64,000 bases of DNA from Bacillota bacterium. GTDB lineage: Bacteria > Bacillota > Clostridia > Oscillospirales > CAG-382. The stretch is taken from the NCBI GenBank assembly GCA_029550965.1, contig JAKPGJ010000014.1:1-64000 (forward strand), in the 5' to 3' direction. Made by a program: the position numbers and the translations under genes. Positions 1 to 64,000 of this stretch are shown one piece after another. The notes beneath the pieces are model-generated. The model was not told the DNA's origin. It ran no database searches and saw nothing but the letters and a program-made list of their open reading frames with translations. The number at the start of each line of letters is the position of its first letter. Within the stretch, counting starts at the first letter, position 1.

Positions 1-1
1 C

Positions 2-502
2 GGGCTGATTGTATTTTTCCTTGCCTTTGCTTTTGATAAAATCAAGCAGTTTTACATAAAAGGCGGGCTTCTGATCCTGCTCGCGACGGTGCTCGTGTTA
101 AGAGTAACGCCGATTTATGAAAATATGTACACGCCGGAAAATGATGCGATTGATACGTTTATCGCCGAGAATTTCCAAGAAGGCGACATAGTCGTAAGCG
201 ACAACATCGGCTTGGTAGCAGTGCTTGCCGAAAGGCATCCAGAGTTGAACCTGTTCTTCTACAACCATGACGAGTGGGACGTGGAGCTGGCGTACAGCGC
301 GTTCTCGCCGCAGTTGAAAACAGTGCGGGATTTATCAGAGGTATATGCGCATCCGGGCAGAATATGGGCGCTCAAGAATTACTTCCCGGGTTCGATAAAC
401 GATTTAATAGAGCAAAATACGGACAAGAAAGTTATAAAGCAGTATGACAAGATCGTCGTACCATATCATAACCTGCAGTTTGAGTTCACACTGTTAGGAT
501 AA
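2..502 (+). CDS. C-terminal part of a multi-pass glycosyltransferase-like membrane protein (5' end outside window)
   Basis: The reading frame is open from base 2, so only the last 166 codons are seen. The first ~37 residues contain two hydrophobic stretches around a short basic loop (DKIKQFYIKGG), like the last membrane helices of an ArnT/PMT-type (GT39/GT83-like) lipid-linked sugar transferase. The remaining ~125 residues are soluble and include EGDIVVSDNIG, a style common in the extracytoplasmic C-terminal domain of that superfamily. This assignment is by topology and style only, because the catalytic N-terminal half lies outside the window. A terminator hairpin follows the stop codon. Confidence 0.5.
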   Translation, partial: GLIVFFLAFAFDKIKQFYIKGGLLILLATVLVLRVTPIYENMYTPENDAIDTFIAENFQEGDIVVSDNIGLVAVLAERHPELNLFFYNHDEWDVELAYSAFSPQLKTVRDLSEVYAHPGRIWALKNYFPGSINDLIEQNTDKKVIKQYDKIVVPYHNLQFEFTLLG

Positions 503-508
503 GAAAAT

Positions 509-546
509 ACAAGCCGGACGGAAACCCGTTTGGCTTGTTGTTTTTT
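509..546. terminator. Bidirectional terminator between convergent genes
   Basis: ACAAGCC (509-515) pairs with GGCTTGT (532-538), with an inner ACGG/CCGT pairing, and is followed by a T run at 541-546. On the minus strand the hairpin is followed by ATTTTCTT, so it can also serve the transporter gene that ends at 563. Confidence 0.75.
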
Positions 547-562
547 GCATAAATTATTCTTT

Positions 563-1891
563 TTATTCTTTATCCGGCGTGATTTTGGGGATGAGTTTTA
601 AAACTGCGATTGCGAGCAGGCCGAGCAGCGTTCCGGTAGCGAGCATGAGGATTTGAATGCTGTTTAACTGCCTGCCGAGTACAGGAACGCGGTTGTCGCC
701 GAGCCAGTCGACGAATCCGGTTCCGAGCAGCATCGACAACAGCGAGGCGAGGTTTACGAACACCGTGTAGAAAGACATATAATTGGTCCGGTCGCCGGGC
801 GGCAGATTGATGTACGGGAAGTTCGAGTAGGTAATCTGGATCATGACGCTCAGGAAGTGCTGGGTCAGCCGGACAATCAGCATCAGCCAGTAGTAGTTGC
901 TGCTGTTGACGAACGAGTAAAGGACATAGGTGAAAAACAGCGGGAAAACGGCGAAAGCGAAGGTTTTGAACCACGCGAACCGCGAAATCATCTTCTTTGC
1001 GACCGAGCCGAACAGAATAAAGAACACAAAGTAAGAAGCGTTGATGCCGGTCACGAAGGTATAGGAAACGCCGATGTCCTGCAGCAGATAGACGTTGATG
1101 ACCGACGCGGTCAGGTTGGACGCGAAGGTGTACCAGAACATAATCCACATGGTCAGCATGAACTTCTTCTGGCTGAACGCAAGTCGGACCGTGTCCGTGA
1201 GCTTCGGCTTCGCGGTGGTGTGCTGATACTCGTACTCTTTCGGCAGGCAGAGCACCAGTACGTCCAGCAGGGCGAGAACCAGACCGACGATATACAGCGC
1301 CGTAATAATCTGAATCCGCTGTTCGCTATGCGAAAACGCGTCGGTAACGACGGCGCTGACAAGGGATACCATGCCGACGATGAAGTTTGCGATCGCGCTC
1401 GAGACGTTGAAGTAGTCTGCCCGTATGCTTTCGGGCAGAAAGCTGATGTGCCAGACCGAATAGCCGGCTGAAAACAGTGCGCTGATGGCGCTGGAGACAA
1501 ATACGATAACGGCGAATCCGATGTTTCTGCCGACCTCGCTTTTCACGATCATCGGCAAAAGGATAAGGCCGAGAATTTTGATGACGTACGATGCGGCCCG
1601 GCTGGCCGCAAGAATTGCCTTCCGCTTTTTGATGGGTTCCAAAATCATCGGGGAAAGCAGGCTGAACGCGTTGGCGATAAACGGGATAAAGGTCAGAATA
1701 CCGATGTTTACGATGGTGATGCCGTATTCGAGCAGATAACCGGAATAAAAAATGCCGCCGGTAATGTTCGTGACAATACTCGACAGCACGGTAGAGGCAA
1801 GTATGCAGCTTCTGCCCTTTGCCTCGTCTGAATTTAAATTAAACAGCCTTTTAAACGTAGAATTCCGCCAGACCGACATTAAACCTGTCAT
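563..1891 (-). CDS. MFS transporter
   Basis: A 442-residue polytopic protein with about 12 hydrophobic segments and a central soluble loop around the middle (CLPKEYEYQHTTAKPK), as in two-bundle major facilitator superfamily carriers. A basic cytoplasmic loop EPIKKRKAI follows the second or third helix. The likely role is drug or metabolite export or import across the cytoplasmic membrane. The substrate cannot be told from sequence. I place the start at the ATG at 1891, which has GGGTGG five bases upstream. An in-frame GTG at 1900 has no ribosome binding site. The gene stands alone behind its own promoter and ends in a terminator shared with the gene to the left. Confidence 0.8.
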   Translation of the reverse strand: MTGLMSVWRNSTFKRLFNLNSDEAKGRSCILASTVLSSIVTNITGGIFYSGYLLEYGITIVNIGILTFIPFIANAFSLLSPMILEPIKKRKAILAASRAASYVIKILGLILLPMIVKSEVGRNIGFAVIVFVSSAISALFSAGYSVWHISFLPESIRADYFNVSSAIANFIVGMVSLVSAVVTDAFSHSEQRIQIITALYIVGLVLALLDVLVLCLPKEYEYQHTTAKPKLTDTVRLAFSQKKFMLTMWIMFWYTFASNLTASVINVYLLQDIGVSYTFVTGINASYFVFFILFGSVAKKMISRFAWFKTFAFAVFPLFFTYVLYSFVNSSNYYWLMLIVRLTQHFLSVMIQITYSNFPYINLPPGDRTNYMSFYTVFVNLASLLSMLLGTGFVDWLGDNRVPVLGRQLNSIQILMLATGTLLGLLAIAVLKLIPKITPDKE

Positions 1892-1956
1892 ATCGTCCAC
1901 CCGTTAAGCGTTATAATGGGGCTTCGGTTGCAACTTGCCTTCGATGCATTACACCC

Positions 1957-1984
1957 ATTATACATAAACTAAAGGCGGAGTCAA
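1957..1984 (-). promoter_or_regulatory. Sigma-A type promoter for the MFS gene
   Basis: On the minus strand TTGACT (1984-1979) and TATAAT (1962-1957) are separated by 16 bp. The -10 box lies about 65 bp upstream of the chosen ATG. Confidence 0.7.
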
Positions 1985-2014
1985 TGATGAAGTTTACAAA
2001 TTTTCTGTTATTGA

Positions 2015-2890
2015 TTACTTATAATTTGTAGTATTGTTCAACATATCGGGCGTTCTCCAGGCATACAGCCACTCGCCGTTTATGTTCTCAAACTCGAACT
2101 TGCGGTAATAATCCTGCGCGCCGGTGGTCTGGAGCATGGCGTTGATAACCAGCGTGTTTTCGTCTTTGGAAACCAGGAAAGCGGTATCGGTTTTAATGGC
2201 GAGAATGCCGTTCTGGCCGACTTCGGTTCTTTGATACAGAACCCCGTTTTTCTCCTTATAATACGGCAGAGCGCCGCTGGTAAGCCCTACAAGGATTTCG
2301 CCCGCGGCTTCGGGCTTCATGAAGGAATATAAGAAGTTTTTGATATCGTTGATGCTCTGGAAATCCGAATCCTGCACCTTCGCGTAGCCGTTGTCCGCGT
2401 CGACCGCATCCAGTCGCGCGTTGATCAGGTTCTGCAAAACCGCAAAGTTATCCGAAAAGGCTTCGAAAAACGCTTTTTCTTCGTCGTTCAGCGGCGTCTG
2501 CGTCACGATGCCACCGACAGAGCTTTCGCCTTTTGTCTCGCGGCTTTTTTCCGCGTTCGGGTTTTGCGCGCTCTGGCTGCTTTCATCCGCGAGGTTTGCG
2601 GAATTGTTCTGTTGAAGCTGCTCGGAGAAATCCTCCTGCTCCGAATTGACAACGGCAACCGGAGGATTGTCGTCGCCCTGGAAGAAGAATATGCTGCTCA
2701 GCGCGCAGGCTGCGCAGACCATAACCGCAACCGCGCATATCGCCGCTTTTTTCAGCCCGAACCGCGCGGCTTGTCTGGACGCGCGTTCGGCTTCCAGCAC
2801 TGCGGCTTTCGCTTTCAGGTTGTTTAAAACCGCGGTATGGTTTACGATATTCTCTTCTATGCTTTTTTTGATAAGTTCTTTATTCTTCAT
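2015..2890 (-). CDS. Membrane-anchored probable anti-sigma factor / sigma-operon regulator
   Basis: A 291-residue protein. Residues 1-50 are charged and probably cytoplasmic, and one transmembrane segment follows (AAICAVAVMVCAACALSSIF). About 215 residues then lie outside the membrane, beginning with a Gln/Asn/Ser-rich linker. The gene starts 10 bp after the stop of an ECF sigma factor, so by position and topology it is likely the cognate anti-sigma factor. No ZAS zinc motif (HxxxCxxC) is visible, so it is not a classical zinc anti-sigma factor. The outer domain is unrecognised and could sense the envelope. The start at 2890 is chosen because AGGGG lies seven bases upstream; an in-frame start at 2911 would overlap the sigma gene. 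Confidence 0.6.
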   Translation of the reverse strand: MKNKELIKKSIEENIVNHTAVLNNLKAKAAVLEAERASRQAARFGLKKAAICAVAVMVCAACALSSIFFFQGDDNPPVAVVNSEQEDFSEQLQQNNSANLADESSQSAQNPNAEKSRETKGESSVGGIVTQTPLNDEEKAFFEAFSDNFAVLQNLINARLDAVDADNGYAKVQDSDFQSINDIKNFLYSFMKPEAAGEILVGLTSGALPYYKEKNGVLYQRTEVGQNGILAIKTDTAFLVSKDENTLVINAMLQTTGAQDYYRKFEFENINGEWLYAWRTPDMLNNTTNYK

Positions 2891-2900
2891 AGTAAAACCC

Positions 2901-3434
2901 CTATTTCTCACAAAGCATCTGCTCTTTTAGCGCCTTTAGCCCCCGGTAGAGATGATTCTTCACGTTTGAGGGCGTAATACCGAGCTGTTTTGCGATGCTG
3001 TCGATGGTTTCGTCGTAAACGAAACGCAGCGTGAAGATTTTTGTCGCCAAGGGTCCTAAACCTTCGATTAAACTAAACATTTCCACCGAAAAGCCTGTAT
3101 CCCCGGTATAATTCTGCTCGAGGAATTCGTCCAGCGCTTTCTCGACATAGTTTTCGTCGTCCGTAGACGCCACGACGACCGTATCGTGCGCCGTTTTGTG
3201 CTCATAGAATTTTGCAATCTCTCTTTTCGCTATGCGCAAAAGATAATGCTTGGGATTGAAAATTCCGGCATGACCGTTTTTGCTGATGGTGTCTAAAAAA
3301 CCGAGGTAGGTGTTTTGAAGGATGTCCTGTATATCTTCGGTGCTACGGCACTTGAGCGTTATGTACTTGATAAGGTACGAGCTGGTGTCCTTATAGACCT
3401 GTTCGATATACTCGGTGATGTCTATACGACCCAT
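2901..3434 (-). CDS. RNA polymerase sigma factor, ECF (sigma-70) family
   Basis: A 177-residue protein of typical ECF size. Region 2 is seen in the N-terminal half (STEDIQDILQNTYLGFL, then KHYLLRIAKREIAKFYE). Region 4 is a clear helix-turn-helix near the C-terminus (ETIDSIAKQLGITPSNVKNH followed by LYRGLKALKE). It directs RNA polymerase to a small regulon, probably including this operon. The downstream neighbour is a single-pass membrane protein, the standard sigma/anti-sigma arrangement. The ATG at 3434 has GGGAGGG eight bases upstream. A TTG three bases earlier is possible but less likely. Confidence 0.9.
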   Translation of the reverse strand: MGRIDITEYIEQVYKDTSSYLIKYITLKCRSTEDIQDILQNTYLGFLDTISKNGHAGIFNPKHYLLRIAKREIAKFYEHKTAHDTVVVASTDDENYVEKALDEFLEQNYTGDTGFSVEMFSLIEGLGPLATKIFTLRFVYDETIDSIAKQLGITPSNVKNHLYRGLKALKEQMLCEK

Positions 3435-3537
3435 CAACCTGCCCTCCCTGGAATAATAGTGGCGTTTTTTGGTCTTTTTGTTTCAACTGTTTAAAAAAAT
3501 CCGAAAAATACGCTTCTCTATTTTACGCGAAAACTAC

Positions 3538-3571
3538 AAAAAAAGCAAGAGATTGTTCTCTTGCTTTTTAT
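3538..3571 (-). terminator. Terminator downstream of valS
   Basis: GCAAGAGA / TCTCTTGC hairpin with a four-base loop, flanked by A runs on one side and T runs on the other (3538-3571). It lies just past the valS stop and works for the minus strand. The same hairpin could stop plus-strand readthrough. Confidence 0.85.
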
Positions 3572-3582
3572 TTTTTTGTTAT

Positions 3583-6219
3583 TTACAGTTTCGCAAGCGC
3601 TTCTTCGATCTTGATTTTGATTTCGGAGTACTTCTTGACCTTATCGCGCTCGGCGTTGACGACCTTTTCCGGCGCTTTGGAAGTGAACTCGGGGTTGTTC
3701 AGCTTGCTCTGCGCGCGGTCAATCTCTTTCTGCGCCGCCTCGAGCTCTTTGGTAAGCCGTTCTCTTTCCGCGCCGATGTCGATAATTTCGCTCATCGGAA
3801 TGAAGATTTCGGCGGAATCGGTGATGATTTGAACCGCGTTGCCGGTCAGGCGTTCATCGGTCAGTTCGACCTGCGAAGCGTTCGCGAGCTTAACAAAGAA
3901 GTGTTCTTTGTTCTCGAAGCAGCGGCGCTTTTCGGTCCTGATATACAGTTTCGCCTTTCTGGAGGGAGGGACGTTCATTTCCGCGCGGCGGTTGCGGATG
4001 GCGCGGATGGCGTCGATGATGACCCGCATGGTCTCTTCCTCTGCCGGGAAGCTATACTCCGGTTTGTACTCCGGGAAGGCGGCGATCATGATGGAATCGC
4101 CCTTATGCGGCAGCGACTGCCAGATTTCCTCGGTGATGAACGGCATGAACGGGTGCAAGAGCTTTAACGTGTTTGACATCACATAAATCAGCGTGCACTG
4201 CGCCGCTTTGTTCGTCGCGCTGCCCTTGTCGCTCAGCCTGTTCTTGACCAGCTCGATGTACCAGTCGCAGAAAATGTCCCAGATAAAGTCGTACAGCTTC
4301 GAAACGGCGATGCCCAGCTCGTACTTGTCGAGGTTGTCGCGGACTTCCCTGACCAGGCTGTTGTATTTCGAGAGCACCCACTTGTCCTCGTCCTCGAGGA
4401 CGGACAGGTCGATCTCGTCAACGCCCAAATTGGTCTCGTACGCTTCGTCGTCAAGGTTCATCAGGATAAAGCGCGCGGCGTTCCAGAGCTTGTTGGCGAA
4501 GTTTCTGGACGCTTCGACCCTTTCCATGTAAAAACGCATATCGTTTCCGGGGCTGTTGCCGGTGGAAAGCGTAAAGCGCAACGCGTCGGCGCCGTACTTG
4601 TCGATGATTTCGAGTGGGTCGATGCCGTTGCCTAAGGATTTGGACATCTTTCTGCCCTGAGAGTCGCGGATAAGTCCGTGAATCAGGACGTCGGAGAAGG
4701 GCTTTTTGCCGGTATATTCAAGGCCGGAGAAAATCATTCTTGAGACCCAGAAGGTGATAATGTCATAACCGGTAACCAGAACGGAAGTCGGGTAGAACTC
4801 CTCCAAATCGGCGGTCTGTTTGGGCCAGCCGAGCGTGGAGAAGGGCCAGAGCGCCGAGGAGAACCAGGTGTCCAGCGTGTCGGGGTCCTGTTCCATCGGT
4901 TTGCCGCACTTCCCGCAGACCGGGTTTTCCTCTTTGGTGACCACCATTTCGCCGCAGTCGTGGCAGTAGAAAGCGGGGATGCGGTGACCCCACCAAAGCT
5001 GACGGGATATGCACCAGTCGCGGATGTTTTCCATCCAGTGCAGGTAGTTTTTCTCGAACCGCTCGGGGACAAACCGGATGTCGCCGTTCTTGACCGCTTC
5101 AATGGCGGGCTTCGCGAGTGGCTCCATCTTTACGAACCACTGCAGAGAGGCTCTCGGCTCTATCGTGGTTCCGCAGCGGTAGCAGGTGCCGACGCTGTGC
5201 GCGTGCTCTTCGACCTTGACGAGATAACCGCCTTCCTCCAGGTCTTTTACAATCGCTTTTCTGGCCTCGTAGCGGTCCATGCCCGCGTATTTCGGGTAGT
5301 TGCCGGTAATCTTCGCGTCATCGGTCATCATGTTCTCGAGCGGCAGTTTGTGGCGCTGTCCGACCTCGAAGTCGTTCGGGTCGTGCGCCGGCGTGATTTT
5401 TACGACGCCGGTTCCGAAATCCATCTCGACGTAATCGTCCGCGATGATCGGAATCTCTCTGCCGACAAGCGGGAGGATAACGGTTTTGCCGACGATGTCC
5501 TTATACCGGTCGTCGTTCGGGTTGACCGCGACGGCGGTATCGCCCAGCATGGTTTCCGGCCGCGTCGTGGCGACCTGAACGTAGCCGCTGCCGTCTTTGA
5601 GCGGGTAGCGGATATGCCAGAAATGTCCCGCTTTGTCCTCGTATTCAACCTCCGCGTCGGATATGGAGGTCAGGCAGTGCGGGCACCAGTTGATAATGCG
5701 CAATCCTCTGTAAATAAGCCCTTTCTCGTACAGCCTGATAAAGACCTCGCGCACGGCTTCCGAACAGCCCTCGTCCAACGTGAAGCGGGTTCTGGACCAG
5801 TCGCAGGAAGAGCCTATCTTTTTCAACTGCTCGATGATTCTGCCGCCGTAAACGCGGTTCCATTCCCACGCGCGCTTCAGAAAGCCCTCTCTGCCGATCT
5901 GCTCCTTGGTAACGCCCTCTTTGCGCATGGCTTCGACGATTTTTGCCTCGGTGGCAATCGAAGCGTGGTCGGTTCCGGGCAGCCAGAGCGTGTTGCAGCC
6001 GCACATTCTCTTGTAGCGGATCAGAATGTCCTGCATGGTGTTGTCCAGCGCGTGCCCCATATGGAGCTGGCCGGTAATGTTCGGCGGCGGCATCACAATG
6101 GTGAAAGTCGGCTTGGTTTTGTCGCCGTTGGGTTTAAAATAGCCTTTTTTCTCCCATTCGGCGTATATTCTATCTTCAAATTCGGCGGGATTATACTTTT
6201 TGCTTAACTCTCTATGCAT
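3583..6219 (-). CDS. valS: Valine--tRNA ligase
   Basis: An 878-residue cytoplasmic class Ia synthetase that charges tRNA-Val. The HIGH motif is HMGH at residues 53-56 after PPPNITG. The editing (CP1) domain holds [17 protein letters not shown]. Zinc-type Cys pairs (YCHDC and CGKCGK) follow, and the KMSKS loop is [11 protein letters not shown]. The C-terminus is the arm-like coiled coil typical of ValRS (from [14 protein letters not shown] on). The length is usual for the family. The start is the ATG at 6219, 22 bp after the DUF1015 stop, giving [11 protein letters not shown]. The upstream in-frame extension to 6267 would overlap the DUF1015 gene. It is the last gene of a pcrA-DUF1015-valS run. 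I see no T-box upstream. Confidence 0.97.
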
Positions 6220-6241
6220 TGTAAACCTATTCCCTTCTTCG

Positions 6242-7522
6242 CTATTTATCGAGTTTGTTGATAACAAGTCCGGTTTTCAGTTTCGGGTAGAAGTATGTAC
6301 TTTTCTGCGGCATTTTATCTCCCGCAAGGGCGACGTTCTTGATTTCGTGAATCCTTGTCGGGTTGATGATAAACGCCAGTACGCACGCACCCTTTTTCAC
6401 TCGATCGACCGCCTCTTCGGCGGAACGGGTATAGCGGAGGTTTATCTGGTTTGCCATGTTCTGCTTATCAATGCCCAGCCCTTTTTCGAGAATCAGCGAA
6501 TGCAGAACCGTGACGTCAAGGCTGCTGTACGCTTTCGAACGGTTTTCGAAAATCATGTCGTTTACGTGCGGCTTCGCGGTAATCAGCGTAAAGCCGCTGC
6601 CGCCGTCGTACAGGACGTATGCGTGTTTGTCCTTGTGCTGCTCCAGCACTTCCTCCGCTTTTTCGATATCGGGATACTCGGCAAATTCAAAGTCGGCGGA
6701 TATCTTGTCAAGCAGTTCCTTTTTGTTAATCTGCATATCGACGATCAGCCGGTGCGTCGGGAAAATGACCAGCCCGTCGTCGTCCATATCCACCAAAGTC
6801 ATCATAATGCTGTCGGCGTTGGTACCTTCCAGCTTGTTCTGTTCGGCAAGGTATTTTTTAAAGTTCAGCGCGGTTTCATACCGATGGTGTCCGTCGGCGA
6901 TGAATAACTGTTTGTCCGCGAACGCCTGAATAAGCGCATCCAGCGCCGCTTTGTCCTCGATTTTCCACAGCCGGTGGGTGACCCCTTCGTCGTCGGTAAA
7001 CTCGTGCTCCGATTTTCCGGAAGCGGCATGATTCAGTATGCCGCGTATGGTTCCGGCGGGGTCGAGGTAGAGCGAATAAACCGAGGAGAAGTTGCAGAAG
7101 GTCGCTTTCATCAGGTTGAACCGGTCGGTCTTCGCCTTGGTAAGCGTTTCTTCGTGCGGAAGTACTACTTTTTCGGAAAAATCGTACAGTTTTACCAGAC
7201 AAATCAGCCCGGTGACCACATACTGTTTTCCTTTGACGGCGAACTGCTCGCGGTAAACGAACATCCCTTCCTTGTCGTCCTGTTTGAGGATGCCGGCGTT
7301 GATCCATTCCTGCAGCTTCTTGCCGGCATGGGCGTACTTATCCTCGCCGGGGCAGTCCTCGTCGGACGGGAGCTCGAGACTGACAAGGTTATAAGGGCTT
7401 TTCGCGATCAGACCGGCCCGATCGTCTTTGGAAATAATATCGTAAGGCGGACATACGTTGTCCGCAAGCGGACCTGCTTTTTCGGTATAACGCAGCGCTT
7501 TCATTGTTCTGATTTCTGCCAT
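6242..7522 (-). CDS. DUF1015 family protein
   Basis: A 426-residue soluble protein recognised as DUF1015 (COG4198) by its N-terminal MKALRY...VCPPYDIIS signature and by the conserved [13 protein letters not shown] motif in the middle. The family is widespread in anaerobes. Its biochemical role is not something I can state from sequence. The invariant GHHR motif suggests a catalytic or phosphate-binding site (inference). The start at 7522 has AGAGG eight bases upstream; a TTG six codons earlier is less good. It lies 24 bp after pcrA and 22 bp before valS, so it is probably cotranscribed with both. Confidence 0.85.
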
Positions 7523-7546
7523 GTCCAATACCTCTGTCAAAAAATT

Positions 7547-9913
7547 TTATATCTCTTTCAGCTTTGCAAAGGTGCCCATCAGCCGTTTGGTCGCACCGTT
7601 GTCAAACGCAATCTCATACAAAACGTCCGCGCCCATTTCCTGGGCTTTCAACACGGTTCCTTCGCCGAACATCGCGTGCAGGACCCTGCTGCCCTCTTTG
7701 AACATTTTGATTTTTTCCGGCTCGGGTTCTCCGGAATGCTGCGCGGCGCCGATGTTCTTCAAAAAGGACTCTTTGGAATCCGCGTACCGCTTCTTGGACT
7801 CGCTTACGGAAACAGCCGGCTGCGGCATAATCGTGTCCGCCTGCTTGCAGTCGTCCGGAATTTCCTCGGCGAAGCGCGAAACCGGATTGTAGGAGGTTCG
7901 GCCGAACAGAATGCGGCTGTTCGTATGCAGTATGATCAGCTTCTTTTTCGCTCTTGTAATCGCAACGTAAGCGAGCCGGCGCTCTTCCTCGAGCGCGTGT
8001 TCGCTCTCGTTTATTGCCTGAAGGCTGGGGAATATGCCGTCCTCAAAACCAGGCAGCAGAACGACGGGGAATTCCAGTCCTTTCGCGGAATGGACGGTCA
8101 TAAGGGTTACGGCGTCGGCGCTGCTGTCGTAATTATCGGTATCGCTGACCAGCGAGATGTCCTCTAAGAAAGCGGACAGGGTAGGCTCTTCCGCGGTTTC
8201 CTCAAACGCGATGGCGGAGGAAACAAGCTCGTCAAGGTTGTCCGCTTTGGTGCTGTCCAATTCTTCATGCGCGAGCATTTCCTTATAGCCTGTTCTAAAA
8301 ATGACTTCTTTAATCAGGTCGGAAACCTTCGCGGTTTGCGCAAACTCTCGCAAATCGGCGATCAGCGCGTAGAAGTGCTCCAGTTTGGCGGTCACCTTCT
8401 GCAGTTCCGGATAGTCGTACGCGTTCTGAATAATTTCAAACGTGGATTTGTTTTCTCTTTGCGAAAGTTCCGCGATTGCGGAAAGCGTGTTCGCGCCGAT
8501 GCCCCGTTTCGGAACGTTGATGATGCGCTTCAGGCGGATTTCGTCGTTCGGGTTGTTGACGACCGAAAGATAGGCGATGATGTCCTTGATTTCCTTGCGG
8601 TCGTAGAAGCGCAGCCCGCCGTACACGCGGTATGGAATCCGGTTTTTGGACAACACCGCCTCGATGGCGTTCGCCTGCGCGTTCATACGGTAAAGTATGG
8701 CAAAATCGCTGTAGTTATATTCTCCGGAAGCGACGGAATTCTTAATATAGTTTACTAAGTAGTTCGCTTCGTCGTTCTGGTTTGCTACTTTTATAATTTG
8801 AACCGGCTCGCCGTCGCCGATGTCGGTCCAGAGGTTTTTACCCTTTCTGCCGGTGTTGTTCTTAATCAGTCCGTTTGCCGCTTTGAGGATGTTTCCGGTC
8901 GAGCGGTAGTTCTGCTCCAGGCGGATAACCCGCGCTTCAGAAAAGATGTGGTCGAAAGAAAGTATGTTCTCGACCGTCGCGCCTCTGAAAGCGTAGATGC
9001 TCTGGTCGTCGTCGCCCACGACGCAGACGTTTCGCTTGCTCCCCGCCAAAAGGGTTATCAGGCGGCTCTGCGACGGGTTGGTGTCCTGATACTCGTCGAC
9101 CAGGATATAGTCAAACTGGTCCCGGTACTTTTCAAGCACCTCGGGCTGCGCGGCGAACAGCAGGTTGGTCAGAAGAATAATGTCGTCAAAGTCCAAAGCG
9201 TTCGCGCGACGCAGACTGTCCTGATACTCGTTGTAAACCGCCGCTATTTTCTCGGCCCGGAAATCGGACGCGCAGCTTTGCGCGTAATCCTCGGGAAGCA
9301 GATCCTTTTCCTTCGCGCGCGAAATGGCGTTCGCGACGGCGCGGACGGGGAGGACGTTTTCGTCGATGTTCAGCTTTTTGAGCGCTTCGCCGATCAGCTT
9401 TTTCGAGTCCTCCGCGTCATAAATGGTAAAGCTGTTGTCGTAGCCGAGCAGGTGGATGTGCTTTCTCAAAATGCGGACGCAAATCGAATGAAAGGTGCCC
9501 GCCCAGATATCGTTCGCGCAGGGACCAAGCAGCGTGTGCAGGCGCTCCTTGAACTCGTTTGCCGCTTTGTTGGTAAAGGTGATGCACAGTATTTTATACG
9601 GCTTGGCGGGGTTGACGGCGATGCGGGGCAGAAAAGCTCCGATCTGCTCGCGGGTTCCGTTTTCCGCCAGCCGCTGCATTTCTTCTATAAGCGCAGGGTC
9701 GTCCGGCATGAAATCCGCTTCGTAAGCGTTGCCGCAGGTAATAATGTTCGCTATCCGGTTTACCAAAACGGTGGTTTTTCCGCTGCCTGCTCCCGCAAGT
9801 ACCAGCAAAGGTCCGTTTACGGCAAAGACAGCGCTGCGCTGCATTTTATTCAGCCTTGCGTAATATTTGTCGAACAACTTTTGTTTCAGCTTTGCAAATT
9901 CTTCTTTTTTCAC
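7547..9913 (-). CDS. pcrA: ATP-dependent DNA helicase, UvrD/PcrA family
   Basis: A 788-residue superfamily 1A helicase that unwinds DNA 3'-5' in repair and in removing proteins from DNA. Walker A is GAGSGKTT at residues 41-48, motif II is ILVDEYQDTN, motif III is VVGDDDQSIYAFRGA, and motif VI is VAITRAKKKL. The C-terminal ~50 residues (GSRVLHAMFGEGTV...) match the Tudor-like fold that ends PcrA and binds RNA polymerase, which argues for PcrA rather than Rep. There is a modest insertion after motif Ia (residues ~55-85), which slightly exceeds the usual PcrA length. It is the first gene of the pcrA-DUF1015-valS run. Confidence 0.94.
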   Translation of the reverse strand: MKKEEFAKLKQKLFDKYYARLNKMQRSAVFAVNGPLLVLAGAGSGKTTVLVNRIANIITCGNAYEADFMPDDPALIEEMQRLAENGTREQIGAFLPRIAVNPAKPYKILCITFTNKAANEFKERLHTLLGPCANDIWAGTFHSICVRILRKHIHLLGYDNSFTIYDAEDSKKLIGEALKKLNIDENVLPVRAVANAISRAKEKDLLPEDYAQSCASDFRAEKIAAVYNEYQDSLRRANALDFDDIILLTNLLFAAQPEVLEKYRDQFDYILVDEYQDTNPSQSRLITLLAGSKRNVCVVGDDDQSIYAFRGATVENILSFDHIFSEARVIRLEQNYRSTGNILKAANGLIKNNTGRKGKNLWTDIGDGEPVQIIKVANQNDEANYLVNYIKNSVASGEYNYSDFAILYRMNAQANAIEAVLSKNRIPYRVYGGLRFYDRKEIKDIIAYLSVVNNPNDEIRLKRIINVPKRGIGANTLSAIAELSQRENKSTFEIIQNAYDYPELQKVTAKLEHFYALIADLREFAQTAKVSDLIKEVIFRTGYKEMLAHEELDSTKADNLDELVSSAIAFEETAEEPTLSAFLEDISLVSDTDNYDSSADAVTLMTVHSAKGLEFPVVLLPGFEDGIFPSLQAINESEHALEEERRLAYVAITRAKKKLIILHTNSRILFGRTSYNPVSRFAEEIPDDCKQADTIMPQPAVSVSESKKRYADSKESFLKNIGAAQHSGEPEPEKIKMFKEGSRVLHAMFGEGTVLKAQEMGADVLYEIAFDNGATKRLMGTFAKLKEI

Positions 9914-9949
9914 AATTTCTCATCTTTCTGTTGGATAGCTTATTCTATC

Positions 9950-9978
9950 ATTATATCCTTTTTTTGCCCGAAAAGCAA
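9950..9978 (-). promoter_or_regulatory. Sigma-A type promoter for pcrA
   Basis: Minus-strand TTGCTT (9978-9973) and TATAAT (9955-9950) are 17 bp apart. The -10 box is about 37 bp upstream of the pcrA ATG. Confidence 0.65.
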
Positions 9979-10079
9979 GGGCATTTTGCCTTTTTTGGCG
10001 CAAAGGCTTAAAACGGGAAAAGCATGAAACAGTTTGTATAAAATGCGCAAAGCTTTGCGCAAATAACGCCAGAAAACTG

Positions 10080-10108
10080 TTGACATTATAGACGTATTCG
10101 GATAATAT
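10080..10108 (+). promoter_or_regulatory. Sigma-A type promoter for the dockerin esterase
   Basis: TTGACA (10080-10085) and TAATAT (10103-10108) with 17 bp spacing. The ATG lies 38 bp downstream of the -10 box, preceded by GGAAG. Confidence 0.65.
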
Positions 10109-10145
10109 AAAAAATAATAAATGAATTATGAACGGAAGATAAAGT

Positions 10146-12683
10146 ATGAAACGATCTGTTAAGCTTTTGTCGGCCGTTATCGTGCTGTCTTTGCTTATCA
10201 GCCTGGCACCGATTCCGGTCTCCGCTTACGGCGCTGAAGACGGAAAACTGGTTATTACGCATATAAACGACTTCGGCAAAGAAGGTTCCGGCGTCATATT
10301 TACGCCGACGCACGGGGACACGGTATTGGGCAAGCTGACGTATTGGGTAGTCGTAACGTTTGACTGGGACGAGAACGACAACTGTTTTAAGGTAACAAAG
10401 GTACAGGGCGAAACGGGCGACAAAGACCAAACCGAGATACCCAAAACCGGTTTTGTGTACGGCGTAAACGTCGGCAACAACTATCCGGATCTGTATGCGA
10501 AAACCGGAAATCCTGCTTATGCGGGCAAGCCGAACTACGTAAACGATAGAACCTCGAAATCGTATCAGTTTGCAAAATCGCTTACGGTGGGTACGAAAGC
10601 GTACCTGTATAATGTAAACATTAAAAGCGACGTCATCGACGTTTCGGGTTCCGTATGGTACTCGGATTCGTTTATCACAAACTCCTACATAAAAATCGGC
10701 ACGCCTGACCCGACAGGCACGCCGTACGATCCGAACAACGCGGAAGAAATTCTGGCTCAGCAGACGCTCGGTCTGACACACATCAACACCGCCACCTATA
10801 CGACCGGCATGTCGAAAATTTTTACCAGAAGCTTTGGAAGCAACATTGTTAAATCAACGGGCGAGTACCAGTGGTGGAGAGTCGCCATTTTCGATTGGGA
10901 CGATCAGGACGGCTGTTACAAGGTAATCGGCGTCGACACGCTGGTAGGCAACAACTACTCGAAATACGCGATGATTCCCGAAAACGGCTTCGTCGTCGCG
11001 GCGATTACCGGCAACTCTGTTTCTGAAGGCGCGTATAACGCGATTGCGAACGTAAAGGTCGGCAATAAAGCCTACCTCTACGGCGTGGACGTTGCGGCGG
11101 GAACCATGAGCGAAGGCGCGAAAGTCACCATCAATCTGCCGGACGAATCGCTCACGCCTTATACGCCCACTATAACCAACAGACTTGCTCCGCCGGTACT
11201 GACCAACATGACAGGAAGAACCGTTACGACGAAAGACGGATTTACGGTTGAGTGGTCGGCGGTTGACGGCGCCACCGGATATGTTGTGAACATCAACAAA
11301 TCCACCCTCTCCCAAAACGGTCCGTTTATCGTTGAGAACGAAACCGTAACCGGCACGTCCTATACCATCGGCGAAGGTGTGTTAGAGGTTGCGAACAATT
11401 ATACGGTTTCGGTTTACGCGGTCGGAACCGACAGGTCCGCGAGCATGGTGGCAAGGGCAAAACTGTATGTCGTCAGCGACGAAGCGGCGTCCAGCAGCCT
11501 GAGCACAAAGAGAATCGTCGCGTACGGCGACAGCTTGACGGCAAGAAACACCTGGGTGAACATCCTTGCCGGAAGATTTGGTGCGGAACTGATTAATGCC
11601 GGCGTCGGCGGAAACACTTCCACGCAGGGAAGAGCCAGAATAAAGAGAGATGTGCTTGACTACAATCCCGACATCGTACTCATCAACTTCGGCATGAACG
11701 ATCAGGCGGTTGTCAACGGCGAGCCCTTAACCTCTATTGAAAAATATACCGAAAACCTTGAGTATTTCGCGCAGACGCTGATCGGAGCGGGCGCCGACGT
11801 TATATTCGTGACGCCGAACAAGGTCTGCACGGCGCAGGGATATCACAATCCCGGACCCGGCAAACTGAATTACGGCACCGACAGCATGCTTGCGTTCTGC
11901 GAAGCGATGCGAAAAGTCGCTATGAAATACGGCTGTGGGCTTGTCGATATAAACCAGGAATGCAGCTATGAAGACCTTACGAAATTCTGCGCTTCGGGCG
12001 ACGGCGTACACCAGTCTGAATACGGACACCAGAAGTATGCGGAGTACATCGGCAATTACCTTGCCGCGGTTTACGATAATAAGAATCTGACCTCCGTAGA
12101 GGTTAAGTTTGAGGACGCAGCCGGAAACAGCCTTGCCGAACCGGTAACCATGCAGGGCGCGGTCGGCGCGAGAGTGCTGATTCCGGGACTGGAGATCGAC
12201 GGCTATCTCCTTGTTTCCTCCCCGGTCGATTACCAGTTTGCCGACACGCCGGGCAGCGTCACCCTGACGTATGCGCCGATCGGCATTGAGCTTAAGGAAA
12301 GCAGCGCATTTGTCATAGAGGACAATAACCTCTATATCAACGTCGAGCTGTTAACGGTCGAAGGCTTGTTAAGCCAGGTCAAAACCTCCGGCGTAGCCTG
12401 CACGCTCAGTTCGGGCAGTTACGTCGGAACCGGAAGCAAGCTGCAGCTCAAGTCGGGCTCGGAAGTATTAAGCGAACTGACCGTCATTCTGCTTGGCGAC
12501 GTGGACGGCGACGGCGAGATCAGCTCGTTCGATTATCTCAAGGTGAAAAGATACATTCTGGGCAACGATACGCTGGAGGGCGTGTATCTGAGCGCCGCCA
12601 ATACCGATCAGGACGACGTTATCGATTCTGTAGATTACCTGAATATCAAACGGCACATTGTCGGCTCGAAACCGTTGTTCTAA
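10146..12683 (+). CDS. Secreted SGNH/GDSL hydrolase with type I dockerin
   Basis: An 845-residue multidomain extracellular protein. A signal peptide occupies residues 1-27 (cleavage near VSAYG). Two related ~130-residue modules follow (about 30-195 and 200-340). Both carry THIN, FDWD..D.C.KV and VG.KAYLY. A fibronectin type III-like domain spans about 345-445. The SGNH esterase follows: GDSL with the nucleophile Ser near 462, then GGNTS, NFGMND, and GDGVHQSEYGH with the Asp/His pair near 620. Next is a MucBP-like beta domain (~650-715). The C-terminus is a type I dockerin with two calcium loops (DVDGDGEISSFD, NTDQDDVIDSVD). It is probably a carbohydrate deacetylase or esterase that docks onto a cohesin scaffold. 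No cohesin is present in this window. Confidence 0.88.
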   Translation: MKRSVKLLSAVIVLSLLISLAPIPVSAYGAEDGKLVITHINDFGKEGSGVIFTPTHGDTVLGKLTYWVVVTFDWDENDNCFKVTKVQGETGDKDQTEIPKTGFVYGVNVGNNYPDLYAKTGNPAYAGKPNYVNDRTSKSYQFAKSLTVGTKAYLYNVNIKSDVIDVSGSVWYSDSFITNSYIKIGTPDPTGTPYDPNNAEEILAQQTLGLTHINTATYTTGMSKIFTRSFGSNIVKSTGEYQWWRVAIFDWDDQDGCYKVIGVDTLVGNNYSKYAMIPENGFVVAAITGNSVSEGAYNAIANVKVGNKAYLYGVDVAAGTMSEGAKVTINLPDESLTPYTPTITNRLAPPVLTNMTGRTVTTKDGFTVEWSAVDGATGYVVNINKSTLSQNGPFIVENETVTGTSYTIGEGVLEVANNYTVSVYAVGTDRSASMVARAKLYVVSDEAASSSLSTKRIVAYGDSLTARNTWVNILAGRFGAELINAGVGGNTSTQGRARIKRDVLDYNPDIVLINFGMNDQAVVNGEPLTSIEKYTENLEYFAQTLIGAGADVIFVTPNKVCTAQGYHNPGPGKLNYGTDSMLAFCEAMRKVAMKYGCGLVDINQECSYEDLTKFCASGDGVHQSEYGHQKYAEYIGNYLAAVYDNKNLTSVEVKFEDAAGNSLAEPVTMQGAVGARVLIPGLEIDGYLLVSSPVDYQFADTPGSVTLTYAPIGIELKESSAFVIEDNNLYINVELLTVEGLLSQVKTSGVACTLSSGSYVGTGSKLQLKSGSEVLSELTVILLGDVDGDGEISSFDYLKVKRYILGNDTLEGVYLSAANTDQDDVIDSVDYLNIKRHIVGSKPLF

Positions 12684-12689
12684 ACATTT

Positions 12690-13397
12690 ATGAGTCGGGT
12701 AAAAAAGGAAAACCCCCATATCTTTCACAGACAAAGGTTGAAAGAACGCTTTCTTGCAGAAAGCGGACGAAACTTTGACGACAAAACGCTCCTGGAACTG
12801 CTGCTGTCGTACGCGCTGCCGCGGATCGATACCCGTCCGATTGCGGCGGAGCTGCTCGACAGGTTCGGCTCGCTTTCGCGGGTGTTTGACGCTTCTGTCG
12901 CCGAGCTGACGCAGGTCGGCGGCGTCAAGCTGCACACGGCGATTCTGCTCAAGTCCATGCCGGAGCTGTCGCGGCGGTATCTGTCCGGTGAAAAAGCGGG
13001 TTTTGTTTCGCTGCTGGATGAGAAAGCGGCGGGGGAATACCTAAAGAACTGCTTTGCGGGATATACGGAAGAGCGCGTCATGCTGCTCTGCCTGGACCCG
13101 TATGGGGGATTGCTGGAGCGGAAGGAAATTCACAGGGGCAATATCAATTCTGCGGCGTTTTCCATGCGCCTGATTACCGAAACCGCGATCCACAACAACT
13201 GCGGAACGGTGATTCTCGCGCACAATCATCCAAACGGTTCGCCGATTCCGTCCGACGAGGACATCTACACGACGCAGCGCGTCGCCGCGGCTTTGCGCGT
13301 CAACGATATCGAGCTTGCCGAGCATTATATCATCGCCGGCGACCGCTACACCCCGATTATGAAAAATATGCCGAACCGGTACGGATATAAAGAGTAA
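12690..13397 (+). CDS. radC: RadC family JAB/MPN-domain protein
   Basis: A 235-residue protein. The N-terminal half has helix-hairpin-helix-like helices (LLELLLSYALPRIDTRPIA, then LTQVGGVKLHTA). The C-terminal JAB/JAMM metal site is HNHPNGSPIPSDED, matching HxHPxGxxxPSxxD. RadC was named for DNA repair, but its actual biochemical role remains unclear. It begins six bases after the dockerin gene stop and has no strong Shine-Dalgarno of its own, so translation may depend on readthrough from that gene. It ends at a strong bidirectional terminator. Confidence 0.92.
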   Translation: MSRVKKENPHIFHRQRLKERFLAESGRNFDDKTLLELLLSYALPRIDTRPIAAELLDRFGSLSRVFDASVAELTQVGGVKLHTAILLKSMPELSRRYLSGEKAGFVSLLDEKAAGEYLKNCFAGYTEERVMLLCLDPYGGLLERKEIHRGNINSAAFSMRLITETAIHNNCGTVILAHNHPNGSPIPSDEDIYTTQRVAAALRVNDIELAEHYIIAGDRYTPIMKNMPNRYGYKE

Positions 13398-13404
13398 GCC
13401 AAAC

Positions 13405-13446
13405 AAAAAAAGCATGGCGCTCTTCATACGCCATGCTTTTCTTTTA
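13405..13446. terminator. Strong bidirectional terminator
   Basis: AAAAGCATGGCG pairs with CGCCATGCTTTT around a short loop, with an A run on the left and a T run on the right. It separates convergent radC (ends 13397) and the amidohydrolase gene (ends 13444). Confidence 0.9.
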
Positions 13447-14253
13447 TAAGCCGAACACCTTTTTCGCGGTGCCGGCGTAGATTTTTTCCTTTTCGTCTTC
13501 GGTCAGCGGCAGGGCATCGAGCGCTTCGTAAGCGGACGCCGTCAGCCGGAGCGGGTAGTCGCTGCCGAACATGATTCTGTCGGCGCCGTGTTTTTCAATC
13601 AGTTTATATACGCGTTCCGGCGGCAGCCCGATCAGCGCGTCGGAGGTTTCCGTGTAAACCGGCGTTCCGATCAGCGTTTTTTCCGCTTCGTCCCATGACT
13701 GATAGCCGCACAGGTGCGCCGCAATCGCCACCAGGTTTGGCAATCGGTTGATGACGCGGTACAGCCTGGTCGGCGCCGAAAGGTCGCTGTGCTCGTCCCC
13801 GACGTGGAACAGAATCGGCAGTTTTAGTTCCGCGCAGACCTCGTATAACGGAATAACATCGTCTCTGTCGATCGGAAAATGCTGAAAATCGGGGTGCAGT
13901 TTTACGCCCTTCGCGCCTTCCTTTTTAACCCGCTCCAGCTCCCTGACCGCTTCGTCGAAATCCATATCCGGATGAAACGAGCAGAGCGGAATAAACCGGC
14001 TGTCCGCCTTTGCGGCTTTGAGCAGAAAATTGTTGCCGTTGACGACGTTCTCCGGCTTGATTGCTGCGGAGGATATGACAAACCGGACGTTTTCGAACGC
14101 TTCTCCGCCTTTCAGAAGGGTTTCCGCCGTCCCGTCGCCCTCTCTGGTCAGGCGGTAATAATTCACGACGTTGTCCGCGGCTCTTACGGCAAGGTTCGGC
14201 GGAAAAATATGCGTATGTACGTCAATCACTTCTTGCGCAATTCGTTTTGTCAT
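13444..14253 (-). CDS. Amidohydrolase family (TIM-barrel metal-dependent hydrolase)
   Basis: A 269-residue protein of the amidohydrolase-2 (PF04909) type. The N-terminal metal motif DVHTHIF is at residues 10-16. Strand-end ligands follow (KLHPDFQHFP, PILFHVGDEH, AIAAHLCGY, IMFGSDYPLR). The family includes decarboxylases and hydrolases of small aromatic or lactone substrates. The substrate here is unknown. The gene lies downstream of the CD1247-type gene but is separated from it by a GC-rich hairpin at 14279-14297, so coupling is uncertain. Confidence 0.85.
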   Translation of the reverse strand: MTKRIAQEVIDVHTHIFPPNLAVRAADNVVNYYRLTREGDGTAETLLKGGEAFENVRFVISSAAIKPENVVNGNNFLLKAAKADSRFIPLCSFHPDMDFDEAVRELERVKKEGAKGVKLHPDFQHFPIDRDDVIPLYEVCAELKLPILFHVGDEHSDLSAPTRLYRVINRLPNLVAIAAHLCGYQSWDEAEKTLIGTPVYTETSDALIGLPPERVYKLIEKHGADRIMFGSDYPLRLTASAYEALDALPLTEDEKEKIYAGTAKKVFGL

Positions 14254-14278
14254 GTTGCATTACTTCCTAAGAATTATA

Positions 14279-14297
14279 GGGGCGGAAGATCCGCCCC
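14279..14297 (-). terminator. GC-rich hairpin upstream of the amidohydrolase gene
   Basis: GGGGCGG (14279-14285) pairs with CCGCCCC (14291-14297). On the minus strand it follows the CD1247-type gene and is trailed only by TATAATTCTT, a weak U tract, so it is a possible terminator or attenuator. Confidence 0.45.
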
Positions 14298-14327
14298 TTT
14301 CAAATTCTATTTGATTTTTTAGAAGAA

Positions 14328-14735
14328 TTAGCCCTGCGGCTCTTCTTTGTCTTCGTCTCCCTCGTCTTCCCTGACGACATTCAGAAGCTGTTTGCAGGAG
14401 GGGCACTCAACCGTGTCCACTTCCTCGATGTCATCGCAGTCGATGCATATATTCTTGCCGCATGCCGGGCAGGTGAGCTCTACGCATTCGTCGTCGCAGC
14501 ACTCGTCGTCCGTCTCATAAATGTCGCGCTCAACGTCGCCGAGGTCCGCGTCGATTTCCTCGATATAATCGCGCAAAGCCGACGTCTCGTCCTCAAGGTC
14601 GCTGACGGAAAGAGAGAGGTCCTCCAACAGGTCAATAATCGCCGCAAAGAGCTTTCCCTCTTTGGTATTGACGTCGTATTCCATGCCCTCGATAAGTCCC
14701 TTTAAGCGGGCTGCCTTTTCAGTAATCGTCATCAT
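14328..14735 (-). CDS. CD1247 N-terminal domain protein with C-terminal zinc ribbon
   Basis: A 135-residue acidic protein. The N-terminal ~70 residues form a helical region (TITEKAARLKGLIEGMEYD..) recognised as the CD1247 N-terminal domain of Clostridia. An acidic linker follows, then a Cys4 zinc ribbon (CPACGKNICIDCDDIEEV, then CPSCKQLL). Function is unknown; the ribbon suggests nucleic acid or protein binding. The two adjacent ATGs at 14735 and 14732 both sit behind AAAGGTAGG, and 14735 is chosen. It lies downstream of efp. Confidence 0.82.
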   Translation of the reverse strand: MMTITEKAARLKGLIEGMEYDVNTKEGKLFAAIIDLLEDLSLSVSDLEDETSALRDYIEEIDADLGDVERDIYETDDECCDDECVELTCPACGKNICIDCDDIEEVDTVECPSCKQLLNVVREDEGDEDKEEPQG

Positions 14736-14818
14736 AATCCTACCTTTCTTCGGGTTTTTACGCCGAAACAGGAAACACAACCGGCAATTTTGGACCGATT
14801 CGCGTTTGCCTGTCGTCA

Positions 14819-14843
14819 GACTGAAATATCGCGTATTTCAGTC
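14819..14843. other. Perfect 10-bp stem-loop after efp
   Basis: GACTGAAATA (14819-14828) and TATTTCAGTC (14834-14843) with a five-base loop, six bases beyond the efp stop. No U tract follows on the minus strand, so it may stabilise the efp mRNA end rather than terminate. Confidence 0.5.
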
Positions 14844-14848
14844 ACAGC

Positions 14849-15406
14849 CTAAACTCTCTCAAGATATTCGCCCGTACGGGTATCAATCTTGATGACATCG
14901 CCTTCGTTTACGAACATAGGTACTTTGATTTCAGCACCGGTCTCCAGAACGGCGGTTTTGGTCGCGTTTGTTGCGGTATTTCCCTTCACACCGGGTTCGC
15001 TCTTCACCACTTTGAGTTCAACGAACATCGGAGGTTCGACAGAAAATACGTTTCCCTTATACGAAACAAGTTTTACGGTCATGCCTTCTTTTACGAATTT
15101 GAAGTTCTCGGGAAGCTTGTCGCTGTTTAACGGAATCTGATCGTAAGTCTCAAGATCCATAAAGTAGTACAAATCGCCGTCGTTGTAGCTGTATTCCATT
15201 TCCTTGCGCTCCACAACAGCGGTCGGGAACTTTTCAGTCGGGCTGAAAGTGGTTTCTGTAACCGCTCCTGTGATCACGTTTCTCAGCTTTGTTCTGACAA
15301 AAGCTGCGCCTTTACCCGGCTTAACATGCTGAAATTCTATTACCTGCATAACAGAACCGTCCATCTCAAACGTGAGACCGTTTCTGAAATCACCTGCTGA
15401 TACCAT
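14849..15406 (-). CDS. efp: Elongation factor P
   Basis: A 185-residue protein of exact family length that relieves ribosome stalling at polyproline. The KOW-like N-terminal domain carries the loop KPGKGAAF, whose tip Lys is the modification site in many bacteria. The two OB folds follow, with the signature [13 protein letters not shown] and the C-terminal [16 protein letters not shown]-like segment (here [16 protein letters not shown]). Its ATG has GGAGG four bases upstream and its own promoter. The neighbour upstream is an M24B peptidase, as in many Firmicutes. Confidence 0.97.
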
Positions 15407-15459
15407 ATGTCCTCCTTATACAAGCATACCTCTAATGCTCAAAAAATATTCTACCCTGT

Positions 15460-15488
15460 ATTCTATAACCGAATACAGATTTTGTCAA
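15460..15488 (-). promoter_or_regulatory. Sigma-A type promoter for efp
   Basis: Minus-strand TTGACA (15488-15483) and TAGAAT (15465-15460) with 17 bp spacing, about 55 bp upstream of the efp start codon. Confidence 0.8.
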
Positions 15489-15529
15489 GCATTTTTTAAA
15501 AAAGCAAAGCGTTCTGCGCGTTAATTTGC

Positions 15530-16612
15530 TTAGATTTCAATCAGTTCTTTGACGCTCTTCGTCAGGTTCTCGTACCCGTTTTCGGTGACCAGCACCATAT
15601 CCTCGATTCGAACGCCGCCTTTTCCGGGAATATAGATGCCGGGCTCGACAGTCATGACCGCGCCCGCCGTGATTTTATCCTTCCACGCGGAAGAAAAGCG
15701 CGGCTCCTCGTGAATCTCAAGTCCGAGCGAATGCCCGGTGGAATGTCCGAAATAGCCCTCGTATCCTTCGGAATAAATATAGCTTCTTGCCGCATTGTCC
15801 ACCTCGCAGCCGGCAACGCCGCTCTTGATGCAGTCAAGCGCTTTCTGCTGCGCGGTGAGAACCGTCTGATAAATCTGCTGCATGTCCCGGTCGGCTTTGC
15901 CGAGCACGACGGTTCTGGTCATATCCGAGCAGTAGCCGTTGTACTTCGCGCCGAAATCCATGGTGATAAACGCGTTCTTTGTCAGCGGAATCGGAGCGGG
16001 AACGCCGTGCGGCAGGGAGGTTTTTGCGCCCGAAACCGTGATTGTGTCAAACGCCATGCCGTCCGCGCCGTTTTTGCGGCAGAAGTACTCAAGCTCCGCG
16101 GCGATCTCGGTTTCGGTTACGCCCTCTCTGATAAACTTCAAAATATGCGCAAAAGCCGCGTCGGTAATCGCCTGCGCCGCTTTTATATTTTCTATTTCTT
16201 TTTTGCTTTTATGCCGTCTGGCTTCGGCGCAAATGGCGCTCATCGAGCCGATTCTGATTTTCGGCAGCGCCTGGATCAGCATTTCGGACTGTGCGACCGT
16301 CATTAACGTTTTGTCAAACGCGATCGAGGCGATATTCTTTTTCTGAATATGTTCAGACAGCACGTCCAGCGCGCGCGTCGTGAACAAATACGGCGTGCAG
16401 TCGTCCTCCAGTTCGCCTTTGTTTTTCGCGATGGTCGCAGCCTCAAAATAACGGCTGTCGGTAATCAGAGCGGTCTCGTGTTCGGACACAAGCACAATTC
16501 CGTCCGTCGTATGAAAACCGGTCAGGTAGCGCTGGCTGATTTCGTCAAAAAATACCGCCGCGTCATAGCCTGCTTCTTTTACTTTTTCAAAAATTTTTAT
16601 TCCGTTTGTCAA
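15530..16612 (-). CDS. Xaa-Pro aminopeptidase-like M24B peptidase
   Basis: A 360-residue cytoplasmic metallopeptidase that removes N-terminal residues linked to proline. The N-terminal ~120 residues form the creatinase-like domain. The pita-bread catalytic domain holds the five metal ligands: TMDFGAKYNGYCSDMTR (two Asp), GHSTGHSLGLEIHEEP (His), MTVEPGIY (Glu) and GVRIEDMVLVT (Glu). Its place directly upstream of efp is the classic Firmicutes pairing. A second M24 gene sits at the right edge of the window. Confidence 0.92.
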   Translation of the reverse strand: MTNGIKIFEKVKEAGYDAAVFFDEISQRYLTGFHTTDGIVLVSEHETALITDSRYFEAATIAKNKGELEDDCTPYLFTTRALDVLSEHIQKKNIASIAFDKTLMTVAQSEMLIQALPKIRIGSMSAICAEARRHKSKKEIENIKAAQAITDAAFAHILKFIREGVTETEIAAELEYFCRKNGADGMAFDTITVSGAKTSLPHGVPAPIPLTKNAFITMDFGAKYNGYCSDMTRTVVLGKADRDMQQIYQTVLTAQQKALDCIKSGVAGCEVDNAARSYIYSEGYEGYFGHSTGHSLGLEIHEEPRFSSAWKDKITAGAVMTVEPGIYIPGKGGVRIEDMVLVTENGYENLTKSVKELIEI

Positions 16613-16648
16613 AAATACCGCCTCACTGTTATTCGCGCCGCAAAAGCA

Positions 16649-17518
16649 TTACAGCTGACTTCGGAGCGCTTTTAATTCTTCTTTGGTATATTCGTAAACC
16701 TTGTCGCAGAACTGGCAGGTCAGCACGGTCGGCTTGTCGCTGTTTATTAAGTCGTCAAGCTCCTTTTCGCCGAGTGAAATCAGTGCCTCGTCTGTTTTCT
16801 GCCTGCTGCAGGTGCATTGATAACCGCAATCAATTTTGTCAAAAATATCGTATTCTATGCCGTCCAGATAAACGCCGAGAACTTCCTCCAGACTTTTTTC
16901 GGTCAGAAGCGACGAGATGGAGGGCGTCTTTTTTACGTTCGCTTCGATTTTGTCGATGACGCTTTCGTCCGCAAACGGAAGCAGCTGCAGCAAAAGACCG
17001 CCCGCCGATTTGCAGGTGTAATCGGTATCGATCAAAACGCCGAGAATGCAGACGGTCGGAATCTGCTCGCTCGTGGCGTAATAATAGGCGATGTCCTCGG
17101 CGATTTCGCCGCTCACAATCTCGGATACGCCGACATACGGCTCGATGCCGCCGGCGTCGCGGATGACGTACAAATAACCGTTTCCGACGCAGGCGCCTAC
17201 GTCGAGCTTGCCGTTCTCCTTAAGCGGCAGGTCGCAGTTGGGGTTTTGGATAAACCCCCGGACGTTTCCCTTAAAATCGCTTGTCGCCAGAATCGTGCCG
17301 CCCGGGCCGTCGCCCTTAAAGCGCAGCGTCAGCAAATCGGTTTCCTCGCCGAGCAGACTGCCCATCAGCGAAGCCGCGGTGAGCGTCCGTCCGAGCGCGG
17401 CCGCAGCCGTCGGCAAAGGCTTATGAATCTCCATCGCGCGTTTAACGATATCTTTTGAATCAATGATTAAGACTCGCGCCGAACCGTCGTGAGTCATCGC
17501 TCGAATAATCTGTGACAT
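16649..17518 (-). CDS. hslO: Redox-regulated chaperone Hsp33
   Basis: A 289-residue cytoplasmic holdase that is switched on by oxidative unfolding. The N-terminal core is typical (TAAAALGRTLTAASLMG, then FKGDGPGGTILATSD). The C-terminal zinc switch has CTC followed by CQFC, matching the CxC...CxxC pattern that binds Zn in the reduced state. The start has AAAGGA six bases upstream. Upstream lies the heptamer array, in which I see no convincing promoter for this gene. Confidence 0.95.
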   Translation of the reverse strand: MSQIIRAMTHDGSARVLIIDSKDIVKRAMEIHKPLPTAAAALGRTLTAASLMGSLLGEETDLLTLRFKGDGPGGTILATSDFKGNVRGFIQNPNCDLPLKENGKLDVGACVGNGYLYVIRDAGGIEPYVGVSEIVSGEIAEDIAYYYATSEQIPTVCILGVLIDTDYTCKSAGGLLLQLLPFADESVIDKIEANVKKTPSISSLLTEKSLEEVLGVYLDGIEYDIFDKIDCGYQCTCSRQKTDEALISLGEKELDDLINSDKPTVLTCQFCDKVYEYTKEELKALRSQL

Positions 17519-17547
17519 ATCGGATCCTTTATTAGAGAAGAAATAAC

Positions 17548-17703
17548 AGGTAAAAGGTAAGAAGTAAAAAGTAAGAAGTAAGAAGTAAAAAGTAATAGGT
17601 AAAAAGTAATAGGTAAAAAGTAAAAAGTAAGAAGTAAAAAAGTAATAGGTAAAAAAGTAATAGGTAAGGGGTAAGAGATATACGTTTGGTAAGAGGTAAA
17701 AGA
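17548..17703 (+). repeat. Array of GTAA-type heptamers (left flank of cassette)
   Basis: About 150 bp made almost wholly of a degenerate heptamer of form RRGTAAR (aggtaaa, aagtaag, aagtaat and similar), with occasional 8-mers. The same heptamer occurs in the opposite orientation at 18081-18120. The innermost unit (17691-17703, aagaggtaaaaga) is a perfect 13-bp inverted copy of 18082-18094. The array lies between hslO and the four-helix-bundle gene. Confidence 0.9.
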
Positions 17704-17711
17704 GACAGAGA

Positions 17712-18059
17712 TTAGGTATCCTTTAGGGTTTTCAAGCTGGTAATAAGCATTTTCTTAAGTGAGCCGCATTTTTCTGGCAAATTACAATATGCTTTAGGTA
17801 GAAGTTCGGTTTTTTCAAGCAGAAGCAGCCAGTATTCTGTTTCCGATGCTTCTTTTAATGCAATCTGTAACTTAGATATAAAATCCGGTTTGCTTATTGC
17901 GTATTTTGCTTCATGAATGTTAGCACCGATGCTTGTCGCACTTTTTAACAACTGTTTGGAAAGTACATATTCATGTTTTTCAGTTCTTAGCCATTTGTAG
18001 AATTTAATAATAGAGATTGAGAATTCGATTGATTGTATAACCAATTGACTATCATTCAT
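17712..18059 (-). CDS. Four-helix-bundle protein (23S rRNA intervening-sequence protein family)
   Basis: A 115-residue all-helical protein matching the four helix bundle / S23 family (TIGR02436-like), with the recognisable core LLKSATSIGANIHEA followed by FISKLQIALKEASETEYWL. Members are encoded in 23S rRNA intervening sequences, near diversity-generating retroelements (Avd), or as isolated genes. Their role is unsettled, though nucleic-acid binding is shown for Avd. The codon use is visibly more A/T-rich than in the neighbours. The gene has its own AGGAG site. It is flanked by inverted heptamer arrays and lies immediately beyond the leuS stop, so it looks inserted. Confidence 0.85.
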   Translation of the reverse strand: MNDSQLVIQSIEFSISIIKFYKWLRTEKHEYVLSKQLLKSATSIGANIHEAKYAISKPDFISKLQIALKEASETEYWLLLLEKTELLPKAYCNLPEKCGSLKKMLITSLKTLKDT

Positions 18060-18080
18060 ATCAATCTCCTAATTCTGCCT

Positions 18081-18120
18081 ATCTTTTACCTCTTAACTCT
18101 TACTTCTTACCTACCTTTTA
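18081..18120 (-). repeat. Heptamer array, right flank, inverted relative to the left array
   Basis: Read on the minus strand, this is GTAA-type heptamers (aggtaag, aagtaag, agttaag, aggtaaa). The leuS stop codon (18118-18120) is embedded in the first unit. The segment 18082-18094 is the perfect complement of 17691-17703. Confidence 0.85.
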
Positions 18121-20517
18121 TTTCACAACAACATTCAGTATTCTATCTTTTACGAAAATCTTCTTTAAAATGGTTTTGCCGTTTACATACTGCGCGAACT
18201 TTTCGTTTGCCATGACAATTCCGAAAGCGGTGTCCTCGTCGCAGCCGGCCGGAACCAGTACCGTGCCCTTGGTTTTGCCGCAGACCTGGAACGCGATTTC
18301 GATTTCGCTGGTCTTGGTCTTCTCCTCGTCGTACGCGGGCCACGGCGCGAGCGAGCAGAGCCCTTCGCCGCCCAGTCTTTCCCACATCTCCTCGCAGATG
18401 TGCGGCGCGAACGGGCAAAGGATCAGCGTAAAGGTCTTCAGGCTCTCTTTGTCGATGCCGCCCTTCGCGTAAACCTCGTTGATAAAGCTCATCATCGCCG
18501 CGATCGCGGTGTTGAACTTCATGTCCTCGATATCGTTGGTGACCTTTTTGATGGTGCGGTGAAGCGACCTTTCGAGCTCTTCGTCCTTTACGTCTTTAAT
18601 CATTTCGTCCAGCGCCGCGAACCTTTCCAGGAAGCGCTTGCAGCCGCGGACGCTGCTGGTGGACCAGGGCGCGCTCTTTTCAAAGTCGCCGATGAACATT
18701 TCGTAAAGGCGCATGGTGTCGGCGCCGTAGTCGCGCACAACGTCGTCCGGGTTGATGACGTTGCCTCTGGATTTGCTCATCTTCTCGCCGTCTTCGCCAA
18801 GAATCATGCCGTGCGCGGTGCGCTTGAGATAGGGCTCGGGGCAGGAGAGAAGTCCCTCGTCATACAAAAATTTTGCCCAGAAGCGCGAATAGAGCAGGTG
18901 CAGCGTGGCGTGCTCCATGCCGCCGTTGTACCAGTCGACCGGCATCCAGTAGTCCAGCGCCTCTCTGGAAGCGAACGCTTTGTCGTTGTGCGGGTCGCAG
19001 TAGCGCAGGAAGTACCAGGACGAACCAGCCCACTGCGGCATGGTGTCGGTCTCTCTGCGCGCATGACCGCCGCACTTCGGGCAGGTCGTGTTGACCCAGT
19101 CCTCCATCGCGGCGAGCGGGCTTTCGCCGTTGTCGGTCGGCTCGTAGGACTGCACTTCGGGCAGCTTTAAGGGCAGCTCGCTTTCGTCAATCGGCTGCCA
19201 GCCGCATTTTTCGCAGTGCACCAGCGGGACCGGCTCGCCCCAGTATCTCTGGCGCGCGAATACCCAGTCGCGCAGTTTGTAGTTGACCTTTCTTTGTCCT
19301 ATGCCTTTTTCTTCGAGGTATTCTATGATTTTTTCCTTAGCGGCGGAAACCTCCAGCCCGTTCAGGAAATCGGAGTTGACCATGGTTCCGGTTGAGACGT
19401 CGGTATACGCTTCTTTTGTAATATCGCCGCCGGCGACGACCTCGATAATCGGCAGGTTGAACTTCTTTGCGAACTCATAGTCGCGCTCGTCGTGCGCCGG
19501 AACCGCCATAATGGCGCCGGTGCCGTAGGTAATCAAGACATAATCCGAAACGAAAATCGGTATCTCTTTGCCGTTTACGGGGTTAATCGCCGTAACGCCC
19601 TCGAGCTTTACGCCGGTTTTTTCTTTTGCGATTTCGGTGCGCTCAAAGTCGCTCTTCTTGGCGGCGTTCTCGCGGTATGCGACAATCTCGTCATAGTTTT
19701 TGAGCTTGTCCTTCCATTTTTCAACAAACGGATGCTCGGGCGCGATAACCATATAGGTCGCGCCGAACAAGGTATCCGGACGGGTCGTGAAAACTCTCAG
19801 CTTGTCGCCCGCGGACGTATCGAAATCCACCTCCGCGCCGTAGGAGCGGCCGATCCAGTTGCGCTCGGCTGTTTTGACGCGCTCGATGTAGTCGACGGTG
19901 TCCAAATCGTCGAGCAGACGGTCGGCGTACGCGGTGATTTTGAGCATCCACTGGCTTTTCGCTTTGTGCACAACCTCGCCGTGGCAGCGCTCGCAGGTGC
20001 CGTTGACAACCTCTTCGTTTGCAAGAACAACCTTGCAGCGCGTGCACCAGTTGACGGTCATTTCTTTTTTATAGGCAAGTCCTTTTTTAAACAGCCGGAG
20101 GAATATCCACTGCGTCCATTTGTAATAATCGGGGTCGGTGGTGTTGATTTCCCTGGACCAGTCGAAGGAAAGTCCGAGCGCTTTCAGCTGTCCCTTGAAG
20201 CGCGCGACGTTCCGCTTCGTAACCTCGGCTGGGTGCATTTTATGTTCGATCGCGTAGTTTTCGGTCGGAAGTCCGAACGCGTCCCAGCCCATCGGGAACA
20301 GCACGTTATAGCCCTGCATCCTGCGTTTGCGCGCGATGATGTCCAGCGCGGTATAAGGACGCGGGTGTCCGACATGCAGGCCGGCTCCCGAAGGGTACGG
20401 GAACTCTACGAGCGCGTAGTATTTCTTTTTCGTAAAATCGTTTTTGGCGACGAATGCCTGTTTTTCGTCCCAAATATCCTGCCATTTTTTCTCGATCGTT
20501 TTGTAATCGTGTTTCAT
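18118..20517 (-). CDS. leuS: Leucine--tRNA ligase
   Basis: A 799-residue class Ia synthetase that charges tRNA-Leu. HVGH is at residues 48-51 after PYPSGAGL. Cys clusters CTRC and CERC follow. The editing domain contains [20 protein letters not shown], and the KMSKS loop is [16 protein letters not shown]. The C-terminal domain ends [12 protein letters not shown], as usual. It is the last gene of the superoperon. Its stop codon abuts the heptamer repeat, so no normal terminator is visible at its end. Confidence 0.97.
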
Positions 20518-20535
20518 ATTTTTATACCTTCTATG

Positions 20536-20928
20536 TCATTTGGTAGTATTGTTGTCCGTAATTTCAATCACTTCGGCATCGGCTTCTTTCCATAGCTTTT
20601 CCAGCTTGTAGAACTCTCTGCCGGATTTTGTGAAAATATGAACGACGACCGTGCCGTAGTCCATGAGCGTCCAGATATTGTTGGAAAAGCCCTCGATATG
20701 GTTCGGCTTTTTGCCAAACAGCTGCTCGGTTTTGAACTCAACCTCATCGGTTAGCGCTTTTACGTGGGTGTTGGACGTACCGGTGCATATTACGAAATAA
20801 TCGGCAAGCACAGTCTGCTTTCCGACCTCAAGGATGGTAATATCGACGCCTTTCTTTTCTTCCAGCGCGTTCGCGATCACTTTTGCCAGCTCGTACGCTT
20901 GCTTTACCTGGTCGTTGTGTTCTGTCAT
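20536..20928 (-). CDS. rsfS: Ribosomal silencing factor RsfS
   Basis: A 130-residue protein that binds L14 and blocks subunit joining when nutrients run short. Signature segments are ADYFVICTGTSNTHVKAL, a Trp-containing WTLMDYGTVVVHIF, and FYKLEKLW near the end. It overlaps yqeK by four bases and precedes leuS by 18 bp, consistent with cotranscription and translational coupling. Confidence 0.95.
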   Translation of the reverse strand: MTEHNDQVKQAYELAKVIANALEEKKGVDITILEVGKQTVLADYFVICTGTSNTHVKALTDEVEFKTEQLFGKKPNHIEGFSNNIWTLMDYGTVVVHIFTKSGREFYKLEKLWKEADAEVIEITDNNTTK

Positions 20929-21542
20929 ATTCCTGTTCCCTTCGTATGGCTAAGATATTTTATAAAATGATTTCTTGCTTCGATGGTGGAAGCGCAGATG
21001 TATTGGCCTTCTTCGATCAGATACTTAATCGTCGTGTCCAGCGAGTAGAGAATGCCTTTTTTCAACGCGACAATAGGGTCTTTTTCGGCCGAAAGCTGCG
21101 CAAGGTAGTAATTCCGGACATCGACGCAGGCTTTGTCGGTTCTGTTTTCTTCGATGTAGTCCGCGAAATAAAGCACTTCCTCCGCGTCGGTCATTCCGGC
21201 TCTGCCTGTTGTGTGGTAGTATATAGCGGATTCGATTTCTTTGTCAAGCCCGTAGACGTATTTTGCGATCGCCGCCGCGGTTTTCGCGTGATACAGCTTG
21301 GGGCTGAGCGCTTCGTCGGGGGATATGTATATATTGTATTTTTCGCATAACGCCTTCTGCTCGTCGAGCGAATACTCTTTGGTAAAGTCGTGCAGCAGCG
21401 CGGCGATTTCCATTTTGTCCGCGGAAAGGTGCGGGTAGTGCCGCAGCGCAAGCTCCCGCGCGCATTTCGCGACGCCGAACGTGTGCTTTAATCGTTTTTC
21501 CGACAGTTTCAGATCGCGGATGATTTGCTCCTTTATGCTCAT
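20925..21542 (-). CDS. yqeK: HD-domain bis(5'-nucleosyl)-tetraphosphatase (YqeK family)
   Basis: A 205-residue HD phosphohydrolase. The first His is in HTFGVAKCA, the HD pair in ALLHDFTKEY, and further metal ligands in YHAKTAA and YYHTTG, ending with VLYFADYIEENR. The family hydrolyses Ap4A symmetrically. It sits between nadD and rsfS with four-base overlaps on both sides, the conserved Firmicutes order. Confidence 0.93.
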   Translation of the reverse strand: MSIKEQIIRDLKLSEKRLKHTFGVAKCARELALRHYPHLSADKMEIAALLHDFTKEYSLDEQKALCEKYNIYISPDEALSPKLYHAKTAAAIAKYVYGLDKEIESAIYYHTTGRAGMTDAEEVLYFADYIEENRTDKACVDVRNYYLAQLSAEKDPIVALKKGILYSLDTTIKYLIEEGQYICASTIEARNHFIKYLSHTKGTGI

Positions 21543-22111
21543 TGGTAAAGACCCTTTTGACGGATATATTCAAAAACCCCGTCCGGAAGGTATTCCGGCA
21601 GTAATTTCGAACGCAGTTCCGTTGAGGAAATTACCGTGGGGCTGTATTGCAGGATATGGATTTGCGCGCCGTAATCGCGCTCAAGGATGTGCTTTTCTTC
21701 CGCGATATCCATATTGGCGCGCATTGCGACGCAGAGAACGCAGTTTTTCAGAATGTATTCAAAATTCCGCCACTTGCGGAAAATGAGAAGATTGTCGTCG
21801 CCGATGAGCAGATAAAACCGATCGTCGGGATAAAGCGCTTTGTAATGCGCTATGGTTTTGTAAGTGTAGCTGGTTCCGCCGCTTTTCAGTTCGAAATCGT
21901 CGATAATCGCGTTTTTAACGTCTAAGAACGCGATTTTCAACATTTCGAGCCGGTCGGAAGCGGGCGCGCTTTCGCGGTCTTTGAGCGGCGGGATAAAGTT
22001 GGGCAGCACAAAAAGCCGGTCCAGCTGCATTTCGCGGATAAAAGCGATGGCGGCTTTGACGTGCCCGATATGGACCGGGTTAAAGGTTCCGCCGAAAATA
22101 CCGGTTTTCAT
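21539..22111 (-). CDS. nadD: Nicotinate-nucleotide adenylyltransferase
   Basis: A 190-residue enzyme that adenylylates NaMN in NAD synthesis. The nucleotidyltransferase motif GIFGGTFNPVHIGH is at the N-terminus, and the second signature ISSTELRSKL is near the C-terminus. The length is normal. It follows yhbY by three bases and overlaps yqeK. The same operon holds nadK, so two NAD(P) steps are encoded together. Confidence 0.96.
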   Translation of the reverse strand: MKTGIFGGTFNPVHIGHVKAAIAFIREMQLDRLFVLPNFIPPLKDRESAPASDRLEMLKIAFLDVKNAIIDDFELKSGGTSYTYKTIAHYKALYPDDRFYLLIGDDNLLIFRKWRNFEYILKNCVLCVAMRANMDIAEEKHILERDYGAQIHILQYSPTVISSTELRSKLLPEYLPDGVFEYIRQKGLYQ

Positions 22112-22114
22112 TTC

Positions 22115-22408
22115 CTAATCCGGCAGAACAATGGTCGGATTTTCTTTCGACCGGCGGTAAACGACGACCTTTCTGCCGATGACCTGCACCGGCTCGCAGC
22201 GCAAAAGCTCGCACAGCGCCTTCATCACCTCTTTGGGCGTGTCGGGGCAGGTTTCGAGCACGCTGATTTTGATAAGCTCCCTTGCCTCGAGCGCGTCCGA
22301 GAGGATTTTTATAAGGTTTTCATTTATTCCGTATTTTCCGATCTGGTGGTAGGGTTCTATCTGGTTTGCCAGCGAGCGCAGATATGCTCTTTGTTTTGTG
22401 GTAATCAT
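22115..22408 (-). CDS. yhbY: CRM-domain ribosome assembly RNA-binding protein (YhbY family)
   Basis: A 97-residue single CRM domain protein that binds pre-50S RNA. It shows TKQRAYLRSLA at the N-terminus and the conserved QIGKYGI (family GKxGL/I) loop, then GRKVVVYR. The start is the ATG at 22408, preceded by GGAAAAG. A longer in-frame extension upstream overlaps recN and has no support. It is encoded between recN and nadD. Confidence 0.93.
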   Translation of the reverse strand: MITTKQRAYLRSLANQIEPYHQIGKYGINENLIKILSDALEARELIKISVLETCPDTPKEVMKALCELLRCEPVQVIGRKVVVYRRSKENPTIVLPD

Positions 22409-22437
22409 AATCTTTTCCAATCGTGTATTGATTTTTG

Positions 22438-24102
22438 TTATGCGTGTTTGATCATTTCCTCCGCGGTTTTGCGCACCGTATCCGTAACTGTCACGCCGCC
22501 GATGATGCGCGCGATTTCGTCGATTCGCGCGTCTCCCTGCAGCTCGGTTACCTTTGTCGTGGTTCTGCCGCCGGACTCGCTCTTGGAAATCAGCAGGTGC
22601 GTGTCCGCGCGCGCGGCGATCTGCGCGGAGTGGGTGACGCATATCACCTGACAACCGTTATTCTTTGCGGTGTCGGAGAGTTTCATTCCGATTTTTTCGC
22701 TGGTCCTGCCGGAGATGCCCGTGTCGATTTCGTCGAAGATCATCACCGGGCTTTCGGTTCCGGTCGGAATGCTCTTTAACGCCAGCATGACGCGCGACAG
22801 CTCGCCGCCCGAAGCGATTTTCGCGAGCGGTTTCGGCTCCTCGCCGGCGTTCGCGCTGATGAGAAAGCTGACGTCGACGTTCCCGTCCGGACAAAAATCC
22901 TTTTCATAAAACGCAATGTCGAACTTTACGGACGGCATATCGAGGAACACCAGTGTTTCCTCGACCTTTGAAATCAGCGCTTCCGCCGCCTTTTTCCGGG
23001 AATTTGCGAGCGAAGCGGCTTTTTCTTCCAAAACCGCTTTTTGCTTTTCGATGTCTTTTTCGATTTTTTCGAGCAGTTCGGAAGCGTACTCGATGCTCTC
23101 TTTTTCTTCTTTTAACCGTTCGTACTCTTTGAGTATGCCCGCGACGTCGGTTTTATACTTTCGCTTGAGCGCGTTGATCTGCTCCAGCCGGCTTTCGATG
23201 TCGTCTAAACGTTTGACCGGATCGACGCCGTCCTGCTCGGTGTAATTGCGGATGGTTTCGGCGATATCCTCCAGCTCGTACCTTGCGTTTTCGATGCGCT
23301 CAATCAGGCTGTCCGCTTCGGGGACAATGCCCGAAAGCGCCTTCAGCGCGCCGGCCGCCAGCGAGAGCTTTTCCAAAACGCTGCCCTGCGCGCGGTAAAT
23401 GCAATCGTACGCCTGGTTTGAATGGGTCAGAATCTTCTCGCTGTTGGAAAGCAGCGTCTTTTCTGCCGTCAGGCTTTCCTCCTCGCCCAAAACAAGGCGC
23501 GCCTTTTCAATCTCGCCGATCCTGTAGTTGAGCATATCCAGCCGAAAAGCCTTTTCTTCCTCGGCGCTTTTTAAAGATTTCTGTTTCTCTAAAAGGGCAA
23601 TATACTTTTCGTATTCGGTTTTATAGTCCTTCCGCAGCGCGGCGTTGCCCGCAAAACCGTCCAAAAGCGCCAGCTGTTTCGACTCGTCCGCAAGAATCTG
23701 CGTGTCCTGCTGCCCGTGTATGGTCAGCAGATACGGAGAAATCTCCCTGAGCTTGGAAACCGGCACCTGACGGGAGCCGATCTTTGCGGCGGACTTGCCG
23801 TCGGCGGTAAGTTTCCGCTGAATAAAAAGCAATCCGTCCTCATCGGGGTAAACATCGTTTTGCGCGAGCGCTTCGAGCGTTTCGGCGCCCAGATCGGAGA
23901 ATACGCCCTCGACGAGCGCGTACGTCTCTCCGGTGCGGATGATGTCCTTGTCGCCGCGCGCGCCGCACAGCAGAGAAAGAGCATCGATGATAATGCTTTT
24001 GCCCGCGCCGGTTTCACCGGTCAGAACATGAAAGCCGCTGCCGAATGAAATGTCGATATTCTTGATTAAAGCGATGTTTTCGATATGTACGGATGCCAGC
24101 AT
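22438..24102 (-). CDS. recN: DNA repair protein RecN
   Basis: A 554-residue SMC-like ATPase that acts early in double-strand break repair. Walker A is GETGAGKSII near residue 30. Long coiled coils occupy the middle (LKRKYKTDVAGILKEYERLK and neighbours). The C-terminal ABC signature is ASGGELSRVMLALK, with Walker B PVMIFDEIDTGISG. It starts two bases after argR, the usual argR-recN pairing of Firmicutes. Confidence 0.97.
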   Translation of the reverse strand: MLASVHIENIALIKNIDISFGSGFHVLTGETGAGKSIIIDALSLLCGARGDKDIIRTGETYALVEGVFSDLGAETLEALAQNDVYPDEDGLLFIQRKLTADGKSAAKIGSRQVPVSKLREISPYLLTIHGQQDTQILADESKQLALLDGFAGNAALRKDYKTEYEKYIALLEKQKSLKSAEEEKAFRLDMLNYRIGEIEKARLVLGEEESLTAEKTLLSNSEKILTHSNQAYDCIYRAQGSVLEKLSLAAGALKALSGIVPEADSLIERIENARYELEDIAETIRNYTEQDGVDPVKRLDDIESRLEQINALKRKYKTDVAGILKEYERLKEEKESIEYASELLEKIEKDIEKQKAVLEEKAASLANSRKKAAEALISKVEETLVFLDMPSVKFDIAFYEKDFCPDGNVDVSFLISANAGEEPKPLAKIASGGELSRVMLALKSIPTGTESPVMIFDEIDTGISGRTSEKIGMKLSDTAKNNGCQVICVTHSAQIAARADTHLLISKSESGGRTTTKVTELQGDARIDEIARIIGGVTVTDTVRKTAEEMIKHA

Positions 24103-24104
24103 AG

Positions 24105-24569
24105 CTATTTTTTACTCTGTCCTATCAAAGCGGAAATATTCTCCGCTATTTTTCCGGCGGTTTCGTCGTCGCGGGTGACGATCAGCAAAGTGTCGTCGCC
24201 GGCAAGCGTGCCGACAACGCCGGGAAGGTCCATAGAGTCGATCGCCGCGCCCGCAGCGCTTCCCATGCCCGTATAGGTTTTTACGACTACCAGATTCTTT
24301 GCAAAGTCAACCGAATGGGTTGCCTGCGCGAGTATGGCGGAGAACTTTCCGGTAATACTCTCTTTTTCACGAACCGCATTCAGCGTGTATTTATATTTGC
24401 CGTTTTGGGTAGTGGTTTTGACAAGCCCCAGCTCGCGAATGTCCCTGGAGATGGTCGCCTGTGTTACGTTAAATCCAGCTTCCATTAACTTGGCCTGAAG
24501 CTCTTCCTGCGTGTCGATATCTTCCTTGGTAATCAGTTCTATGATCTTGTTTTGTCTTTTGGTTTTCAC
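24105..24569 (-). CDS. argR: Arginine repressor ArgR/AhrC
   Basis: A 154-residue repressor. The N-terminal winged helix-turn-helix is FNVTQATISRDIRELGL. The C-terminal hexamerisation and arginine-binding domain includes the conserved GSAAGAAIDSM followed by GVVGTLAGDDTLLIV. It senses arginine and controls its biosynthesis and catabolism. No arginine genes lie in this window, so its targets are elsewhere. Confidence 0.96.
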   Translation of the reverse strand: MKTKRQNKIIELITKEDIDTQEELQAKLMEAGFNVTQATISRDIRELGLVKTTTQNGKYKYTLNAVREKESITGKFSAILAQATHSVDFAKNLVVVKTYTGMGSAAGAAIDSMDLPGVVGTLAGDDTLLIVTRDDETAGKIAENISALIGQSKK

Positions 24570-24605
24570 GCTTATATCACGACCTTTCTTGTCTGCTTAT
24601 ATAGT

Positions 24606-25466
24606 TTAACCCAATTTGCGGTTCAATACGTCATAGAACGCGTCTTTTTTCAGTTTGATAAAGCGGGTTTTTTTCCGGCTTTTCCGGATGACAACCCGGT
24701 CGTAGTCCTTAAGCGGCATCGAATACCTGCCGTCGGCGGTCATAACAATGTCGCCGCCTTTTTCCGAATAAGGTTCAATCTCAATTACCGAATGGGGAGC
24801 GAATATCAGCGCTCTGGAACCGGCGAGCGAGTAGGAGCAGATCGGGCAGACGCAGAACGCGTCCAGCTTGGTGTCGATGATCGGTCCGCCCGCGGACATC
24901 GAGTATGCGCTCGAGCCGGTGGGCGTCGCGATAATCAGCCCGTCCGCGCGGTAGCGGTTGACCTTCGACCCGTCGCAGATAAGCGTCAGCCCCAGCATGC
25001 TCGCGATCGCGCCGCGGGTGATAATCGCTTCGTTGAGCGCGGTAAAGGTTTCCAGTTCCGCCCCATTACGCGTGCAGGTAATGTCAATCATCATCCTGTC
25101 GGCGTATTCAAAGCCGGTTTTCAGCTTGTCCAGCAGGTCCAGTTCCTCCAGCTCAAGCTCGCTCATGTAGCCGAGCGTTCCTAAATTGATGCCCAAAAGC
25201 GGGGTGTCCGTGCTGCAGGCGATATGCGCGGCGGAAAGCATGGTTCCGTCGCCGCCGAGCACGATGCAGATGTCGCAGGCGGCGAACGCTTCCTTTTCGG
25301 GGAGGTACACATCCGCTTTGGTCGATATATGTTGACGCTTCTCCTCGGCCAGGATGGTCTTGATGCCGAGGCTGTGCAGTTTCTGCGTAACCGTCGCGAC
25401 AAAATCAGAGCAGAATTCCCTGTGGATATTCGGGTATAAAAGCGCGTGTTCGATTTGTTTTTTCAC
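24606..25466 (-). CDS. nadK: NAD kinase
   Basis: A 286-residue enzyme that phosphorylates NAD to NADP. Motifs are LGGDGTML, the NLGTLGYM segment, and DGLIIATPTGSSAYSMSAGG. It overlaps tlyA by four bases. The order tlyA-nadK-argR-recN after dxs is conserved in Clostridia and Bacilli. Confidence 0.96.
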   Translation of the reverse strand: MKKQIEHALLYPNIHREFCSDFVATVTQKLHSLGIKTILAEEKRQHISTKADVYLPEKEAFAACDICIVLGGDGTMLSAAHIACSTDTPLLGINLGTLGYMSELELEELDLLDKLKTGFEYADRMMIDITCTRNGAELETFTALNEAIITRGAIASMLGLTLICDGSKVNRYRADGLIIATPTGSSAYSMSAGGPIIDTKLDAFCVCPICSYSLAGSRALIFAPHSVIEIEPYSEKGGDIVMTADGRYSMPLKDYDRVVIRKSRKKTRFIKLKKDAFYDVLNRKLG

Positions 25467-26206
25467 TGATTCCGCTCCTTTATAAATAAGGCGAGATATT
25501 CTTGGTTTCCGTCCGCTCCGGTGATCGGAGAGGGCATAAACGATTTTCTAAAGAGCCCGCAGTCTGCGGCGCTTTTTGTCAGGTTTTCCATTATCTTTTC
25601 TATCAGCTTTCCGCTTTTGTCCTTGACGATGCCGTTTTTCCCGATATATTCTCTGCCCGCTTCAAACTGGGGTTTTATCAGCGAAATCAGCTTTCCGCCG
25701 TCTGCCAGAATATCGGAAACGGCGGGGTATATTTTGCTCTGCGAGATGAACGAAACGTCCATGACCGCAAGGGTGATTTCTTCTTGAAAATCCTTTTTCG
25801 TCAGCGTTCGGGCGTTTGTGTTTTCCATATTGACGACGCGCGGATCGTTTTTCAGGCTCGGGTGCAGCTGACCGCTTCCGACGTCGACCGCGTACACCTT
25901 TTTAGCGCCGCGCTCCAAAAGGCACTGCGTAAAACCGCCGGTCGACGCGCCGATGTCCACCGCCGTTTCGCCGGCAGGGTTCACGCCGAACCCGTCCAGC
26001 GCGGCGTTGAGCTTGCGGTAGGCTCTGGAGACGAAGGCGCCGCCTTTTAGAACCGCAATCTCCGCGTCCTCGTCGGCGGGGAAGGCGGCTTTTTGGACAA
26101 TTACGCCGTTTACGCTTACGCGTCCTTCCGCAATCGCGGCGGCCGCTTTGCTGCGGCTCTCAAAATAACCTTTTTGGTACAGAAGCGTGTCAAGACGGAT
26201 TTTCAT
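25463..26206 (-). CDS. tlyA: TlyA family rRNA (cytidine-2'-O)-methyltransferase
   Basis: A 247-residue protein. The N-terminal S4 RNA-binding domain is RLDTLLYQKGYFESRSKAAA. A Rossmann methyltransferase fold follows, with the SAM motif VDIGASTGGFTQCLL and the AVDVG strand. Homologues methylate 16S/23S rRNA; Firmicutes members are often of unproven specificity. I choose the ATG at 26206 by homology. It lies inside the last codons of dxs and has no clear Shine-Dalgarno at normal spacing, so it is probably translationally coupled. A TTG at 26224 is an alternative. Confidence 0.9.
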   Translation of the reverse strand: MKIRLDTLLYQKGYFESRSKAAAAIAEGRVSVNGVIVQKAAFPADEDAEIAVLKGGAFVSRAYRKLNAALDGFGVNPAGETAVDIGASTGGFTQCLLERGAKKVYAVDVGSGQLHPSLKNDPRVVNMENTNARTLTKKDFQEEITLAVMDVSFISQSKIYPAVSDILADGGKLISLIKPQFEAGREYIGKNGIVKDKSGKLIEKIMENLTKSAADCGLFRKSFMPSPITGADGNQEYLALFIKERNQ

Positions 26207-28064
26207 TTTGCAAGAACAATTCAATCTCCGCCGCGATTTGCTCGGGCAGGAAGCCTAAATCCCGATATAAAAGCTCGCCGTTTCCGTGCGCGACGAACTG
26301 ATCCTCGATCGCTCTGATTTTTACTTTTCGATTGAACAGATAGCCCTGTTCGGCGAACGCGGAAATTACGCTTTCCGAAACACCGCCGGACTTGACGCCC
26401 TCTTCCAAAAGATAAATATATCCGGTGTTTCCGGTAAGCTCGTTTAATTTTTCAAATTCTATCGGCTTTATTTTTACAAGTTTGATAACCCTTGTCTGTA
26501 TGCCTTTTTGATACAGCTCCGCCGCCGCGAGCAGCGCGTTTTTGGTTATTTTTCCGTACGTGATGATCGAAACTTCGGGCCGCGCGCCGAAATCGCAGAG
26601 ATACATGCCGTCCGCGGGCTTAAATATGCTTCGGTCGTATTCTTCCGGCGAATTCTTGGGGTATCGCACGATGACCGGGCGGGCTGCTTTGAATGCCTGT
26701 TCAAAGGCATAGTCCATATCCGCGAAGCACTCGGGCGCGTAAATCTCGGTCTCCGGCGTGCTGTTTACAATCGCCACGTCAAAAATGCCGTGGTGCGTCG
26801 GGCCGTCGTTCGGAACCAGCCCCGCGTGGCTCAATGCGAGAATCACGGGCAGTTTCTGCAATGCGGCGTCGTGCACCAGCTGGTCGTACGCGCGCTGAAA
26901 GAAGGTGGAGTAAACCGCGAACACCGGCTTTTTCCCCTGCGAGGCAAGCCCGGCAGCGAAGGTCAGCGCGTGCTCCTCCGCGATGCCGACGTCGAAAAAG
27001 CGGTCCGGGAAATGCTGCGCGAAACCGCTCAGGCCGGTTCCGGCGCACATGGCGGCGGTGATGGCGCAGATATCCTCGTCCCGTTTTCCGGCTTTAACCA
27101 TAATTTCGCCGAAATACTCGGAAAAGGTTTTCGTATGCCCATTCTTTATCTCGCCGGTTTCGATGTCAAAGCCGCCGACCGAATGGTACAGGTCCGGCTT
27201 TTCCTCGGCAAAGGAATAGCCTTTTCCCTTTTTGGTGCAGATGTGAACCACGCTGCATTTGTTTTCCCGTTTCGCTTCGTTGAGAACCAGCTCGATTTGC
27301 CGCTCGTTGTTGCCGTCCACCGGGCCGTAATAGTTCAGCCCCATGACCTCAAAGAAGTTCTCGCTGACCAGCAGCCGTTTGATGCGGTTCTTCGCTTTTC
27401 GCGTAATTTTGATAAGGCCTTCCCCAATCAAGGGAGTGGCGGAGAAAAAGCGCTTGATAAAGTGCTTGAGCTTGAAATACCGCGGAGAAATGCGGAAACG
27501 CCTGAAGTAGCGGCTGATGCCGCCCACGTTCGGCGATATCGACATTTCGTTGTCGTTCAGAATGATAATGAGATGGTCCTTGTCGGCGCAGTTGTTCAGC
27601 GCCTCGTAAATCATGCCGCCGGTGAACGCTCCGTCGCCCACGACCGCGATGGTGTAGTCGTTCTTTCCGGCGAGCTTGTTCGCCGCCGCGATGCCGACGG
27701 CCGCGGAAATCGAGGTGGAACTGTGTCCGGAGCCGAACGGGTCGTGCTCGCTCTCGTCGCGCTTGGTAAAACCCGAAAGCCCTCCGTACTGACGGAGGGT
27801 GTCGAAACGGTCTTTTCTGCCGGTCAGGAGCTTGTGTATGTAGCTTTGATGACCGACGTCCCATATGATTTTGTCGTCAGGCGAGTTAAAAACGCGGTGC
27901 AGAGCGACTGTCAGCTCCACAACGCCCAGATTGGATGCGAGATGACCGCCCGTCCTGGCGACGGTTCGAATAACGGTATCCCTGAGCTCGCCGATTAAAA
28001 TATCAACTTCAGGCTGTGTAAGATTTTTTATATCCTGTGGAGAACGAATATTTTCCAGTATCAA
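26190..28064 (-). CDS. dxs: 1-deoxy-D-xylulose-5-phosphate synthase
   Basis: A 624-residue thiamine-diphosphate enzyme that condenses pyruvate and glyceraldehyde 3-phosphate to DXP, the entry to the MEP isoprenoid pathway. N-terminal signatures are GGHLASNLGVVELTVALH and the ThDP motif GDGAFTGGMIYEALNNC. The pyrimidine-binding domain has GIAEEHALTFAAGLA. The operon also encodes IspA, so the first and a late step of prenyl synthesis are linked. It follows oapA by 16 bp. Confidence 0.97.
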   Translation of the reverse strand: MILENIRSPQDIKNLTQPEVDILIGELRDTVIRTVARTGGHLASNLGVVELTVALHRVFNSPDDKIIWDVGHQSYIHKLLTGRKDRFDTLRQYGGLSGFTKRDESEHDPFGSGHSSTSISAAVGIAAANKLAGKNDYTIAVVGDGAFTGGMIYEALNNCADKDHLIIILNDNEMSISPNVGGISRYFRRFRISPRYFKLKHFIKRFFSATPLIGEGLIKITRKAKNRIKRLLVSENFFEVMGLNYYGPVDGNNERQIELVLNEAKRENKCSVVHICTKKGKGYSFAEEKPDLYHSVGGFDIETGEIKNGHTKTFSEYFGEIMVKAGKRDEDICAITAAMCAGTGLSGFAQHFPDRFFDVGIAEEHALTFAAGLASQGKKPVFAVYSTFFQRAYDQLVHDAALQKLPVILALSHAGLVPNDGPTHHGIFDVAIVNSTPETEIYAPECFADMDYAFEQAFKAARPVIVRYPKNSPEEYDRSIFKPADGMYLCDFGARPEVSIITYGKITKNALLAAAELYQKGIQTRVIKLVKIKPIEFEKLNELTGNTGYIYLLEEGVKSGGVSESVISAFAEQGYLFNRKVKIRAIEDQFVAHGNGELLYRDLGFLPEQIAAEIELFLQNENPS

Positions 28065-28080
28065 ATACTTGTCATCCTAA

Positions 28081-28686
28081 CTATTTTTTAAATCCGCACA
28101 TTACTTTCGCGGTGTAAAGCACGATTTTCTCGCTGTGTTTCACAGCGATCAGCTTGCCGATGGCTTTGAATCCGACCATCATTGCTGAAATCAGCGAAGT
28201 CATCATCAAGGTCAGCCAGACTTCGCTTGCCATTCCGTCAAAAAGCCGTGCCGCAATCGCAGTGCCGGTCGCGCCGCTCATAACGCCGCAGATATCTCCG
28301 ACAAGGTCGTTGCAGAAAGAGCCGACCTTCTCGGCGTTTGATATCAGCCAAACGGCTTTTTTACCGGTTACCATACGGCGGGCTGCCATGGAGTTGAAAG
28401 GCTTGATGTCCGCCACGGCGACCGCAAGCCCGACCGCGTCGAAAATGATGCCCGTAAATATAAAAAACAGCAATACCGGTATCGCGATTGCCATGTCCAA
28501 AGTTGAAACAACGACGTCGGAGCCGAGCGAAAGTACAGCCGTTATGCAGAAAGACAAAGCAAACGCTGTGATAATCCAGCGTTTCTGTGCCTTTTTTCTT
28601 AAATATTCTTTTCTGTTTCCGTTTTTTCCTTTGTGGTTGTTGTTCGATTCAAAGGTTTTACTTCGAGGTGGGTCTGTTTTGTCCAT
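28081..28686 (-). CDS. oapA: OLE RNA-associated protein OapA (small membrane protein)
   Basis: A 201-residue protein. It has a highly charged, basic N-terminus of about 35 residues (KTFESNNNHKGKNGNRKEYL) and four hydrophobic segments: IITAFALSFCITAVLSL, IPVLLFFIFTGIIFDAVGLA, MSGATGTAIAARLF and the region from LTLMMTSLISAMMVGF. A DxxxD motif (DLVGD) sits before the third. OLE-associated protein A has this size and topology and a conserved DxxxD motif, and it carries OLE RNA to the membrane as a dimer. The family is often auto-annotated as a CorB-like metal transporter. Adjacency to the OLE-like RNA and to dxs and ispA makes the assignment strong. AAAGGA precedes the ATG. Confidence 0.88.
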   Translation of the reverse strand: MDKTDPPRSKTFESNNNHKGKNGNRKEYLRKKAQKRWIITAFALSFCITAVLSLGSDVVVSTLDMAIAIPVLLFFIFTGIIFDAVGLAVAVADIKPFNSMAARRMVTGKKAVWLISNAEKVGSFCNDLVGDICGVMSGATGTAIAARLFDGMASEVWLTLMMTSLISAMMVGFKAIGKLIAVKHSEKIVLYTAKVMCGFKK

Positions 28687-28722
28687 AGTAATCCTTTTAT
28701 CTTTTTAAGTCTATAATGCTTC

Positions 28723-28767
28723 TTTTGAAAACGAATAAAAAACGCTGTTTTTTATTCATTTTCAAAA
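28723..28767 (-). other. Long A/U-rich hairpin between OLE RNA and oapA
   Basis: Bases 28723-28743 pair with 28747-28767 over 21 bp with one T-G type mismatch and a three-base loop. It begins exactly where the OLE terminal stem ends. The arms contain T runs but no outer U tract follows. It could act as an attenuating terminator, a processing site, or a 3' stabiliser of the RNA. Confidence 0.7.
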
Positions 28768-29387
28768 TTCAGATGGCGACACAACACGTAAACTTTGCGG
28801 CTTACGGTCAAGTAGGTTTTCCCCAGCAGCTACTCCTTGTCGCCAATGGAGCGGTTTCCCTTTAAAGCCGCAGACGGTATGTTACCATATCCGTGACTTG
28901 ATTGCCTTTCAGTCCGCACTGCAATCCGTATTGTGCCTGGGATCTCAGCCTAGGAGTTTTCCTCAATAACTCTTTTAACGTTGTCTAGTCCTCTTTTGCA
29001 GTTATGATTTCAAGAGGAGATATTCCCGGATGAGTTAGCTACGCTCAGCCGGTATGACCTCTATCCGCCATAACCACTCAAGGCAGGCTACAACTATCCA
29101 CAGCACGATGTATCGTACCGCGCGATAGGTTTAATCCTTAAACCGTAGCCGATGTGAGCGGCGAAATCTGCCGCGTCAGCCACTCAACCACGAGAATAAG
29201 GCCTCAAGAGGAGAGTGGGTCCGACACCGCATGCCATTGCGGGCAGCCCACAATCCCATTCTTCCAGCACCCACCCTATACTGGGCGTATAAAGCAAGCA
29301 CAAGAAGCTTCATCGATTTGCCTTTACGCGTATTTTTAGGCACGCTTTCGACAACGATGAGTTAACTAGGATACTGCGCCATCTGAA
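28768..29387 (-). ncRNA. ole: OLE RNA (ornate, large, extremophilic RNA)
   Basis: A segment of 620 bp without a credible gene, between ispA and oapA. Its ends are perfect complements: 28768-28778 pairs with 29377-29387 over 11 bp. Inner stems are visible, for example GCGG/CCGC around an AAAGGGAAA-type loop near 28850. OLE RNAs are about 610 nt, close with a long-range terminal pairing, and lie directly upstream of oapA in the isoprenoid/DNA-repair operon of Firmicutes. All three hold here. A dedicated promoter lies just upstream. In Bacillus halodurans the OLE ribonucleoprotein localises to the membrane and affects responses to cold, alcohol, Mg2+ and carbon source. I cannot run the covariance model, so the call rests on length, ends and context. 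Confidence 0.88.
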
Positions 29388-29399
29388 ATGATTGACTTT

Positions 29400-29428
29400 A
29401 TATTATCATAAATTTTTCAAAAAATCAA
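29400..29428 (-). promoter_or_regulatory. Putative promoter of the OLE RNA
   Basis: Minus-strand TTGATT (29428-29423) and TAATAT (29405-29400) with 17 bp spacing. A start about seven bases downstream would begin transcription just before the terminal stem at 29387. This would allow OLE RNA and distal genes to be made separately from the nusB promoter. Confidence 0.55.
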
Positions 29429-29460
29429 ATGTATTTGCATGAATGTATAAAAATACATAA

Positions 29461-30351
29461 TCAGGAACTTCTTGCTAACAGTATATCGCACAGTTCTTTC
29501 AGACGTTCGGCGGGTTCCGGATTGCGAAAACCGTCCAGAACGCATTTCGCTTTTTCGGTCAGTTCGGAAGTGAGCGCTTTTGCTTTTTCCATGCCGAGCA
29601 GGGAAACGTAAGTGGATTTTCCGCTCGATGCGTCTTTTCCGACGCTTTTGCCGAGCGTTTCCGCGTCGCTCTCGCAATCCAGGATGTCGTCCTTGATTTG
29701 GAACGCTACGCCCAAATACCTGCCGAAATCAACCGCTTTTTGAACGCTTTCCTCGTCCGCGCCGGCGGCGACGCAGCCTAAAACGCAGGAACAGGAGATT
29801 AAAGCGGCGGTTTTTTTCAGCACCAGGTCGTCCAGCACTTCGCGGGGAACGGCGGCCTTTTCGCTTTGGATGTCAATCTGCTGACCGCCCATCATGCCGT
29901 CCGTCCCGCCGTAAAAAGCGAGCGCTTTGACGGCTTTCAGGTTTTGCGCGTCACTGCAGTTCGGGTTGTTCGCGGCGGCCGAGAACGCCTCGCAAAGCAA
30001 AGCATCGCCGGCAAGAATCGCGGTCGCTTCGCCGAACACCACATGGTTGGTCGGTTTTCCGCGCCGCAAAACGTCGTTGTCCATCGCCGGCAGGTCGTCG
30101 TGGATTAACGACATGGTGTGCAGCATCTCAACAGCAGCCGCGTACCAAAGCGCGTATTCCGCTTTTCCGCCGTTCAAAACGCAAAATTCCGTTACAAGAT
30201 ACGGGCGGATTCTTTTGCCGCCGGCGAGCGCGGAATAATGCATCGCTTCGTACAGCTTGGCGTGATAAATGCCCTGTTTGGGCGTTAAGAGCCTGTCCAG
30301 CAGCGCGCCGGTTTGGTCGGCTGCCTGCTTCATGGCTTCCTTGAGCGTCAT
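29461..30351 (-). CDS. ispA: Polyprenyl synthetase (farnesyl/geranyl diphosphate synthase)
   Basis: A 296-residue trans-prenyltransferase. The first Asp-rich motif is LIHDDLPAMDND (DDxxxxD, the bacterial short-chain type) and the second is FQIKDDILD. It makes C15 (or C10-C20) prenyl diphosphates from IPP and DMAPP. It lies 51 bp downstream of xseB, and the OLE RNA follows directly. The length and the residues before the first motif fit farnesyl diphosphate synthase. Confidence 0.95.
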   Translation of the reverse strand: MTLKEAMKQAADQTGALLDRLLTPKQGIYHAKLYEAMHYSALAGGKRIRPYLVTEFCVLNGGKAEYALWYAAAVEMLHTMSLIHDDLPAMDNDVLRRGKPTNHVVFGEATAILAGDALLCEAFSAAANNPNCSDAQNLKAVKALAFYGGTDGMMGGQQIDIQSEKAAVPREVLDDLVLKKTAALISCSCVLGCVAAGADEESVQKAVDFGRYLGVAFQIKDDILDCESDAETLGKSVGKDASSGKSTYVSLLGMEKAKALTSELTEKAKCVLDGFRNPEPAERLKELCDILLARSS

Positions 30352-30402
30352 ATACGAATGATAGCCTTTCTGTAAAGTTTTTAGGACGCGGCGCCTGCGA
30401 AA

Positions 30403-30651
30403 TCAGGCGCGCATTTGAGGATTAAAATCCTCCTCGACCATTTCGCCGTTTTTCTCGGTCAGAATTTTTACCTTCTGCTCCGCGGCGTCGATTTTTTCGC
30501 TGCAGAAGCGCACCAGCTTGGTTCCCTCTTCAAAAAGCGCGAGCGAATTGTCGAGCGGAACGTTGCCTTCCTCCAGCGAACGCACGATTTTCTCAAGCCT
30601 TGCAAGCGCTTCCTCAAAGGTAAGAACTTCGGCTTTCTTTTCGTTATCCAT
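30403..30651 (-). CDS. xseB: Exodeoxyribonuclease VII small subunit
   Basis: An 82-residue helical protein with the family core TFEEALARLEKIVRSLEEGN followed by PLDNSLALFEEGTKLVRFC. It partners with XseA in degrading single-stranded DNA. I choose the ATG at 30651 because GGAG lies seven bases upstream. The ATG two codons earlier (30657) is only one base from that GGAG. Confidence 0.95.
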   Translation of the reverse strand: MDNEKKAEVLTFEEALARLEKIVRSLEEGNVPLDNSLALFEEGTKLVRFCSEKIDAAEQKVKILTEKNGEMVEEDFNPQMRA

Positions 30652-30674
30652 ATTCATTCTCCAAACGCTGTTAT

Positions 30675-31955
30675 TTACGAATTTACATTTATCTCGAATT
30701 TATCTACGGTTTGCGCCCGAACGACGCCGTCGCGGAAGCGAAGGTCGAAGCGTTCTCCCGCCGCCACGTCGGACGCGTTTTTAATAACCGTTCCGTCCAG
30801 CCGGAACGCCGCCGAATAACCCCTTTCCAGCACGCTCAACGGGTTCAGGCTCAGCAGCTTCTCGCTTTGCAGTTTCAGCTTTTGCGAAGCGCGCTCGAGG
30901 ATTATGTTCTCAATGCGGGATAAGCGGTCCGCAAGGTCGTTTACGTTCTTCCGCATTGCCGGAAAATCAAAGACGCCGTACAGTTTTTCCTCCAGCCTTG
31001 CGAGGTTCATCCGCTTGTCGTCAAAGGACGCGAGCGGGTTCTGCAGAACCGGCCGGTCAGCGAGCAGCTTTAACTGCCTGCGCAGGTTCTCAATCTGCCT
31101 TTTTAAAAGGGAGCTTAGCCTTGCCTGCACGTTCTCGAACTTTATTTTCAGCTCGTTCGCGTCGGGGACCGCGATTTCCGCGGCGGCAGACGGCGTCGGC
31201 GCGCGTCTGTCCGCGACGAAGTCCGCGATGGTAAAGTCAATCTCGTGCCCGACCGCCGAGATAACCGGCGTTTCGCAGGCGAAAATCGCTCTTGCAAGAG
31301 ATTCGTTGTTGAAGGCCCACAGGTCCTCGATCGAACCGCCGCCCCTGCCGATGATGATGACGTCGGCAAGTTTGCGCTCGTCCATGTATTTGAGTGCTTT
31401 GATCAGCTGGGCGGGCGCTTCGGCGCCCTGCACGAGCGAAGGGTAAATGATAATCTTCGCCGCCGGGAAACGCCTGCCGGTGACGTTGATCATGTCCCGC
31501 ACCGCGGCGCCGGTCGGAGCGGTGATGATGCCGATCCGAAACGGAATTTTAGGCAGCGGCTTTTTGTGCTCGGGCGCGAAAAGCCCCTCCGCTTCGAGCT
31601 TGGCTTTCAGCTGTTCGAACGCGATGTACAAAGAACCGATTCCGTCCGGCTCCATGCTGTCGATGTAGAGCTGGTAGACGCCGTCGCGGAGAAAAACCGA
31701 GATGCGTCCGCGGCAGATGACGCGCATGCCGTCCGCCGGGCGGAATTTGAGCTTGGTCGCGCCGCCGAACATCACCGCTTTCAGACAGGATTCCTCGTCC
31801 TTGAGCGTGCAGTAGATATGCCCCGAACCCGGGTAAATCTTCAGGTTCGACAGCTCGCCCCGGACATAGAGGTTCCTGAGCGTGGGGAGATTGTCAAGGT
31901 AATCCTTTATGAAGTTGTTGACCTGAGATACCGTCAAGCTTCTTTGTTCGTTCAT
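30675..31955 (-). CDS. xseA: Exodeoxyribonuclease VII large subunit
   Basis: A 426-residue subunit. The N-terminal OB fold contains LYVRGELSNLKIYPGSGHIYCTLKD. The catalytic region has GTAAVRD-type (here TGAAVRDMINV), IIGRGGGSIEDLWAFN and SAVGHEIDFTIADFVADRRAPTPSAAAE. A long coiled coil and C-terminal tail follow. It overlaps nusB by four bases. Confidence 0.97.
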   Translation of the reverse strand: MNEQRSLTVSQVNNFIKDYLDNLPTLRNLYVRGELSNLKIYPGSGHIYCTLKDEESCLKAVMFGGATKLKFRPADGMRVICRGRISVFLRDGVYQLYIDSMEPDGIGSLYIAFEQLKAKLEAEGLFAPEHKKPLPKIPFRIGIITAPTGAAVRDMINVTGRRFPAAKIIIYPSLVQGAEAPAQLIKALKYMDERKLADVIIIGRGGGSIEDLWAFNNESLARAIFACETPVISAVGHEIDFTIADFVADRRAPTPSAAAEIAVPDANELKIKFENVQARLSSLLKRQIENLRRQLKLLADRPVLQNPLASFDDKRMNLARLEEKLYGVFDFPAMRKNVNDLADRLSRIENIILERASQKLKLQSEKLLSLNPLSVLERGYSAAFRLDGTVIKNASDVAAGERFDLRFRDGVVRAQTVDKFEINVNS

Positions 31956-32344
31956 GCGTTCGCAATCTTTCCGAGTATGCCGTTTACAAAGCCGACCGCT
32001 TTTTCCTCGTCGTACTTTTTGGTCAGCTCCAGCGCCTCGTTAATGGATATTTCCATGCCGATTTCCGGCTTATAGAGCAGTTCATACGCGCCAAGCCGCA
32101 GCACGGCAAGCGTGACCTTGCCGATGCGTTCAATCCGCCAGTTCTCCGCGGCCGCGGCTATTTTTTCATCCAGCTCCGCAAGATGGGAGCACACCCCGAG
32201 AAAAAGCTCCTTTGCAAACCCGCTCAAGTTCTCCTCGCGCTCGTTTATCGCGTTTTCAATGATCTCTTCGGGGGTTTTTTCGGCGTTGAAGCCGTACTCA
32301 TATATCAGACAGAGAGCCTTTTCCCTCGCTTCTCTACGTGTCAT
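31952..32344 (-). CDS. nusB: Transcription antitermination factor NusB
   Basis: A 130-residue all-helical protein that binds boxA RNA in rRNA antitermination. It has an N-terminal RREAREKALCLIYEYGF and the C-terminal signature LGAYELLYKPEIGMEISINE followed by AVGFVNGILGKIA. It is the first gene of the superoperon, about 70 bp from its promoter. Confidence 0.96.
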   Translation of the reverse strand: MTRREAREKALCLIYEYGFNAEKTPEEIIENAINEREENLSGFAKELFLGVCSHLAELDEKIAAAAENWRIERIGKVTLAVLRLGAYELLYKPEIGMEISINEALELTKKYDEEKAVGFVNGILGKIANA

Positions 32345-32412
32345 ACGAAATCCGTTTCCGCCGCTGATTGCGGCTGTTTTTTCTTGTATAAATACTCATA
32401 ATATATCAATAT

Positions 32413-32441
32413 ATTATAACAAGGGAAGTTGTCTTTGTCAA
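32413..32441 (-). promoter_or_regulatory. Consensus sigma-A promoter of the nusB-leuS superoperon
   Basis: Minus-strand TTGACA (32441-32436) and TATAAT (32418-32413), both perfect hexamers, 17 bp apart. Confidence 0.9.
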
Positions 32442-32461
32442 ACATTTTATAAAATTCACTA

Positions 32462-32490
32462 TTGATAAAATTACGGTTATGCTGTATAAT
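32462..32490 (+). promoter_or_regulatory. Sigma-A promoter for gpmI
   Basis: TTGATA (32462-32467) and TATAAT (32485-32490) with 17 bp spacing. It is divergent from the nusB promoter, with the -35 boxes about 20 bp apart, so the two may influence each other. Confidence 0.85.
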
Positions 32491-32555
32491 ACAATAAGCA
32501 AAAATATTTAAAATTATTCTGGTTTTTAGAATACAGGAAGGACTAAAGCTGCAAA

Positions 32556-34211
32556 ATGATGAAATCCAAAGGAATTTTTGAAGGTCAGGAAAACAGCGGC
32601 GCAAAACGCCCGATCGTAACCATCATTATGGACGGTGTCGGATTCTCCGACAATGCGGAAGGGAACGCGGTCAAAGCGGCTTCCACGCCGACGCTGGATA
32701 TGCTTGTAAAAAACTATAAATGCTTTCTGCTAAAAGCGCACGGAACCGCTGTCGGACTCCCGAGCGACGAGGACATGGGCAACTCCGAGGTCGGCCACAA
32801 CGCGCTCGGCGCGGGGCAGATTTACGCGCAGGGCGCAAAGCTGGTAACCAGCGCGATTGAGAGCGGAAAAATCTTTAATACGAGCGTGTGGAAAGAGCTG
32901 ATTTCCAACTGCAGGGAAAACGGCGTTTTCCATTTTATCGGACTGTTTTCGGACGGAAACGTGCATTCGCATATAGATCACTTAAAAGCGCTGATCGTAA
33001 GAGCGAAACAGGAGGGCGTCAAAAAGGTAAGGATTCATATCCTTCTGGATGGCAGAGACGTCGGCGAGACCAGCGCGCTCGAGTATGTCGAACCGTTTGA
33101 GGCGTTCCTTTCCGGTCTGAACGACGCGGGCTTTGACGCGAAAATCGCTTCGGGCGGCGGCAGAATGGTGATTACCATGGACCGCTACGAGGCGAACTGG
33201 GGCATGGTCGAGAAGGGCTGGCGCACCCACGTCCTCGGCGAGGGCAGGCAGTTCGCTTCCGCGAAAGAAGCGATTGAGACCTACCGCGCGGAGACCGGCA
33301 AGATCGACCAGGACCTTCCGGCCTTTGTCATCGCCGAGAACGGCAAGCCGGTCGGAACCATTAACGACGGCGACAGCGTCGTGTTCTTCAATTTCAGAGG
33401 CGACAGAGCGATTGAGATTTCCAAGGCGTTCGAGCAGAAGGATTTCGACAAGTTCGACCGCGTCAGATGGCCGAAGGTTGTGTACGCCGGCATGCTGGAG
33501 TATGACGGAGACACGCATATCCCCGCGAAGTACCTTGTTTCTCCGCCTGAAATCACCGGCACCATGGGCGAGTTCCTCGTCAAGCACGGCTATTACCAGT
33601 GCGCGATCAGCGAAACGCAGAAGTACGGTCACGTCACCTATTTCTGGAACGGCAACCGCAGCGGCAAGTTCTCGGAAGAATTGGAGGAGTATATCGAGAT
33701 TCCCTCCGACATCGTGCCGTTCGAGCAGCGTCCGTGGATGCAGTGCGCGCTGATTGCCGATAAAGTCATCGAGAAGATCGAGAGCGGAAAGTTTGATTTT
33801 ATACGCCTGAATTTCCCGAACGGCGACATGGTCGGACACACCGGCAACTTCTTTGCGACCAAAATCGCGATGGAAGCGCTGGATTTGTGCATCAAGAGAA
33901 TCCTTGAGGCGGTTGACAAGGCAAAGGGCATCGCGATTATTACGGCGGACCACGGCAACGCCGACGAGATGTACGAGGTGAACAAGAAAACCGGCAAACC
34001 TACGCTCGACGCGAACGGCAATCCCAAGCCCAAGACCAGCCATACGCTCAATCCCGTACCCTGCATTTTCTATGATAACTACTATTCGGATAAATATGAG
34101 TTTATCGACGGAAATTACGGACTCGCGAACTTCGCGGCGACCGCAGTGACCTTAATGGGACTCAATCCGCCTGATTTCTGGGAGAAATCCATGGTAAGAC
34201 TGAAGCAATAA
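32556..34211 (+). CDS. gpmI: 2,3-bisphosphoglycerate-independent phosphoglycerate mutase
   Basis: A 551-residue alkaline-phosphatase-fold enzyme that interconverts 3- and 2-phosphoglycerate with two Mn2+. The N-terminal metal motif is IIMDGVGFSDN. The catalytic Ser is in DEDMGNSEVGHNALGAG, and later metal ligands lie in LNFPNGDMVGHTG and ITADHGNADEM. It is somewhat longer than the usual ~510 residues because of a short N-terminal extension and small insertions. It has its own promoter and GGAAGG upstream of the ATG. Confidence 0.97.
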   Translation: MMKSKGIFEGQENSGAKRPIVTIIMDGVGFSDNAEGNAVKAASTPTLDMLVKNYKCFLLKAHGTAVGLPSDEDMGNSEVGHNALGAGQIYAQGAKLVTSAIESGKIFNTSVWKELISNCRENGVFHFIGLFSDGNVHSHIDHLKALIVRAKQEGVKKVRIHILLDGRDVGETSALEYVEPFEAFLSGLNDAGFDAKIASGGGRMVITMDRYEANWGMVEKGWRTHVLGEGRQFASAKEAIETYRAETGKIDQDLPAFVIAENGKPVGTINDGDSVVFFNFRGDRAIEISKAFEQKDFDKFDRVRWPKVVYAGMLEYDGDTHIPAKYLVSPPEITGTMGEFLVKHGYYQCAISETQKYGHVTYFWNGNRSGKFSEELEEYIEIPSDIVPFEQRPWMQCALIADKVIEKIESGKFDFIRLNFPNGDMVGHTGNFFATKIAMEALDLCIKRILEAVDKAKGIAIITADHGNADEMYEVNKKTGKPTLDANGNPKPKTSHTLNPVPCIFYDNYYSDKYEFIDGNYGLANFAATAVTLMGLNPPDFWEKSMVRLKQ

Positions 34212-34229
34212 TTTGCAAAGGAATTTATT

Positions 34230-34931
34230 ATGATTAGAATGCTTTTTGACGCATATGGAAATTTCAGCAAGGAATCGTTAATCCTTCTTTTGCTGTTCGT
34301 TCCGGTCATGCTTATCTCTGTGAGCCTTCACGAGGTAGCGCACGCTTATGCCGCCTATAAATGCGGCGACGGCACCGCAAGAGCATTCGGAAGATTGACT
34401 TTAAACCCGTTGGCCCACCTCGATCCGCTTGGAACGATTTTGATACTCTTTGTCGGTTTCGGATGGGCCAGACCGGTCCCCATAAATCCGCGCAATTTTC
34501 GGAAGCCGCGCCGCGATTTGTTTATCGTATCCATCGCCGGCATTGTTGTGAACCTGCTTTTGGGTCTGTTAGGCGTGCTGCTTCTTTACGGAAGCGCAAA
34601 GCTCACTTTTCTTCCGGTGAACACACAGTCGCTGGTAATGAATTTCTTTTATATTTTTGCGATATTAAACATTGGTCTTGCAGTGTTTAATCTGATTCCT
34701 TTGCCGCCGCTGGACGGTTCGAAGGTGTTATCCACCATCCTGCCCCCTGCGCTTTCGGCAAGATACCTCAGACTCGAGTATTACGCGCCGTACGTCTTTT
34801 TAGGCATTGTCATCCTGTCCTGGCTGCCTTATCCGTTAAGAAAAATCAGCAATTATATTTGGCTGCCGATCACCTACGCGCGGGAGGGTATTTTTACCCT
34901 GTTCTCCAAGCTCGCGGATCTGATTTTTTAA
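34230..34931 (+). CDS. Site-2 protease family (M50) membrane protease
   Basis: A 233-residue polytopic protein. The zinc site is HEVAH (HExxH) in the first or second membrane segment. The third ligand is probably the Asp of PPLDGSKVL (NPxDG-like) near residue 170. Five to six hydrophobic segments are seen. The family cuts membrane-embedded substrates. The short form without PDZ is common in Firmicutes next to scpA, as here. The substrate is unknown. AGGA lies before the ATG. Confidence 0.9.
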   Translation: MIRMLFDAYGNFSKESLILLLLFVPVMLISVSLHEVAHAYAAYKCGDGTARAFGRLTLNPLAHLDPLGTILILFVGFGWARPVPINPRNFRKPRRDLFIVSIAGIVVNLLLGLLGVLLLYGSAKLTFLPVNTQSLVMNFFYIFAILNIGLAVFNLIPLPPLDGSKVLSTILPPALSARYLRLEYYAPYVFLGIVILSWLPYPLRKISNYIWLPITYAREGIFTLFSKLADLIF

Positions 34932-34943
34932 GTATAGCGCACG

Positions 34944-35675
34944 ATGGAAACGCTCAAGCTGAAAATCGAACAGTACGAGGGGCCGCTTGACCTGCTTCTT
35001 GCGCTGATTTCCAAGCACAAGATCAATATTTTCGATATCCCGATCGCCGAGATCGCCGAGCAGTACATGGCTTACATCGACAGCATGAAAGAGCTGAACA
35101 TGGAAGTCACGAGCGACTTTATCGCGATGGCGGCGGAACTGATGCTGATAAAGTCCAAGATGCTGCTCCCGAAACAGGAGGGCGAGGAGGACCCGCGCCA
35201 GCCGCTGGTGGACGCTTTGCTGGAGCATCAGCGGGCGTTGCAGGCGGCCGCTTTCTTAAAAAGACAGAGCGAGCTGTATTACGACCGGTTCACAAAAGAA
35301 CCCGATAAAATCGACGGGGTATATTTCAGACTGCACGCGGTTTCGCTTCTGCAGGAAGCGTTTTTAAACATGATTGAACGCAGCGCGGCGAAACCGCCGA
35401 AGAGCGCGGAAAAACTGTTTACGAAAATCGAGAACGAGCGGTATTATACGGTCGGCGAGAAGGTCATTTCGGTCTTAAGAAAGCTGGCCAGGAAGGAAAA
35501 ATATCTTTTTGAAGATGTTTTTGAAGGCGTCAGAAGCAGAAGCGAGCTGATCGCCGTTTTCCTCGCCGTATTGGAGACGGTCAGCAAGGGCCGCGTCGGC
35601 GTTATGCGGGAAAAGGACAAGCTCTACCTGATACTGATTAAAAATAGGAAAACGGAAACGGTTCATGATCAATAA
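34944..35675 (+). CDS. scpA: Segregation and condensation protein A
   Basis: A 243-residue kleisin subunit of the SMC-ScpAB condensin. The N-terminal SMC-head-binding helix begins LKIEQYEGPLDLLLALI, then SDFIAMAAELMLIKSKMLLP. The C-terminal winged helix is ISVLRKLARKEKYLFEDVF. Its stop overlaps the scpB start by 11 bases. Confidence 0.96.
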   Translation: METLKLKIEQYEGPLDLLLALISKHKINIFDIPIAEIAEQYMAYIDSMKELNMEVTSDFIAMAAELMLIKSKMLLPKQEGEEDPRQPLVDALLEHQRALQAAAFLKRQSELYYDRFTKEPDKIDGVYFRLHAVSLLQEAFLNMIERSAAKPPKSAEKLFTKIENERYYTVGEKVISVLRKLARKEKYLFEDVFEGVRSRSELIAVFLAVLETVSKGRVGVMREKDKLYLILIKNRKTETVHDQ

Positions 35676-36279
35676 AGAAATCATAGCCGCTGCCGAGGCC
35701 ATCCTGTTTGCCTGCGGCAGTCCGGTCGAACAGGATAAACTGAAGGAAATACTGAATATTACGGCAGAAGAACTAAACGAAGTGTGCGCGGCGCTGCGCG
35801 AAAGATACGACCGCGAGGACAGCGGCATCTCTTTGATTGCCATCGAGAACGCGTACCAGCTGTGCACCAAGCCCGCTTTCGCGGACCCGGTCCGCAAGGC
35901 TTTGCAGATGCGCAAGGTGCCGCCGCTTTCCAAAGCGTCGCTGGAAGTGCTCGCGATTGTCGCCTACAATCAGCCGGTCACGCGCTCATTTATCGAAATG
36001 GTGCGCGGCGTGGATTCGTCTTACATTGTCAACAGTTTGGTGGACAAGGGGCTGATCGCGGAGTGCGGCACGCTGGACGCGCCGGGCAGACCGACTTTGT
36101 ACGCGACGACGGACAATTTTCTGCGCTGTTTCGGGCTGGAGAGCCTGAACGATCTGCCAGAGGCGCTTCCCGAACCAACGCCCGAATCGGGCGCCGACAC
36201 GGCTTCCGAACCGGAAGACCCCCAAGTTGCTTTGAACATCGACGAACTGGAAAGCAGGGAAGCGGCCGACAGTTTATAA
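35665..36279 (+). CDS. scpB: Segregation and condensation protein B
   Basis: A 204-residue protein with two winged-helix domains that bridges ScpA. Core motifs are EAILFACGSPV and LSKASLEVLAIVAYNQPVTR followed by RGVDSSYIVNSLVDKGLI, then GRPTLYATTDNFL. The C-terminal tail of about 40 residues is acidic and low in complexity. It is translationally coupled to scpA. Confidence 0.96.
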   Translation: MINKEIIAAAEAILFACGSPVEQDKLKEILNITAEELNEVCAALRERYDREDSGISLIAIENAYQLCTKPAFADPVRKALQMRKVPPLSKASLEVLAIVAYNQPVTRSFIEMVRGVDSSYIVNSLVDKGLIAECGTLDAPGRPTLYATTDNFLRCFGLESLNDLPEALPEPTPESGADTASEPEDPQVALNIDELESREAADSL

Positions 36280-36359
36280 GCGGAAGATGCTGGCAATAAT
36301 AAAAATAAACTAAAAAAGAACTGCGGTTTTCGAGAATCAAAAGCGAAGGGACGGTAGAA

Positions 36360-37007
36360 ATGATTGCGGCTTACATAATCTGCGGCTTGCTGATACTGTT
36401 CCTGCTGTTTTTGATTGCAAAACTGACGTTTTCGGTTTCCTATGTGAACGATTTGCAGGTAAAGCTCAAAGTGCTTTTTCTGACGTTTACGCTATATCCG
36501 CTCGAGCCGGAAGAAGTAAAAAAGAAAGAGAAAAAGCAAAAAAAACCGAAAAAACCGGGGCATATCAGGCAAAAACCGCCCACAGCCAAACCGCCGCTGA
36601 AAGAGACGCTTTTATTGGTCAAAGACATCGTCGCGGAGCTGATTGAGAAAAGCGGAAGATATTTAAAGCTGGAGGAATACCGCGTCAAGGTTCTGGTAGC
36701 CACGGACGACCCCGCGAAAACCGGGATTCTTTACGGCGCGGTCAGCGGAATTCTCGGCAGCATCAGCGTCATGATCGACCGGCTCAAAAGGCGGACGCAT
36801 CAAAAAAACAGGATTTATACGGAAGTAAAAGCCGATTTCCTTGCGGAAGAACCGGAGATTTATATCCGCATCGCGTTGTCCATGCGCGTCTGGCAGATGT
36901 TCTCGTTAGGAATCACCGCTTCTAAAGGTTTACTGCAGTATTTTAGTCTAAAAAAGGAGTTTGCGAAAGAGAATGAACAACGAAATGCCGCTCAAACAAA
37001 TCATTGA
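36360..37007 (+). CDS. DUF2953 domain protein, membrane-anchored
   Basis: A 215-residue protein. Residues 1-22 form one membrane segment. A very basic Lys/Pro-rich linker follows (KKKEKKQKKPKKP and on), then a domain ending VWQMFSLGITASKGLLQYF. It matches the DUF2953 family, which in Clostridia lies between scpB and the GerW/YtfJ gene exactly as here. The role is unknown, but a link to sporulation is likely from context. Confidence 0.85.
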   Translation: MIAAYIICGLLILFLLFLIAKLTFSVSYVNDLQVKLKVLFLTFTLYPLEPEEVKKKEKKQKKPKKPGHIRQKPPTAKPPLKETLLLVKDIVAELIEKSGRYLKLEEYRVKVLVATDDPAKTGILYGAVSGILGSISVMIDRLKRRTHQKNRIYTEVKADFLAEEPEIYIRIALSMRVWQMFSLGITASKGLLQYFSLKKEFAKENEQRNAAQTNH

Positions 37008-37491
37008 TGCCTCGCTCTCGAAAATAGGCAACGTCGCCGACGTCAATACCGTCGTGGGCGAGCCTATTCACCTTCCGGACGGTGTGATTGTGATTCCTTT
37101 TTCAAAGGTTAGCGTCGGCTTTGCCTCGGGTGGCGCGGAATACGGCGGAAAGAACAAGGACGGCAAAGAAGGTGAGACCGACAAACCGCCGCACTTTGCG
37201 GGCGGAAACGGCGCCGGCGTTGCGGTTACGCCGCTCGGCTTTTTGGTAATCGACAAGAACGGCGTCCGGATGCTCGACCTTAAACACGACGCGAGCTTTG
37301 AGAGCGCAGACCCGGTAAACAAGGTTTTGAACGCCGTTAACTCCATCGTCGACAAAGCTCCTTCCCTCGCTATGCGTTTGAAGGAATTGTTCTCTAAGAA
37401 AAAAGAAGAGAAGCCGCTCGAAGAGGCGGTTGAGGAAGCTGTCGAAAAGGCTTTTGACGAAAAAGCCGAGAAGAATAGAGAAATAGAATAA
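36973..37491 (+). CDS. ytfJ: GerW family sporulation protein (YtfJ-type)
   Basis: A 172-residue protein. The N-terminal core VNTVVGEPIHLPDGVIVIPF followed by SKVSVGFASGGAEYGG and VAVTPLGFLVI is diagnostic for the GerW/YtfJ family, which is needed for spore germination in Bacillus. The acidic C-terminus is helical. It overlaps the DUF2953 gene by 35 bp. The ATG at 36973 has AGGAG about 13 bases upstream, a loose spacing. The gene suggests a spore former but does not prove one. Confidence 0.9.
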   Translation: MNNEMPLKQIIDASLSKIGNVADVNTVVGEPIHLPDGVIVIPFSKVSVGFASGGAEYGGKNKDGKEGETDKPPHFAGGNGAGVAVTPLGFLVIDKNGVRMLDLKHDASFESADPVNKVLNAVNSIVDKAPSLAMRLKELFSKKKEEKPLEEAVEEAVEKAFDEKAEKNREIE

Positions 37492-37568
37492 AGCCCGGCG
37501 GTTTTGCCGGAAAACCCGAATACACTCCGCGTTTATGCAATATACATATCCGTGGGGTGTTCTATTCA

Positions 37569-38759
37569 ATGAGAAAGAAAAAACGTATTCTTATATGCGC
37601 TTCGGTCCTGCTGCTTCTTGCGGCCGCGTTTGGTTTTATCCCGCTGTTTGACGGGGACGTCCGCGCGGAAAACACGTTCGGCCGGGAAGAAACCGGCCTT
37701 CTGACGGTCAACGACGACGGCGCCAAGCCGTATGTGACCGCGGTCAGGAGCGTTTTGATAGAGGCGGACAGCGGGCAGATTCTCTTCGGCAACCGGGAAA
37801 AGGAAAGAGCCGGCATGGCAAGCACGACCAAGATTATGACCGCGCTTGTGGCGATCAACTCCATGCCGCTGGATACGGTATTCACCATTCCGAAAGAAGC
37901 GACGGGCATCGAGGGCTCCTCGATATATCTGGTGGAGGGCGAGCAGCTCACCATCGAAGAGCTTTTATACGGACTGATGTTAAGGTCGGGCAACGACTGC
38001 GCGGTGGCGCTGGCGATTGCCTGCTCGGGCAGCGTAGAGAAGTTTGTTCAGAAGATGAACCAGACCGCGGCGGAGATGGGGATTACGGATACGCATTTTG
38101 TCAATCCGCACGGTTTATACGACGAAAACCATTACACCACCGCGTATTCGCTGGCGCGCATTACCGCCGAAGCGCTCAAAAACGATACGTTCCGAAAGAT
38201 TGTTTCCACCAAAAAAGCGTATATACCATACAACAACGTGCCCAGAGGAAGGGTTTTGACCAACCAGAACCGGCTGCTGCACAGCTATGAGGGCTGTATC
38301 GGCGTCAAGACCGGCTTTACGGACGAGACCGGCAGATGCTTGGTGTCCGCCGCCGAGCGGAACGGCGTCCGGCTGATTGCCGTCACGCTGAACGACCCGA
38401 ACGACTGGAATTCGCACAGAGCGATGCTGGACTACGGCTTTCATCAGCTCGAGCGCGTCGTACTCGCGGAAAAAGGCGCGCTGAAAGTATCGGTGCCGGT
38501 CACCGGCGGGCATGCCGCGTTTGTAAAAGCCGAGAACGATTCGGAAGCGTCGGCGGTACTGCGGAAAGGATTCGCTTATACCAGCAGGCTGGTTATTCCG
38601 CGGTTTTTATACGCGCCGGTAAAAAAAGGCGACATTGTCGGCTACGCCGAGTTTTACGACGGCGGCGGAAAGCTGTTTTACAGGCTGCCGCTCAAAGCGA
38701 CCGAAGACGTCGAATACAAAAAACTGACTTTGTTTGAAAAAATATTCGGCGCGAAGTAG
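37569..38759 (+). CDS. dacB: D-alanyl-D-alanine carboxypeptidase (S11)
   Basis: A 396-residue exported penicillin-binding protein that trims peptidoglycan pentapeptides. A signal peptide spans ~1-35. The active-site motifs are STTK (SxxK), SGN (LRSGNDC) and KTG (VKTGFTD). The C-terminal ~110 residues form the beta-rich domain of PBP5-type enzymes and end in LTLFEKIFGAK, possibly a weak amphipathic anchor. Its place before rluB recalls B. subtilis dacB, but spmA and spmB, which lie between them there, are missing. DacF is an alternative name. I choose the ATG at 37569 rather than the upstream GTG. Confidence 0.9.
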   Translation: MRKKKRILICASVLLLLAAAFGFIPLFDGDVRAENTFGREETGLLTVNDDGAKPYVTAVRSVLIEADSGQILFGNREKERAGMASTTKIMTALVAINSMPLDTVFTIPKEATGIEGSSIYLVEGEQLTIEELLYGLMLRSGNDCAVALAIACSGSVEKFVQKMNQTAAEMGITDTHFVNPHGLYDENHYTTAYSLARITAEALKNDTFRKIVSTKKAYIPYNNVPRGRVLTNQNRLLHSYEGCIGVKTGFTDETGRCLVSAAERNGVRLIAVTLNDPNDWNSHRAMLDYGFHQLERVVLAEKGALKVSVPVTGGHAAFVKAENDSEASAVLRKGFAYTSRLVIPRFLYAPVKKGDIVGYAEFYDGGGKLFYRLPLKATEDVEYKKLTLFEKIFGAK

Positions 38760-38791
38760 ATATTTTAATTTAAGGATGTAACGGAAAAAAC

Positions 38792-39511
38792 ATGGACGAA
38801 AAACTGCAGAAGTTTGTATCCGACTGCGGGTTGATGTCGCGCCGCGCCGCAGAAAGAGAAATTGAACAGGGACATTTCGAAATCAACGGCGTAACCGCGA
38901 AAATCGGAGACAGGGTAAACCCCGATGCCGACGTTGTGACCTATAAGGGGCGGATCATAAAACCGGTAAAGAGAAAGGTTTATATCTGCCTAAACAAGCC
39001 GGCGGGATATGTTACCACGATGAGCGACGAACTGGGGCGGAAGAATATCGGCGAGCTTGTCGCGGACGTGGGCGTGCGGGTTTTTCCCGTCGGCAGGCTG
39101 GATAAGGACAGCGAGGGGCTGCTTATCTGCACCAACGACGGCGAGTTTGCCAATATGCTGATGCATCCGAGCGGAAACATCAAGAAGATATACCGCGTCG
39201 TCGTGCGCGGCAGAGTGGAAAACAGCACGATCGACGCGCTGCGTTCCATGCGGAAACTGGACGACGAGGACATCGCGCCCGTCGGCGTGGATATTCTGGA
39301 GCGGAACGAAAACGCGAGCAAGCTGCAGTTTGTTTTGACCGAGGGGAAGAACCGCCAGATACGGCGTATGTGCGAGCAGTGCGGGCTTTCCGTCATGCAG
39401 TTGAAACGGGTTGCCGTCGGCGGGGTATTCTTGGGCAAGCTTGCAGTCGGAAAATGGAGATATTTGACCAATGAAGAAATCCTGTCATTAAAAAGCAAAA
39501 AGGGCAGATAG
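38792..39511 (+). CDS. rluB: Pseudouridine synthase, RluB/RsuA family
   Basis: A 239-residue enzyme. The N-terminal S4 domain is LQKFVSDCGLMSRRAAEREI. The catalytic Asp is in FPVGRLDKDSEGLLICTNDG, and the C-terminal signature is LTEGKNRQIRRMCEQCG. It modifies 23S rRNA in helix 89/90 (RluB-like), judged from the Firmicutes context. Confidence 0.94.
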   Translation: MDEKLQKFVSDCGLMSRRAAEREIEQGHFEINGVTAKIGDRVNPDADVVTYKGRIIKPVKRKVYICLNKPAGYVTTMSDELGRKNIGELVADVGVRVFPVGRLDKDSEGLLICTNDGEFANMLMHPSGNIKKIYRVVVRGRVENSTIDALRSMRKLDDEDIAPVGVDILERNENASKLQFVLTEGKNRQIRRMCEQCGLSVMQLKRVAVGGVFLGKLAVGKWRYLTNEEILSLKSKKGR

Positions 39512-39523
39512 AGGGGGCGAGGT

Positions 39524-40042
39524 TTGCGTGGTTTGACAAACAGTTCTAATCGACGGCAAAAAAACGTATTTTACATCTACCTTTTTCTTACGCTGGTGTG
39601 CGTTGCTTTTATATTCGGCAACTCGTTGAGCGACGGCGAAGAATCCGGCAGACAAAGCGGAAAGATTGTTCAGGCCGTCGTCAAAGCCGCCGAATTCTTT
39701 AACATTCGCATCACCGACGTGGTATTATTATCCCATATTGTACGAAAGAGCGCGCATTTTCTGGAATTTGCGCTGTTGGGCGCGCTAACCTTTATGACGC
39801 TTCGGCGCATAAGAATTTGCAGGTACGCGCAGGTCTATTTCAGCGTCAGCTTCTGCCTGCTGATCGCGGCGTGCGACGAGTACATACAAACCTTTCGCAG
39901 CGGCAGGTCGGGTCAGGTCAGCGACGTGTTTCTCGACCTCTCCGGTTCGGCAACAGCGATTGCGTTATGCATACTGTTCTGTTTCTTGCGAGAACGCAAA
40001 ATGAAAAAAGAGGCGCATAAAAAGGAAAATGCAAATACATAA
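39524..40042 (+). CDS. VanZ family membrane protein
   Basis: A 172-residue protein with about four membrane helices. VanZ signatures are IVRKSAHFLEFALLGAL and DEYIQTFRSGRSGQVSDV followed by FLDLSGSATAI. VanZ gives teicoplanin resistance in one transposon, but most chromosomal homologues are uncharacterised. The start is a TTG at 39524 with GAGGGGG upstream. No ATG exists in the conserved region. Confidence 0.88.
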   Translation: MRGLTNSSNRRQKNVFYIYLFLTLVCVAFIFGNSLSDGEESGRQSGKIVQAVVKAAEFFNIRITDVVLLSHIVRKSAHFLEFALLGALTFMTLRRIRICRYAQVYFSVSFCLLIAACDEYIQTFRSGRSGQVSDVFLDLSGSATAIALCILFCFLRERKMKKEAHKKENANT

Positions 40043-40160
40043 AAGGGAAGCGCCCGAACCGGCTATGCTTGACGGCATGAACGGCGGAAAAGCCGTGAAC
40101 GTAAAGAGATGAAATATATCAAACACAGAACATCGGATTGACCCGAAGAAAGGATCAAAA

Positions 40161-42161
40161 ATGGCAAAAAGAATTGTTTCATACCTGTTAACGGCGGCCA
40201 TGCTCTTTTCGGTTCTTTTGCTTTCTTCCTGCTGGACAGAGACAAAAACCGAAGTGAGCGGGAAAGAAGAAATCGTTCTGACGCCAAAAGAAAAGTTTTT
40301 AGAGTCATCCAAGTGTTTTAAGGCATATTTTGACGAGCTGTCGAAAGCGTTTGGGTTTGACACGGACATGGCGCCGCCTGAGGACGGCAAAATGGAGGTC
40401 AACTCGTTTTCATATAAGCTCAATAAGCTCAAACTCGGAGAGGATTCGTACATAACCGACCCGTTCTCAATTTCAGGCGAGGCTTATAACGACGCGCAGA
40501 ATAAGATTTTAAGAACGCTCGGAAAGCTGATCCTGAACGGCGAGACGGTCCGCTTCGAACAGATTCTAACCCCCGCCGCGATGTATGTAAACATCAATAA
40601 AGTAACCGAAAAAACATTAAAGTACCTGCTGCCGCAGGAGGACAACAGCGCGGTCGACGAGTCCGTCAAGCTGAACGAATATTTCGATTACTTTATGGAC
40701 AACCTCAGCGACGATTTGTTCACCGCAGAGTCCGGAAAGGTTACCGTAGAGGGCGTTGAGTTTGACGGCGAGACGGTTACGTTTAAAGCGACTTTAAAAC
40801 AGTTTGGCGAAGCGTTCGTCAAGGTGCTCGAAAAGGCAAAGACAGACGCGCAGCTTGAACAGCTGATCAAAATCCTGGATTTTACCAACATCGTCGGTGA
40901 TAACGCGGGTTCTTTGTCAGACTGGATAGACTCTGTCTCCAAGCCTTTGCTGGAGGCAATTGTCGCCTCAAAAGACAGCGACAACCTTACGGTTTCCGTC
41001 ATCAGCGAAAACGGCGTGCTCAGAAGCATCACGTTTACCGGCATCGAGGGCGGCAAGAAGTACGAGTTTGCGCTGACCACGACCGTCAAAGACGGCGCGC
41101 ACTTCGTAAAGTGCTACGCAAAGAGCGAAGAGAAAACCCACTTCGAAATCAGCTACCAGCAGAAGCCGAACGACAAGGGAAGCTGCGACGGCCAGCTCGT
41201 CGTAACGTTTGATTCGTCTGCGGATTCAGACGAATCAAAAGATACGGGCGATATCAGCAAATCCGCCGGCGACGATTTATTCGGCCAGATTTCTTTGAAA
41301 AACCTTACGGTCAGCGTCAATTTCAGCGGACAGAAAACCGACAACAAGGTCGCTGTTGACGCGAAGATAGAACTGACGACGGAACAGAGCGGCATGAAGG
41401 TCACCCTTCCGTTAAATGTTAATATCAAATACGAGAAGGTATCGGATACCGAGAACAAATTTTCTGTCAACGTCAGTTTCAGCTTTATGGGGTATGAAGC
41501 CGACTTTACCATCAGCGGCGGCAGATACCTGATTCCGTATGCCGCGCTGGAAGTTCCTACGGACGACGAGGTTCAGGTGATTGACGAAAGCTTCAATCTC
41601 GAACCGCTGTTGGTAAATCTCATGAAGGCGTATCCCGGCATCGGCGCGTTTCTGCAAAACCTTTTCATGCCGGACACGGACAATTTCCCCGGAGATTTGT
41701 ATGATTCCGGCGTATATATTTACACCGACAACGAGGAGTTGGCGGCCTACCTCTATGACAGCGGCGTCGGCTGGATCTGTCCGATCTTGTTTAACGTTGA
41801 ATACGCGGACGGGCAATATACCGCGCAGCTGTACGACGGCACGGAACTGAGCGGCACGTATAAGCAGAGCGGCACAAGCCTGACGATCGACGACGTCGGC
41901 GGTTATACCTATGAGATAGTAGACAACAATCTGAGAATTAAAAATGATGAAATCGGCAGCTATGTTACATTTTTAAACCAAGACACCTGTTTGCTGGAGA
42001 CCTTCTTTGAATACCAAATTGAAAACGGAAAGATTCGGGCTTTGCTTTATACCGGCGGCGTTCTGGAATATACGCACCAGGAAAAAGGCGATAAAATCGT
42101 TATCAACGGCGTTTCGTTTAACACCTGGAGATTCTCGAACGAAGAGGATGCCAATACTTAA
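40161..42161 (+). CDS. Large lipoprotein of unknown function
   Basis: A 666-residue protein. The N-terminus is a lipoprotein signal with lipobox LLSSC (Cys24). The mature part is soluble, acidic and beta-rich in prediction by eye, without a domain I recognise. A segment near residue 315-365 (KDGAHFVKCYAKSEEKTHFE) resembles scaffolding of other Clostridial surface lipoproteins, but no function follows. The last ~120 residues contain repeated short beta motifs (DGTELSGTYKQSGTSLTIDD; GGVLEYTHQEKGDKIVING), like lipocalin-type DUF modules. GAAAGGA precedes the ATG. No promoter is obvious. Confidence 0.8.
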   Translation: MAKRIVSYLLTAAMLFSVLLLSSCWTETKTEVSGKEEIVLTPKEKFLESSKCFKAYFDELSKAFGFDTDMAPPEDGKMEVNSFSYKLNKLKLGEDSYITDPFSISGEAYNDAQNKILRTLGKLILNGETVRFEQILTPAAMYVNINKVTEKTLKYLLPQEDNSAVDESVKLNEYFDYFMDNLSDDLFTAESGKVTVEGVEFDGETVTFKATLKQFGEAFVKVLEKAKTDAQLEQLIKILDFTNIVGDNAGSLSDWIDSVSKPLLEAIVASKDSDNLTVSVISENGVLRSITFTGIEGGKKYEFALTTTVKDGAHFVKCYAKSEEKTHFEISYQQKPNDKGSCDGQLVVTFDSSADSDESKDTGDISKSAGDDLFGQISLKNLTVSVNFSGQKTDNKVAVDAKIELTTEQSGMKVTLPLNVNIKYEKVSDTENKFSVNVSFSFMGYEADFTISGGRYLIPYAALEVPTDDEVQVIDESFNLEPLLVNLMKAYPGIGAFLQNLFMPDTDNFPGDLYDSGVYIYTDNEELAAYLYDSGVGWICPILFNVEYADGQYTAQLYDGTELSGTYKQSGTSLTIDDVGGYTYEIVDNNLRIKNDEIGSYVTFLNQDTCLLETFFEYQIENGKIRALLYTGGVLEYTHQEKGDKIVINGVSFNTWRFSNEEDANT

Positions 42162-42236
42162 TCTTAACGGTAATGCGTAAAAACGGGCGGTACGGGATGA
42201 ACCGGCCGCCCGAATTTACAGTAAGGAACAATACAT

Positions 42237-43067
42237 ATGAGATTATACGATTTGCATATCCATACTTTTCTGTCCGACTGCGCGTCCAAAACCAACGCGA
42301 ACCCCGCGGACTATATCCAAGCGGCGCAGGAAGGCGGGCTTGTTGCAATCGGATTTGCCGACCACGCGTGGGACGAGTCGATCGGCGGCGCGTCCGCATG
42401 GTATCAGAAGCAGCCCTTTTCCCGTCTGGAAAAACGAAAAGAAATTGTCGCGGATATGCTGGAAAAAAACCTTAATATAAAAGTTCTTTTCGGCGCCGAA
42501 GCCGAGTTCGCGAACGGCGTGCTTGCGGTCGGCGAAGAAGCCGCGGCGAAGCTGGACTATGTCATTGTTCCGCATTCGCATACCCACATGCGAGGGTTTG
42601 TTCTGCCCGAGGGCTGGGAAAGCTGCGAAAAACACGCGCAGTATCTGATAAAGAGTTTTTACGCGCTTTGCACCCACGCGAAACGGGATCTGTTCTTCGG
42701 CATCGCGCATCCGATGGTGCCCGTCGGGCAGAAGGAAACGGAATGCGAACGGATTTTTGACCGCATCACCGACGCGGATTTGAACGAATGTCTGTCCGCC
42801 GCCGCGGAGAACGGCATATTCCTCGAGTTGAATATGTCGTCGGCGGGAGCGCTGCAGTTTGAAACGCTTCAGAACAGCTTTCTTGCGCGATTCTTCCGCT
42901 GCGCGAAGAAGGCGGGCTGCAGCTTCTTCATGGGGTCGGACAAGCATCAGGCGATTCCCTTCGGGGAGCCCGACAGGTTTTTCAGAATCGGCGAATACAT
43001 GGAAAAACTCGGTTTGGAAGAAAGCGATTTTGAGCCGGCTCTAAAAAAGGTAATAAGCCTTAAATAA
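42237..43067 (+). CDS. PHP-domain phosphoesterase (histidinol-phosphatase-like)
   Basis: A 276-residue protein with the metal motifs of the PHP superfamily: LHIHT at the N-terminus, GFADHAWD, GAEAEF, VPHSHTHM, GIAHPMVP and GSDKHQ at the end. It resembles HisK-type histidinol phosphatases, but no his genes are nearby. The substrate may equally be another phosphate monoester. TAAGGA lies seven bases before the ATG. Confidence 0.88.
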   Translation: MRLYDLHIHTFLSDCASKTNANPADYIQAAQEGGLVAIGFADHAWDESIGGASAWYQKQPFSRLEKRKEIVADMLEKNLNIKVLFGAEAEFANGVLAVGEEAAAKLDYVIVPHSHTHMRGFVLPEGWESCEKHAQYLIKSFYALCTHAKRDLFFGIAHPMVPVGQKETECERIFDRITDADLNECLSAAAENGIFLELNMSSAGALQFETLQNSFLARFFRCAKKAGCSFFMGSDKHQAIPFGEPDRFFRIGEYMEKLGLEESDFEPALKKVISLK

Positions 43068-43500
43068 GCACGACGCCGAAGACCGAGCGCGTGAACGCTT
43101 CCAGCGCCTTGTTCCGGTCGGCATACAGGCAGCTTCTTTCCTTGTAGAAACGGCTCATCAGGCTTTCCGCGGCGCCCTTTGTCTGGTGGACAAAGAAGCC
43201 TTCGAGCAGCTGCACGTAATAATCGCTCAAGCCCGACATGCCTTTTTCAATCATTTTCAGCTCGCGCTCGATCGCACGCAGGCGGAAGCGGGCATCGTCC
43301 AGCTGGGCGATGATGGAAATGAGTCGTTCCTCGTATTTATTGGTACCGCTGCCGGATACCGGAACAGCGTTCATAGCTGCGGTTTTGCAGGAGTACTTTT
43401 CTTTTTCAAGCGCTTCTATTTCTTCTTTCGTAATCTCCCGCGCAGAAATAAGCTGATTTTTTCTTTTCAGCAAATCGATTGCAAACTCTCTGTAATCCAT
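43060..43500 (-). CDS. Orphan sigma-region-4-like helical protein (phage ArpU/DUF1492-like)
   Basis: A 146-residue helical protein. The first half is a coiled coil with a Lys/Glu-rich segment, then SGSGTNKYEERLISIIAQLD. The second half (LSDYYVQLLEGFFVH and FYKERSCLYADRNKALEAF) reads like a sigma-70 region 4 or ArpU-type helix-turn-helix, where SxxxLYxxxxxALxxF is the recognition part. Such small sigma-like regulators usually sit in prophages; no phage genes are near. I choose the ATG at 43500 (AAAGGGG eight bases upstream) over a GTG at 43506. It overlaps the PHP gene end by eight bases, tail to tail. Confidence 0.55.
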   Translation of the reverse strand: MDYREFAIDLLKRKNQLISAREITKEEIEALEKEKYSCKTAAMNAVPVSGSGTNKYEERLISIIAQLDDARFRLRAIERELKMIEKGMSGLSDYYVQLLEGFFVHQTKGAAESLMSRFYKERSCLYADRNKALEAFTRSVFGVVLI

Positions 43501-43849
43501 TTTCACTTCCCCTTTTTAAAAGTCGTATGTTTCGGTTTACCACAAAGAGCCGATATATCGGCAGGACCGCATCCGGCACGGCCGAAACCGGCGCAGCCGG
43601 ATGAACGGCGGAATCTTTTCGCGCAAAAAGAAACCTCTGATTACGCCCTGATTATAGCGTAGCCAGAGGTTTTGTTTCATCCGGATTTTGTCGGTTATTT
43701 TATATGCTTAATCAATGAAAAGAGAAGAACGCAATTGTATATGTTTTACAAAAATCGTCAAAATCGGGCAAAAAACAACTTTTTTGCTTGTGTTTTTTGT
43801 CGAAAAATAAAATATAATAGAAAATATTGTCGCAAAGTGATAATAATGT
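43501..43849. other. Gap of about 350 bp with one bidirectional hairpin
   Basis: The gap holds a hairpin at about 43630-43676 (CCTCTG..TACGC / GCGTA..CAGAGG) with T-rich ends on both strands, probably the terminator of the WYL gene transcript. An A/T-rich stretch with scattered -10-like TATAAT words lies at 43800-43850. I see no gene in it; the short plus-strand reading frame at 43672-43860 lacks any family signature. Confidence 0.6.
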
Positions 43850-44857
43850 TTAAAATATAAAAGAATCAAAATAAATTTGACTCGTCTCCTTTAAATAGGC
43901 CTTCATTTGTTCCACGACGTTTTCCGGAGAAAGAATTTTCATTCCTTTTCCGAACGAAAACACCCAGGCGAAGAACTGCGGGCTGACCTTTACTTTCGCG
44001 GTGAAGATAAAGCGTTCGTCGCTTTCTTTCAGGATGGCGAGATCGCTGCCGTACCTGTCCACGACCGCGCCGATCAGAGAATTGTCGCAGGAGATTCGGA
44101 CGTTTTCGTCCGCCCCGCCGAACATAGAGAAAACGCTGTTTGTGTAGCCGGAGATCCCGCTCGAACCGAAAGCCTCTTTTCCCCTGCGCTCCTTATGCAG
44201 AATCGAGATGTCCGCCATTTTATCCACGCGGAAGTGCTTGATCATTTCGCTGGACTCGTCGTAAGCGAGCATGTAGTAAAACTCGTTGTCCCAGGTCAGC
44301 GTCCAGGGGGAAGCGCAGTACTTTTTTCCCTCGTGCCGGCACACTTTTTTGATTTTGCCGTCCTCGACGATATAGGCGTAATACAAAAAGCTGATCATGC
44401 GGTTTTCCGCCATGGCGGTATGGATTTTGTCGATGCTGATGAAAACGTTCTCGTTGCGGGTTTTGACTTTGCCGTAGTAGGTGACCTGCCGTTTTAAAAT
44501 CGCCGTCTGGTCGCCGCCCGCGAGCTTCGCGAGCTTCTCAATCAGCCGGCCGCTTTTGCTTTCAGAGATAAATTTGCTGGACTGCACCGCGTCCACCAGC
44601 AGCTTGATTTCCGGCAGCTCGAACTCGCGCGCGCCGAGATATACCCCGCCGTTTTTGCCGTTTTTGCGGATGATGTCGTAGCCGAACCGTTCCAGCGCGT
44701 CCAAATCGTCATAGACGCTCTTTCTTTCGGCTTTGATGCCGTTGGAAGCGAGGTAATCGACCAGTTCGCCTACCGATATGGGGTTATACTCGTCCGTTTT
44801 CTTTAAAGCCTCAAGAACATATAAGATTTTCAGTTTTTGATTTTGGGATTTCGGCAT
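43850..44857 (-). CDS. WYL-domain transcriptional regulator
   Basis: A 335-residue regulator. The N-terminal winged helix-turn-helix contains ISVGELVDYLASNGIKAERK followed by SVYDDLDALERFG (HTH_11/DeoR-like). The WYL domain follows, with its core in KYCASPWTLTWDNEFYYMLA and the later HFRVDKM. A C-terminal WCX-type extension is FFAWVFSFGKGMKILSPENV. WYL proteins often sense nucleic-acid ligands and control DNA-repair or defence genes. Here the neighbours are an SDR oxidoreductase and rnj, so the target is unknown. The ATG at 44857 has GGAGG five bases upstream. Confidence 0.9.
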   Translation of the reverse strand: MPKSQNQKLKILYVLEALKKTDEYNPISVGELVDYLASNGIKAERKSVYDDLDALERFGYDIIRKNGKNGGVYLGAREFELPEIKLLVDAVQSSKFISESKSGRLIEKLAKLAGGDQTAILKRQVTYYGKVKTRNENVFISIDKIHTAMAENRMISFLYYAYIVEDGKIKKVCRHEGKKYCASPWTLTWDNEFYYMLAYDESSEMIKHFRVDKMADISILHKERRGKEAFGSSGISGYTNSVFSMFGGADENVRISCDNSLIGAVVDRYGSDLAILKESDERFIFTAKVKVSPQFFAWVFSFGKGMKILSPENVVEQMKAYLKETSQIYFDSFIF

Positions 44858-44892
44858 AGATACCTCCAAACAAAATACTTTCGGGCGGCGGG

Positions 44893-45594
44893 CTACAGAC
44901 CGCCGTTCACCGAAAGTACGGCTCCGCTGATATAATCTGCTTTCTCGCTTGCTAAAAACAGAACCGCGTTTGCGACGTCCTCGGGCTTGCCGAGCCGCTC
45001 GAGCGGAATGGATTCCACGATATTCTCGACTTCTTCGATGGTCAGCCTTGCGTTCATGTCCGTGTCAATAATGCCGGGGCATACGCAATTCACCCGAATG
45101 TTGCAGGGGCCTACTTCCTTGGCGAGCGCCTTGGTGAATCCGATTAAAGCCGACTTGGAAGCCGAATAATCCACCTCGCAGGACGCGCCGATTTCGCCCC
45201 ATATCGAGGACACGTTGATGATAACCCCGCTTTTTCTGCGGAGCATGGAGGGCAGCACCGCTCTCGAAACGTTCAGCGCGCCGAAAAGATTGACCTCATA
45301 CATTCGTCTGACTTCCTCCGCGCGCGCGCCGTCAAAAACGCCGAAAACCGAAACCCCGGCGTTGTTGACCAGCACGTCGATGTCCGGATGCGCTTCGACC
45401 ATGCGGGCGACCTCGTCCCTGTTCGCCACATCCGCCTGAAAAACGGCGCTATGGGGAAGGGCTTTGTGAAGCTCCTCGGCGGCTTCTCTGCTTTTATGAT
45501 AATTGATAATTACAAAATAACCCGCTTCGGCGAAGGCTTTGCAGATCGCGCGTCCGATACCGCGCGCCCCGCCGGTGACCAATGCTTTTTTCAT
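44893..45594 (-). CDS. SDR family NAD(P)-dependent oxidoreductase (FabG-like)
   Basis: A 233-residue classical short-chain dehydrogenase. The cofactor motif is VTGGARGIGRAI (TGxxxGIG). NNAG is followed by the catalytic Ser (NVSSIWGE), then YSASK. The end VLFLASEKADYISGAVLSVN followed by GGL is typical of 3-oxoacyl-ACP reductases. The substrate is uncertain because no fatty-acid genes are near. The start at 45594 has AGGATG upstream; the longer frame to 45633 lacks support. Confidence 0.9.
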   Translation of the reverse strand: MKKALVTGGARGIGRAICKAFAEAGYFVIINYHKSREAAEELHKALPHSAVFQADVANRDEVARMVEAHPDIDVLVNNAGVSVFGVFDGARAEEVRRMYEVNLFGALNVSRAVLPSMLRRKSGVIINVSSIWGEIGASCEVDYSASKSALIGFTKALAKEVGPCNIRVNCVCPGIIDTDMNARLTIEEVENIVESIPLERLGKPEDVANAVLFLASEKADYISGAVLSVNGGL

Positions 45595-45675
45595 AGTAAA
45601 CATCCTGTTTGATTCAATATTTTTAAAATGCAACGGGTGCGTTGCAGAACGCGCGGCAGCCGTTGCATTATTTTT

Positions 45676-47343
45676 TTACAGTATTGTTTTTGTGAATATC
45701 GGCAGTATCATCGGATCTCGTTTTATCTTCGAGCGGATGACCGCGGAAAGTTCGTCTTTGAGTTTGTTCTTGAGCGTATTCAAGTCGGTGACACCCTTGT
45801 TGAGGTATTTAGTAAGAATATTCGCGGCCGATTTCTCCAGCTCGTCCATCAGAGCCTCGCTCTCTTTGACGTAAACGAATCCGCGCGACACGATTTCCGG
45901 CGTGCTGACCAGCTCTTTATTCTCGGTGTCTATGGTCGCGACGACAATGATGATGCCGTCCTCGGCAAGATGTTTTCTGTCGCGCAGAACCACGCTGCCG
46001 ACGTCGCCTACGCCGTAGCCGTCCACCATAATCTGACCGGCTTCCACGCTTCCGTTGACGCGCAGACCGCGCTTGCTCAGCTCAAAAACCTTGCCCGCTT
46101 CCGGCATAAATATTCTGCTCGGGTCCATCCCCAGCTCTTTCGCGAGCGAAGCGTGCTTTGCCAAATGTTTGTATTCGCCGTGAATGGGAATAAAATACTC
46201 GGCTTTCACCAGCGAGTGCATGATTTTCAGTTCCTCGCGGCAGGCGTGCCCCGAAACATGAACCTCGTTGCTGTCGTCGATGACCTCGACGCCGCGCTTG
46301 GTCAGCTCGTTGACGATCTTGGTGATGAGCTTTTCATTGCCCGGAATCGCCGAAGCGGATAGAATGACCAAGTCGCTCGACCCGAGCGAAATCGTGGGAT
46401 GCTCGCCGAACGCCATTCGGTACAAAGCGCTCATCGGCTCGCCCTGACTGCCGGTGGTAATCAGCGTGAGCTGATTGGGATTGTACCGCTTCATCTCGGC
46501 GACGTCGATAATCAGACCGTCGGGAATGTCGATGTATCCGAGCTTGCTTGCCGCTTTTACGACGTTGAGCATGCTTCGGCCGGTGATGGCGACCCTGCGG
46601 TTATATTTTATCGAAGCGTTAATTATTTGCTGAATCCTGTGAACATTGGAGGAAAATGTGGCGATAACGACACGTTTTTCCAGATTGTAGAATATTCTGT
46701 CAAAGGAAGCAGCAATTGTCTTTTCGCTGGGCGTATAGCCGGGACGCTCCGCGTTCGTAGAATCGCACATTAATAATTTTATGCCTTTGTTGCCCAGCTC
46801 CGCTATTCTGCCGAGGTCAATCGGCTTGCAGCCTATGGGGGTGAAATCTATTTTAAAATCACCGGTATAAAAAACTTTTCCGACAGGCGTTGAAATACAT
46901 AGCGCAACGGAATCCGGCATAGAGTGGTTGACGTGTATAAACTCAACCGAAAAAGCGCCGATATCAATTTTCTGCCCGGGTTTTACCTCAATCTGCGAGG
47001 CGGTTTTTGTCAAACCGTGTTCGGTCAGTTTGCCCTCAAGAATGCCGAGCGTTAGTTTTGTCGCGTAGATACTTGTGTTTATCTGCTTGAGAAAATACGG
47101 CACGGCGCCGATATGGTCTTCGTGTCCGTGGGTAAGTATCAGCGCGCGGACCTTATCCGAGTTTTTCTGAAGATAGGATGTGTCCGGTATAACAAGATCA
47201 ACGCCGAGCATATCGTTCTCGGGGAAAGATACGCCGCAATCGACAACGATTATATCATCACCATACTCAAAGACGGTGATGTTCATGCCTATGCCGTCCA
47301 CACCGCCGAGCGGAATAATTCTTAATTTTGCATTTTTTATCAT
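45676..47343 (-). CDS. rnj: Ribonuclease J
   Basis: A 555-residue metallo-beta-lactamase/beta-CASP nuclease with 5'-3' exo and endo activity in mRNA decay and rRNA maturation. The metal motif is THGHEDH (HxHxDH). The beta-CASP region includes LLMCDSTNAERPG, TFSSNVHRIQQ and SGHACREELK, and HGEYKHL is present. The C-terminal domain ends in TKTIL. It has its own promoter and GAAAGG before the ATG. Confidence 0.97.
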   Translation of the reverse strand: MIKNAKLRIIPLGGVDGIGMNITVFEYGDDIIVVDCGVSFPENDMLGVDLVIPDTSYLQKNSDKVRALILTHGHEDHIGAVPYFLKQINTSIYATKLTLGILEGKLTEHGLTKTASQIEVKPGQKIDIGAFSVEFIHVNHSMPDSVALCISTPVGKVFYTGDFKIDFTPIGCKPIDLGRIAELGNKGIKLLMCDSTNAERPGYTPSEKTIAASFDRIFYNLEKRVVIATFSSNVHRIQQIINASIKYNRRVAITGRSMLNVVKAASKLGYIDIPDGLIIDVAEMKRYNPNQLTLITTGSQGEPMSALYRMAFGEHPTISLGSSDLVILSASAIPGNEKLITKIVNELTKRGVEVIDDSNEVHVSGHACREELKIMHSLVKAEYFIPIHGEYKHLAKHASLAKELGMDPSRIFMPEAGKVFELSKRGLRVNGSVEAGQIMVDGYGVGDVGSVVLRDRKHLAEDGIIIVVATIDTENKELVSTPEIVSRGFVYVKESEALMDELEKSAANILTKYLNKGVTDLNTLKNKLKDELSAVIRSKIKRDPMILPIFTKTIL

Positions 47344-47370
47344 ATAATTTTCCTTTCTTTTCTTATTAAT

Positions 47371-47399
47371 ATTATGCAGTTTGTATGTATTTTTGTCAA
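47371..47399 (-). promoter_or_regulatory. Sigma-A promoter for rnj
   Basis: Minus-strand TTGACA (47399-47394) and CATAAT (47376-47371), 17 bp apart, 28 bp upstream of the ATG, implying a very short leader. Confidence 0.75.
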
Positions 47400-47510
47400 T
47401 AGCAATTCAGTCGGCCTTTGAATAGCCTGAAAATTGTTAAATAATTGCAAGATAAATCGTTTGCCCGAAAACGCCGCATATAGAATCCTGTCTGTGCGAA
47501 TATTATTTAC

Positions 47511-47538
47511 TTGACAATTGGCTAAAAAATGGTATTAT
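47511..47538 (+). promoter_or_regulatory. Sigma-A promoter for murA
   Basis: TTGACA (47511-47516) and TATTAT (47533-47538) with 16 bp spacing, about 80 bp upstream of the start codon. Confidence 0.75.
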
Positions 47539-47620
47539 GTAATATATATGCGTATGCTTAAAGGGCAAATCGAATACTTTGTCTTAACTTTCACAACGAA
47601 CCGAAAGGTGCTATTTATAA

Positions 47621-48910
47621 ATGGAGAGAATCTATATTAACGGCGGAAAGCCGTTATCAGGAACGATTGAAGTAGCAGGCATGAAGAACGCCGCGCTCCC
47701 GATTCTGTTCGCAACGATTATCGTAGAAGATAAGTGTGTAATAGAGAATTTACCCAAAATCAAAGACATTGAAACAGCTTTAGAGATACTCAAAGCGATG
47801 GGCGCCAAAATCAGGGAACTGAGCAACGGCAATGTGGAAATCGACACCCGAGAGGTCGTATGCGGAAGCATTCCGATTGAGCTGGCAAAGGCCATGCGCG
47901 GTTCCTATTACGTACTCGGCGCAGAGCTGGCGCGGTTCGGCAGGGCGCAGGCGGCGTTCCCCGGCGGATGCGATTTCGGCGAGCGGCCGATGGACCAGCA
48001 CATAAAGGGTTTTGAAGCGTTGGGCGCCAAGGTCATTGACAACGGCGATTTCATAAAATGCACGACCGAGAGCGGGCTAAACGCCGCGTCTATTTATTTG
48101 GACGTTCCTTCTGTCGGCGCGACGATCAACATTATGCTCGCGTCTGTAAAACTGGACGGGCTGACCGTTATCGAAAACGCCGCGAGGGAACCGCATGTTG
48201 TCGATTTGGCGAACTTTTTAAACAGCTGCGGCGCGGATATTTCCGGAGCCGGCACAGAGGTCATCAAAATCAGAGGGGTCAAACAACTGCACGGCGTCAC
48301 CTACGCGATTATACCCGATATGATTGAAGCCGGCACCTATATGGTCGCGGCTGCGGCTACGAACAGCACGCTTACCATTACTAATGTTATACCCAAACAC
48401 ATGGAATCCATAACAGCAAAATTAATCGATATGGGCATTTCGGTCACCGAACTGGACGACGCCCTGATCGTTTCGAGGAACAATACGCCGCTGAAGAAAA
48501 TAAAGGTAAAGACCAATTTTTACCCCGGCTTTCCCACCGACATGCAGCCGCAGATGTGCGTTCTTCTCTGTCTTGCGGACGGGCAGAGCACGCTGATGGA
48601 GGGCGTATTCGACAACAGGTTCAAGTACACCGACGAGCTTATCCGAATGGGCGCCTGCATCACGGTTCAGGGAAGAACCGCAACGATTGAAGGCAGGCCG
48701 TCTCTGCATCCAGCAACCGTGCGCGCAGTGGACCTGCGCGGGGGCGCCGCGCTTGTGATAGCCGGTCTCGCGACCAAAGGTGTCACCTGGATTGACGACA
48801 TTCACCATATCGAGCGGGGATACGTAAACATGGTCGAAAAGCTCCAAAGCGTCGGAGCGGACATAAAAAAAGTTGTGATTCCGGATGTGCCGAACGGAAA
48901 CCATCTGTAA
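47621..48910 (+). CDS. murA: UDP-N-acetylglucosamine 1-carboxyvinyltransferase
   Basis: A 429-residue enzyme that transfers enolpyruvate to UDP-GlcNAc, the first committed step of peptidoglycan synthesis. The catalytic Cys that fosfomycin attacks is present in the loop FPGGCDFGERPMDQH. The N-terminal GGKPLSGTIEVAGMKNAALP and the later NFYPGFPTDMQPQ are diagnostic. The gene is divergent from rnj and is followed by a terminator. Confidence 0.97.
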   Translation: MERIYINGGKPLSGTIEVAGMKNAALPILFATIIVEDKCVIENLPKIKDIETALEILKAMGAKIRELSNGNVEIDTREVVCGSIPIELAKAMRGSYYVLGAELARFGRAQAAFPGGCDFGERPMDQHIKGFEALGAKVIDNGDFIKCTTESGLNAASIYLDVPSVGATINIMLASVKLDGLTVIENAAREPHVVDLANFLNSCGADISGAGTEVIKIRGVKQLHGVTYAIIPDMIEAGTYMVAAAATNSTLTITNVIPKHMESITAKLIDMGISVTELDDALIVSRNNTPLKKIKVKTNFYPGFPTDMQPQMCVLLCLADGQSTLMEGVFDNRFKYTDELIRMGACITVQGRTATIEGRPSLHPATVRAVDLRGGAALVIAGLATKGVTWIDDIHHIERGYVNMVEKLQSVGADIKKVVIPDVPNGNHL

Positions 48911-48965
48911 TAAACAAGGATACAAAGCAGACCTGATAAGAGGATAACAGATAATTATGAAAAAA

Positions 48966-48999
48966 TCTGCGGAACGGAACGGTTCCACAGTTTTTTTAT
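48966..48999 (+). terminator. Terminator of murA
   Basis: CTGcGGAAC pairs with GTTCCaCAG around GGAAC-type loop bases, followed by TTTTTTTATTTT. Confidence 0.85.
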
Positions 49000-49009
49000 T
49001 TTGCAAAAC

Positions 49010-49045
49010 GAATCCGGCAGAAAAGACCTGCCGGATTCTTTATTT
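49010..49045. terminator. Second hairpin, terminator of the GDPD gene
   Basis: AATCCGGCAG (49011-49020) pairs with CTGCCGGATT. On the minus strand CGTTTTGC follows, and on the plus strand CTTTATTT. It lies just beyond the minus-strand GDPD stop at 49058. Confidence 0.75.
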
Positions 49046-49057
49046 AACCTTTAGGGG

Positions 49058-51880
49058 CTATGCTTTTGCGTTTCCTTTTTTCAATACTTTTAATATGACG
49101 TATGCTGCGCCGAGAACCACAATCAATCCGCCTGCCGCGTACAGTATGAAGTTGATCGCGTTCTCGCTCGTTTCCTGAGCGGCGCCGCTGACATGGACGG
49201 TAATCGGCTGCGTATAGAGGACATAATCCGAGTTCTTTCTGGTTTTGGTCTTATAGCCGACCATAAAGGTTGCTTTGCCCTCTTTTAAGCCCTTTATCTT
49301 GCCGTCCTCGAAAGTGGCAACGTCTTCGCCTTCGAGGAAGGTTACGAACATATTGTCAGCCGCGTTGGATACGTCTCCGCCGGTGATTTCAGCGACAGCG
49401 CCGCCGTATGTCACGGTTTGAACGGTGAAATCGGCGGTTTCGTTGACGGCGACGTTCAGCGTATCCGTTGACCAGATCAGCTTTTTAATCATGTTCTTCG
49501 AGTATTGCGCGTCGTTGGTCGTAATGCTGTCGGCGCCGTACAGGAAGCTCGTGTCAAACTCGGGGATGGTATAGGTCGAGTAGGTCCAGGGGAATATGGG
49601 AATTCCTCTGTGCCTTAACGCGGCATAGTAATCCTGCGTGAACGCGCGGTAGCCGGGGTCAAAGGCTGAAAAGCTGGCGTGGTATTTTTTGAAATCGGTA
49701 TAAAGCGAATTGTGCAGTTGCGCGACCGTATCCAGTTCGGCGGTAGCGGTCATCAGATAACCGGTTCCGAGCGACGGAAGCGCTTCGTGGATGCGTTTTA
49801 ACTGTTCCTGCGCGAAGCTGATGATAAAGACCCGGCTCTCGAAATCGTATTTCTTGATCAGATCGACGATGGGCTGAATGATATCCGATCTGCCGTCCTT
49901 AATCTCAAGGAAAACCACCGTGTCTTTATCCTTGATCGCTTCAAACAGTTCTTCCAGCGTGGGAACCCTTTCTTCCGGATACTGATTCTTGAACTGATCT
50001 CCTTCACCCCAGGCGTAGTATTGTTTGATTTCCTCCAACGTCATCTGCGTGATAGGCGTTGCATTGTCGTCGCTGGAGGTGGTACGCGCAAGCGTTCTGT
50101 CGTGCATGATAATGACATGTTTGTCTTTGGTAAGATAAACGTCGGTTTCAACGCAGTCCGCGCCGTTCTCAATCGCTTTCAGGTAGCTCGAGAGCGTGTT
50201 TTCCGGCGCCAGCGAGGGGTTTCCTCTGTGTCCCACGATCAGCGTGGTTCTTGTGAGCGTGTTGGGAACGAACATATTCACGAACGCGTCGGCGACAGCC
50301 TTGTAATCGTTCGAGATAATGCCGTTCGCGCCGGAGGTTATCATGGTCGCGATATCGGTCTTGCCGGAAATATTGTCGTTGATTACCCAGACTGCGAGTC
50401 CGAGCCTGTGCAGATAATAAACGGCGTCATATGTTGCGAACCGCATCGGCAGAATCGCGATCAGCGAATTTGCGCCGGTCGTGGTGGCGCGTATTTTGAA
50501 GAGCGTGTCGTTGTTGAGTTCGTCGGTGATTTCGCTGAAGTCCACCGCGTTGCGGATGTCGGGGTTCACGGCAAGCGCATGTTTTGCGGCATTGGCGTCG
50601 GGGCTGATAACCAGCGCGTCCACGATGTTTTTGCTCTTTAAGTATTCCGCTATGTTCTTTGCGGTCTCGTTGTCCTTGACATAGAACGCCGGAATCACGT
50701 TCTTTCCGAATTTGGGCAGCGCCTCTTCCACGGTGGTTATCTTGGCGCCGTCCTTGTTGGTAACGTTCAGAGAAGCGTCGATATACATGACCGCGTTGGA
50801 GGGCTTGCCTTCCTGCAGTTCGTTCAGGGTGTCCATCGAATCAATAATCGCTACGTTCGTGGGCGTGTTCAGAATGTTGGACGGCGGGTTCTCGACATAC
50901 TGGAGAAGCTGCGGAACCTCCGGCTCTTTGTATTCCGGGGTTTCTTTTAGAATCGAAACCTTTATGGAATCGACGTAAACCTTCGAGGAGTTCGCCTGAA
51001 TTCCGACGCCGCCTTTGATTGTGTCCGCAATCTGCGGCAGGTTGTTCAGATGAATGACGACGTTTCCGTCAATCTGGTACTGCACGACGCTGTCCTTGAC
51101 CAGGACCGAGAAGGTATAAAACTTATTCGGATTGACATTCTCGGTATAGCCTGTGGATTTATAATAATTCCACGAGCCTACGTAAGAACAGCACTCAATG
51201 CCGCCGGTGGTAGCGGAGCCGGGGGTTGACATGTTGTTTCGAATGGTCATGTGGTAGTAGGGAGTTCCCGTCGTGCCGGGGTTCTGCGCGCGGTAAATAA
51301 AGGAGAACCATCTGGAGGCGTCGGTCGGCTCTTTCTGCGTAGCGACCGCGTCTATTCTGTAATTGCCGAAATCGGCAAGCCAGGCAGGGAGATAAATGCG
51401 CGGGTTGCTTTTGTTAATCGCGTTTATCTCCAAAACGCCGTTGCTGATTGAGTAGATGCTTTCGTCTTTTATAATTCTGTTCCAGCCGTCGATCGCGTTT
51501 GCGTCGGAAAAATCGTTGTAGTACAGCACATATTCGCTGTCGGACGGATTCTTCGCGACGATGTACACGTTCTGAGTGCGGCCGCCGGATTGCGCGACCA
51601 GCGGATATACTTTGGCTTCCTCGGCTTTAAACTGTTTTACCTCGGAGCCGTTGTAGGTCCACTTGACGTCGCTTGTAACAGTTTTGTCTGAAAACTCTAC
51701 CGAATAACCGCTTAAATCCACCGTGTCCCCCGCGTTGACGAGAATGGCGGGTTCGACGTTTTTTATGGTTACAGTTTCGGCCGAAACTGCATAAGGAAAG
51801 CAGGTGAGTGTCGAACAGATGACCATCACGGAAAAAACGACCGCGATAATCTTTCTTGCGGAAAATTTTGCTTTGGTCAT
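49058..51880 (-). CDS. Surface glycerophosphodiester phosphodiesterase with tandem GDPD-like domains
   Basis: A 940-residue secreted protein with a C-terminal membrane anchor. Signal peptide 1-34 (AVSA/E). An Ig-like strand region spans 35-110, a LamG/DUF-like beta sandwich ~115-300 (YVLYYNDFSDAN), a degenerate GDPD-like barrel ~340-535 and an intact GDPD domain ~545-800. The intact domain has the catalytic HRGNPSLAPENT, ETDVYLTKDKHVIIMHD and VVFLEIKDGR. A further Ig-like region and a membrane helix (FILYAAGGLIVVLGAAYVI) with a basic tail end the protein. It hydrolyses glycerophosphodiesters or teichoic-acid-like polymers outside the cell. The start at 51880 has AAAGGA upstream. Confidence 0.9.
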   Translation of the reverse strand: MTKAKFSARKIIAVVFSVMVICSTLTCFPYAVSAETVTIKNVEPAILVNAGDTVDLSGYSVEFSDKTVTSDVKWTYNGSEVKQFKAEEAKVYPLVAQSGGRTQNVYIVAKNPSDSEYVLYYNDFSDANAIDGWNRIIKDESIYSISNGVLEINAINKSNPRIYLPAWLADFGNYRIDAVATQKEPTDASRWFSFIYRAQNPGTTGTPYYHMTIRNNMSTPGSATTGGIECCSYVGSWNYYKSTGYTENVNPNKFYTFSVLVKDSVVQYQIDGNVVIHLNNLPQIADTIKGGVGIQANSSKVYVDSIKVSILKETPEYKEPEVPQLLQYVENPPSNILNTPTNVAIIDSMDTLNELQEGKPSNAVMYIDASLNVTNKDGAKITTVEEALPKFGKNVIPAFYVKDNETAKNIAEYLKSKNIVDALVISPDANAAKHALAVNPDIRNAVDFSEITDELNNDTLFKIRATTTGANSLIAILPMRFATYDAVYYLHRLGLAVWVINDNISGKTDIATMITSGANGIISNDYKAVADAFVNMFVPNTLTRTTLIVGHRGNPSLAPENTLSSYLKAIENGADCVETDVYLTKDKHVIIMHDRTLARTTSSDDNATPITQMTLEEIKQYYAWGEGDQFKNQYPEERVPTLEELFEAIKDKDTVVFLEIKDGRSDIIQPIVDLIKKYDFESRVFIISFAQEQLKRIHEALPSLGTGYLMTATAELDTVAQLHNSLYTDFKKYHASFSAFDPGYRAFTQDYYAALRHRGIPIFPWTYSTYTIPEFDTSFLYGADSITTNDAQYSKNMIKKLIWSTDTLNVAVNETADFTVQTVTYGGAVAEITGGDVSNAADNMFVTFLEGEDVATFEDGKIKGLKEGKATFMVGYKTKTRKNSDYVLYTQPITVHVSGAAQETSENAINFILYAAGGLIVVLGAAYVILKVLKKGNAKA

Positions 51881-51914
51881 GCATGCGCATCCTTTCGTTT
51901 TTAGTTTATGAACT

Positions 51915-51943
51915 ATTATAGCGTGAAATATTAAAAAATTCAA
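51915..51943 (-). promoter_or_regulatory. Sigma-A promoter for the GDPD gene
   Basis: Minus-strand TTGAAT (51943-51938) and TATAAT (51920-51915), 17 bp apart. Confidence 0.75.
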
Positions 51944-52008
51944 TAGACGGCCCTGATATCACAAAATTAATTTTTATTAGGTTTTTTTGCCATGGTTGCA
52001 AACGCAAA

Positions 52009-52037
52009 GCAGTAGTCAACCGCGGGATTGCTACTGC
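52009..52037 (-). terminator. Hairpin after the PAS-GGDEF-EAL gene
   Basis: GCAGTAG and CTACTGC pair (52009-52015 with 52031-52037), followed on the minus strand by the moderately T-rich TTTGCGTTTG. Confidence 0.5.
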
Positions 52038-52064
52038 TTCATTTATATGTTGTAAATCGGCTGA

Positions 52065-55000
52065 TTACACTTCTACCGGGGTTTTCTGTTCTGTGACGCA
52101 CTGCAAAAAGTTCAGCGCGTCTTTTTCGGCGAGCGGCTTGCTGAGCAGGTACCCTTGTATCCGGTCGCAGTTGTACTTCTTTAGGTATTGCAGCTGTTTG
52201 TCGTATTCAATGCCTTCGGCGACGACGCATCGGTCAAGTTTGTGACACATGGAAATGATATCGTTTATAATGGTTTTGTTCGTTTCCAGCTCCAGCAGTT
52301 TTTGGCAGAAGTACTTATCCAGCTTCAAATAATCGACTTTGAGTTCTCTTAGCCGCGCGAGGGAGGAATATCCGGTTCCGAAATCGTAGATGGAAATATG
52401 CAGTCCGGCGCTTCTCAACTGCTCCAGCGTGTTGTTTATTTTTTCATAATCGTAGACAAACACGGATTCCGTAATTTCGATGCCGATGTTCTTGGGGTTT
52501 ACCTTCATCTCGTCGATGATCGCAAACAGCCGGCTGGCAAAGTCAGGCTGCAGCAGCTGCACGACCGAAACGTTTACCGAAACGCTGATGTTGTCGTAGC
52601 CGAGCTCGACCAGTTTTTTTAAAAATCGGAACGCGATGACAAATACGCGCTCGCCGATTGGAATAATCAGCTTGTATTTCTCCGCGATCGGGATAAACTC
52701 GTCCGGAGAAATAAGTCCCAGCTCGTCCGTTTTTAATCTTGCCAAAGCCTCGAAGCCGCAGACGGAATTGTTTTTTATATCGAAAATCGGCTGGAAAAGC
52801 AGGTAGAAGTTGTCGTCGCCGTCGTTTGCCGCAACGGACGAGAGCGCGCGGCGGATGTTTTTCTCGCGGTTCAGCAGCGCTTCCAGTTCTTCGCCGTAGA
52901 AGCAGATGCCGAAATCTTTCTCGAATATGCCGATGGACTTTTCGGAAGCGATGAGTAATTTCCGCAGAATGGCGTCGACGTCGACGACGCCCGAGTTGTC
53001 CTGCTCCAGTTCGAGCACGCCGATACCGCCGCCGATTCGGTCGGAGACAAACAAGGTTTTCATGGCCTGCGCGATCTGCTCGCTAAATTCCGTCAGCTCG
53101 TTTTTATCCTGATATCCAATCATATAAAAAACAAACTGATTGTCGTAGGTTTGGAAGAGCAAGCGGCTGCCCGAGCAATATTGCCCCAATTCTTCGGCCG
53201 CTTTTTTTATAAGGTTCTGGGTATATTGGAAACCGTAGTTGGCGGTCAGAAGCTGAACCGTGCTCAGGTTGATGCTGATAACCGCTCTTTTCAGCTCGTC
53301 TTTTTTGCGCAGGTCTTGCTTCAGCAGGGACTCCAAATAGCTGCGGTTGTATAAGCCCGTCAGCAAATTGTGCTCGTTCATGTACCTTAGGTTGTCCTCT
53401 ATCGCTTTTCTGTCCGAAATATCCAGAACAATTCCTTCCAGTTCCTCTACTTCGCCCGCTTCGTTGTACAAGCCCTGCCCCATTTCGATAACCCATTTTT
53501 TCTCGCCGGAAGCGGTGATGATTTCATACTCGTATTTAAACGGCTCTTTTTTGGCGAGCACTTTTTCCCATTCGTTTCTCAGAAGCGGGCGGTATTCCGG
53601 GGAGATGATGTCGTTATAGGAAAGCTCTTTGTTGTGCAAAAGACTTTCGGGAGCGTATCCGGTCAGCTGGTAGCAGCCGTCGGAAACGTACAGCATGGTC
53701 CAATCGTAATCGTTTAAACATCGGAAGGCAAGACCGGGCAAATGGCGCAGCAGAACGGACTCCCGATGCTCGCTCTCTCTTAACGCAAACTCGGTTTGCT
53801 TGCGCTCGGTAATATCCTCAATCAGGCATATGTGCATTGAATGGTCCTCGTAAATGTCCATAAGGGGAGAAATCTTCATATTAACATAGACGACGGAACC
53901 GTCCGGCCGGATAAACCGCTTTTCCATGGTATACCCGTTTATCTCGCCTTTTTTAAAGCGGTTGAACATTTCAAGGTCCGCCTGCAGGTCGTCCGGATGC
54001 GTGACGTCCATCCACGTCAGGCTGCGCAGTTCTTCGGGCTGTCTGCCCAGAATTTTTATGTAGGTCGGGTTCATGGTGGTTTCGCCAAACTCCAGGCTGT
54101 CGGCGTGCGCCTTGTCCTGCATTACCGCGATGCCGATGGGCGCCTGGTTGAATACGCTGCGGTAGAGCGCGTCCTCAAAAGCCAGCTTTTTGTTGAGCTT
54201 GTCGATTTTTTCCACATAGTCGGCGTTCCGTACCTGATAGGATCTGATTAACGCGATGACGACCAGAACGACTGCGTAGGATATGATGCCGGGCAGGAAT
54301 CTGGCGGAAGCGTTTTTTGCGACCATTATGACGATGCATATTAGATTGATTGCGTTGATTGTCACCGATAAGACATAACCCTGCTGTTTTTCTTTTATGA
54401 CCAAAAACAGCGAAAGAATCATCTGTATTTGAACGATAAGCCCTCTGACCGCCGATTCTCTGAAAACAACCGGTCCTATGGCAAAATTGCTGTTCGCAAT
54501 TGAAACCTGCATCGCGGATAGGACCATATAGGCGATGACGATTGCAAACAGGAAAACATAATCGATTCTGCGGCCTGTCTTTTCGGGTACGTTTTCTTCT
54601 TTATCTTCCTTTAAAATAAAATAAACGGTAACGATTGGAATTGTAATCAGTATCGGTATAAAATGCGGCAGTTCGGGATACAAGCTTTTTAATACCGTTT
54701 CAATTGTTCCGAGAACCAGCGCGGGGAGTACGGCGGAGAAAATGAGAACGGCTTTCTTTTTCGCGCTTTGGTTTTTTCTGCCCCATCGAAGCAAGAGAAG
54801 CAAGCCGAGAAGGGTGTATCCTGCGCAGAACGCATAGAATATCAGGCTCCAGATGCCGTTTTGGGCGTTGACCCAGCCGAATTTTGTATTCACCATTTGA
54901 TACAGGGGGAGCGCGCCGACGGGAATGGTAAAAACGGCGGCGAAAAACACGGCCGGCAGATAAAGGAATATTATTCGCCAGCGCTTTTTTTGCAAAGCGG

Positions 55001-55268
55001 CCGAATCGGTCAGCTTAAGTATAAAATGGAGGAAAATCGCAAATACCGTGCCCCAGCCGAGCGCCGCCAGCCGCAAAAAACTCTCGCCGATCGCGGCATC
55101 ATCTGCGATGCCGGACAACCCTACGCCGTAAGCCCATATCGCCGCCGCTGTCGTAAGGGCGAAAAACACTTTATTGATATTTTTGTGCTTTTGCAGAACG
55201 ATGATGCCGCTTGCCAGTGAAATCGTGCTCGCGATTAAAAACACCAGTGAATACAACAACAAAAGCAT
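52065..55268 (-). CDS. Membrane sensor with PAS, degenerate GGDEF and variant EAL domains
   Basis: A 1067-residue receptor. Residues 1-215 form a 7-helix block like the histidine-kinase N-terminal 7TM sensor. Residues ~235-350 form a second set of helices. Two PAS domains follow (~375-500, ~505-630), then GGDEF (~640-790) and EAL (~810-1055). The GGDEF signature is replaced by YDNQF near residue 709, so cyclase activity is unlikely. The EAL domain keeps EALARL, VSVNVS, EITES, KLDKYF and AEGIE, but the DDFGTG motif reads YDFGTG near residue 958. It would normally hydrolyse or bind c-di-GMP. The start at 55268 has AAGGGGAG upstream. Confidence 0.9.
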   Translation of the reverse strand: MLLLLYSLVFLIASTISLASGIIVLQKHKNINKVFFALTTAAAIWAYGVGLSGIADDAAIGESFLRLAALGWGTVFAIFLHFILKLTDSAALQKKRWRIIFLYLPAVFFAAVFTIPVGALPLYQMVNTKFGWVNAQNGIWSLIFYAFCAGYTLLGLLLLLRWGRKNQSAKKKAVLIFSAVLPALVLGTIETVLKSLYPELPHFIPILITIPIVTVYFILKEDKEENVPEKTGRRIDYVFLFAIVIAYMVLSAMQVSIANSNFAIGPVVFRESAVRGLIVQIQMILSLFLVIKEKQQGYVLSVTINAINLICIVIMVAKNASARFLPGIISYAVVLVVIALIRSYQVRNADYVEKIDKLNKKLAFEDALYRSVFNQAPIGIAVMQDKAHADSLEFGETTMNPTYIKILGRQPEELRSLTWMDVTHPDDLQADLEMFNRFKKGEINGYTMEKRFIRPDGSVVYVNMKISPLMDIYEDHSMHICLIEDITERKQTEFALRESEHRESVLLRHLPGLAFRCLNDYDWTMLYVSDGCYQLTGYAPESLLHNKELSYNDIISPEYRPLLRNEWEKVLAKKEPFKYEYEIITASGEKKWVIEMGQGLYNEAGEVEELEGIVLDISDRKAIEDNLRYMNEHNLLTGLYNRSYLESLLKQDLRKKDELKRAVISINLSTVQLLTANYGFQYTQNLIKKAAEELGQYCSGSRLLFQTYDNQFVFYMIGYQDKNELTEFSEQIAQAMKTLFVSDRIGGGIGVLELEQDNSGVVDVDAILRKLLIASEKSIGIFEKDFGICFYGEELEALLNREKNIRRALSSVAANDGDDNFYLLFQPIFDIKNNSVCGFEALARLKTDELGLISPDEFIPIAEKYKLIIPIGERVFVIAFRFLKKLVELGYDNISVSVNVSVVQLLQPDFASRLFAIIDEMKVNPKNIGIEITESVFVYDYEKINNTLEQLRSAGLHISIYDFGTGYSSLARLRELKVDYLKLDKYFCQKLLELETNKTIINDIISMCHKLDRCVVAEGIEYDKQLQYLKKYNCDRIQGYLLSKPLAEKDALNFLQCVTEQKTPVEV

Positions 55269-55333
55269 CACGCAGTACTCCCCTTCACTTGCAATCTCCA
55301 CGATGTAGCGCAAATTTCACAACTTTTAACATT

Positions 55334-55362
55334 ATTATAACGCAATATTCTTTTTTAATCAA
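55334..55362 (-). promoter_or_regulatory. Sigma-A promoter for the GGDEF/EAL gene
   Basis: Minus-strand TTGATT (55362-55357) and TATAAT (55339-55334), 17 bp apart, about 65 bp upstream of the ATG. Confidence 0.75.
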
Positions 55363-55435
55363 CAAAAAAACGAAGTTTTTGACATTTATTTGCTTTTTTT
55401 AAGCGATTATGCGATAGATACAAATGAAAAGAAAA

Positions 55436-55475
55436 AGCGCCGAATACCTATAAAAGGCATTCGGAGCTTTTTTTT
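55436..55475. terminator. Bidirectional terminator after tRNA-Ser
   Basis: GCgCCGAATaCC pairs with GGcATTCGGaGC around a short A-rich loop, with an A run on the left and eight Ts on the right. On the minus strand it follows the tRNA. Confidence 0.8.
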
Positions 55476-55476
55476 G

Positions 55477-55568
55477 TGGCGGAAAGAGAGGGATTCGAAC
55501 CCTCGGAACGCTTTTAACGTTCACACGATTTCCAGTCGTGCGCCTTAGACCAACTCAGCCATCTTTCC
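55477..55568 (-). tRNA. tRNA-Ser (GGA anticodon)
   Basis: The minus-strand cloverleaf has acceptor GGAAAGA / TCTTTCC, discriminator G and an encoded CCA (55477-55479). The anticodon loop CTGGAAA gives GGA, reading TCC/TCT serine codons. It has a long variable arm (GAACG..CGTTC), as class II tRNAs must, and a normal T arm with GGTTCGAATCC. Its own consensus promoter is upstream and a terminator downstream. Confidence 0.97.
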
Positions 55569-55596
55569 GTGCGCGGGTCTTCTGAAAGCGGATGTA

Positions 55597-55625
55597 ATTA
55601 TAGCATAATGTTTTTACGTTGTCAA
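55597..55625 (-). promoter_or_regulatory. Consensus promoter of tRNA-Ser
   Basis: Minus-strand TTGACA (55625-55620) and TATAAT (55602-55597), perfect hexamers with 17 bp spacing, about 28 bp upstream of the tRNA 5' end. Confidence 0.9.
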
Positions 55626-55760
55626 CATAATTTGTCATGATTTCGTCTGGACGTCGATATAATATACTATGGAATAATTATGAACAATTACACGTTTGCC
55701 GTTATTTAAAGAGAATAAGAAAATTAATGACGAAAAAATGAAAAAATATAATAAAGGATC

Positions 55761-55789
55761 TTGATTTTTATCGGAGGATATTATATAAT
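55761..55789 (+). promoter_or_regulatory. Promoter of the CBM9-like protein gene
   Basis: TTGATT (55761-55766) and TATAAT (55784-55789) with 17 bp spacing. The ATG at 55842 is preceded by AAGGAG. Confidence 0.8.
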
Positions 55790-55841
55790 ATACGCACGTA
55801 TAGATAAAATACAAACAAAATCTTGGTAAGGAGACGAAATT

Positions 55842-56948
55842 ATGAAAAAGATTATTTCAATCTTGATTGTGCTGGTGATGGCGGCTACGGTTTTCATAAT
55901 GCCTACATCAGCAGCGAAAACGAACGCGGCTGTAACATTTGAGTATCTTGCCAAAGCGCCCGTAATCGACGGTGTGGTAAAATCCGGCGAGTACAAAAAG
56001 ATTCATTCTGTTGATTATTCAAAAGATGAGTTTATCGATGCTTACGACAAAGACAGAAGCATTAAAGCGGATTTTTATGCCGGATGCGATAAGGAATACC
56101 TCTATATGGCTTGGGTAGTACATACGGATATCAACAAGTTTATGGACCCCAACAAAGACTATGACGGCAAAAACGACGGCTTTACAGATAATGACCTTCA
56201 CTGGATGTGGATGTATTCCTGTGTACAGTTTATTATCACGCCCGGCGCTCCCCAGAACGGCAAAACAAAGTATCAGACAAGCCAATACTCCGGCAACTAT
56301 CTTGAAGTAGGTCTTGCAATTGTCGGCAGCGAGAGCAAAAAGACAGCATGGAGCATCCCGACGGGCGCTCCGGGACTCAAACCGGATGACTGGGATTTTG
56401 CAGGACTTCGCGACGAAAAAGCAAAGACAACTACATACGAAGTCAGAATACCGTGGAACAAATCCGGTATTTTGAAGGTCGGAAACGGGGCCCAGTTCGG
56501 TCTTACATATGCAATCGGCGATCAGGAAGACTTTAATGTTCAAAACAATATGTGCGAGTGGCAGGATGGAATCCTCGGCTCCAAGAACGCAGATGCCGGC
56601 GCTGTTATTACATTGAAAGGTTTCCCCGACAATAACGTGATTGAAATCTCCTATGCTACATCATCTGCCGCATCATCTGCCGCATCATCTGCCGCATCTT
56701 CAGCCGCATCTTCTGTAACTTCGGCTACAACATCAACCGAATCCAGCAAGGTTTCTTCCTCGGCTTCCGCCACATCCTCTAAACCCGCTTCTTCCGCTCC
56801 GTCCGCTTCAAAAACGGACTCAAGCTCACAAGCACCTGAAGAAGATAACAATTCACTACTTATTTGGATAATCGTTATTGCGGTTGTCGTAATTGGCGGC
56901 GGCGTCGCAGCTTACTTCATAATCTCAAAGAATAAGAAGCAGCAGTAA
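55842..56948 (+). CDS. Membrane-anchored extracellular CBM9/DOMON-like protein
   Basis: A 368-residue protein. Signal peptide 1-24. Residues ~30-268 form a beta-sandwich module with the APVIDGVVKSGEY opening and aromatic-rich DNDLHWMWMYSCVQF, like carbohydrate-binding family 9 and DOMON-like domains. A Ser/Ala/Thr-rich linker (~272-330) with repeated ASSA units follows. One membrane helix (LLIWIIVIAVVVIGGG) and a short basic tail (KNKKQQ) end the protein. It is probably a surface glycan or heme binder. No LPxTG is present, so anchoring is by the helix. A good promoter and ribosome binding site suggest high expression. Confidence 0.8.
   Translation: MKKIISILIVLVMAATVFIMPTSAAKTNAAVTFEYLAKAPVIDGVVKSGEYKKIHSVDYSKDEFIDAYDKDRSIKADFYAGCDKEYLYMAWVVHTDINKFMDPNKDYDGKNDGFTDNDLHWMWMYSCVQFIITPGAPQNGKTKYQTSQYSGNYLEVGLAIVGSESKKTAWSIPTGAPGLKPDDWDFAGLRDEKAKTTTYEVRIPWNKSGILKVGNGAQFGLTYAIGDQEDFNVQNNMCEWQDGILGSKNADAGAVITLKGFPDNNVIEISYATSSAASSAASSAASSAASSVTSATTSTESSKVSSSASATSSKPASSAPSASKTDSSSQAPEEDNNSLLIWIIVIAVVVIGGGVAAYFIISKNKKQQ
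56659..56715 (+). repeat. In-frame 12-bp tandem repeat in the linker
   Basis: Four to five units of gccgcatcatct and variants encode Ala-Ser-Ser-Ala units in the surface protein linker. Being a multiple of three, copy-number change would alter linker length without a frameshift. Confidence 0.85.
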
Positions 56949-56968
56949 TAATCTTCTTTAGTTGATAA

Positions 56969-57007
56969 GACCTGCCGGGTAAAATATTTACTCGGCAGGC
57001 TTTCTTT
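56969..57007 (+). terminator. Terminator of the CBM9-like gene
   Basis: CCTGCCGgGTAAA pairs with TTTACtCGGCAGG, followed by CTTTCTTTT. Confidence 0.85.
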
Positions 57008-57076
57008 TGTAACAATATTTGTAGTATATTGTTACCGAAGAAAGCGTTTTAAAACATCGCAAAGGATGATTATTAT

Positions 57077-57754
57077 ATGAAAAAGAGGTTTATAAGTGTC
57101 ATTTGCGTAATTCTTGCTTCTGTATTTCTTTTGAGCGGATGCGATAAAAAAATCAGCGTAACGCCGAACGAAAAAGGATTTTATGACGAAAAGAACAATA
57201 TTCAGTATGTGCCCTGCTCGGCGCTTGCGGTTCGCCCGGTTTATGAAGCGAGCGAGAAGGATGAGTACGCGACCGACGGGAAAAACGTTTACTATAAAAT
57301 CCAGTTTGAGGATCCTAAAAGGTTTATATGCGACAAGCAGGAAGGCGTGAGCTTTGTTTACCGCAACGCAGAGCTGGATGATATTACCATCGCGAGCTTC
57401 CATCCCATTTCAGCGCAGATTTATTTGGGCGACACTACCTATTTAAGCACGTTTTACTGCGAGCAGAAATATCTGCCGGACGATTTAAAGGACGAAAACG
57501 CTCCGGACGACAGCGCGCTGGTTTATGCTATCCGGGATGCGCTGATAAAGGATGAGGCGGTATATGTCGGCGAAGAAAACATGTCTGACAAAAATGTTTA
57601 TTATATAAGGATGCTTTCAGCGGTCTATCCGGGATTATATTATTTGGTCGTGTTTTTTACCGATGTTAAGGGCGAAGCTTATCTCGTTGACAGAGGAACC
57701 GGCAAGACGGTCGTCTGCCCGGACATCGTAAAAGCAAGAATGGTTAACACATAA
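57077..57754 (+). CDS. Lipoprotein of unknown function
   Basis: A 225-residue protein with a lipoprotein signal and lipobox LLSGC (Cys22). The mature part is soluble and mixed alpha/beta with no domain I recognise. It starts a run with rimI (13 bp apart) and tsaD. This position is often held by tsaE/tsaB, which are absent here. It may be merely cotranscribed. Confidence 0.75.
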   Translation: MKKRFISVICVILASVFLLSGCDKKISVTPNEKGFYDEKNNIQYVPCSALAVRPVYEASEKDEYATDGKNVYYKIQFEDPKRFICDKQEGVSFVYRNAELDDITIASFHPISAQIYLGDTTYLSTFYCEQKYLPDDLKDENAPDDSALVYAIRDALIKDEAVYVGEENMSDKNVYYIRMLSAVYPGLYYLVVFFTDVKGEAYLVDRGTGKTVVCPDIVKARMVNT

Positions 57755-57767
57755 AAAATGATCGAGC

Positions 57768-58211
57768 ATGAATGAAGTATTAATAAGCCCGCTGTCGGAC
57801 GAGTATGTTGAAAGCGCATACCGGACCGAAATTGAGTGCCTTGCGGAAGCGTGGTCGAGACAATCCATTAAAAACTTTATCGGAAGAGAAGACGCTCTTT
57901 ATTTGGTGGCGCAAAAAAACGGTGTGGTCTGCGGCATCGCGGGAATGTATATCGTCAGCGGAGAAGGGCAGATTATGAATATCGCGGTCAGGGAAGGATT
58001 CAGACGGCAGGGCTTTGGAACGCTGCTGCTGGACCGCTTAATTCAGGAAGGCATCAAAAAAGGCGCCCGCTTTTTTACCCTTGAGGTATCCTCCGAAAAC
58101 CAGGCCGCGATACGGCTATACGAGCGTTTCGGTTTTCGGGAAACAGGTAGGCGCAAGAATTATTATAAAAATTCGGACGCGGTCCTGATGACGCTGGACC
58201 GCGCGGAATAA
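57768..58211 (+). CDS. rimI: Ribosomal-protein-alanine N-acetyltransferase
   Basis: A 147-residue GNAT acetyltransferase. The acetyl-CoA motif is REGFRRQGFGTLLLDRL (RxxGxG/A), with FTLEVSSENQAAIRLYERFG following. RimI acetylates the N-terminus of S18 in E. coli; in Firmicutes it is regularly encoded with tsaD, as here. Confidence 0.92.
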   Translation: MNEVLISPLSDEYVESAYRTEIECLAEAWSRQSIKNFIGREDALYLVAQKNGVVCGIAGMYIVSGEGQIMNIAVREGFRRQGFGTLLLDRLIQEGIKKGARFFTLEVSSENQAAIRLYERFGFRETGRRKNYYKNSDAVLMTLDRAE

Positions 58212-58227
58212 GAAAAGAGTCTTAAGC

Positions 58228-59238
58228 ATGTACGTATTAGGCATTGAAACATCTTGTGACGAAACAGCCGCCGCAGTCGTCGCGGACGGACGGAAACTGT
58301 TATCAAGCGTCGTCGCTTCGCAGGTGGATATCCACGCTTTATACGGCGGCGTAGTGCCCGAAATCGCTTCCCGCGCGCATACGGAGGCGATTTACGGCGT
58401 CGTTGAGAACGCGCTGGAGAAAGCGTCGGTCAAGCTGTCGGAGATCGGCGCGATCGCGATTACCTACGCGCCGGGACTGATCGGCGCTTTGCTGACCGGG
58501 CTTTCGTTTGCGAAGGGGTTGTCTTATACCACCGGAATTCCGCTCGTGCCGGTGCACCATATCCGGGGGCATGTGGCGGCGAACTATCTGGTTCACCCCG
58601 ACCTTGCGCCGCCGTTTATCGCGCTGGTTGTTTCCGGCGGTCATACCTCGCTTTTAAAAGTGAACGACTATACGGAGTATGTATCCATCGGGCAGACGCG
58701 CGACGACGCGGCCGGAGAAGCGTTTGACAAAGCGGCAAGGGTGCTGGGGCTTCCGTATCCGGGCGGCGTGGCGATGGACAAGCTCGCCGCGAAAGGCAAT
58801 AAAAAAGCGGTGAAGTTCACCGTCAGCAGCGTTGACGACGCGGAATATGATTTCTCGTTCTCGGGCCTGAAAACCGCGGTCATCAATTATGTGCACAACG
58901 AGCTTTCCAGGGGCAGGGAAATGGACGAAGCGTTCAAAGCGGACGTCGCCGCGTCCTATACCGACGTTCTGATACGCACCATCACGTCGAGGATGCGCCT
59001 TTTGATGGAACGGGACGCCTCTGTTCCCATTGTGCTGGCGGGCGGCGTGGCCGCGAACTCGCACCTTCGGAACGCCGTCAGCGAACTGGCGGACAGTTAC
59101 GGCGTAAAACTGTATCTGCCGCCGCTGTCGCTGTGCGGAGACAACGCCGCGATGATCGCCGCGCAGGGCTACTACGAATACAAAGCGGGCTTAAAGGCGC
59201 CGCTTTCCCTGAACGCTTACGCGACAAGAGCCGTATAA
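58228..59238 (+). CDS. tsaD: tRNA N6-adenosine threonylcarbamoyltransferase
   Basis: A 336-residue Kae1/Qri7-type ASKHA protein that attaches threonylcarbamoyl to A37 of ANN-decoding tRNAs. N-terminal motif GIETSCDETAAAVV, metal ligands HHIRGH (HxxxH), VSGGHTSL, and GGVAANSHLR, with NAAMIAAQGYYEY near the end. The length is normal. A terminator begins within the last codons. Confidence 0.97.
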   Translation: MYVLGIETSCDETAAAVVADGRKLLSSVVASQVDIHALYGGVVPEIASRAHTEAIYGVVENALEKASVKLSEIGAIAITYAPGLIGALLTGLSFAKGLSYTTGIPLVPVHHIRGHVAANYLVHPDLAPPFIALVVSGGHTSLLKVNDYTEYVSIGQTRDDAAGEAFDKAARVLGLPYPGGVAMDKLAAKGNKKAVKFTVSSVDDAEYDFSFSGLKTAVINYVHNELSRGREMDEAFKADVAASYTDVLIRTITSRMRLLMERDASVPIVLAGGVAANSHLRNAVSELADSYGVKLYLPPLSLCGDNAAMIAAQGYYEYKAGLKAPLSLNAYATRAV

Positions 59239-59255
59239 AACTACGGCTCTTTTCT
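59227..59255 (+). terminator. Terminator of tsaD
   Basis: AGAGCCGTA and TACGGCTCT pair around TAAAAC, followed by TTTTCT. The left arm overlaps the end of the coding sequence. Confidence 0.85.
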
Positions 59256-59541
59256 ATAATTTTTATATTTTTTATCGACTGAAAACCATATAAAAGCCGT
59301 TTTTTCCCTGCGCGCAGCCGTCAATGCGTGTAATCAGAAATACATAATGCTTGTCCGAAAAATGTGGATAACTCGGTGGAAAGAGTGGTGAAATCCACAA
59401 AAATTGCCCAGACAAGCCTGATTTTCGCGGAATCGGCGGTGGAAAACTATGTGGAAAATGTGGACTCCATAATTTTTATTATGGGTTTTAACACAGATTA
59501 TGTTAATTCAATTCTGTGAACATTTCCAAACATTGGCATGC
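59256..59541. other. Structured non-coding gap with nested inverted repeats and a DnaA-box-like word
   Basis: The gap lies between convergent tsaD and the DUF6062 gene. It contains nested stems GCTTGTC (59349-59355)/GACAAGC (59411-59417) and TGTGGAT (59363-59369)/ATCCACA (59393-59399). CCATAAT/ATTATGG follows at 59468-59484. TGTGGATAA at 59363-59371 is a perfect DnaA box complement, and related TGTGGA words occur at 59450 and 59459. No gene is seen. Confidence 0.6.
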
Positions 59542-60243
59542 TCATTTCAGCTCGAAGTCGGTCGGCCCGCTCAGGAAGCGAATGGCGCGCTCGACCGAAT
59601 CTTTGGAATTGCCCCACGGTTCGCTGTCGTAGCGGTAGTCGAACTTTTTGCAGAACCAGGACACGTCGTCCTTGAGTTCCGCAAGGTAGCCGGAAACGAT
59701 TCTGTCTGCGTCTTTGACAAGGTTCGCGTACTGCTTTTTGTCCGAAGAACGAAAAGCCGTTTCTAACAGCCGTTTGTAATGCGGCAGGCAGAACATTTTC
59801 TGCGCGTTGAATTTTTCCACAAACTCGAGCTCGGTGTTATACAGATAAACCGCGGTGGAAAACATCTTGCTGATTTTTTCCTCAATCCGGTCGCAGACGT
59901 AGCAGCTGCGCTCCAGCTTTTCAATTCTTTCAATCGGTTTCGCCGCGATGTTTTTCGCGAACAAACCGCCAGGCTTCAAGTCGTCCTGCAGCTCGGAAAG
60001 GTGGCTTTCGAGCATAAGCCCGAGTCCCAGGCGGTTCTTGAGATGGAACATCTTGACAAAATGCGTTTTGCAGAAGCCTTTTTTGTTCGTCACAATGCGG
60101 ACGTCCGGCTCCATCATGGACGCGCCTAAAATTAAATCCAGCTCGTTGTCCTCTAACTTTTTGAACAGATAGCAAAACGGGCAGCCGTCTGCGCTGTTTT
60201 CAAAAGCCTGGTTGACGGGGATTGTGTATATTCTTTCCTGCAA
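59542..60243 (-). CDS. DUF6062 family protein with paired Cys motifs
   Basis: A 233-residue soluble protein. The first Cys pair is CPFCYLF near residue 21, followed by GFCKTH. The second pair is CYVCDRIEEK near residue 114, with FCLPHY later. This duplicated CxxC...CxxH pattern is typical of DUF6062, a family of Clostridia with no known function. Metal binding is likely. The start is a TTG at 60243 with AAGGAG eight bases upstream. It is divergent from the OGG-type glycosylase. Confidence 0.8.
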   Translation of the reverse strand: MQERIYTIPVNQAFENSADGCPFCYLFKKLEDNELDLILGASMMEPDVRIVTNKKGFCKTHFVKMFHLKNRLGLGLMLESHLSELQDDLKPGGLFAKNIAAKPIERIEKLERSCYVCDRIEEKISKMFSTAVYLYNTELEFVEKFNAQKMFCLPHYKRLLETAFRSSDKKQYANLVKDADRIVSGYLAELKDDVSWFCKKFDYRYDSEPWGNSKDSVERAIRFLSGPTDFELK

Positions 60244-60265
60244 GAAATCAACTCCTTTTTAAAAG

Positions 60266-60293
60266 AGTATAACGATAAATTCCTTAATTTCAA
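60266..60293 (-). promoter_or_regulatory. Promoter of the DUF6062 gene
   Basis: Minus-strand TTGAAA (60293-60288) and TATACT (60271-60266) with 16 bp spacing, about 22 bp from the TTG. Confidence 0.65.
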
Positions 60294-60309
60294 GTGTGGT
60301 TTTATAAAT

Positions 60310-61176
60310 ATGGAAGTATTTTCTGAAAACAACAACATAATCCTCCGGTCCTGCGAGAACTTTGATTTGGACCAGACGTTCAACTGCGGGCAGTGCTTCC
60401 GCTTTGAGAAAGCAGACGGCGTATATACCGGCGTCGCGCTCGGCAGGCAGATTTCTCTTATGCAGGAGGGCGATACCGTAATTATCTATAACACCGCGCC
60501 GGAAGAGTTTGAAGCCAAATGGAGAGCGTATTTTGACCTTGACCGGGATTACGCGGCAATTATTCGGGAACTGTCCTTCGACGAACGGATCAGAACCGCC
60601 GTTCAAAAAACAAGCGGCATCCGCATTCTCCGGCAGGACGGGTGGGAAACCCTGTGCGCGTTTATTATATCCCAAAACAACAATATTCCGCGCATCAAAA
60701 AAATCATCGCTTCGCTTTGCAGACTGCTCGGCGAAGCGATTGGGGAGAATGTCTACGCGTTCCCGACCGCGGAAAGGATTTGCTCCGCGGGCGAAGCGGG
60801 GTTGACCGCGCTGAACTGCGGCTATCGGGCAAAATACCTGTACGACGCGGCAAAAAAGGTTGCACAGGGCGAAATAGACCTGACAAGGCTGCCGAAACTT
60901 CCGTATATGGAAGCCAAACAGGAGCTGATGAAAATAAAAGGAGTCGGCGATAAGGTCGCCGACTGCGCGCTGCTTTTCGGTCTTGGTTTTTACGAAGCGT
61001 TTCCGATGGACGTATGGGTAAAGCGCGCGGTTCGGAATTACTACGGCGCCGATTTTAAGCCCGAATATTTCGGGAGATACGCCGGCATCGCGCAGCAGTA
61101 CCTGTTTTACTACGAGCGCAGCTTCGCTAAAAAAGCGAATTCGCGAACAGCGAATACAGAAAAAGTACAATGCTGA
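60310..61176 (+). CDS. ogg: 8-oxoguanine DNA glycosylase (OGG1-type, HhH-GPD)
   Basis: A 288-residue glycosylase/AP lyase for oxidised guanine. The N-terminal OGG domain is FDLDQTFNCGQCFRFEK. The HhH-GPD hairpin is LMKIKGVGDKVADCALLFG with the catalytic Lys (GDK), and the catalytic Asp is in FPMDVWVKR. The length fits the OGG1 form found in Clostridia (as in C. acetobutylicum). The last ~20 residues (KKANSRTANTEKVQC) look unconserved. The ribosome binding site is poor. Confidence 0.94.
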   Translation: MEVFSENNNIILRSCENFDLDQTFNCGQCFRFEKADGVYTGVALGRQISLMQEGDTVIIYNTAPEEFEAKWRAYFDLDRDYAAIIRELSFDERIRTAVQKTSGIRILRQDGWETLCAFIISQNNNIPRIKKIIASLCRLLGEAIGENVYAFPTAERICSAGEAGLTALNCGYRAKYLYDAAKKVAQGEIDLTRLPKLPYMEAKQELMKIKGVGDKVADCALLFGLGFYEAFPMDVWVKRAVRNYYGADFKPEYFGRYAGIAQQYLFYYERSFAKKANSRTANTEKVQC

Positions 61177-61527
61177 GGATCAGCGCGGGCGTTACGACAT
61201 AAATCAGTTTTTTTATGATGCTGATGGCGATCCGTCCTTTCCGTCGTTTCTATGGATATTATTTCCAGATACGCCCGCGCGTAAACATCCGAATGCCCAA
61301 AAATCGATTAAAAACAGAGAAAAACCGCTTATACGCACTGGTATGAGCGGTTTTTTTAAGCTTTTCCCAAGGAAGGCGCACCACGGTTGCTTCTGCAGTG
61401 AGACCATGATGCAGCAGCTTTGCCCATTGCCTGCCATTGAACGACACGGCGTTTTGGGAAAATCCCTTTCAGTTCTCATGCTTTTCAAACGAGACATCAG
61501 CTGTTACTCAATTATGTTTCTTGCCGT
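61177..61527. other. Gap with a terminator and an unexplained 150-bp segment
   Basis: After ogg, a hairpin terminator lies at 61319-61357. The remaining 61358-61527 has GC-rich, gene-like composition without a convincing reading frame. Short minus-strand frames (61213-61497 and 61259-61447) run through the terminator and lack a ribosome binding site. It may be a decayed gene piece or an intergenic repeat. Confidence 0.4.
61319..61357 (+). terminator. Terminator downstream of ogg
   Basis: AAACCGCTtAT pairs with ATgAGCGGTTT around ACGCACTGGT, followed by seven Ts. Confidence 0.85.
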
Positions 61528-61617
61528 TTAGCAGCAGCAGCAAATAATGATAATAGCAATGAGAATGATAATCCAACAAGCGTTGTTGCCGTTGAATACT
61601 GAATCAAAGCAACCCAT
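61528..61617 (-). CDS. 29-residue Cys/Ile-rich membrane peptide
   Basis: The ATG at 61617 has GGGAGG seven bases upstream, a very strong site. The product reads MGCFDSVFNGNNACW, then eleven hydrophobic residues (Ile-rich) ending in four cysteines and the stop. The hydrophobic part is long enough for a short membrane segment. It lies downstream of hom on the same strand, with about 95 bp between. I do not know its function. Small peptides of this style in Clostridia are sometimes spore-associated, but that is inference. Confidence 0.7.
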   Translation of the reverse strand: MGCFDSVFNGNNACWIIILIAIIIICCCC

Positions 61618-61712
61618 TACATATCCTCCCTTCAATAGTTATGATATGAAGGAGCGATATAATGGGTTACGAAAAATTCTGAAAATAAATTTTGGGAAAA
61701 AACGATAAAAAT

Positions 61713-62978
61713 TTAATCTTCTACGAACGGTATCATCGAAATCAGCTCGACTTCGATCTCTTTGAACCGTTCCTGCAAATCGTCGACGATGTTGTTTTCG
61801 ACGCTCGACGTAAAGAAGATAATGTCGTACCGGTCGCCGATTTTGTCCTTTTGCAGAATCTTTTCGATGTTGATGGATTTTTCCGAGAGAATGTTGGTGA
61901 TTTTGTTGAGCTTTCCGATGGTATCGTGCGCTCTGACGCGGATATACTGGTTGTTCTTCCGCTCGCAGACTTCCTTCCATTCGGAAACGGCGGGCTGTTT
62001 GTAAATCCGCTTCCCGGTAATGATGTTCACCACGTCGTCGAACATCGCCGAAGCGGTGGGACGGTCGCCGGCGCCCTGCCCGTAAAAGCTCATTTTCCCG
62101 CTGTGAGAGGACGTAATCGATATGATATTAAAGTTCGAAAACGTGTTGGCGATAATGTCGTCGTTTTTAATCAGGCAGGGACCGATGTTGTATAAGAGCT
62201 TGTCGCCGTGGTCCTCGATGTTGATGACCGGCTTGATGGTATACCCCAGCTCGTTCGCGAACTTCATGTCGGACAAGTCGATTTTGGAATAGGGCGTGGT
62301 TCTTACCCGGCTGTGGTCGAAATGCTTTCCGAACCCGAACATGGAAAGAATGACGGCTTTGTACAAAGCGTCGAAGCTCCTGATGTCCTCGCTCGGGTCG
62401 TTTTCGGCGTAGCCGTTCTGCTGGGCTTTTTTGAGCGCTTCATCGAAGGTGTTGTTGTCTTTGAACATCTTGGTGTAGATAAAGTTGGACGTGGCGTTCA
62501 CAATGCCGGAGATCCGGACAACCTGCTCGCCGTTGTGGCAGTTCTCAAGAATCTTCGCGATCGGGATGCCGCCGCCGACAGTGGCGTCGTATTTTAAAAC
62601 CACGCCGTTTTGGTTCGCCGCGCAAAGGATTTCCGGGCCGTAGAACGCAAGCGCTTTTTTGCTGGACATGACCACGCTTTTTTTGTTCCGAATCGCCTTC
62701 ATGACGTATTCGTAAGTAAGCTCGGTGCCGGCGCCGCCGACGCACTCGCAGATGATGTCCGTGTCGGGATCGTTGACCACCTCGTCGGGGTCGGTGGTCA
62801 ATGCTGCCGCATCGATGTTGACGCCGCGTTTTTTGCTCGGGTCCCGGACGAAAATTTTGCCGATTTCCAATTCGATGCCGTAATTCTTCTTTAAGGAATC
62901 TTTGCTGTTGAGCGCGATGTTGACCAGCTCGGAGCCGACAACGCCAAGCCCTAACAGACCGATTTTTACTTTCTCCAT
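61713..62978 (-). CDS. hom: Homoserine dehydrogenase
   Basis: A 421-residue enzyme that reduces aspartate semialdehyde to homoserine (threonine/methionine pathway). The N-terminal nucleotide-binding motif is LLGLGVVGSELV. The catalytic core includes SSKKALAFYG, VGGGIPIAKIL, GIVNATSNFI (family GxxNGTxNxI with Ala for Gly) and AYAENDPSED-like (here GYAENDPSEDI). A C-terminal ACT domain begins near residue 350 (IRVRAHDTIGKLNKITNILS), implying feedback control by an amino acid. It follows the M24 peptidase by 20 bp. Confidence 0.95.
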   Translation of the reverse strand: MEKVKIGLLGLGVVGSELVNIALNSKDSLKKNYGIELEIGKIFVRDPSKKRGVNIDAAALTTDPDEVVNDPDTDIICECVGGAGTELTYEYVMKAIRNKKSVVMSSKKALAFYGPEILCAANQNGVVLKYDATVGGGIPIAKILENCHNGEQVVRISGIVNATSNFIYTKMFKDNNTFDEALKKAQQNGYAENDPSEDIRSFDALYKAVILSMFGFGKHFDHSRVRTTPYSKIDLSDMKFANELGYTIKPVINIEDHGDKLLYNIGPCLIKNDDIIANTFSNFNIISITSSHSGKMSFYGQGAGDRPTASAMFDDVVNIITGKRIYKQPAVSEWKEVCERKNNQYIRVRAHDTIGKLNKITNILSEKSINIEKILQKDKIGDRYDIIFFTSSVENNIVDDLQERFKEIEVELISMIPFVED

Positions 62979-62998
62979 ATATGATGCCTTCCCAGGTT

Positions 62999-64000
62999 TT
63001 ATAAAATTTCAATAATGTCGCTGCAGCCGCCGGTTATGCAGCGTCCGCCTTCGGGGGTTACGATATACGTTTCCTCGACGCCCACCATGCCGATGCCGGC
63101 GATGCCTTTTTTCGGCTCGAGCGCGATGGTCATGTTGGCTTCCAGCGGCCGGCTGAATCCTTCGGCGATAACCGGGTAGCCGTCCACATGCAAACCGATT
63201 CCGTGACCGAGGAATTTGACCCTTCGGCTGCCGAACCCGCCGAAGTTTTGGCGTTCTTCTTCGGTAAGTCCGGCCAGCGTGTTTTTATAGATTTCGGCGG
63301 GGATGCTGCCGGGTTTGAGTTCCGCCGCCGCTTTTTTGAGGATCCTTTTGCATAGATTTTGCGCCCGAACCGCTTCTTCGGGCGGTTTGGTTTTGAAAGC
63401 GTAGACCTGCGTTTTGTCGCTGTGGTAGCCCTCTACGCCGAAGCCGATGTCGATAAAGAACAAATCTCCCTTTTTCAGCTTTCGCTGATAGCTTCCGATC
63501 ACCGGAACCGCCGCGCTCATGCCGTACGCGCCGCAGGGACCGTCAAATGCGGTCGGGTACAGTCCGCTCTCGCCGAACCCGATCTGCCCGATGCCCATTT
63601 CGTTCTGGAACATAAAGAAGCGCGTTATTCCGTGATGCCCGAGCTTCATCATCTCGTGGTAAACCGCTCCCGCCAGCTCGGCTTCGCTGATGCCTTCGTA
63701 CACCAGCGCGGGCACGACGTTGACAAGGAGATGATTCATCAGACTGCCTGCTTTCTCCATCAGTGCAAGCTCGTACGGGGATTTGACGGCGCGTATCGAG
63801 AAAATGATTCTTTCCAGCGCGCCCTTCCGCTCGAATGTAAAGTACTTGGCAAGCCGGTCCAGGATGGCGGCGGTCATAACCTCGGACTCGATATACACAT
63901 TTCCCAGCTGCGGTCCGATGTCCGCGGCGGCGTCCCGGTAGCTTTCCATCGGTTTAATAACGCCTTCGTCCGCGAGCGGGGACTCGAGGATGGCGCGCTC
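62999..64000 (-). CDS. M24 family Xaa-Pro peptidase (5' end outside window)
   Basis: The frame is open to the window edge, so at least 333 residues are seen and the N-terminus is missing. The creatinase-type catalytic domain is present: FFIDIGFGVEGYHSDKTQVY (two Asp ligands), VKFLGHGIGLHVDGYPVI (His), TIALEPKKG (Glu) and GMVGVEETYIV (Glu). It differs clearly from the M24B copy next to efp. Context with hom does not suggest a substrate. Confidence 0.9.
   Translation of the reverse strand, partial: ERAILESPLADEGVIKPMESYRDAAADIGPQLGNVYIESEVMTAAILDRLAKYFTFERKGALERIIFSIRAVKSPYELALMEKAGSLMNHLLVNVVPALVYEGISEAELAGAVYHEMMKLGHHGITRFFMFQNEMGIGQIGFGESGLYPTAFDGPCGAYGMSAAVPVIGSYQRKLKKGDLFFIDIGFGVEGYHSDKTQVYAFKTKPPEEAVRAQNLCKRILKKAAAELKPGSIPAEIYKNTLAGLTEEERQNFGGFGSRRVKFLGHGIGLHVDGYPVIAEGFSRPLEANMTIALEPKKGIAGIGMVGVEETYIVTPEGGRCITGGCSDIIEIL

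Follow-up and report, generated by a model that had tools for sequence, protein, structure and literature searches.

What occupies the stretch between ispA and oapA on contig JAKPGJ010000014.1 of an uncultured member of the Clostridia (GCA_029550965.1; Bacillota; Clostridia; Oscillospirales; CAG-382), and what does it do for its host? The window analysed here comprises positions 1-64,000 of that contig (64,000 nucleotides), and the original prediction, made from the letters of this DNA, had placed an OLE RNA and its partner protein OapA in it. OLE is among the largest conserved bacterial RNAs and among the least understood. The host's family mixes OLE-bearing and OLE-less species, which makes it a useful comparative setting. 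Because almost every OLE-less species has the Mg2+ exporter MpfA instead, these close relatives form a natural experiment, and they allow the proposal, already in the literature, that OLE/OapA and MpfA do overlapping work to be tested at close phylogenetic range rather than phylum-wide.

A full-length OLE RNA between ispA and oapA

A covariance model scan with the Rfam OLE family (RF01071, gathering cut-off 50 bits) gave a minus-strand match of 414.8 bits that covers the model from end to end, and the same scan found no other Rfam family at this locus (Table 1). All 20 dinucleotide shuffles of the OLE strand folded less well than the strand itself (z -5.5), and the genome scan returned a single OLE copy. 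We regard it as virtually certain that the RNA encoded by the minus strand of the gap between ispA and oapA is a full-length OLE, in an uncultured host of anaerobe type among the Clostridia, as had been predicted. The predicted 620-bp space agrees with the length of the RNA, about 620-640, but the gap itself is 774 bp long (28687-29460). No gene was found in it, again as predicted, the sole open reading frame inside being one of 61 aa on the plus strand, antisense to OLE. Lying just ahead of oapA and dxs and sharing their strand, the structure could instead be a different element, for example a riboswitch or long leader of oapA/dxs, or else a protein-coding stretch, or it could fold by chance; this is nevertheless exceedingly improbable in view of the end-to-end match to RF01071 as the only family there (2e-118), the shortness and antisense orientation of the interior reading frame, and the joint presence or absence of OLE and oapA as a cassette, with dxs remaining (see below).

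Table 1. Positions of the OLE RNA, its elements and the neighbouring genes in the window.
Feature	Position	Strand	Evidence
OLE RNA, RF01071 full-length match	28757..29398	-	414.8 bits, E 2e-118, model 1-616/616
P1 5' arm, TTCAGATGGCG	29377..29387	-	sequence; comparison with relatives
P1 3' arm, CGCCATCTGAA	28768..28778	-	sequence; comparison with relatives
P3/P3.1 5' strand	29349..29365	-	13-bp duplex with 28966-28986; own partner pairs better than foreign
P3/P3.1 3' strand	28966..28986	-	duplex with 29349-29365
Loop L4, A-rich (CCUAAAAAU); bridge B1 between the dimer halves in the published cryo-EM structure	29332..29340	-	motif in 51/51 OLE loci
L9.3 self-complementary loop UAGCUA, AGCU variant of symmetric kissing loop B3	29036..29041	-	sequence comparison
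Candidate OLE promoter (TTGATT, 17 nt, TG-a-TAATAT)	29400..29428	-	by position
21-bp A/U-rich hairpin after P1, putative 3' boundary or terminator-like element	28723..28767	-	fold z -3.6
oapA, 201-aa membrane protein	28081..28686	-	homologue in 25/25 OLE+ and 0/35 OLE- relatives; predicted CNNM-like fold
OapA DxxxD motif (DLVGD, residues 127-131)	28294..28308	-	D127, D131 invariant
dxs, downstream neighbour	26190..28043	-	TIGR00204
ispA (farnesyl diphosphate synthase), upstream neighbour	29461..30351	-	NF045485 over cut-off
xseB, xseA, nusB, remainder of conserved cluster	30403..32344	-	profile matches

The terminal helix P1 is the perfect 11-bp pairing that had been foreseen, Watson-Crick throughout, and the ends first given for the element, 28768 and 29387, are the exact outer ends of this helix. 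P1 was kept with many compensating changes in all 24 related OLE RNAs, where it usually measures 6-9 bp, so that the last 4 bp are private to the window; its 11 bp make it the longest of the 25. One related OLE RNA (L013, genome G037) has long complementary extensions outside P1 (GATGGCGGCGCATTTT.../...AAAATGCGCCGCCATC), and its oapA lies on another contig. The RNA had also been credited with its own promoter, which is plausible. The OLE loci of many relatives have a good TATAAT 6-7 nt ahead of P1. The best candidate of the window (TTGATT, 17 nt, TGaTAATAT), chosen by position, sits about 10 bases further upstream and was not listed by the consensus promoter scan. Such a promoter would add the 5' bases that lengthen P1. 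The hairpin directly 3' of P1, the sequence of which showed no conservation in the relatives, may be a 3' boundary or a terminator-like element.

The P3/P3.1 helix has been proposed to cross the membrane (PMC12265935). It has 13 bp in the window and a median of 15 across 38 sequences, one of which is a partial extraction, and its pairing is supported by covariation: strands from the same genome paired with a mean of -16.8 kcal/mol as compared to -10.8 kcal/mol for strands from different genomes, and in a permutation test 0 of 500 permutations came as low as the matched strands. By cryo-EM, OLE is a dimer with A-A pairs in L4, contacts between L5, L6 and L7, and a self-complementary L9.3 loop that varies among GGCC, GAUC and AGCU across OLEs (PMC12286853). 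Simple motif searches recovered the L4, L5 and L6 motifs in each of 51 OLE loci. At L9.3 most OLEs of the host order have a GGCC-based loop; the window shares UAGCUA with its nearest relatives. Judged as sequence motifs, the dimer contacts (L4, L5/L6, L9.3) appear intact in the window. Palindromes at L9.3 were counted in 30 of 44 cases against a shuffle mean of 14.5, but this count is inflated by the stem on either side of the loop, which forms an inverted repeat of its own, and we therefore set the count aside as proof. A k-turn pattern, too narrow as used, matched 15 of the 51 loci.

In the H. halodurans OLE, the bS21 site in P6 contains a perfect anti-Shine-Dalgarno mimic, and mutants without the mimic still bind, making it dispensable (PMC12054373). 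As a trait of the window's lineage the mimic was rejected, since CCUCC occurs in P6 of just 2 of 51 OLEs of the host order; it is missing in the window. This near-absence is in line with the binding of the published mutants.

OapA, the partner genes and the host

The partner protein with a DxxxD motif was found as expected. OapA has a basic N-terminus and the motif DLVGD, in which both aspartates, D127 and D131, are invariant in an alignment of 22 homologues (31-70% identity to OapA), as are F82, D83, G86, V121, C125, G130, S137, G138, K174, A175 and K178. Homologues stand beside OLE in the relatives. No other membrane family emerged for this gene, and its original assignment to OapA holds. 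The NCBIfam search gave no meaningful model, the PDB sequence search found nothing, and Pfam CNNM matched weakly (21.4 bits, below the cut-off of 28.4), a similarity already published for OapA (PMC11332333). When the AlphaFold model (pLDDT 86.6) was searched with Foldseek, six chains of CNNM/CorC/CorB Mg2+ transporters were returned at probability 1.00 and nothing else comparable. Their TM-scores reached 0.63, and their E-values were weak (6.5e-3 to 0.14). OapA is accordingly predicted to be a membrane protein with a CNNM-like fold. Proteins of the MpfA type combine a CNNM domain that exceeds the Pfam cut-off with CBS and CorC domains behind it; OapA, with 201 aa in all and 21.4 bits, is not one of them. 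One genome (G041) encodes a second OapA homologue, C94, in addition to C41, which lies beside OLE.

The isoprenoid/DNA-repair setting proposed for the locus was borne out, in that ispA, xseBA, nusB and dxs surround OLE-oapA as a conserved cluster. Genes for all partners were found in the window's genome. The OapB homologue is a 91-aa KOW protein encoded between map and infA, which matched PDB 7k9b, 'OLE-associated protein B' (1.8e-9). Genes for bS21 and Spo0A are also present. An L7Ae-family protein is encoded between rpoC and rpsL, which we take to be the gene position of YbxF, and this position is consistent with an OapC-like (YbxF/OapC) protein. According to published figures, OapB occurs in about 60% and OapC in about 45% of OLE hosts, and neither is strictly required. 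Since full-length OLE, OapA, OapB, the OapC-like protein and bS21 co-occur, the genome apparently encodes a complete OLE RNP of the known kind, which is probably functional. The opposite reading, a decaying OLE remnant without function, could draw on the species-specific insertion in one hairpin (P8 region) and on the odd promoter spacing, but with all model positions covered, P1 the longest of 25, P3 paired, the dimer loops apparently intact, oapA open with its invariant motifs and the partners present, we consider decay very improbable.

The predicted dockerin was confirmed in a separate gene of the window (10146-12680, plus strand), whose product is a GDSL lipase that also carries MucBP and, at its C-terminus, a type I dockerin domain; the host therefore makes dockerin-bearing secreted enzymes. 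The window also encodes a 23S rRNA intervening-sequence protein (PF05635; 17712-18059, minus strand) and a protein whose C-terminal part weakly resembles the mobile-element protein CD1107-like family (55842-56945, plus strand).

OLE, OapA and MpfA among the relatives

The locus had been thought to extend the range of OLE, known mainly from extremophiles, to an anaerobic Clostridia-type host. This view fails, because OLE has been published from 2,822 Bacillota genomes, anaerobes included (PMC11332333), and one third of the sampled genomes of the host order carry it (66 of 197). Non-extreme anaerobic Clostridia are among the published hosts, and OLE hosts have been described as 'extremophiles and/or anaerobes' (PMC12054373). 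That OLE goes with OapA and is anticorrelated with MpfA is likewise already published across Bacillota (PMC11332333, PMC12054373). The OLE of the window is an ordinary member of a known family and nothing new in kind; the new detail is the fine-grained distribution of OLE, OapA and MpfA within one order.

Among 60 relatives, OLE was found in 25 and OapA in exactly the same 25, none of the 35 OLE-less relatives having a homologue. When MpfA was scored by its CNNM domain alone, as a strong CNNM protein of mostly 420-520 aa (MpfA-like), it was present in 32 of the 35 OLE-less relatives, the remaining three being incomplete genomes, and in one of the 25 OLE-bearing ones (G008); no MpfA was found in the window's genome. 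The 197 genomes sampled from the order, each at least 90% complete, showed the same opposition: MpfA was present in 11 and lacking in 55 of the 66 OLE-bearing genomes, and present in 124 and lacking in 7 of the 131 OLE-less ones (Fisher p 1e-29, a test that ignores kinship). On an rpoB tree the OLE and MpfA labels need 10 changes each, and of 10 independent pairs nine were opposite and none the same (p 0.004); well-supported branches alone gave five independent pairs (p 0.06). Two genomes of one genus, G014 and G023, differ in their OLE/MpfA state. OLE and MpfA thus nearly exclude each other in the host order, and the exclusion is not absolute because 11 OLE-bearing genomes also carry MpfA.

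Family f13 (G068, G105, G126, G136, G145, G162, G180, G185, G190) supplies nine of these 11 genomes; in no other clade are OLE and MpfA commonly found together. Two further genomes, G101 (f2) and G174 (f13), showed a weak OapA-like CNNM match and no MpfA, and the filtered scan gave no OLE match there; it either overlooked OLE, or OapA stands alone.

Four OLE-less genomes (G003, G011, G012, G022) have the order xseA-xseB-ispA-dxs with no oapA between, ispA and dxs being about 100 bp apart in G003 and about 70 bp in G012. A replacement of oapA by MpfA in place was rejected, as nothing sits in these four junctions. OLE and oapA come and go together as a cassette and dxs stays behind.

Proposed role and comparison with known systems

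Taken together, our results are best explained by a full-length OLE with OapA in the usual isoprenoid/DNA-repair cluster, doing a job that overlaps with that of MpfA, and we hold this explanation as a whole to be highly probable; the overlap with the Mg2+ exporter, taken by itself, is moderately likely. The OLE RNA would be transcribed alone or with the operon, fold into the known two-domain structure and, as in other species, dimerise via L4 (A-A), L5/L6 and the self-complementary L9.3 (UAGCUA). OapA, as a CNNM-like membrane protein, would anchor the RNA, with a membrane location as suggested by other species, and OapB, OapC and bS21 may bind it, judging from published work on other species. 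The job of the RNP would most likely be divalent-metal and membrane stress tolerance, again by analogy with other species, and the RNA may make up for OapA's missing regulatory domains.

Possibly, OLE RNA with OapA can be exchanged for the all-protein exporter MpfA and vice versa, OLE-oapA behaving as a two-gene cassette, and lineages of the host order would then have switched about 10 times, down to species within one genus. We put this forward tentatively; in some MpfA-bearing relatives ispA and dxs follow each other with the cassette cleanly missing. If true, the OLE RNA would take the functional place that the CBS/CorC domains have in the Mg2+ exporter. Alternatively, global stress regulation ('bTOR') could be the chief role of OLE/OapA, and the near-exclusion of MpfA could be a by-product of lineage or life style. 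The many non-Mg2+ phenotypes of published knock-outs (PMC12265935, PMC10898510), the 11 genomes that hold both systems and the small number of well-supported independent swaps point that way, but swaps between near relatives, even inside one genus (G014/G023), and the CNNM-like fold predicted for OapA speak against it, and we find this alternative possible but rather doubtful. A rescue of OLE-deletion phenotypes by MpfA expression is mentioned as unpublished by the Breaker group (PMC12265935).

The OLE RNP of the window can be set beside the known systems as follows. Like the full-length type of the OLE family (RF01071; Fernando & Breaker 2024, PMC11332333), the OLE of the window fills all model positions, shares P1, P3/P3.1, the other model helices and the conserved loops, and adjoins oapA within the ispA/xse/nusB/dxs cluster. 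It differs in its P1 of 11 bp instead of 6-9 bp, the private 21-bp hairpin that follows, a 22-nt insertion in the P7/P8 region and UAGCUA instead of GGCC in L9.3, and, unlike the H. halodurans OLE, it is without the P6 CCUCC mimic. OapA resembles its family in its length of about 200 aa, membrane helices, DxxxD motif and basic N-terminus, in adjoining OLE and in its weak CNNM similarity. The MpfA/CorC/CorB proteins (CNNM + CBS + CorC, Mg2+ export) occur where OLE/OapA is missing, and although OapA is too short for CBS + CorC and has the DxxxD motif, it shares with them the CNNM-like transmembrane fold that the model predicts.
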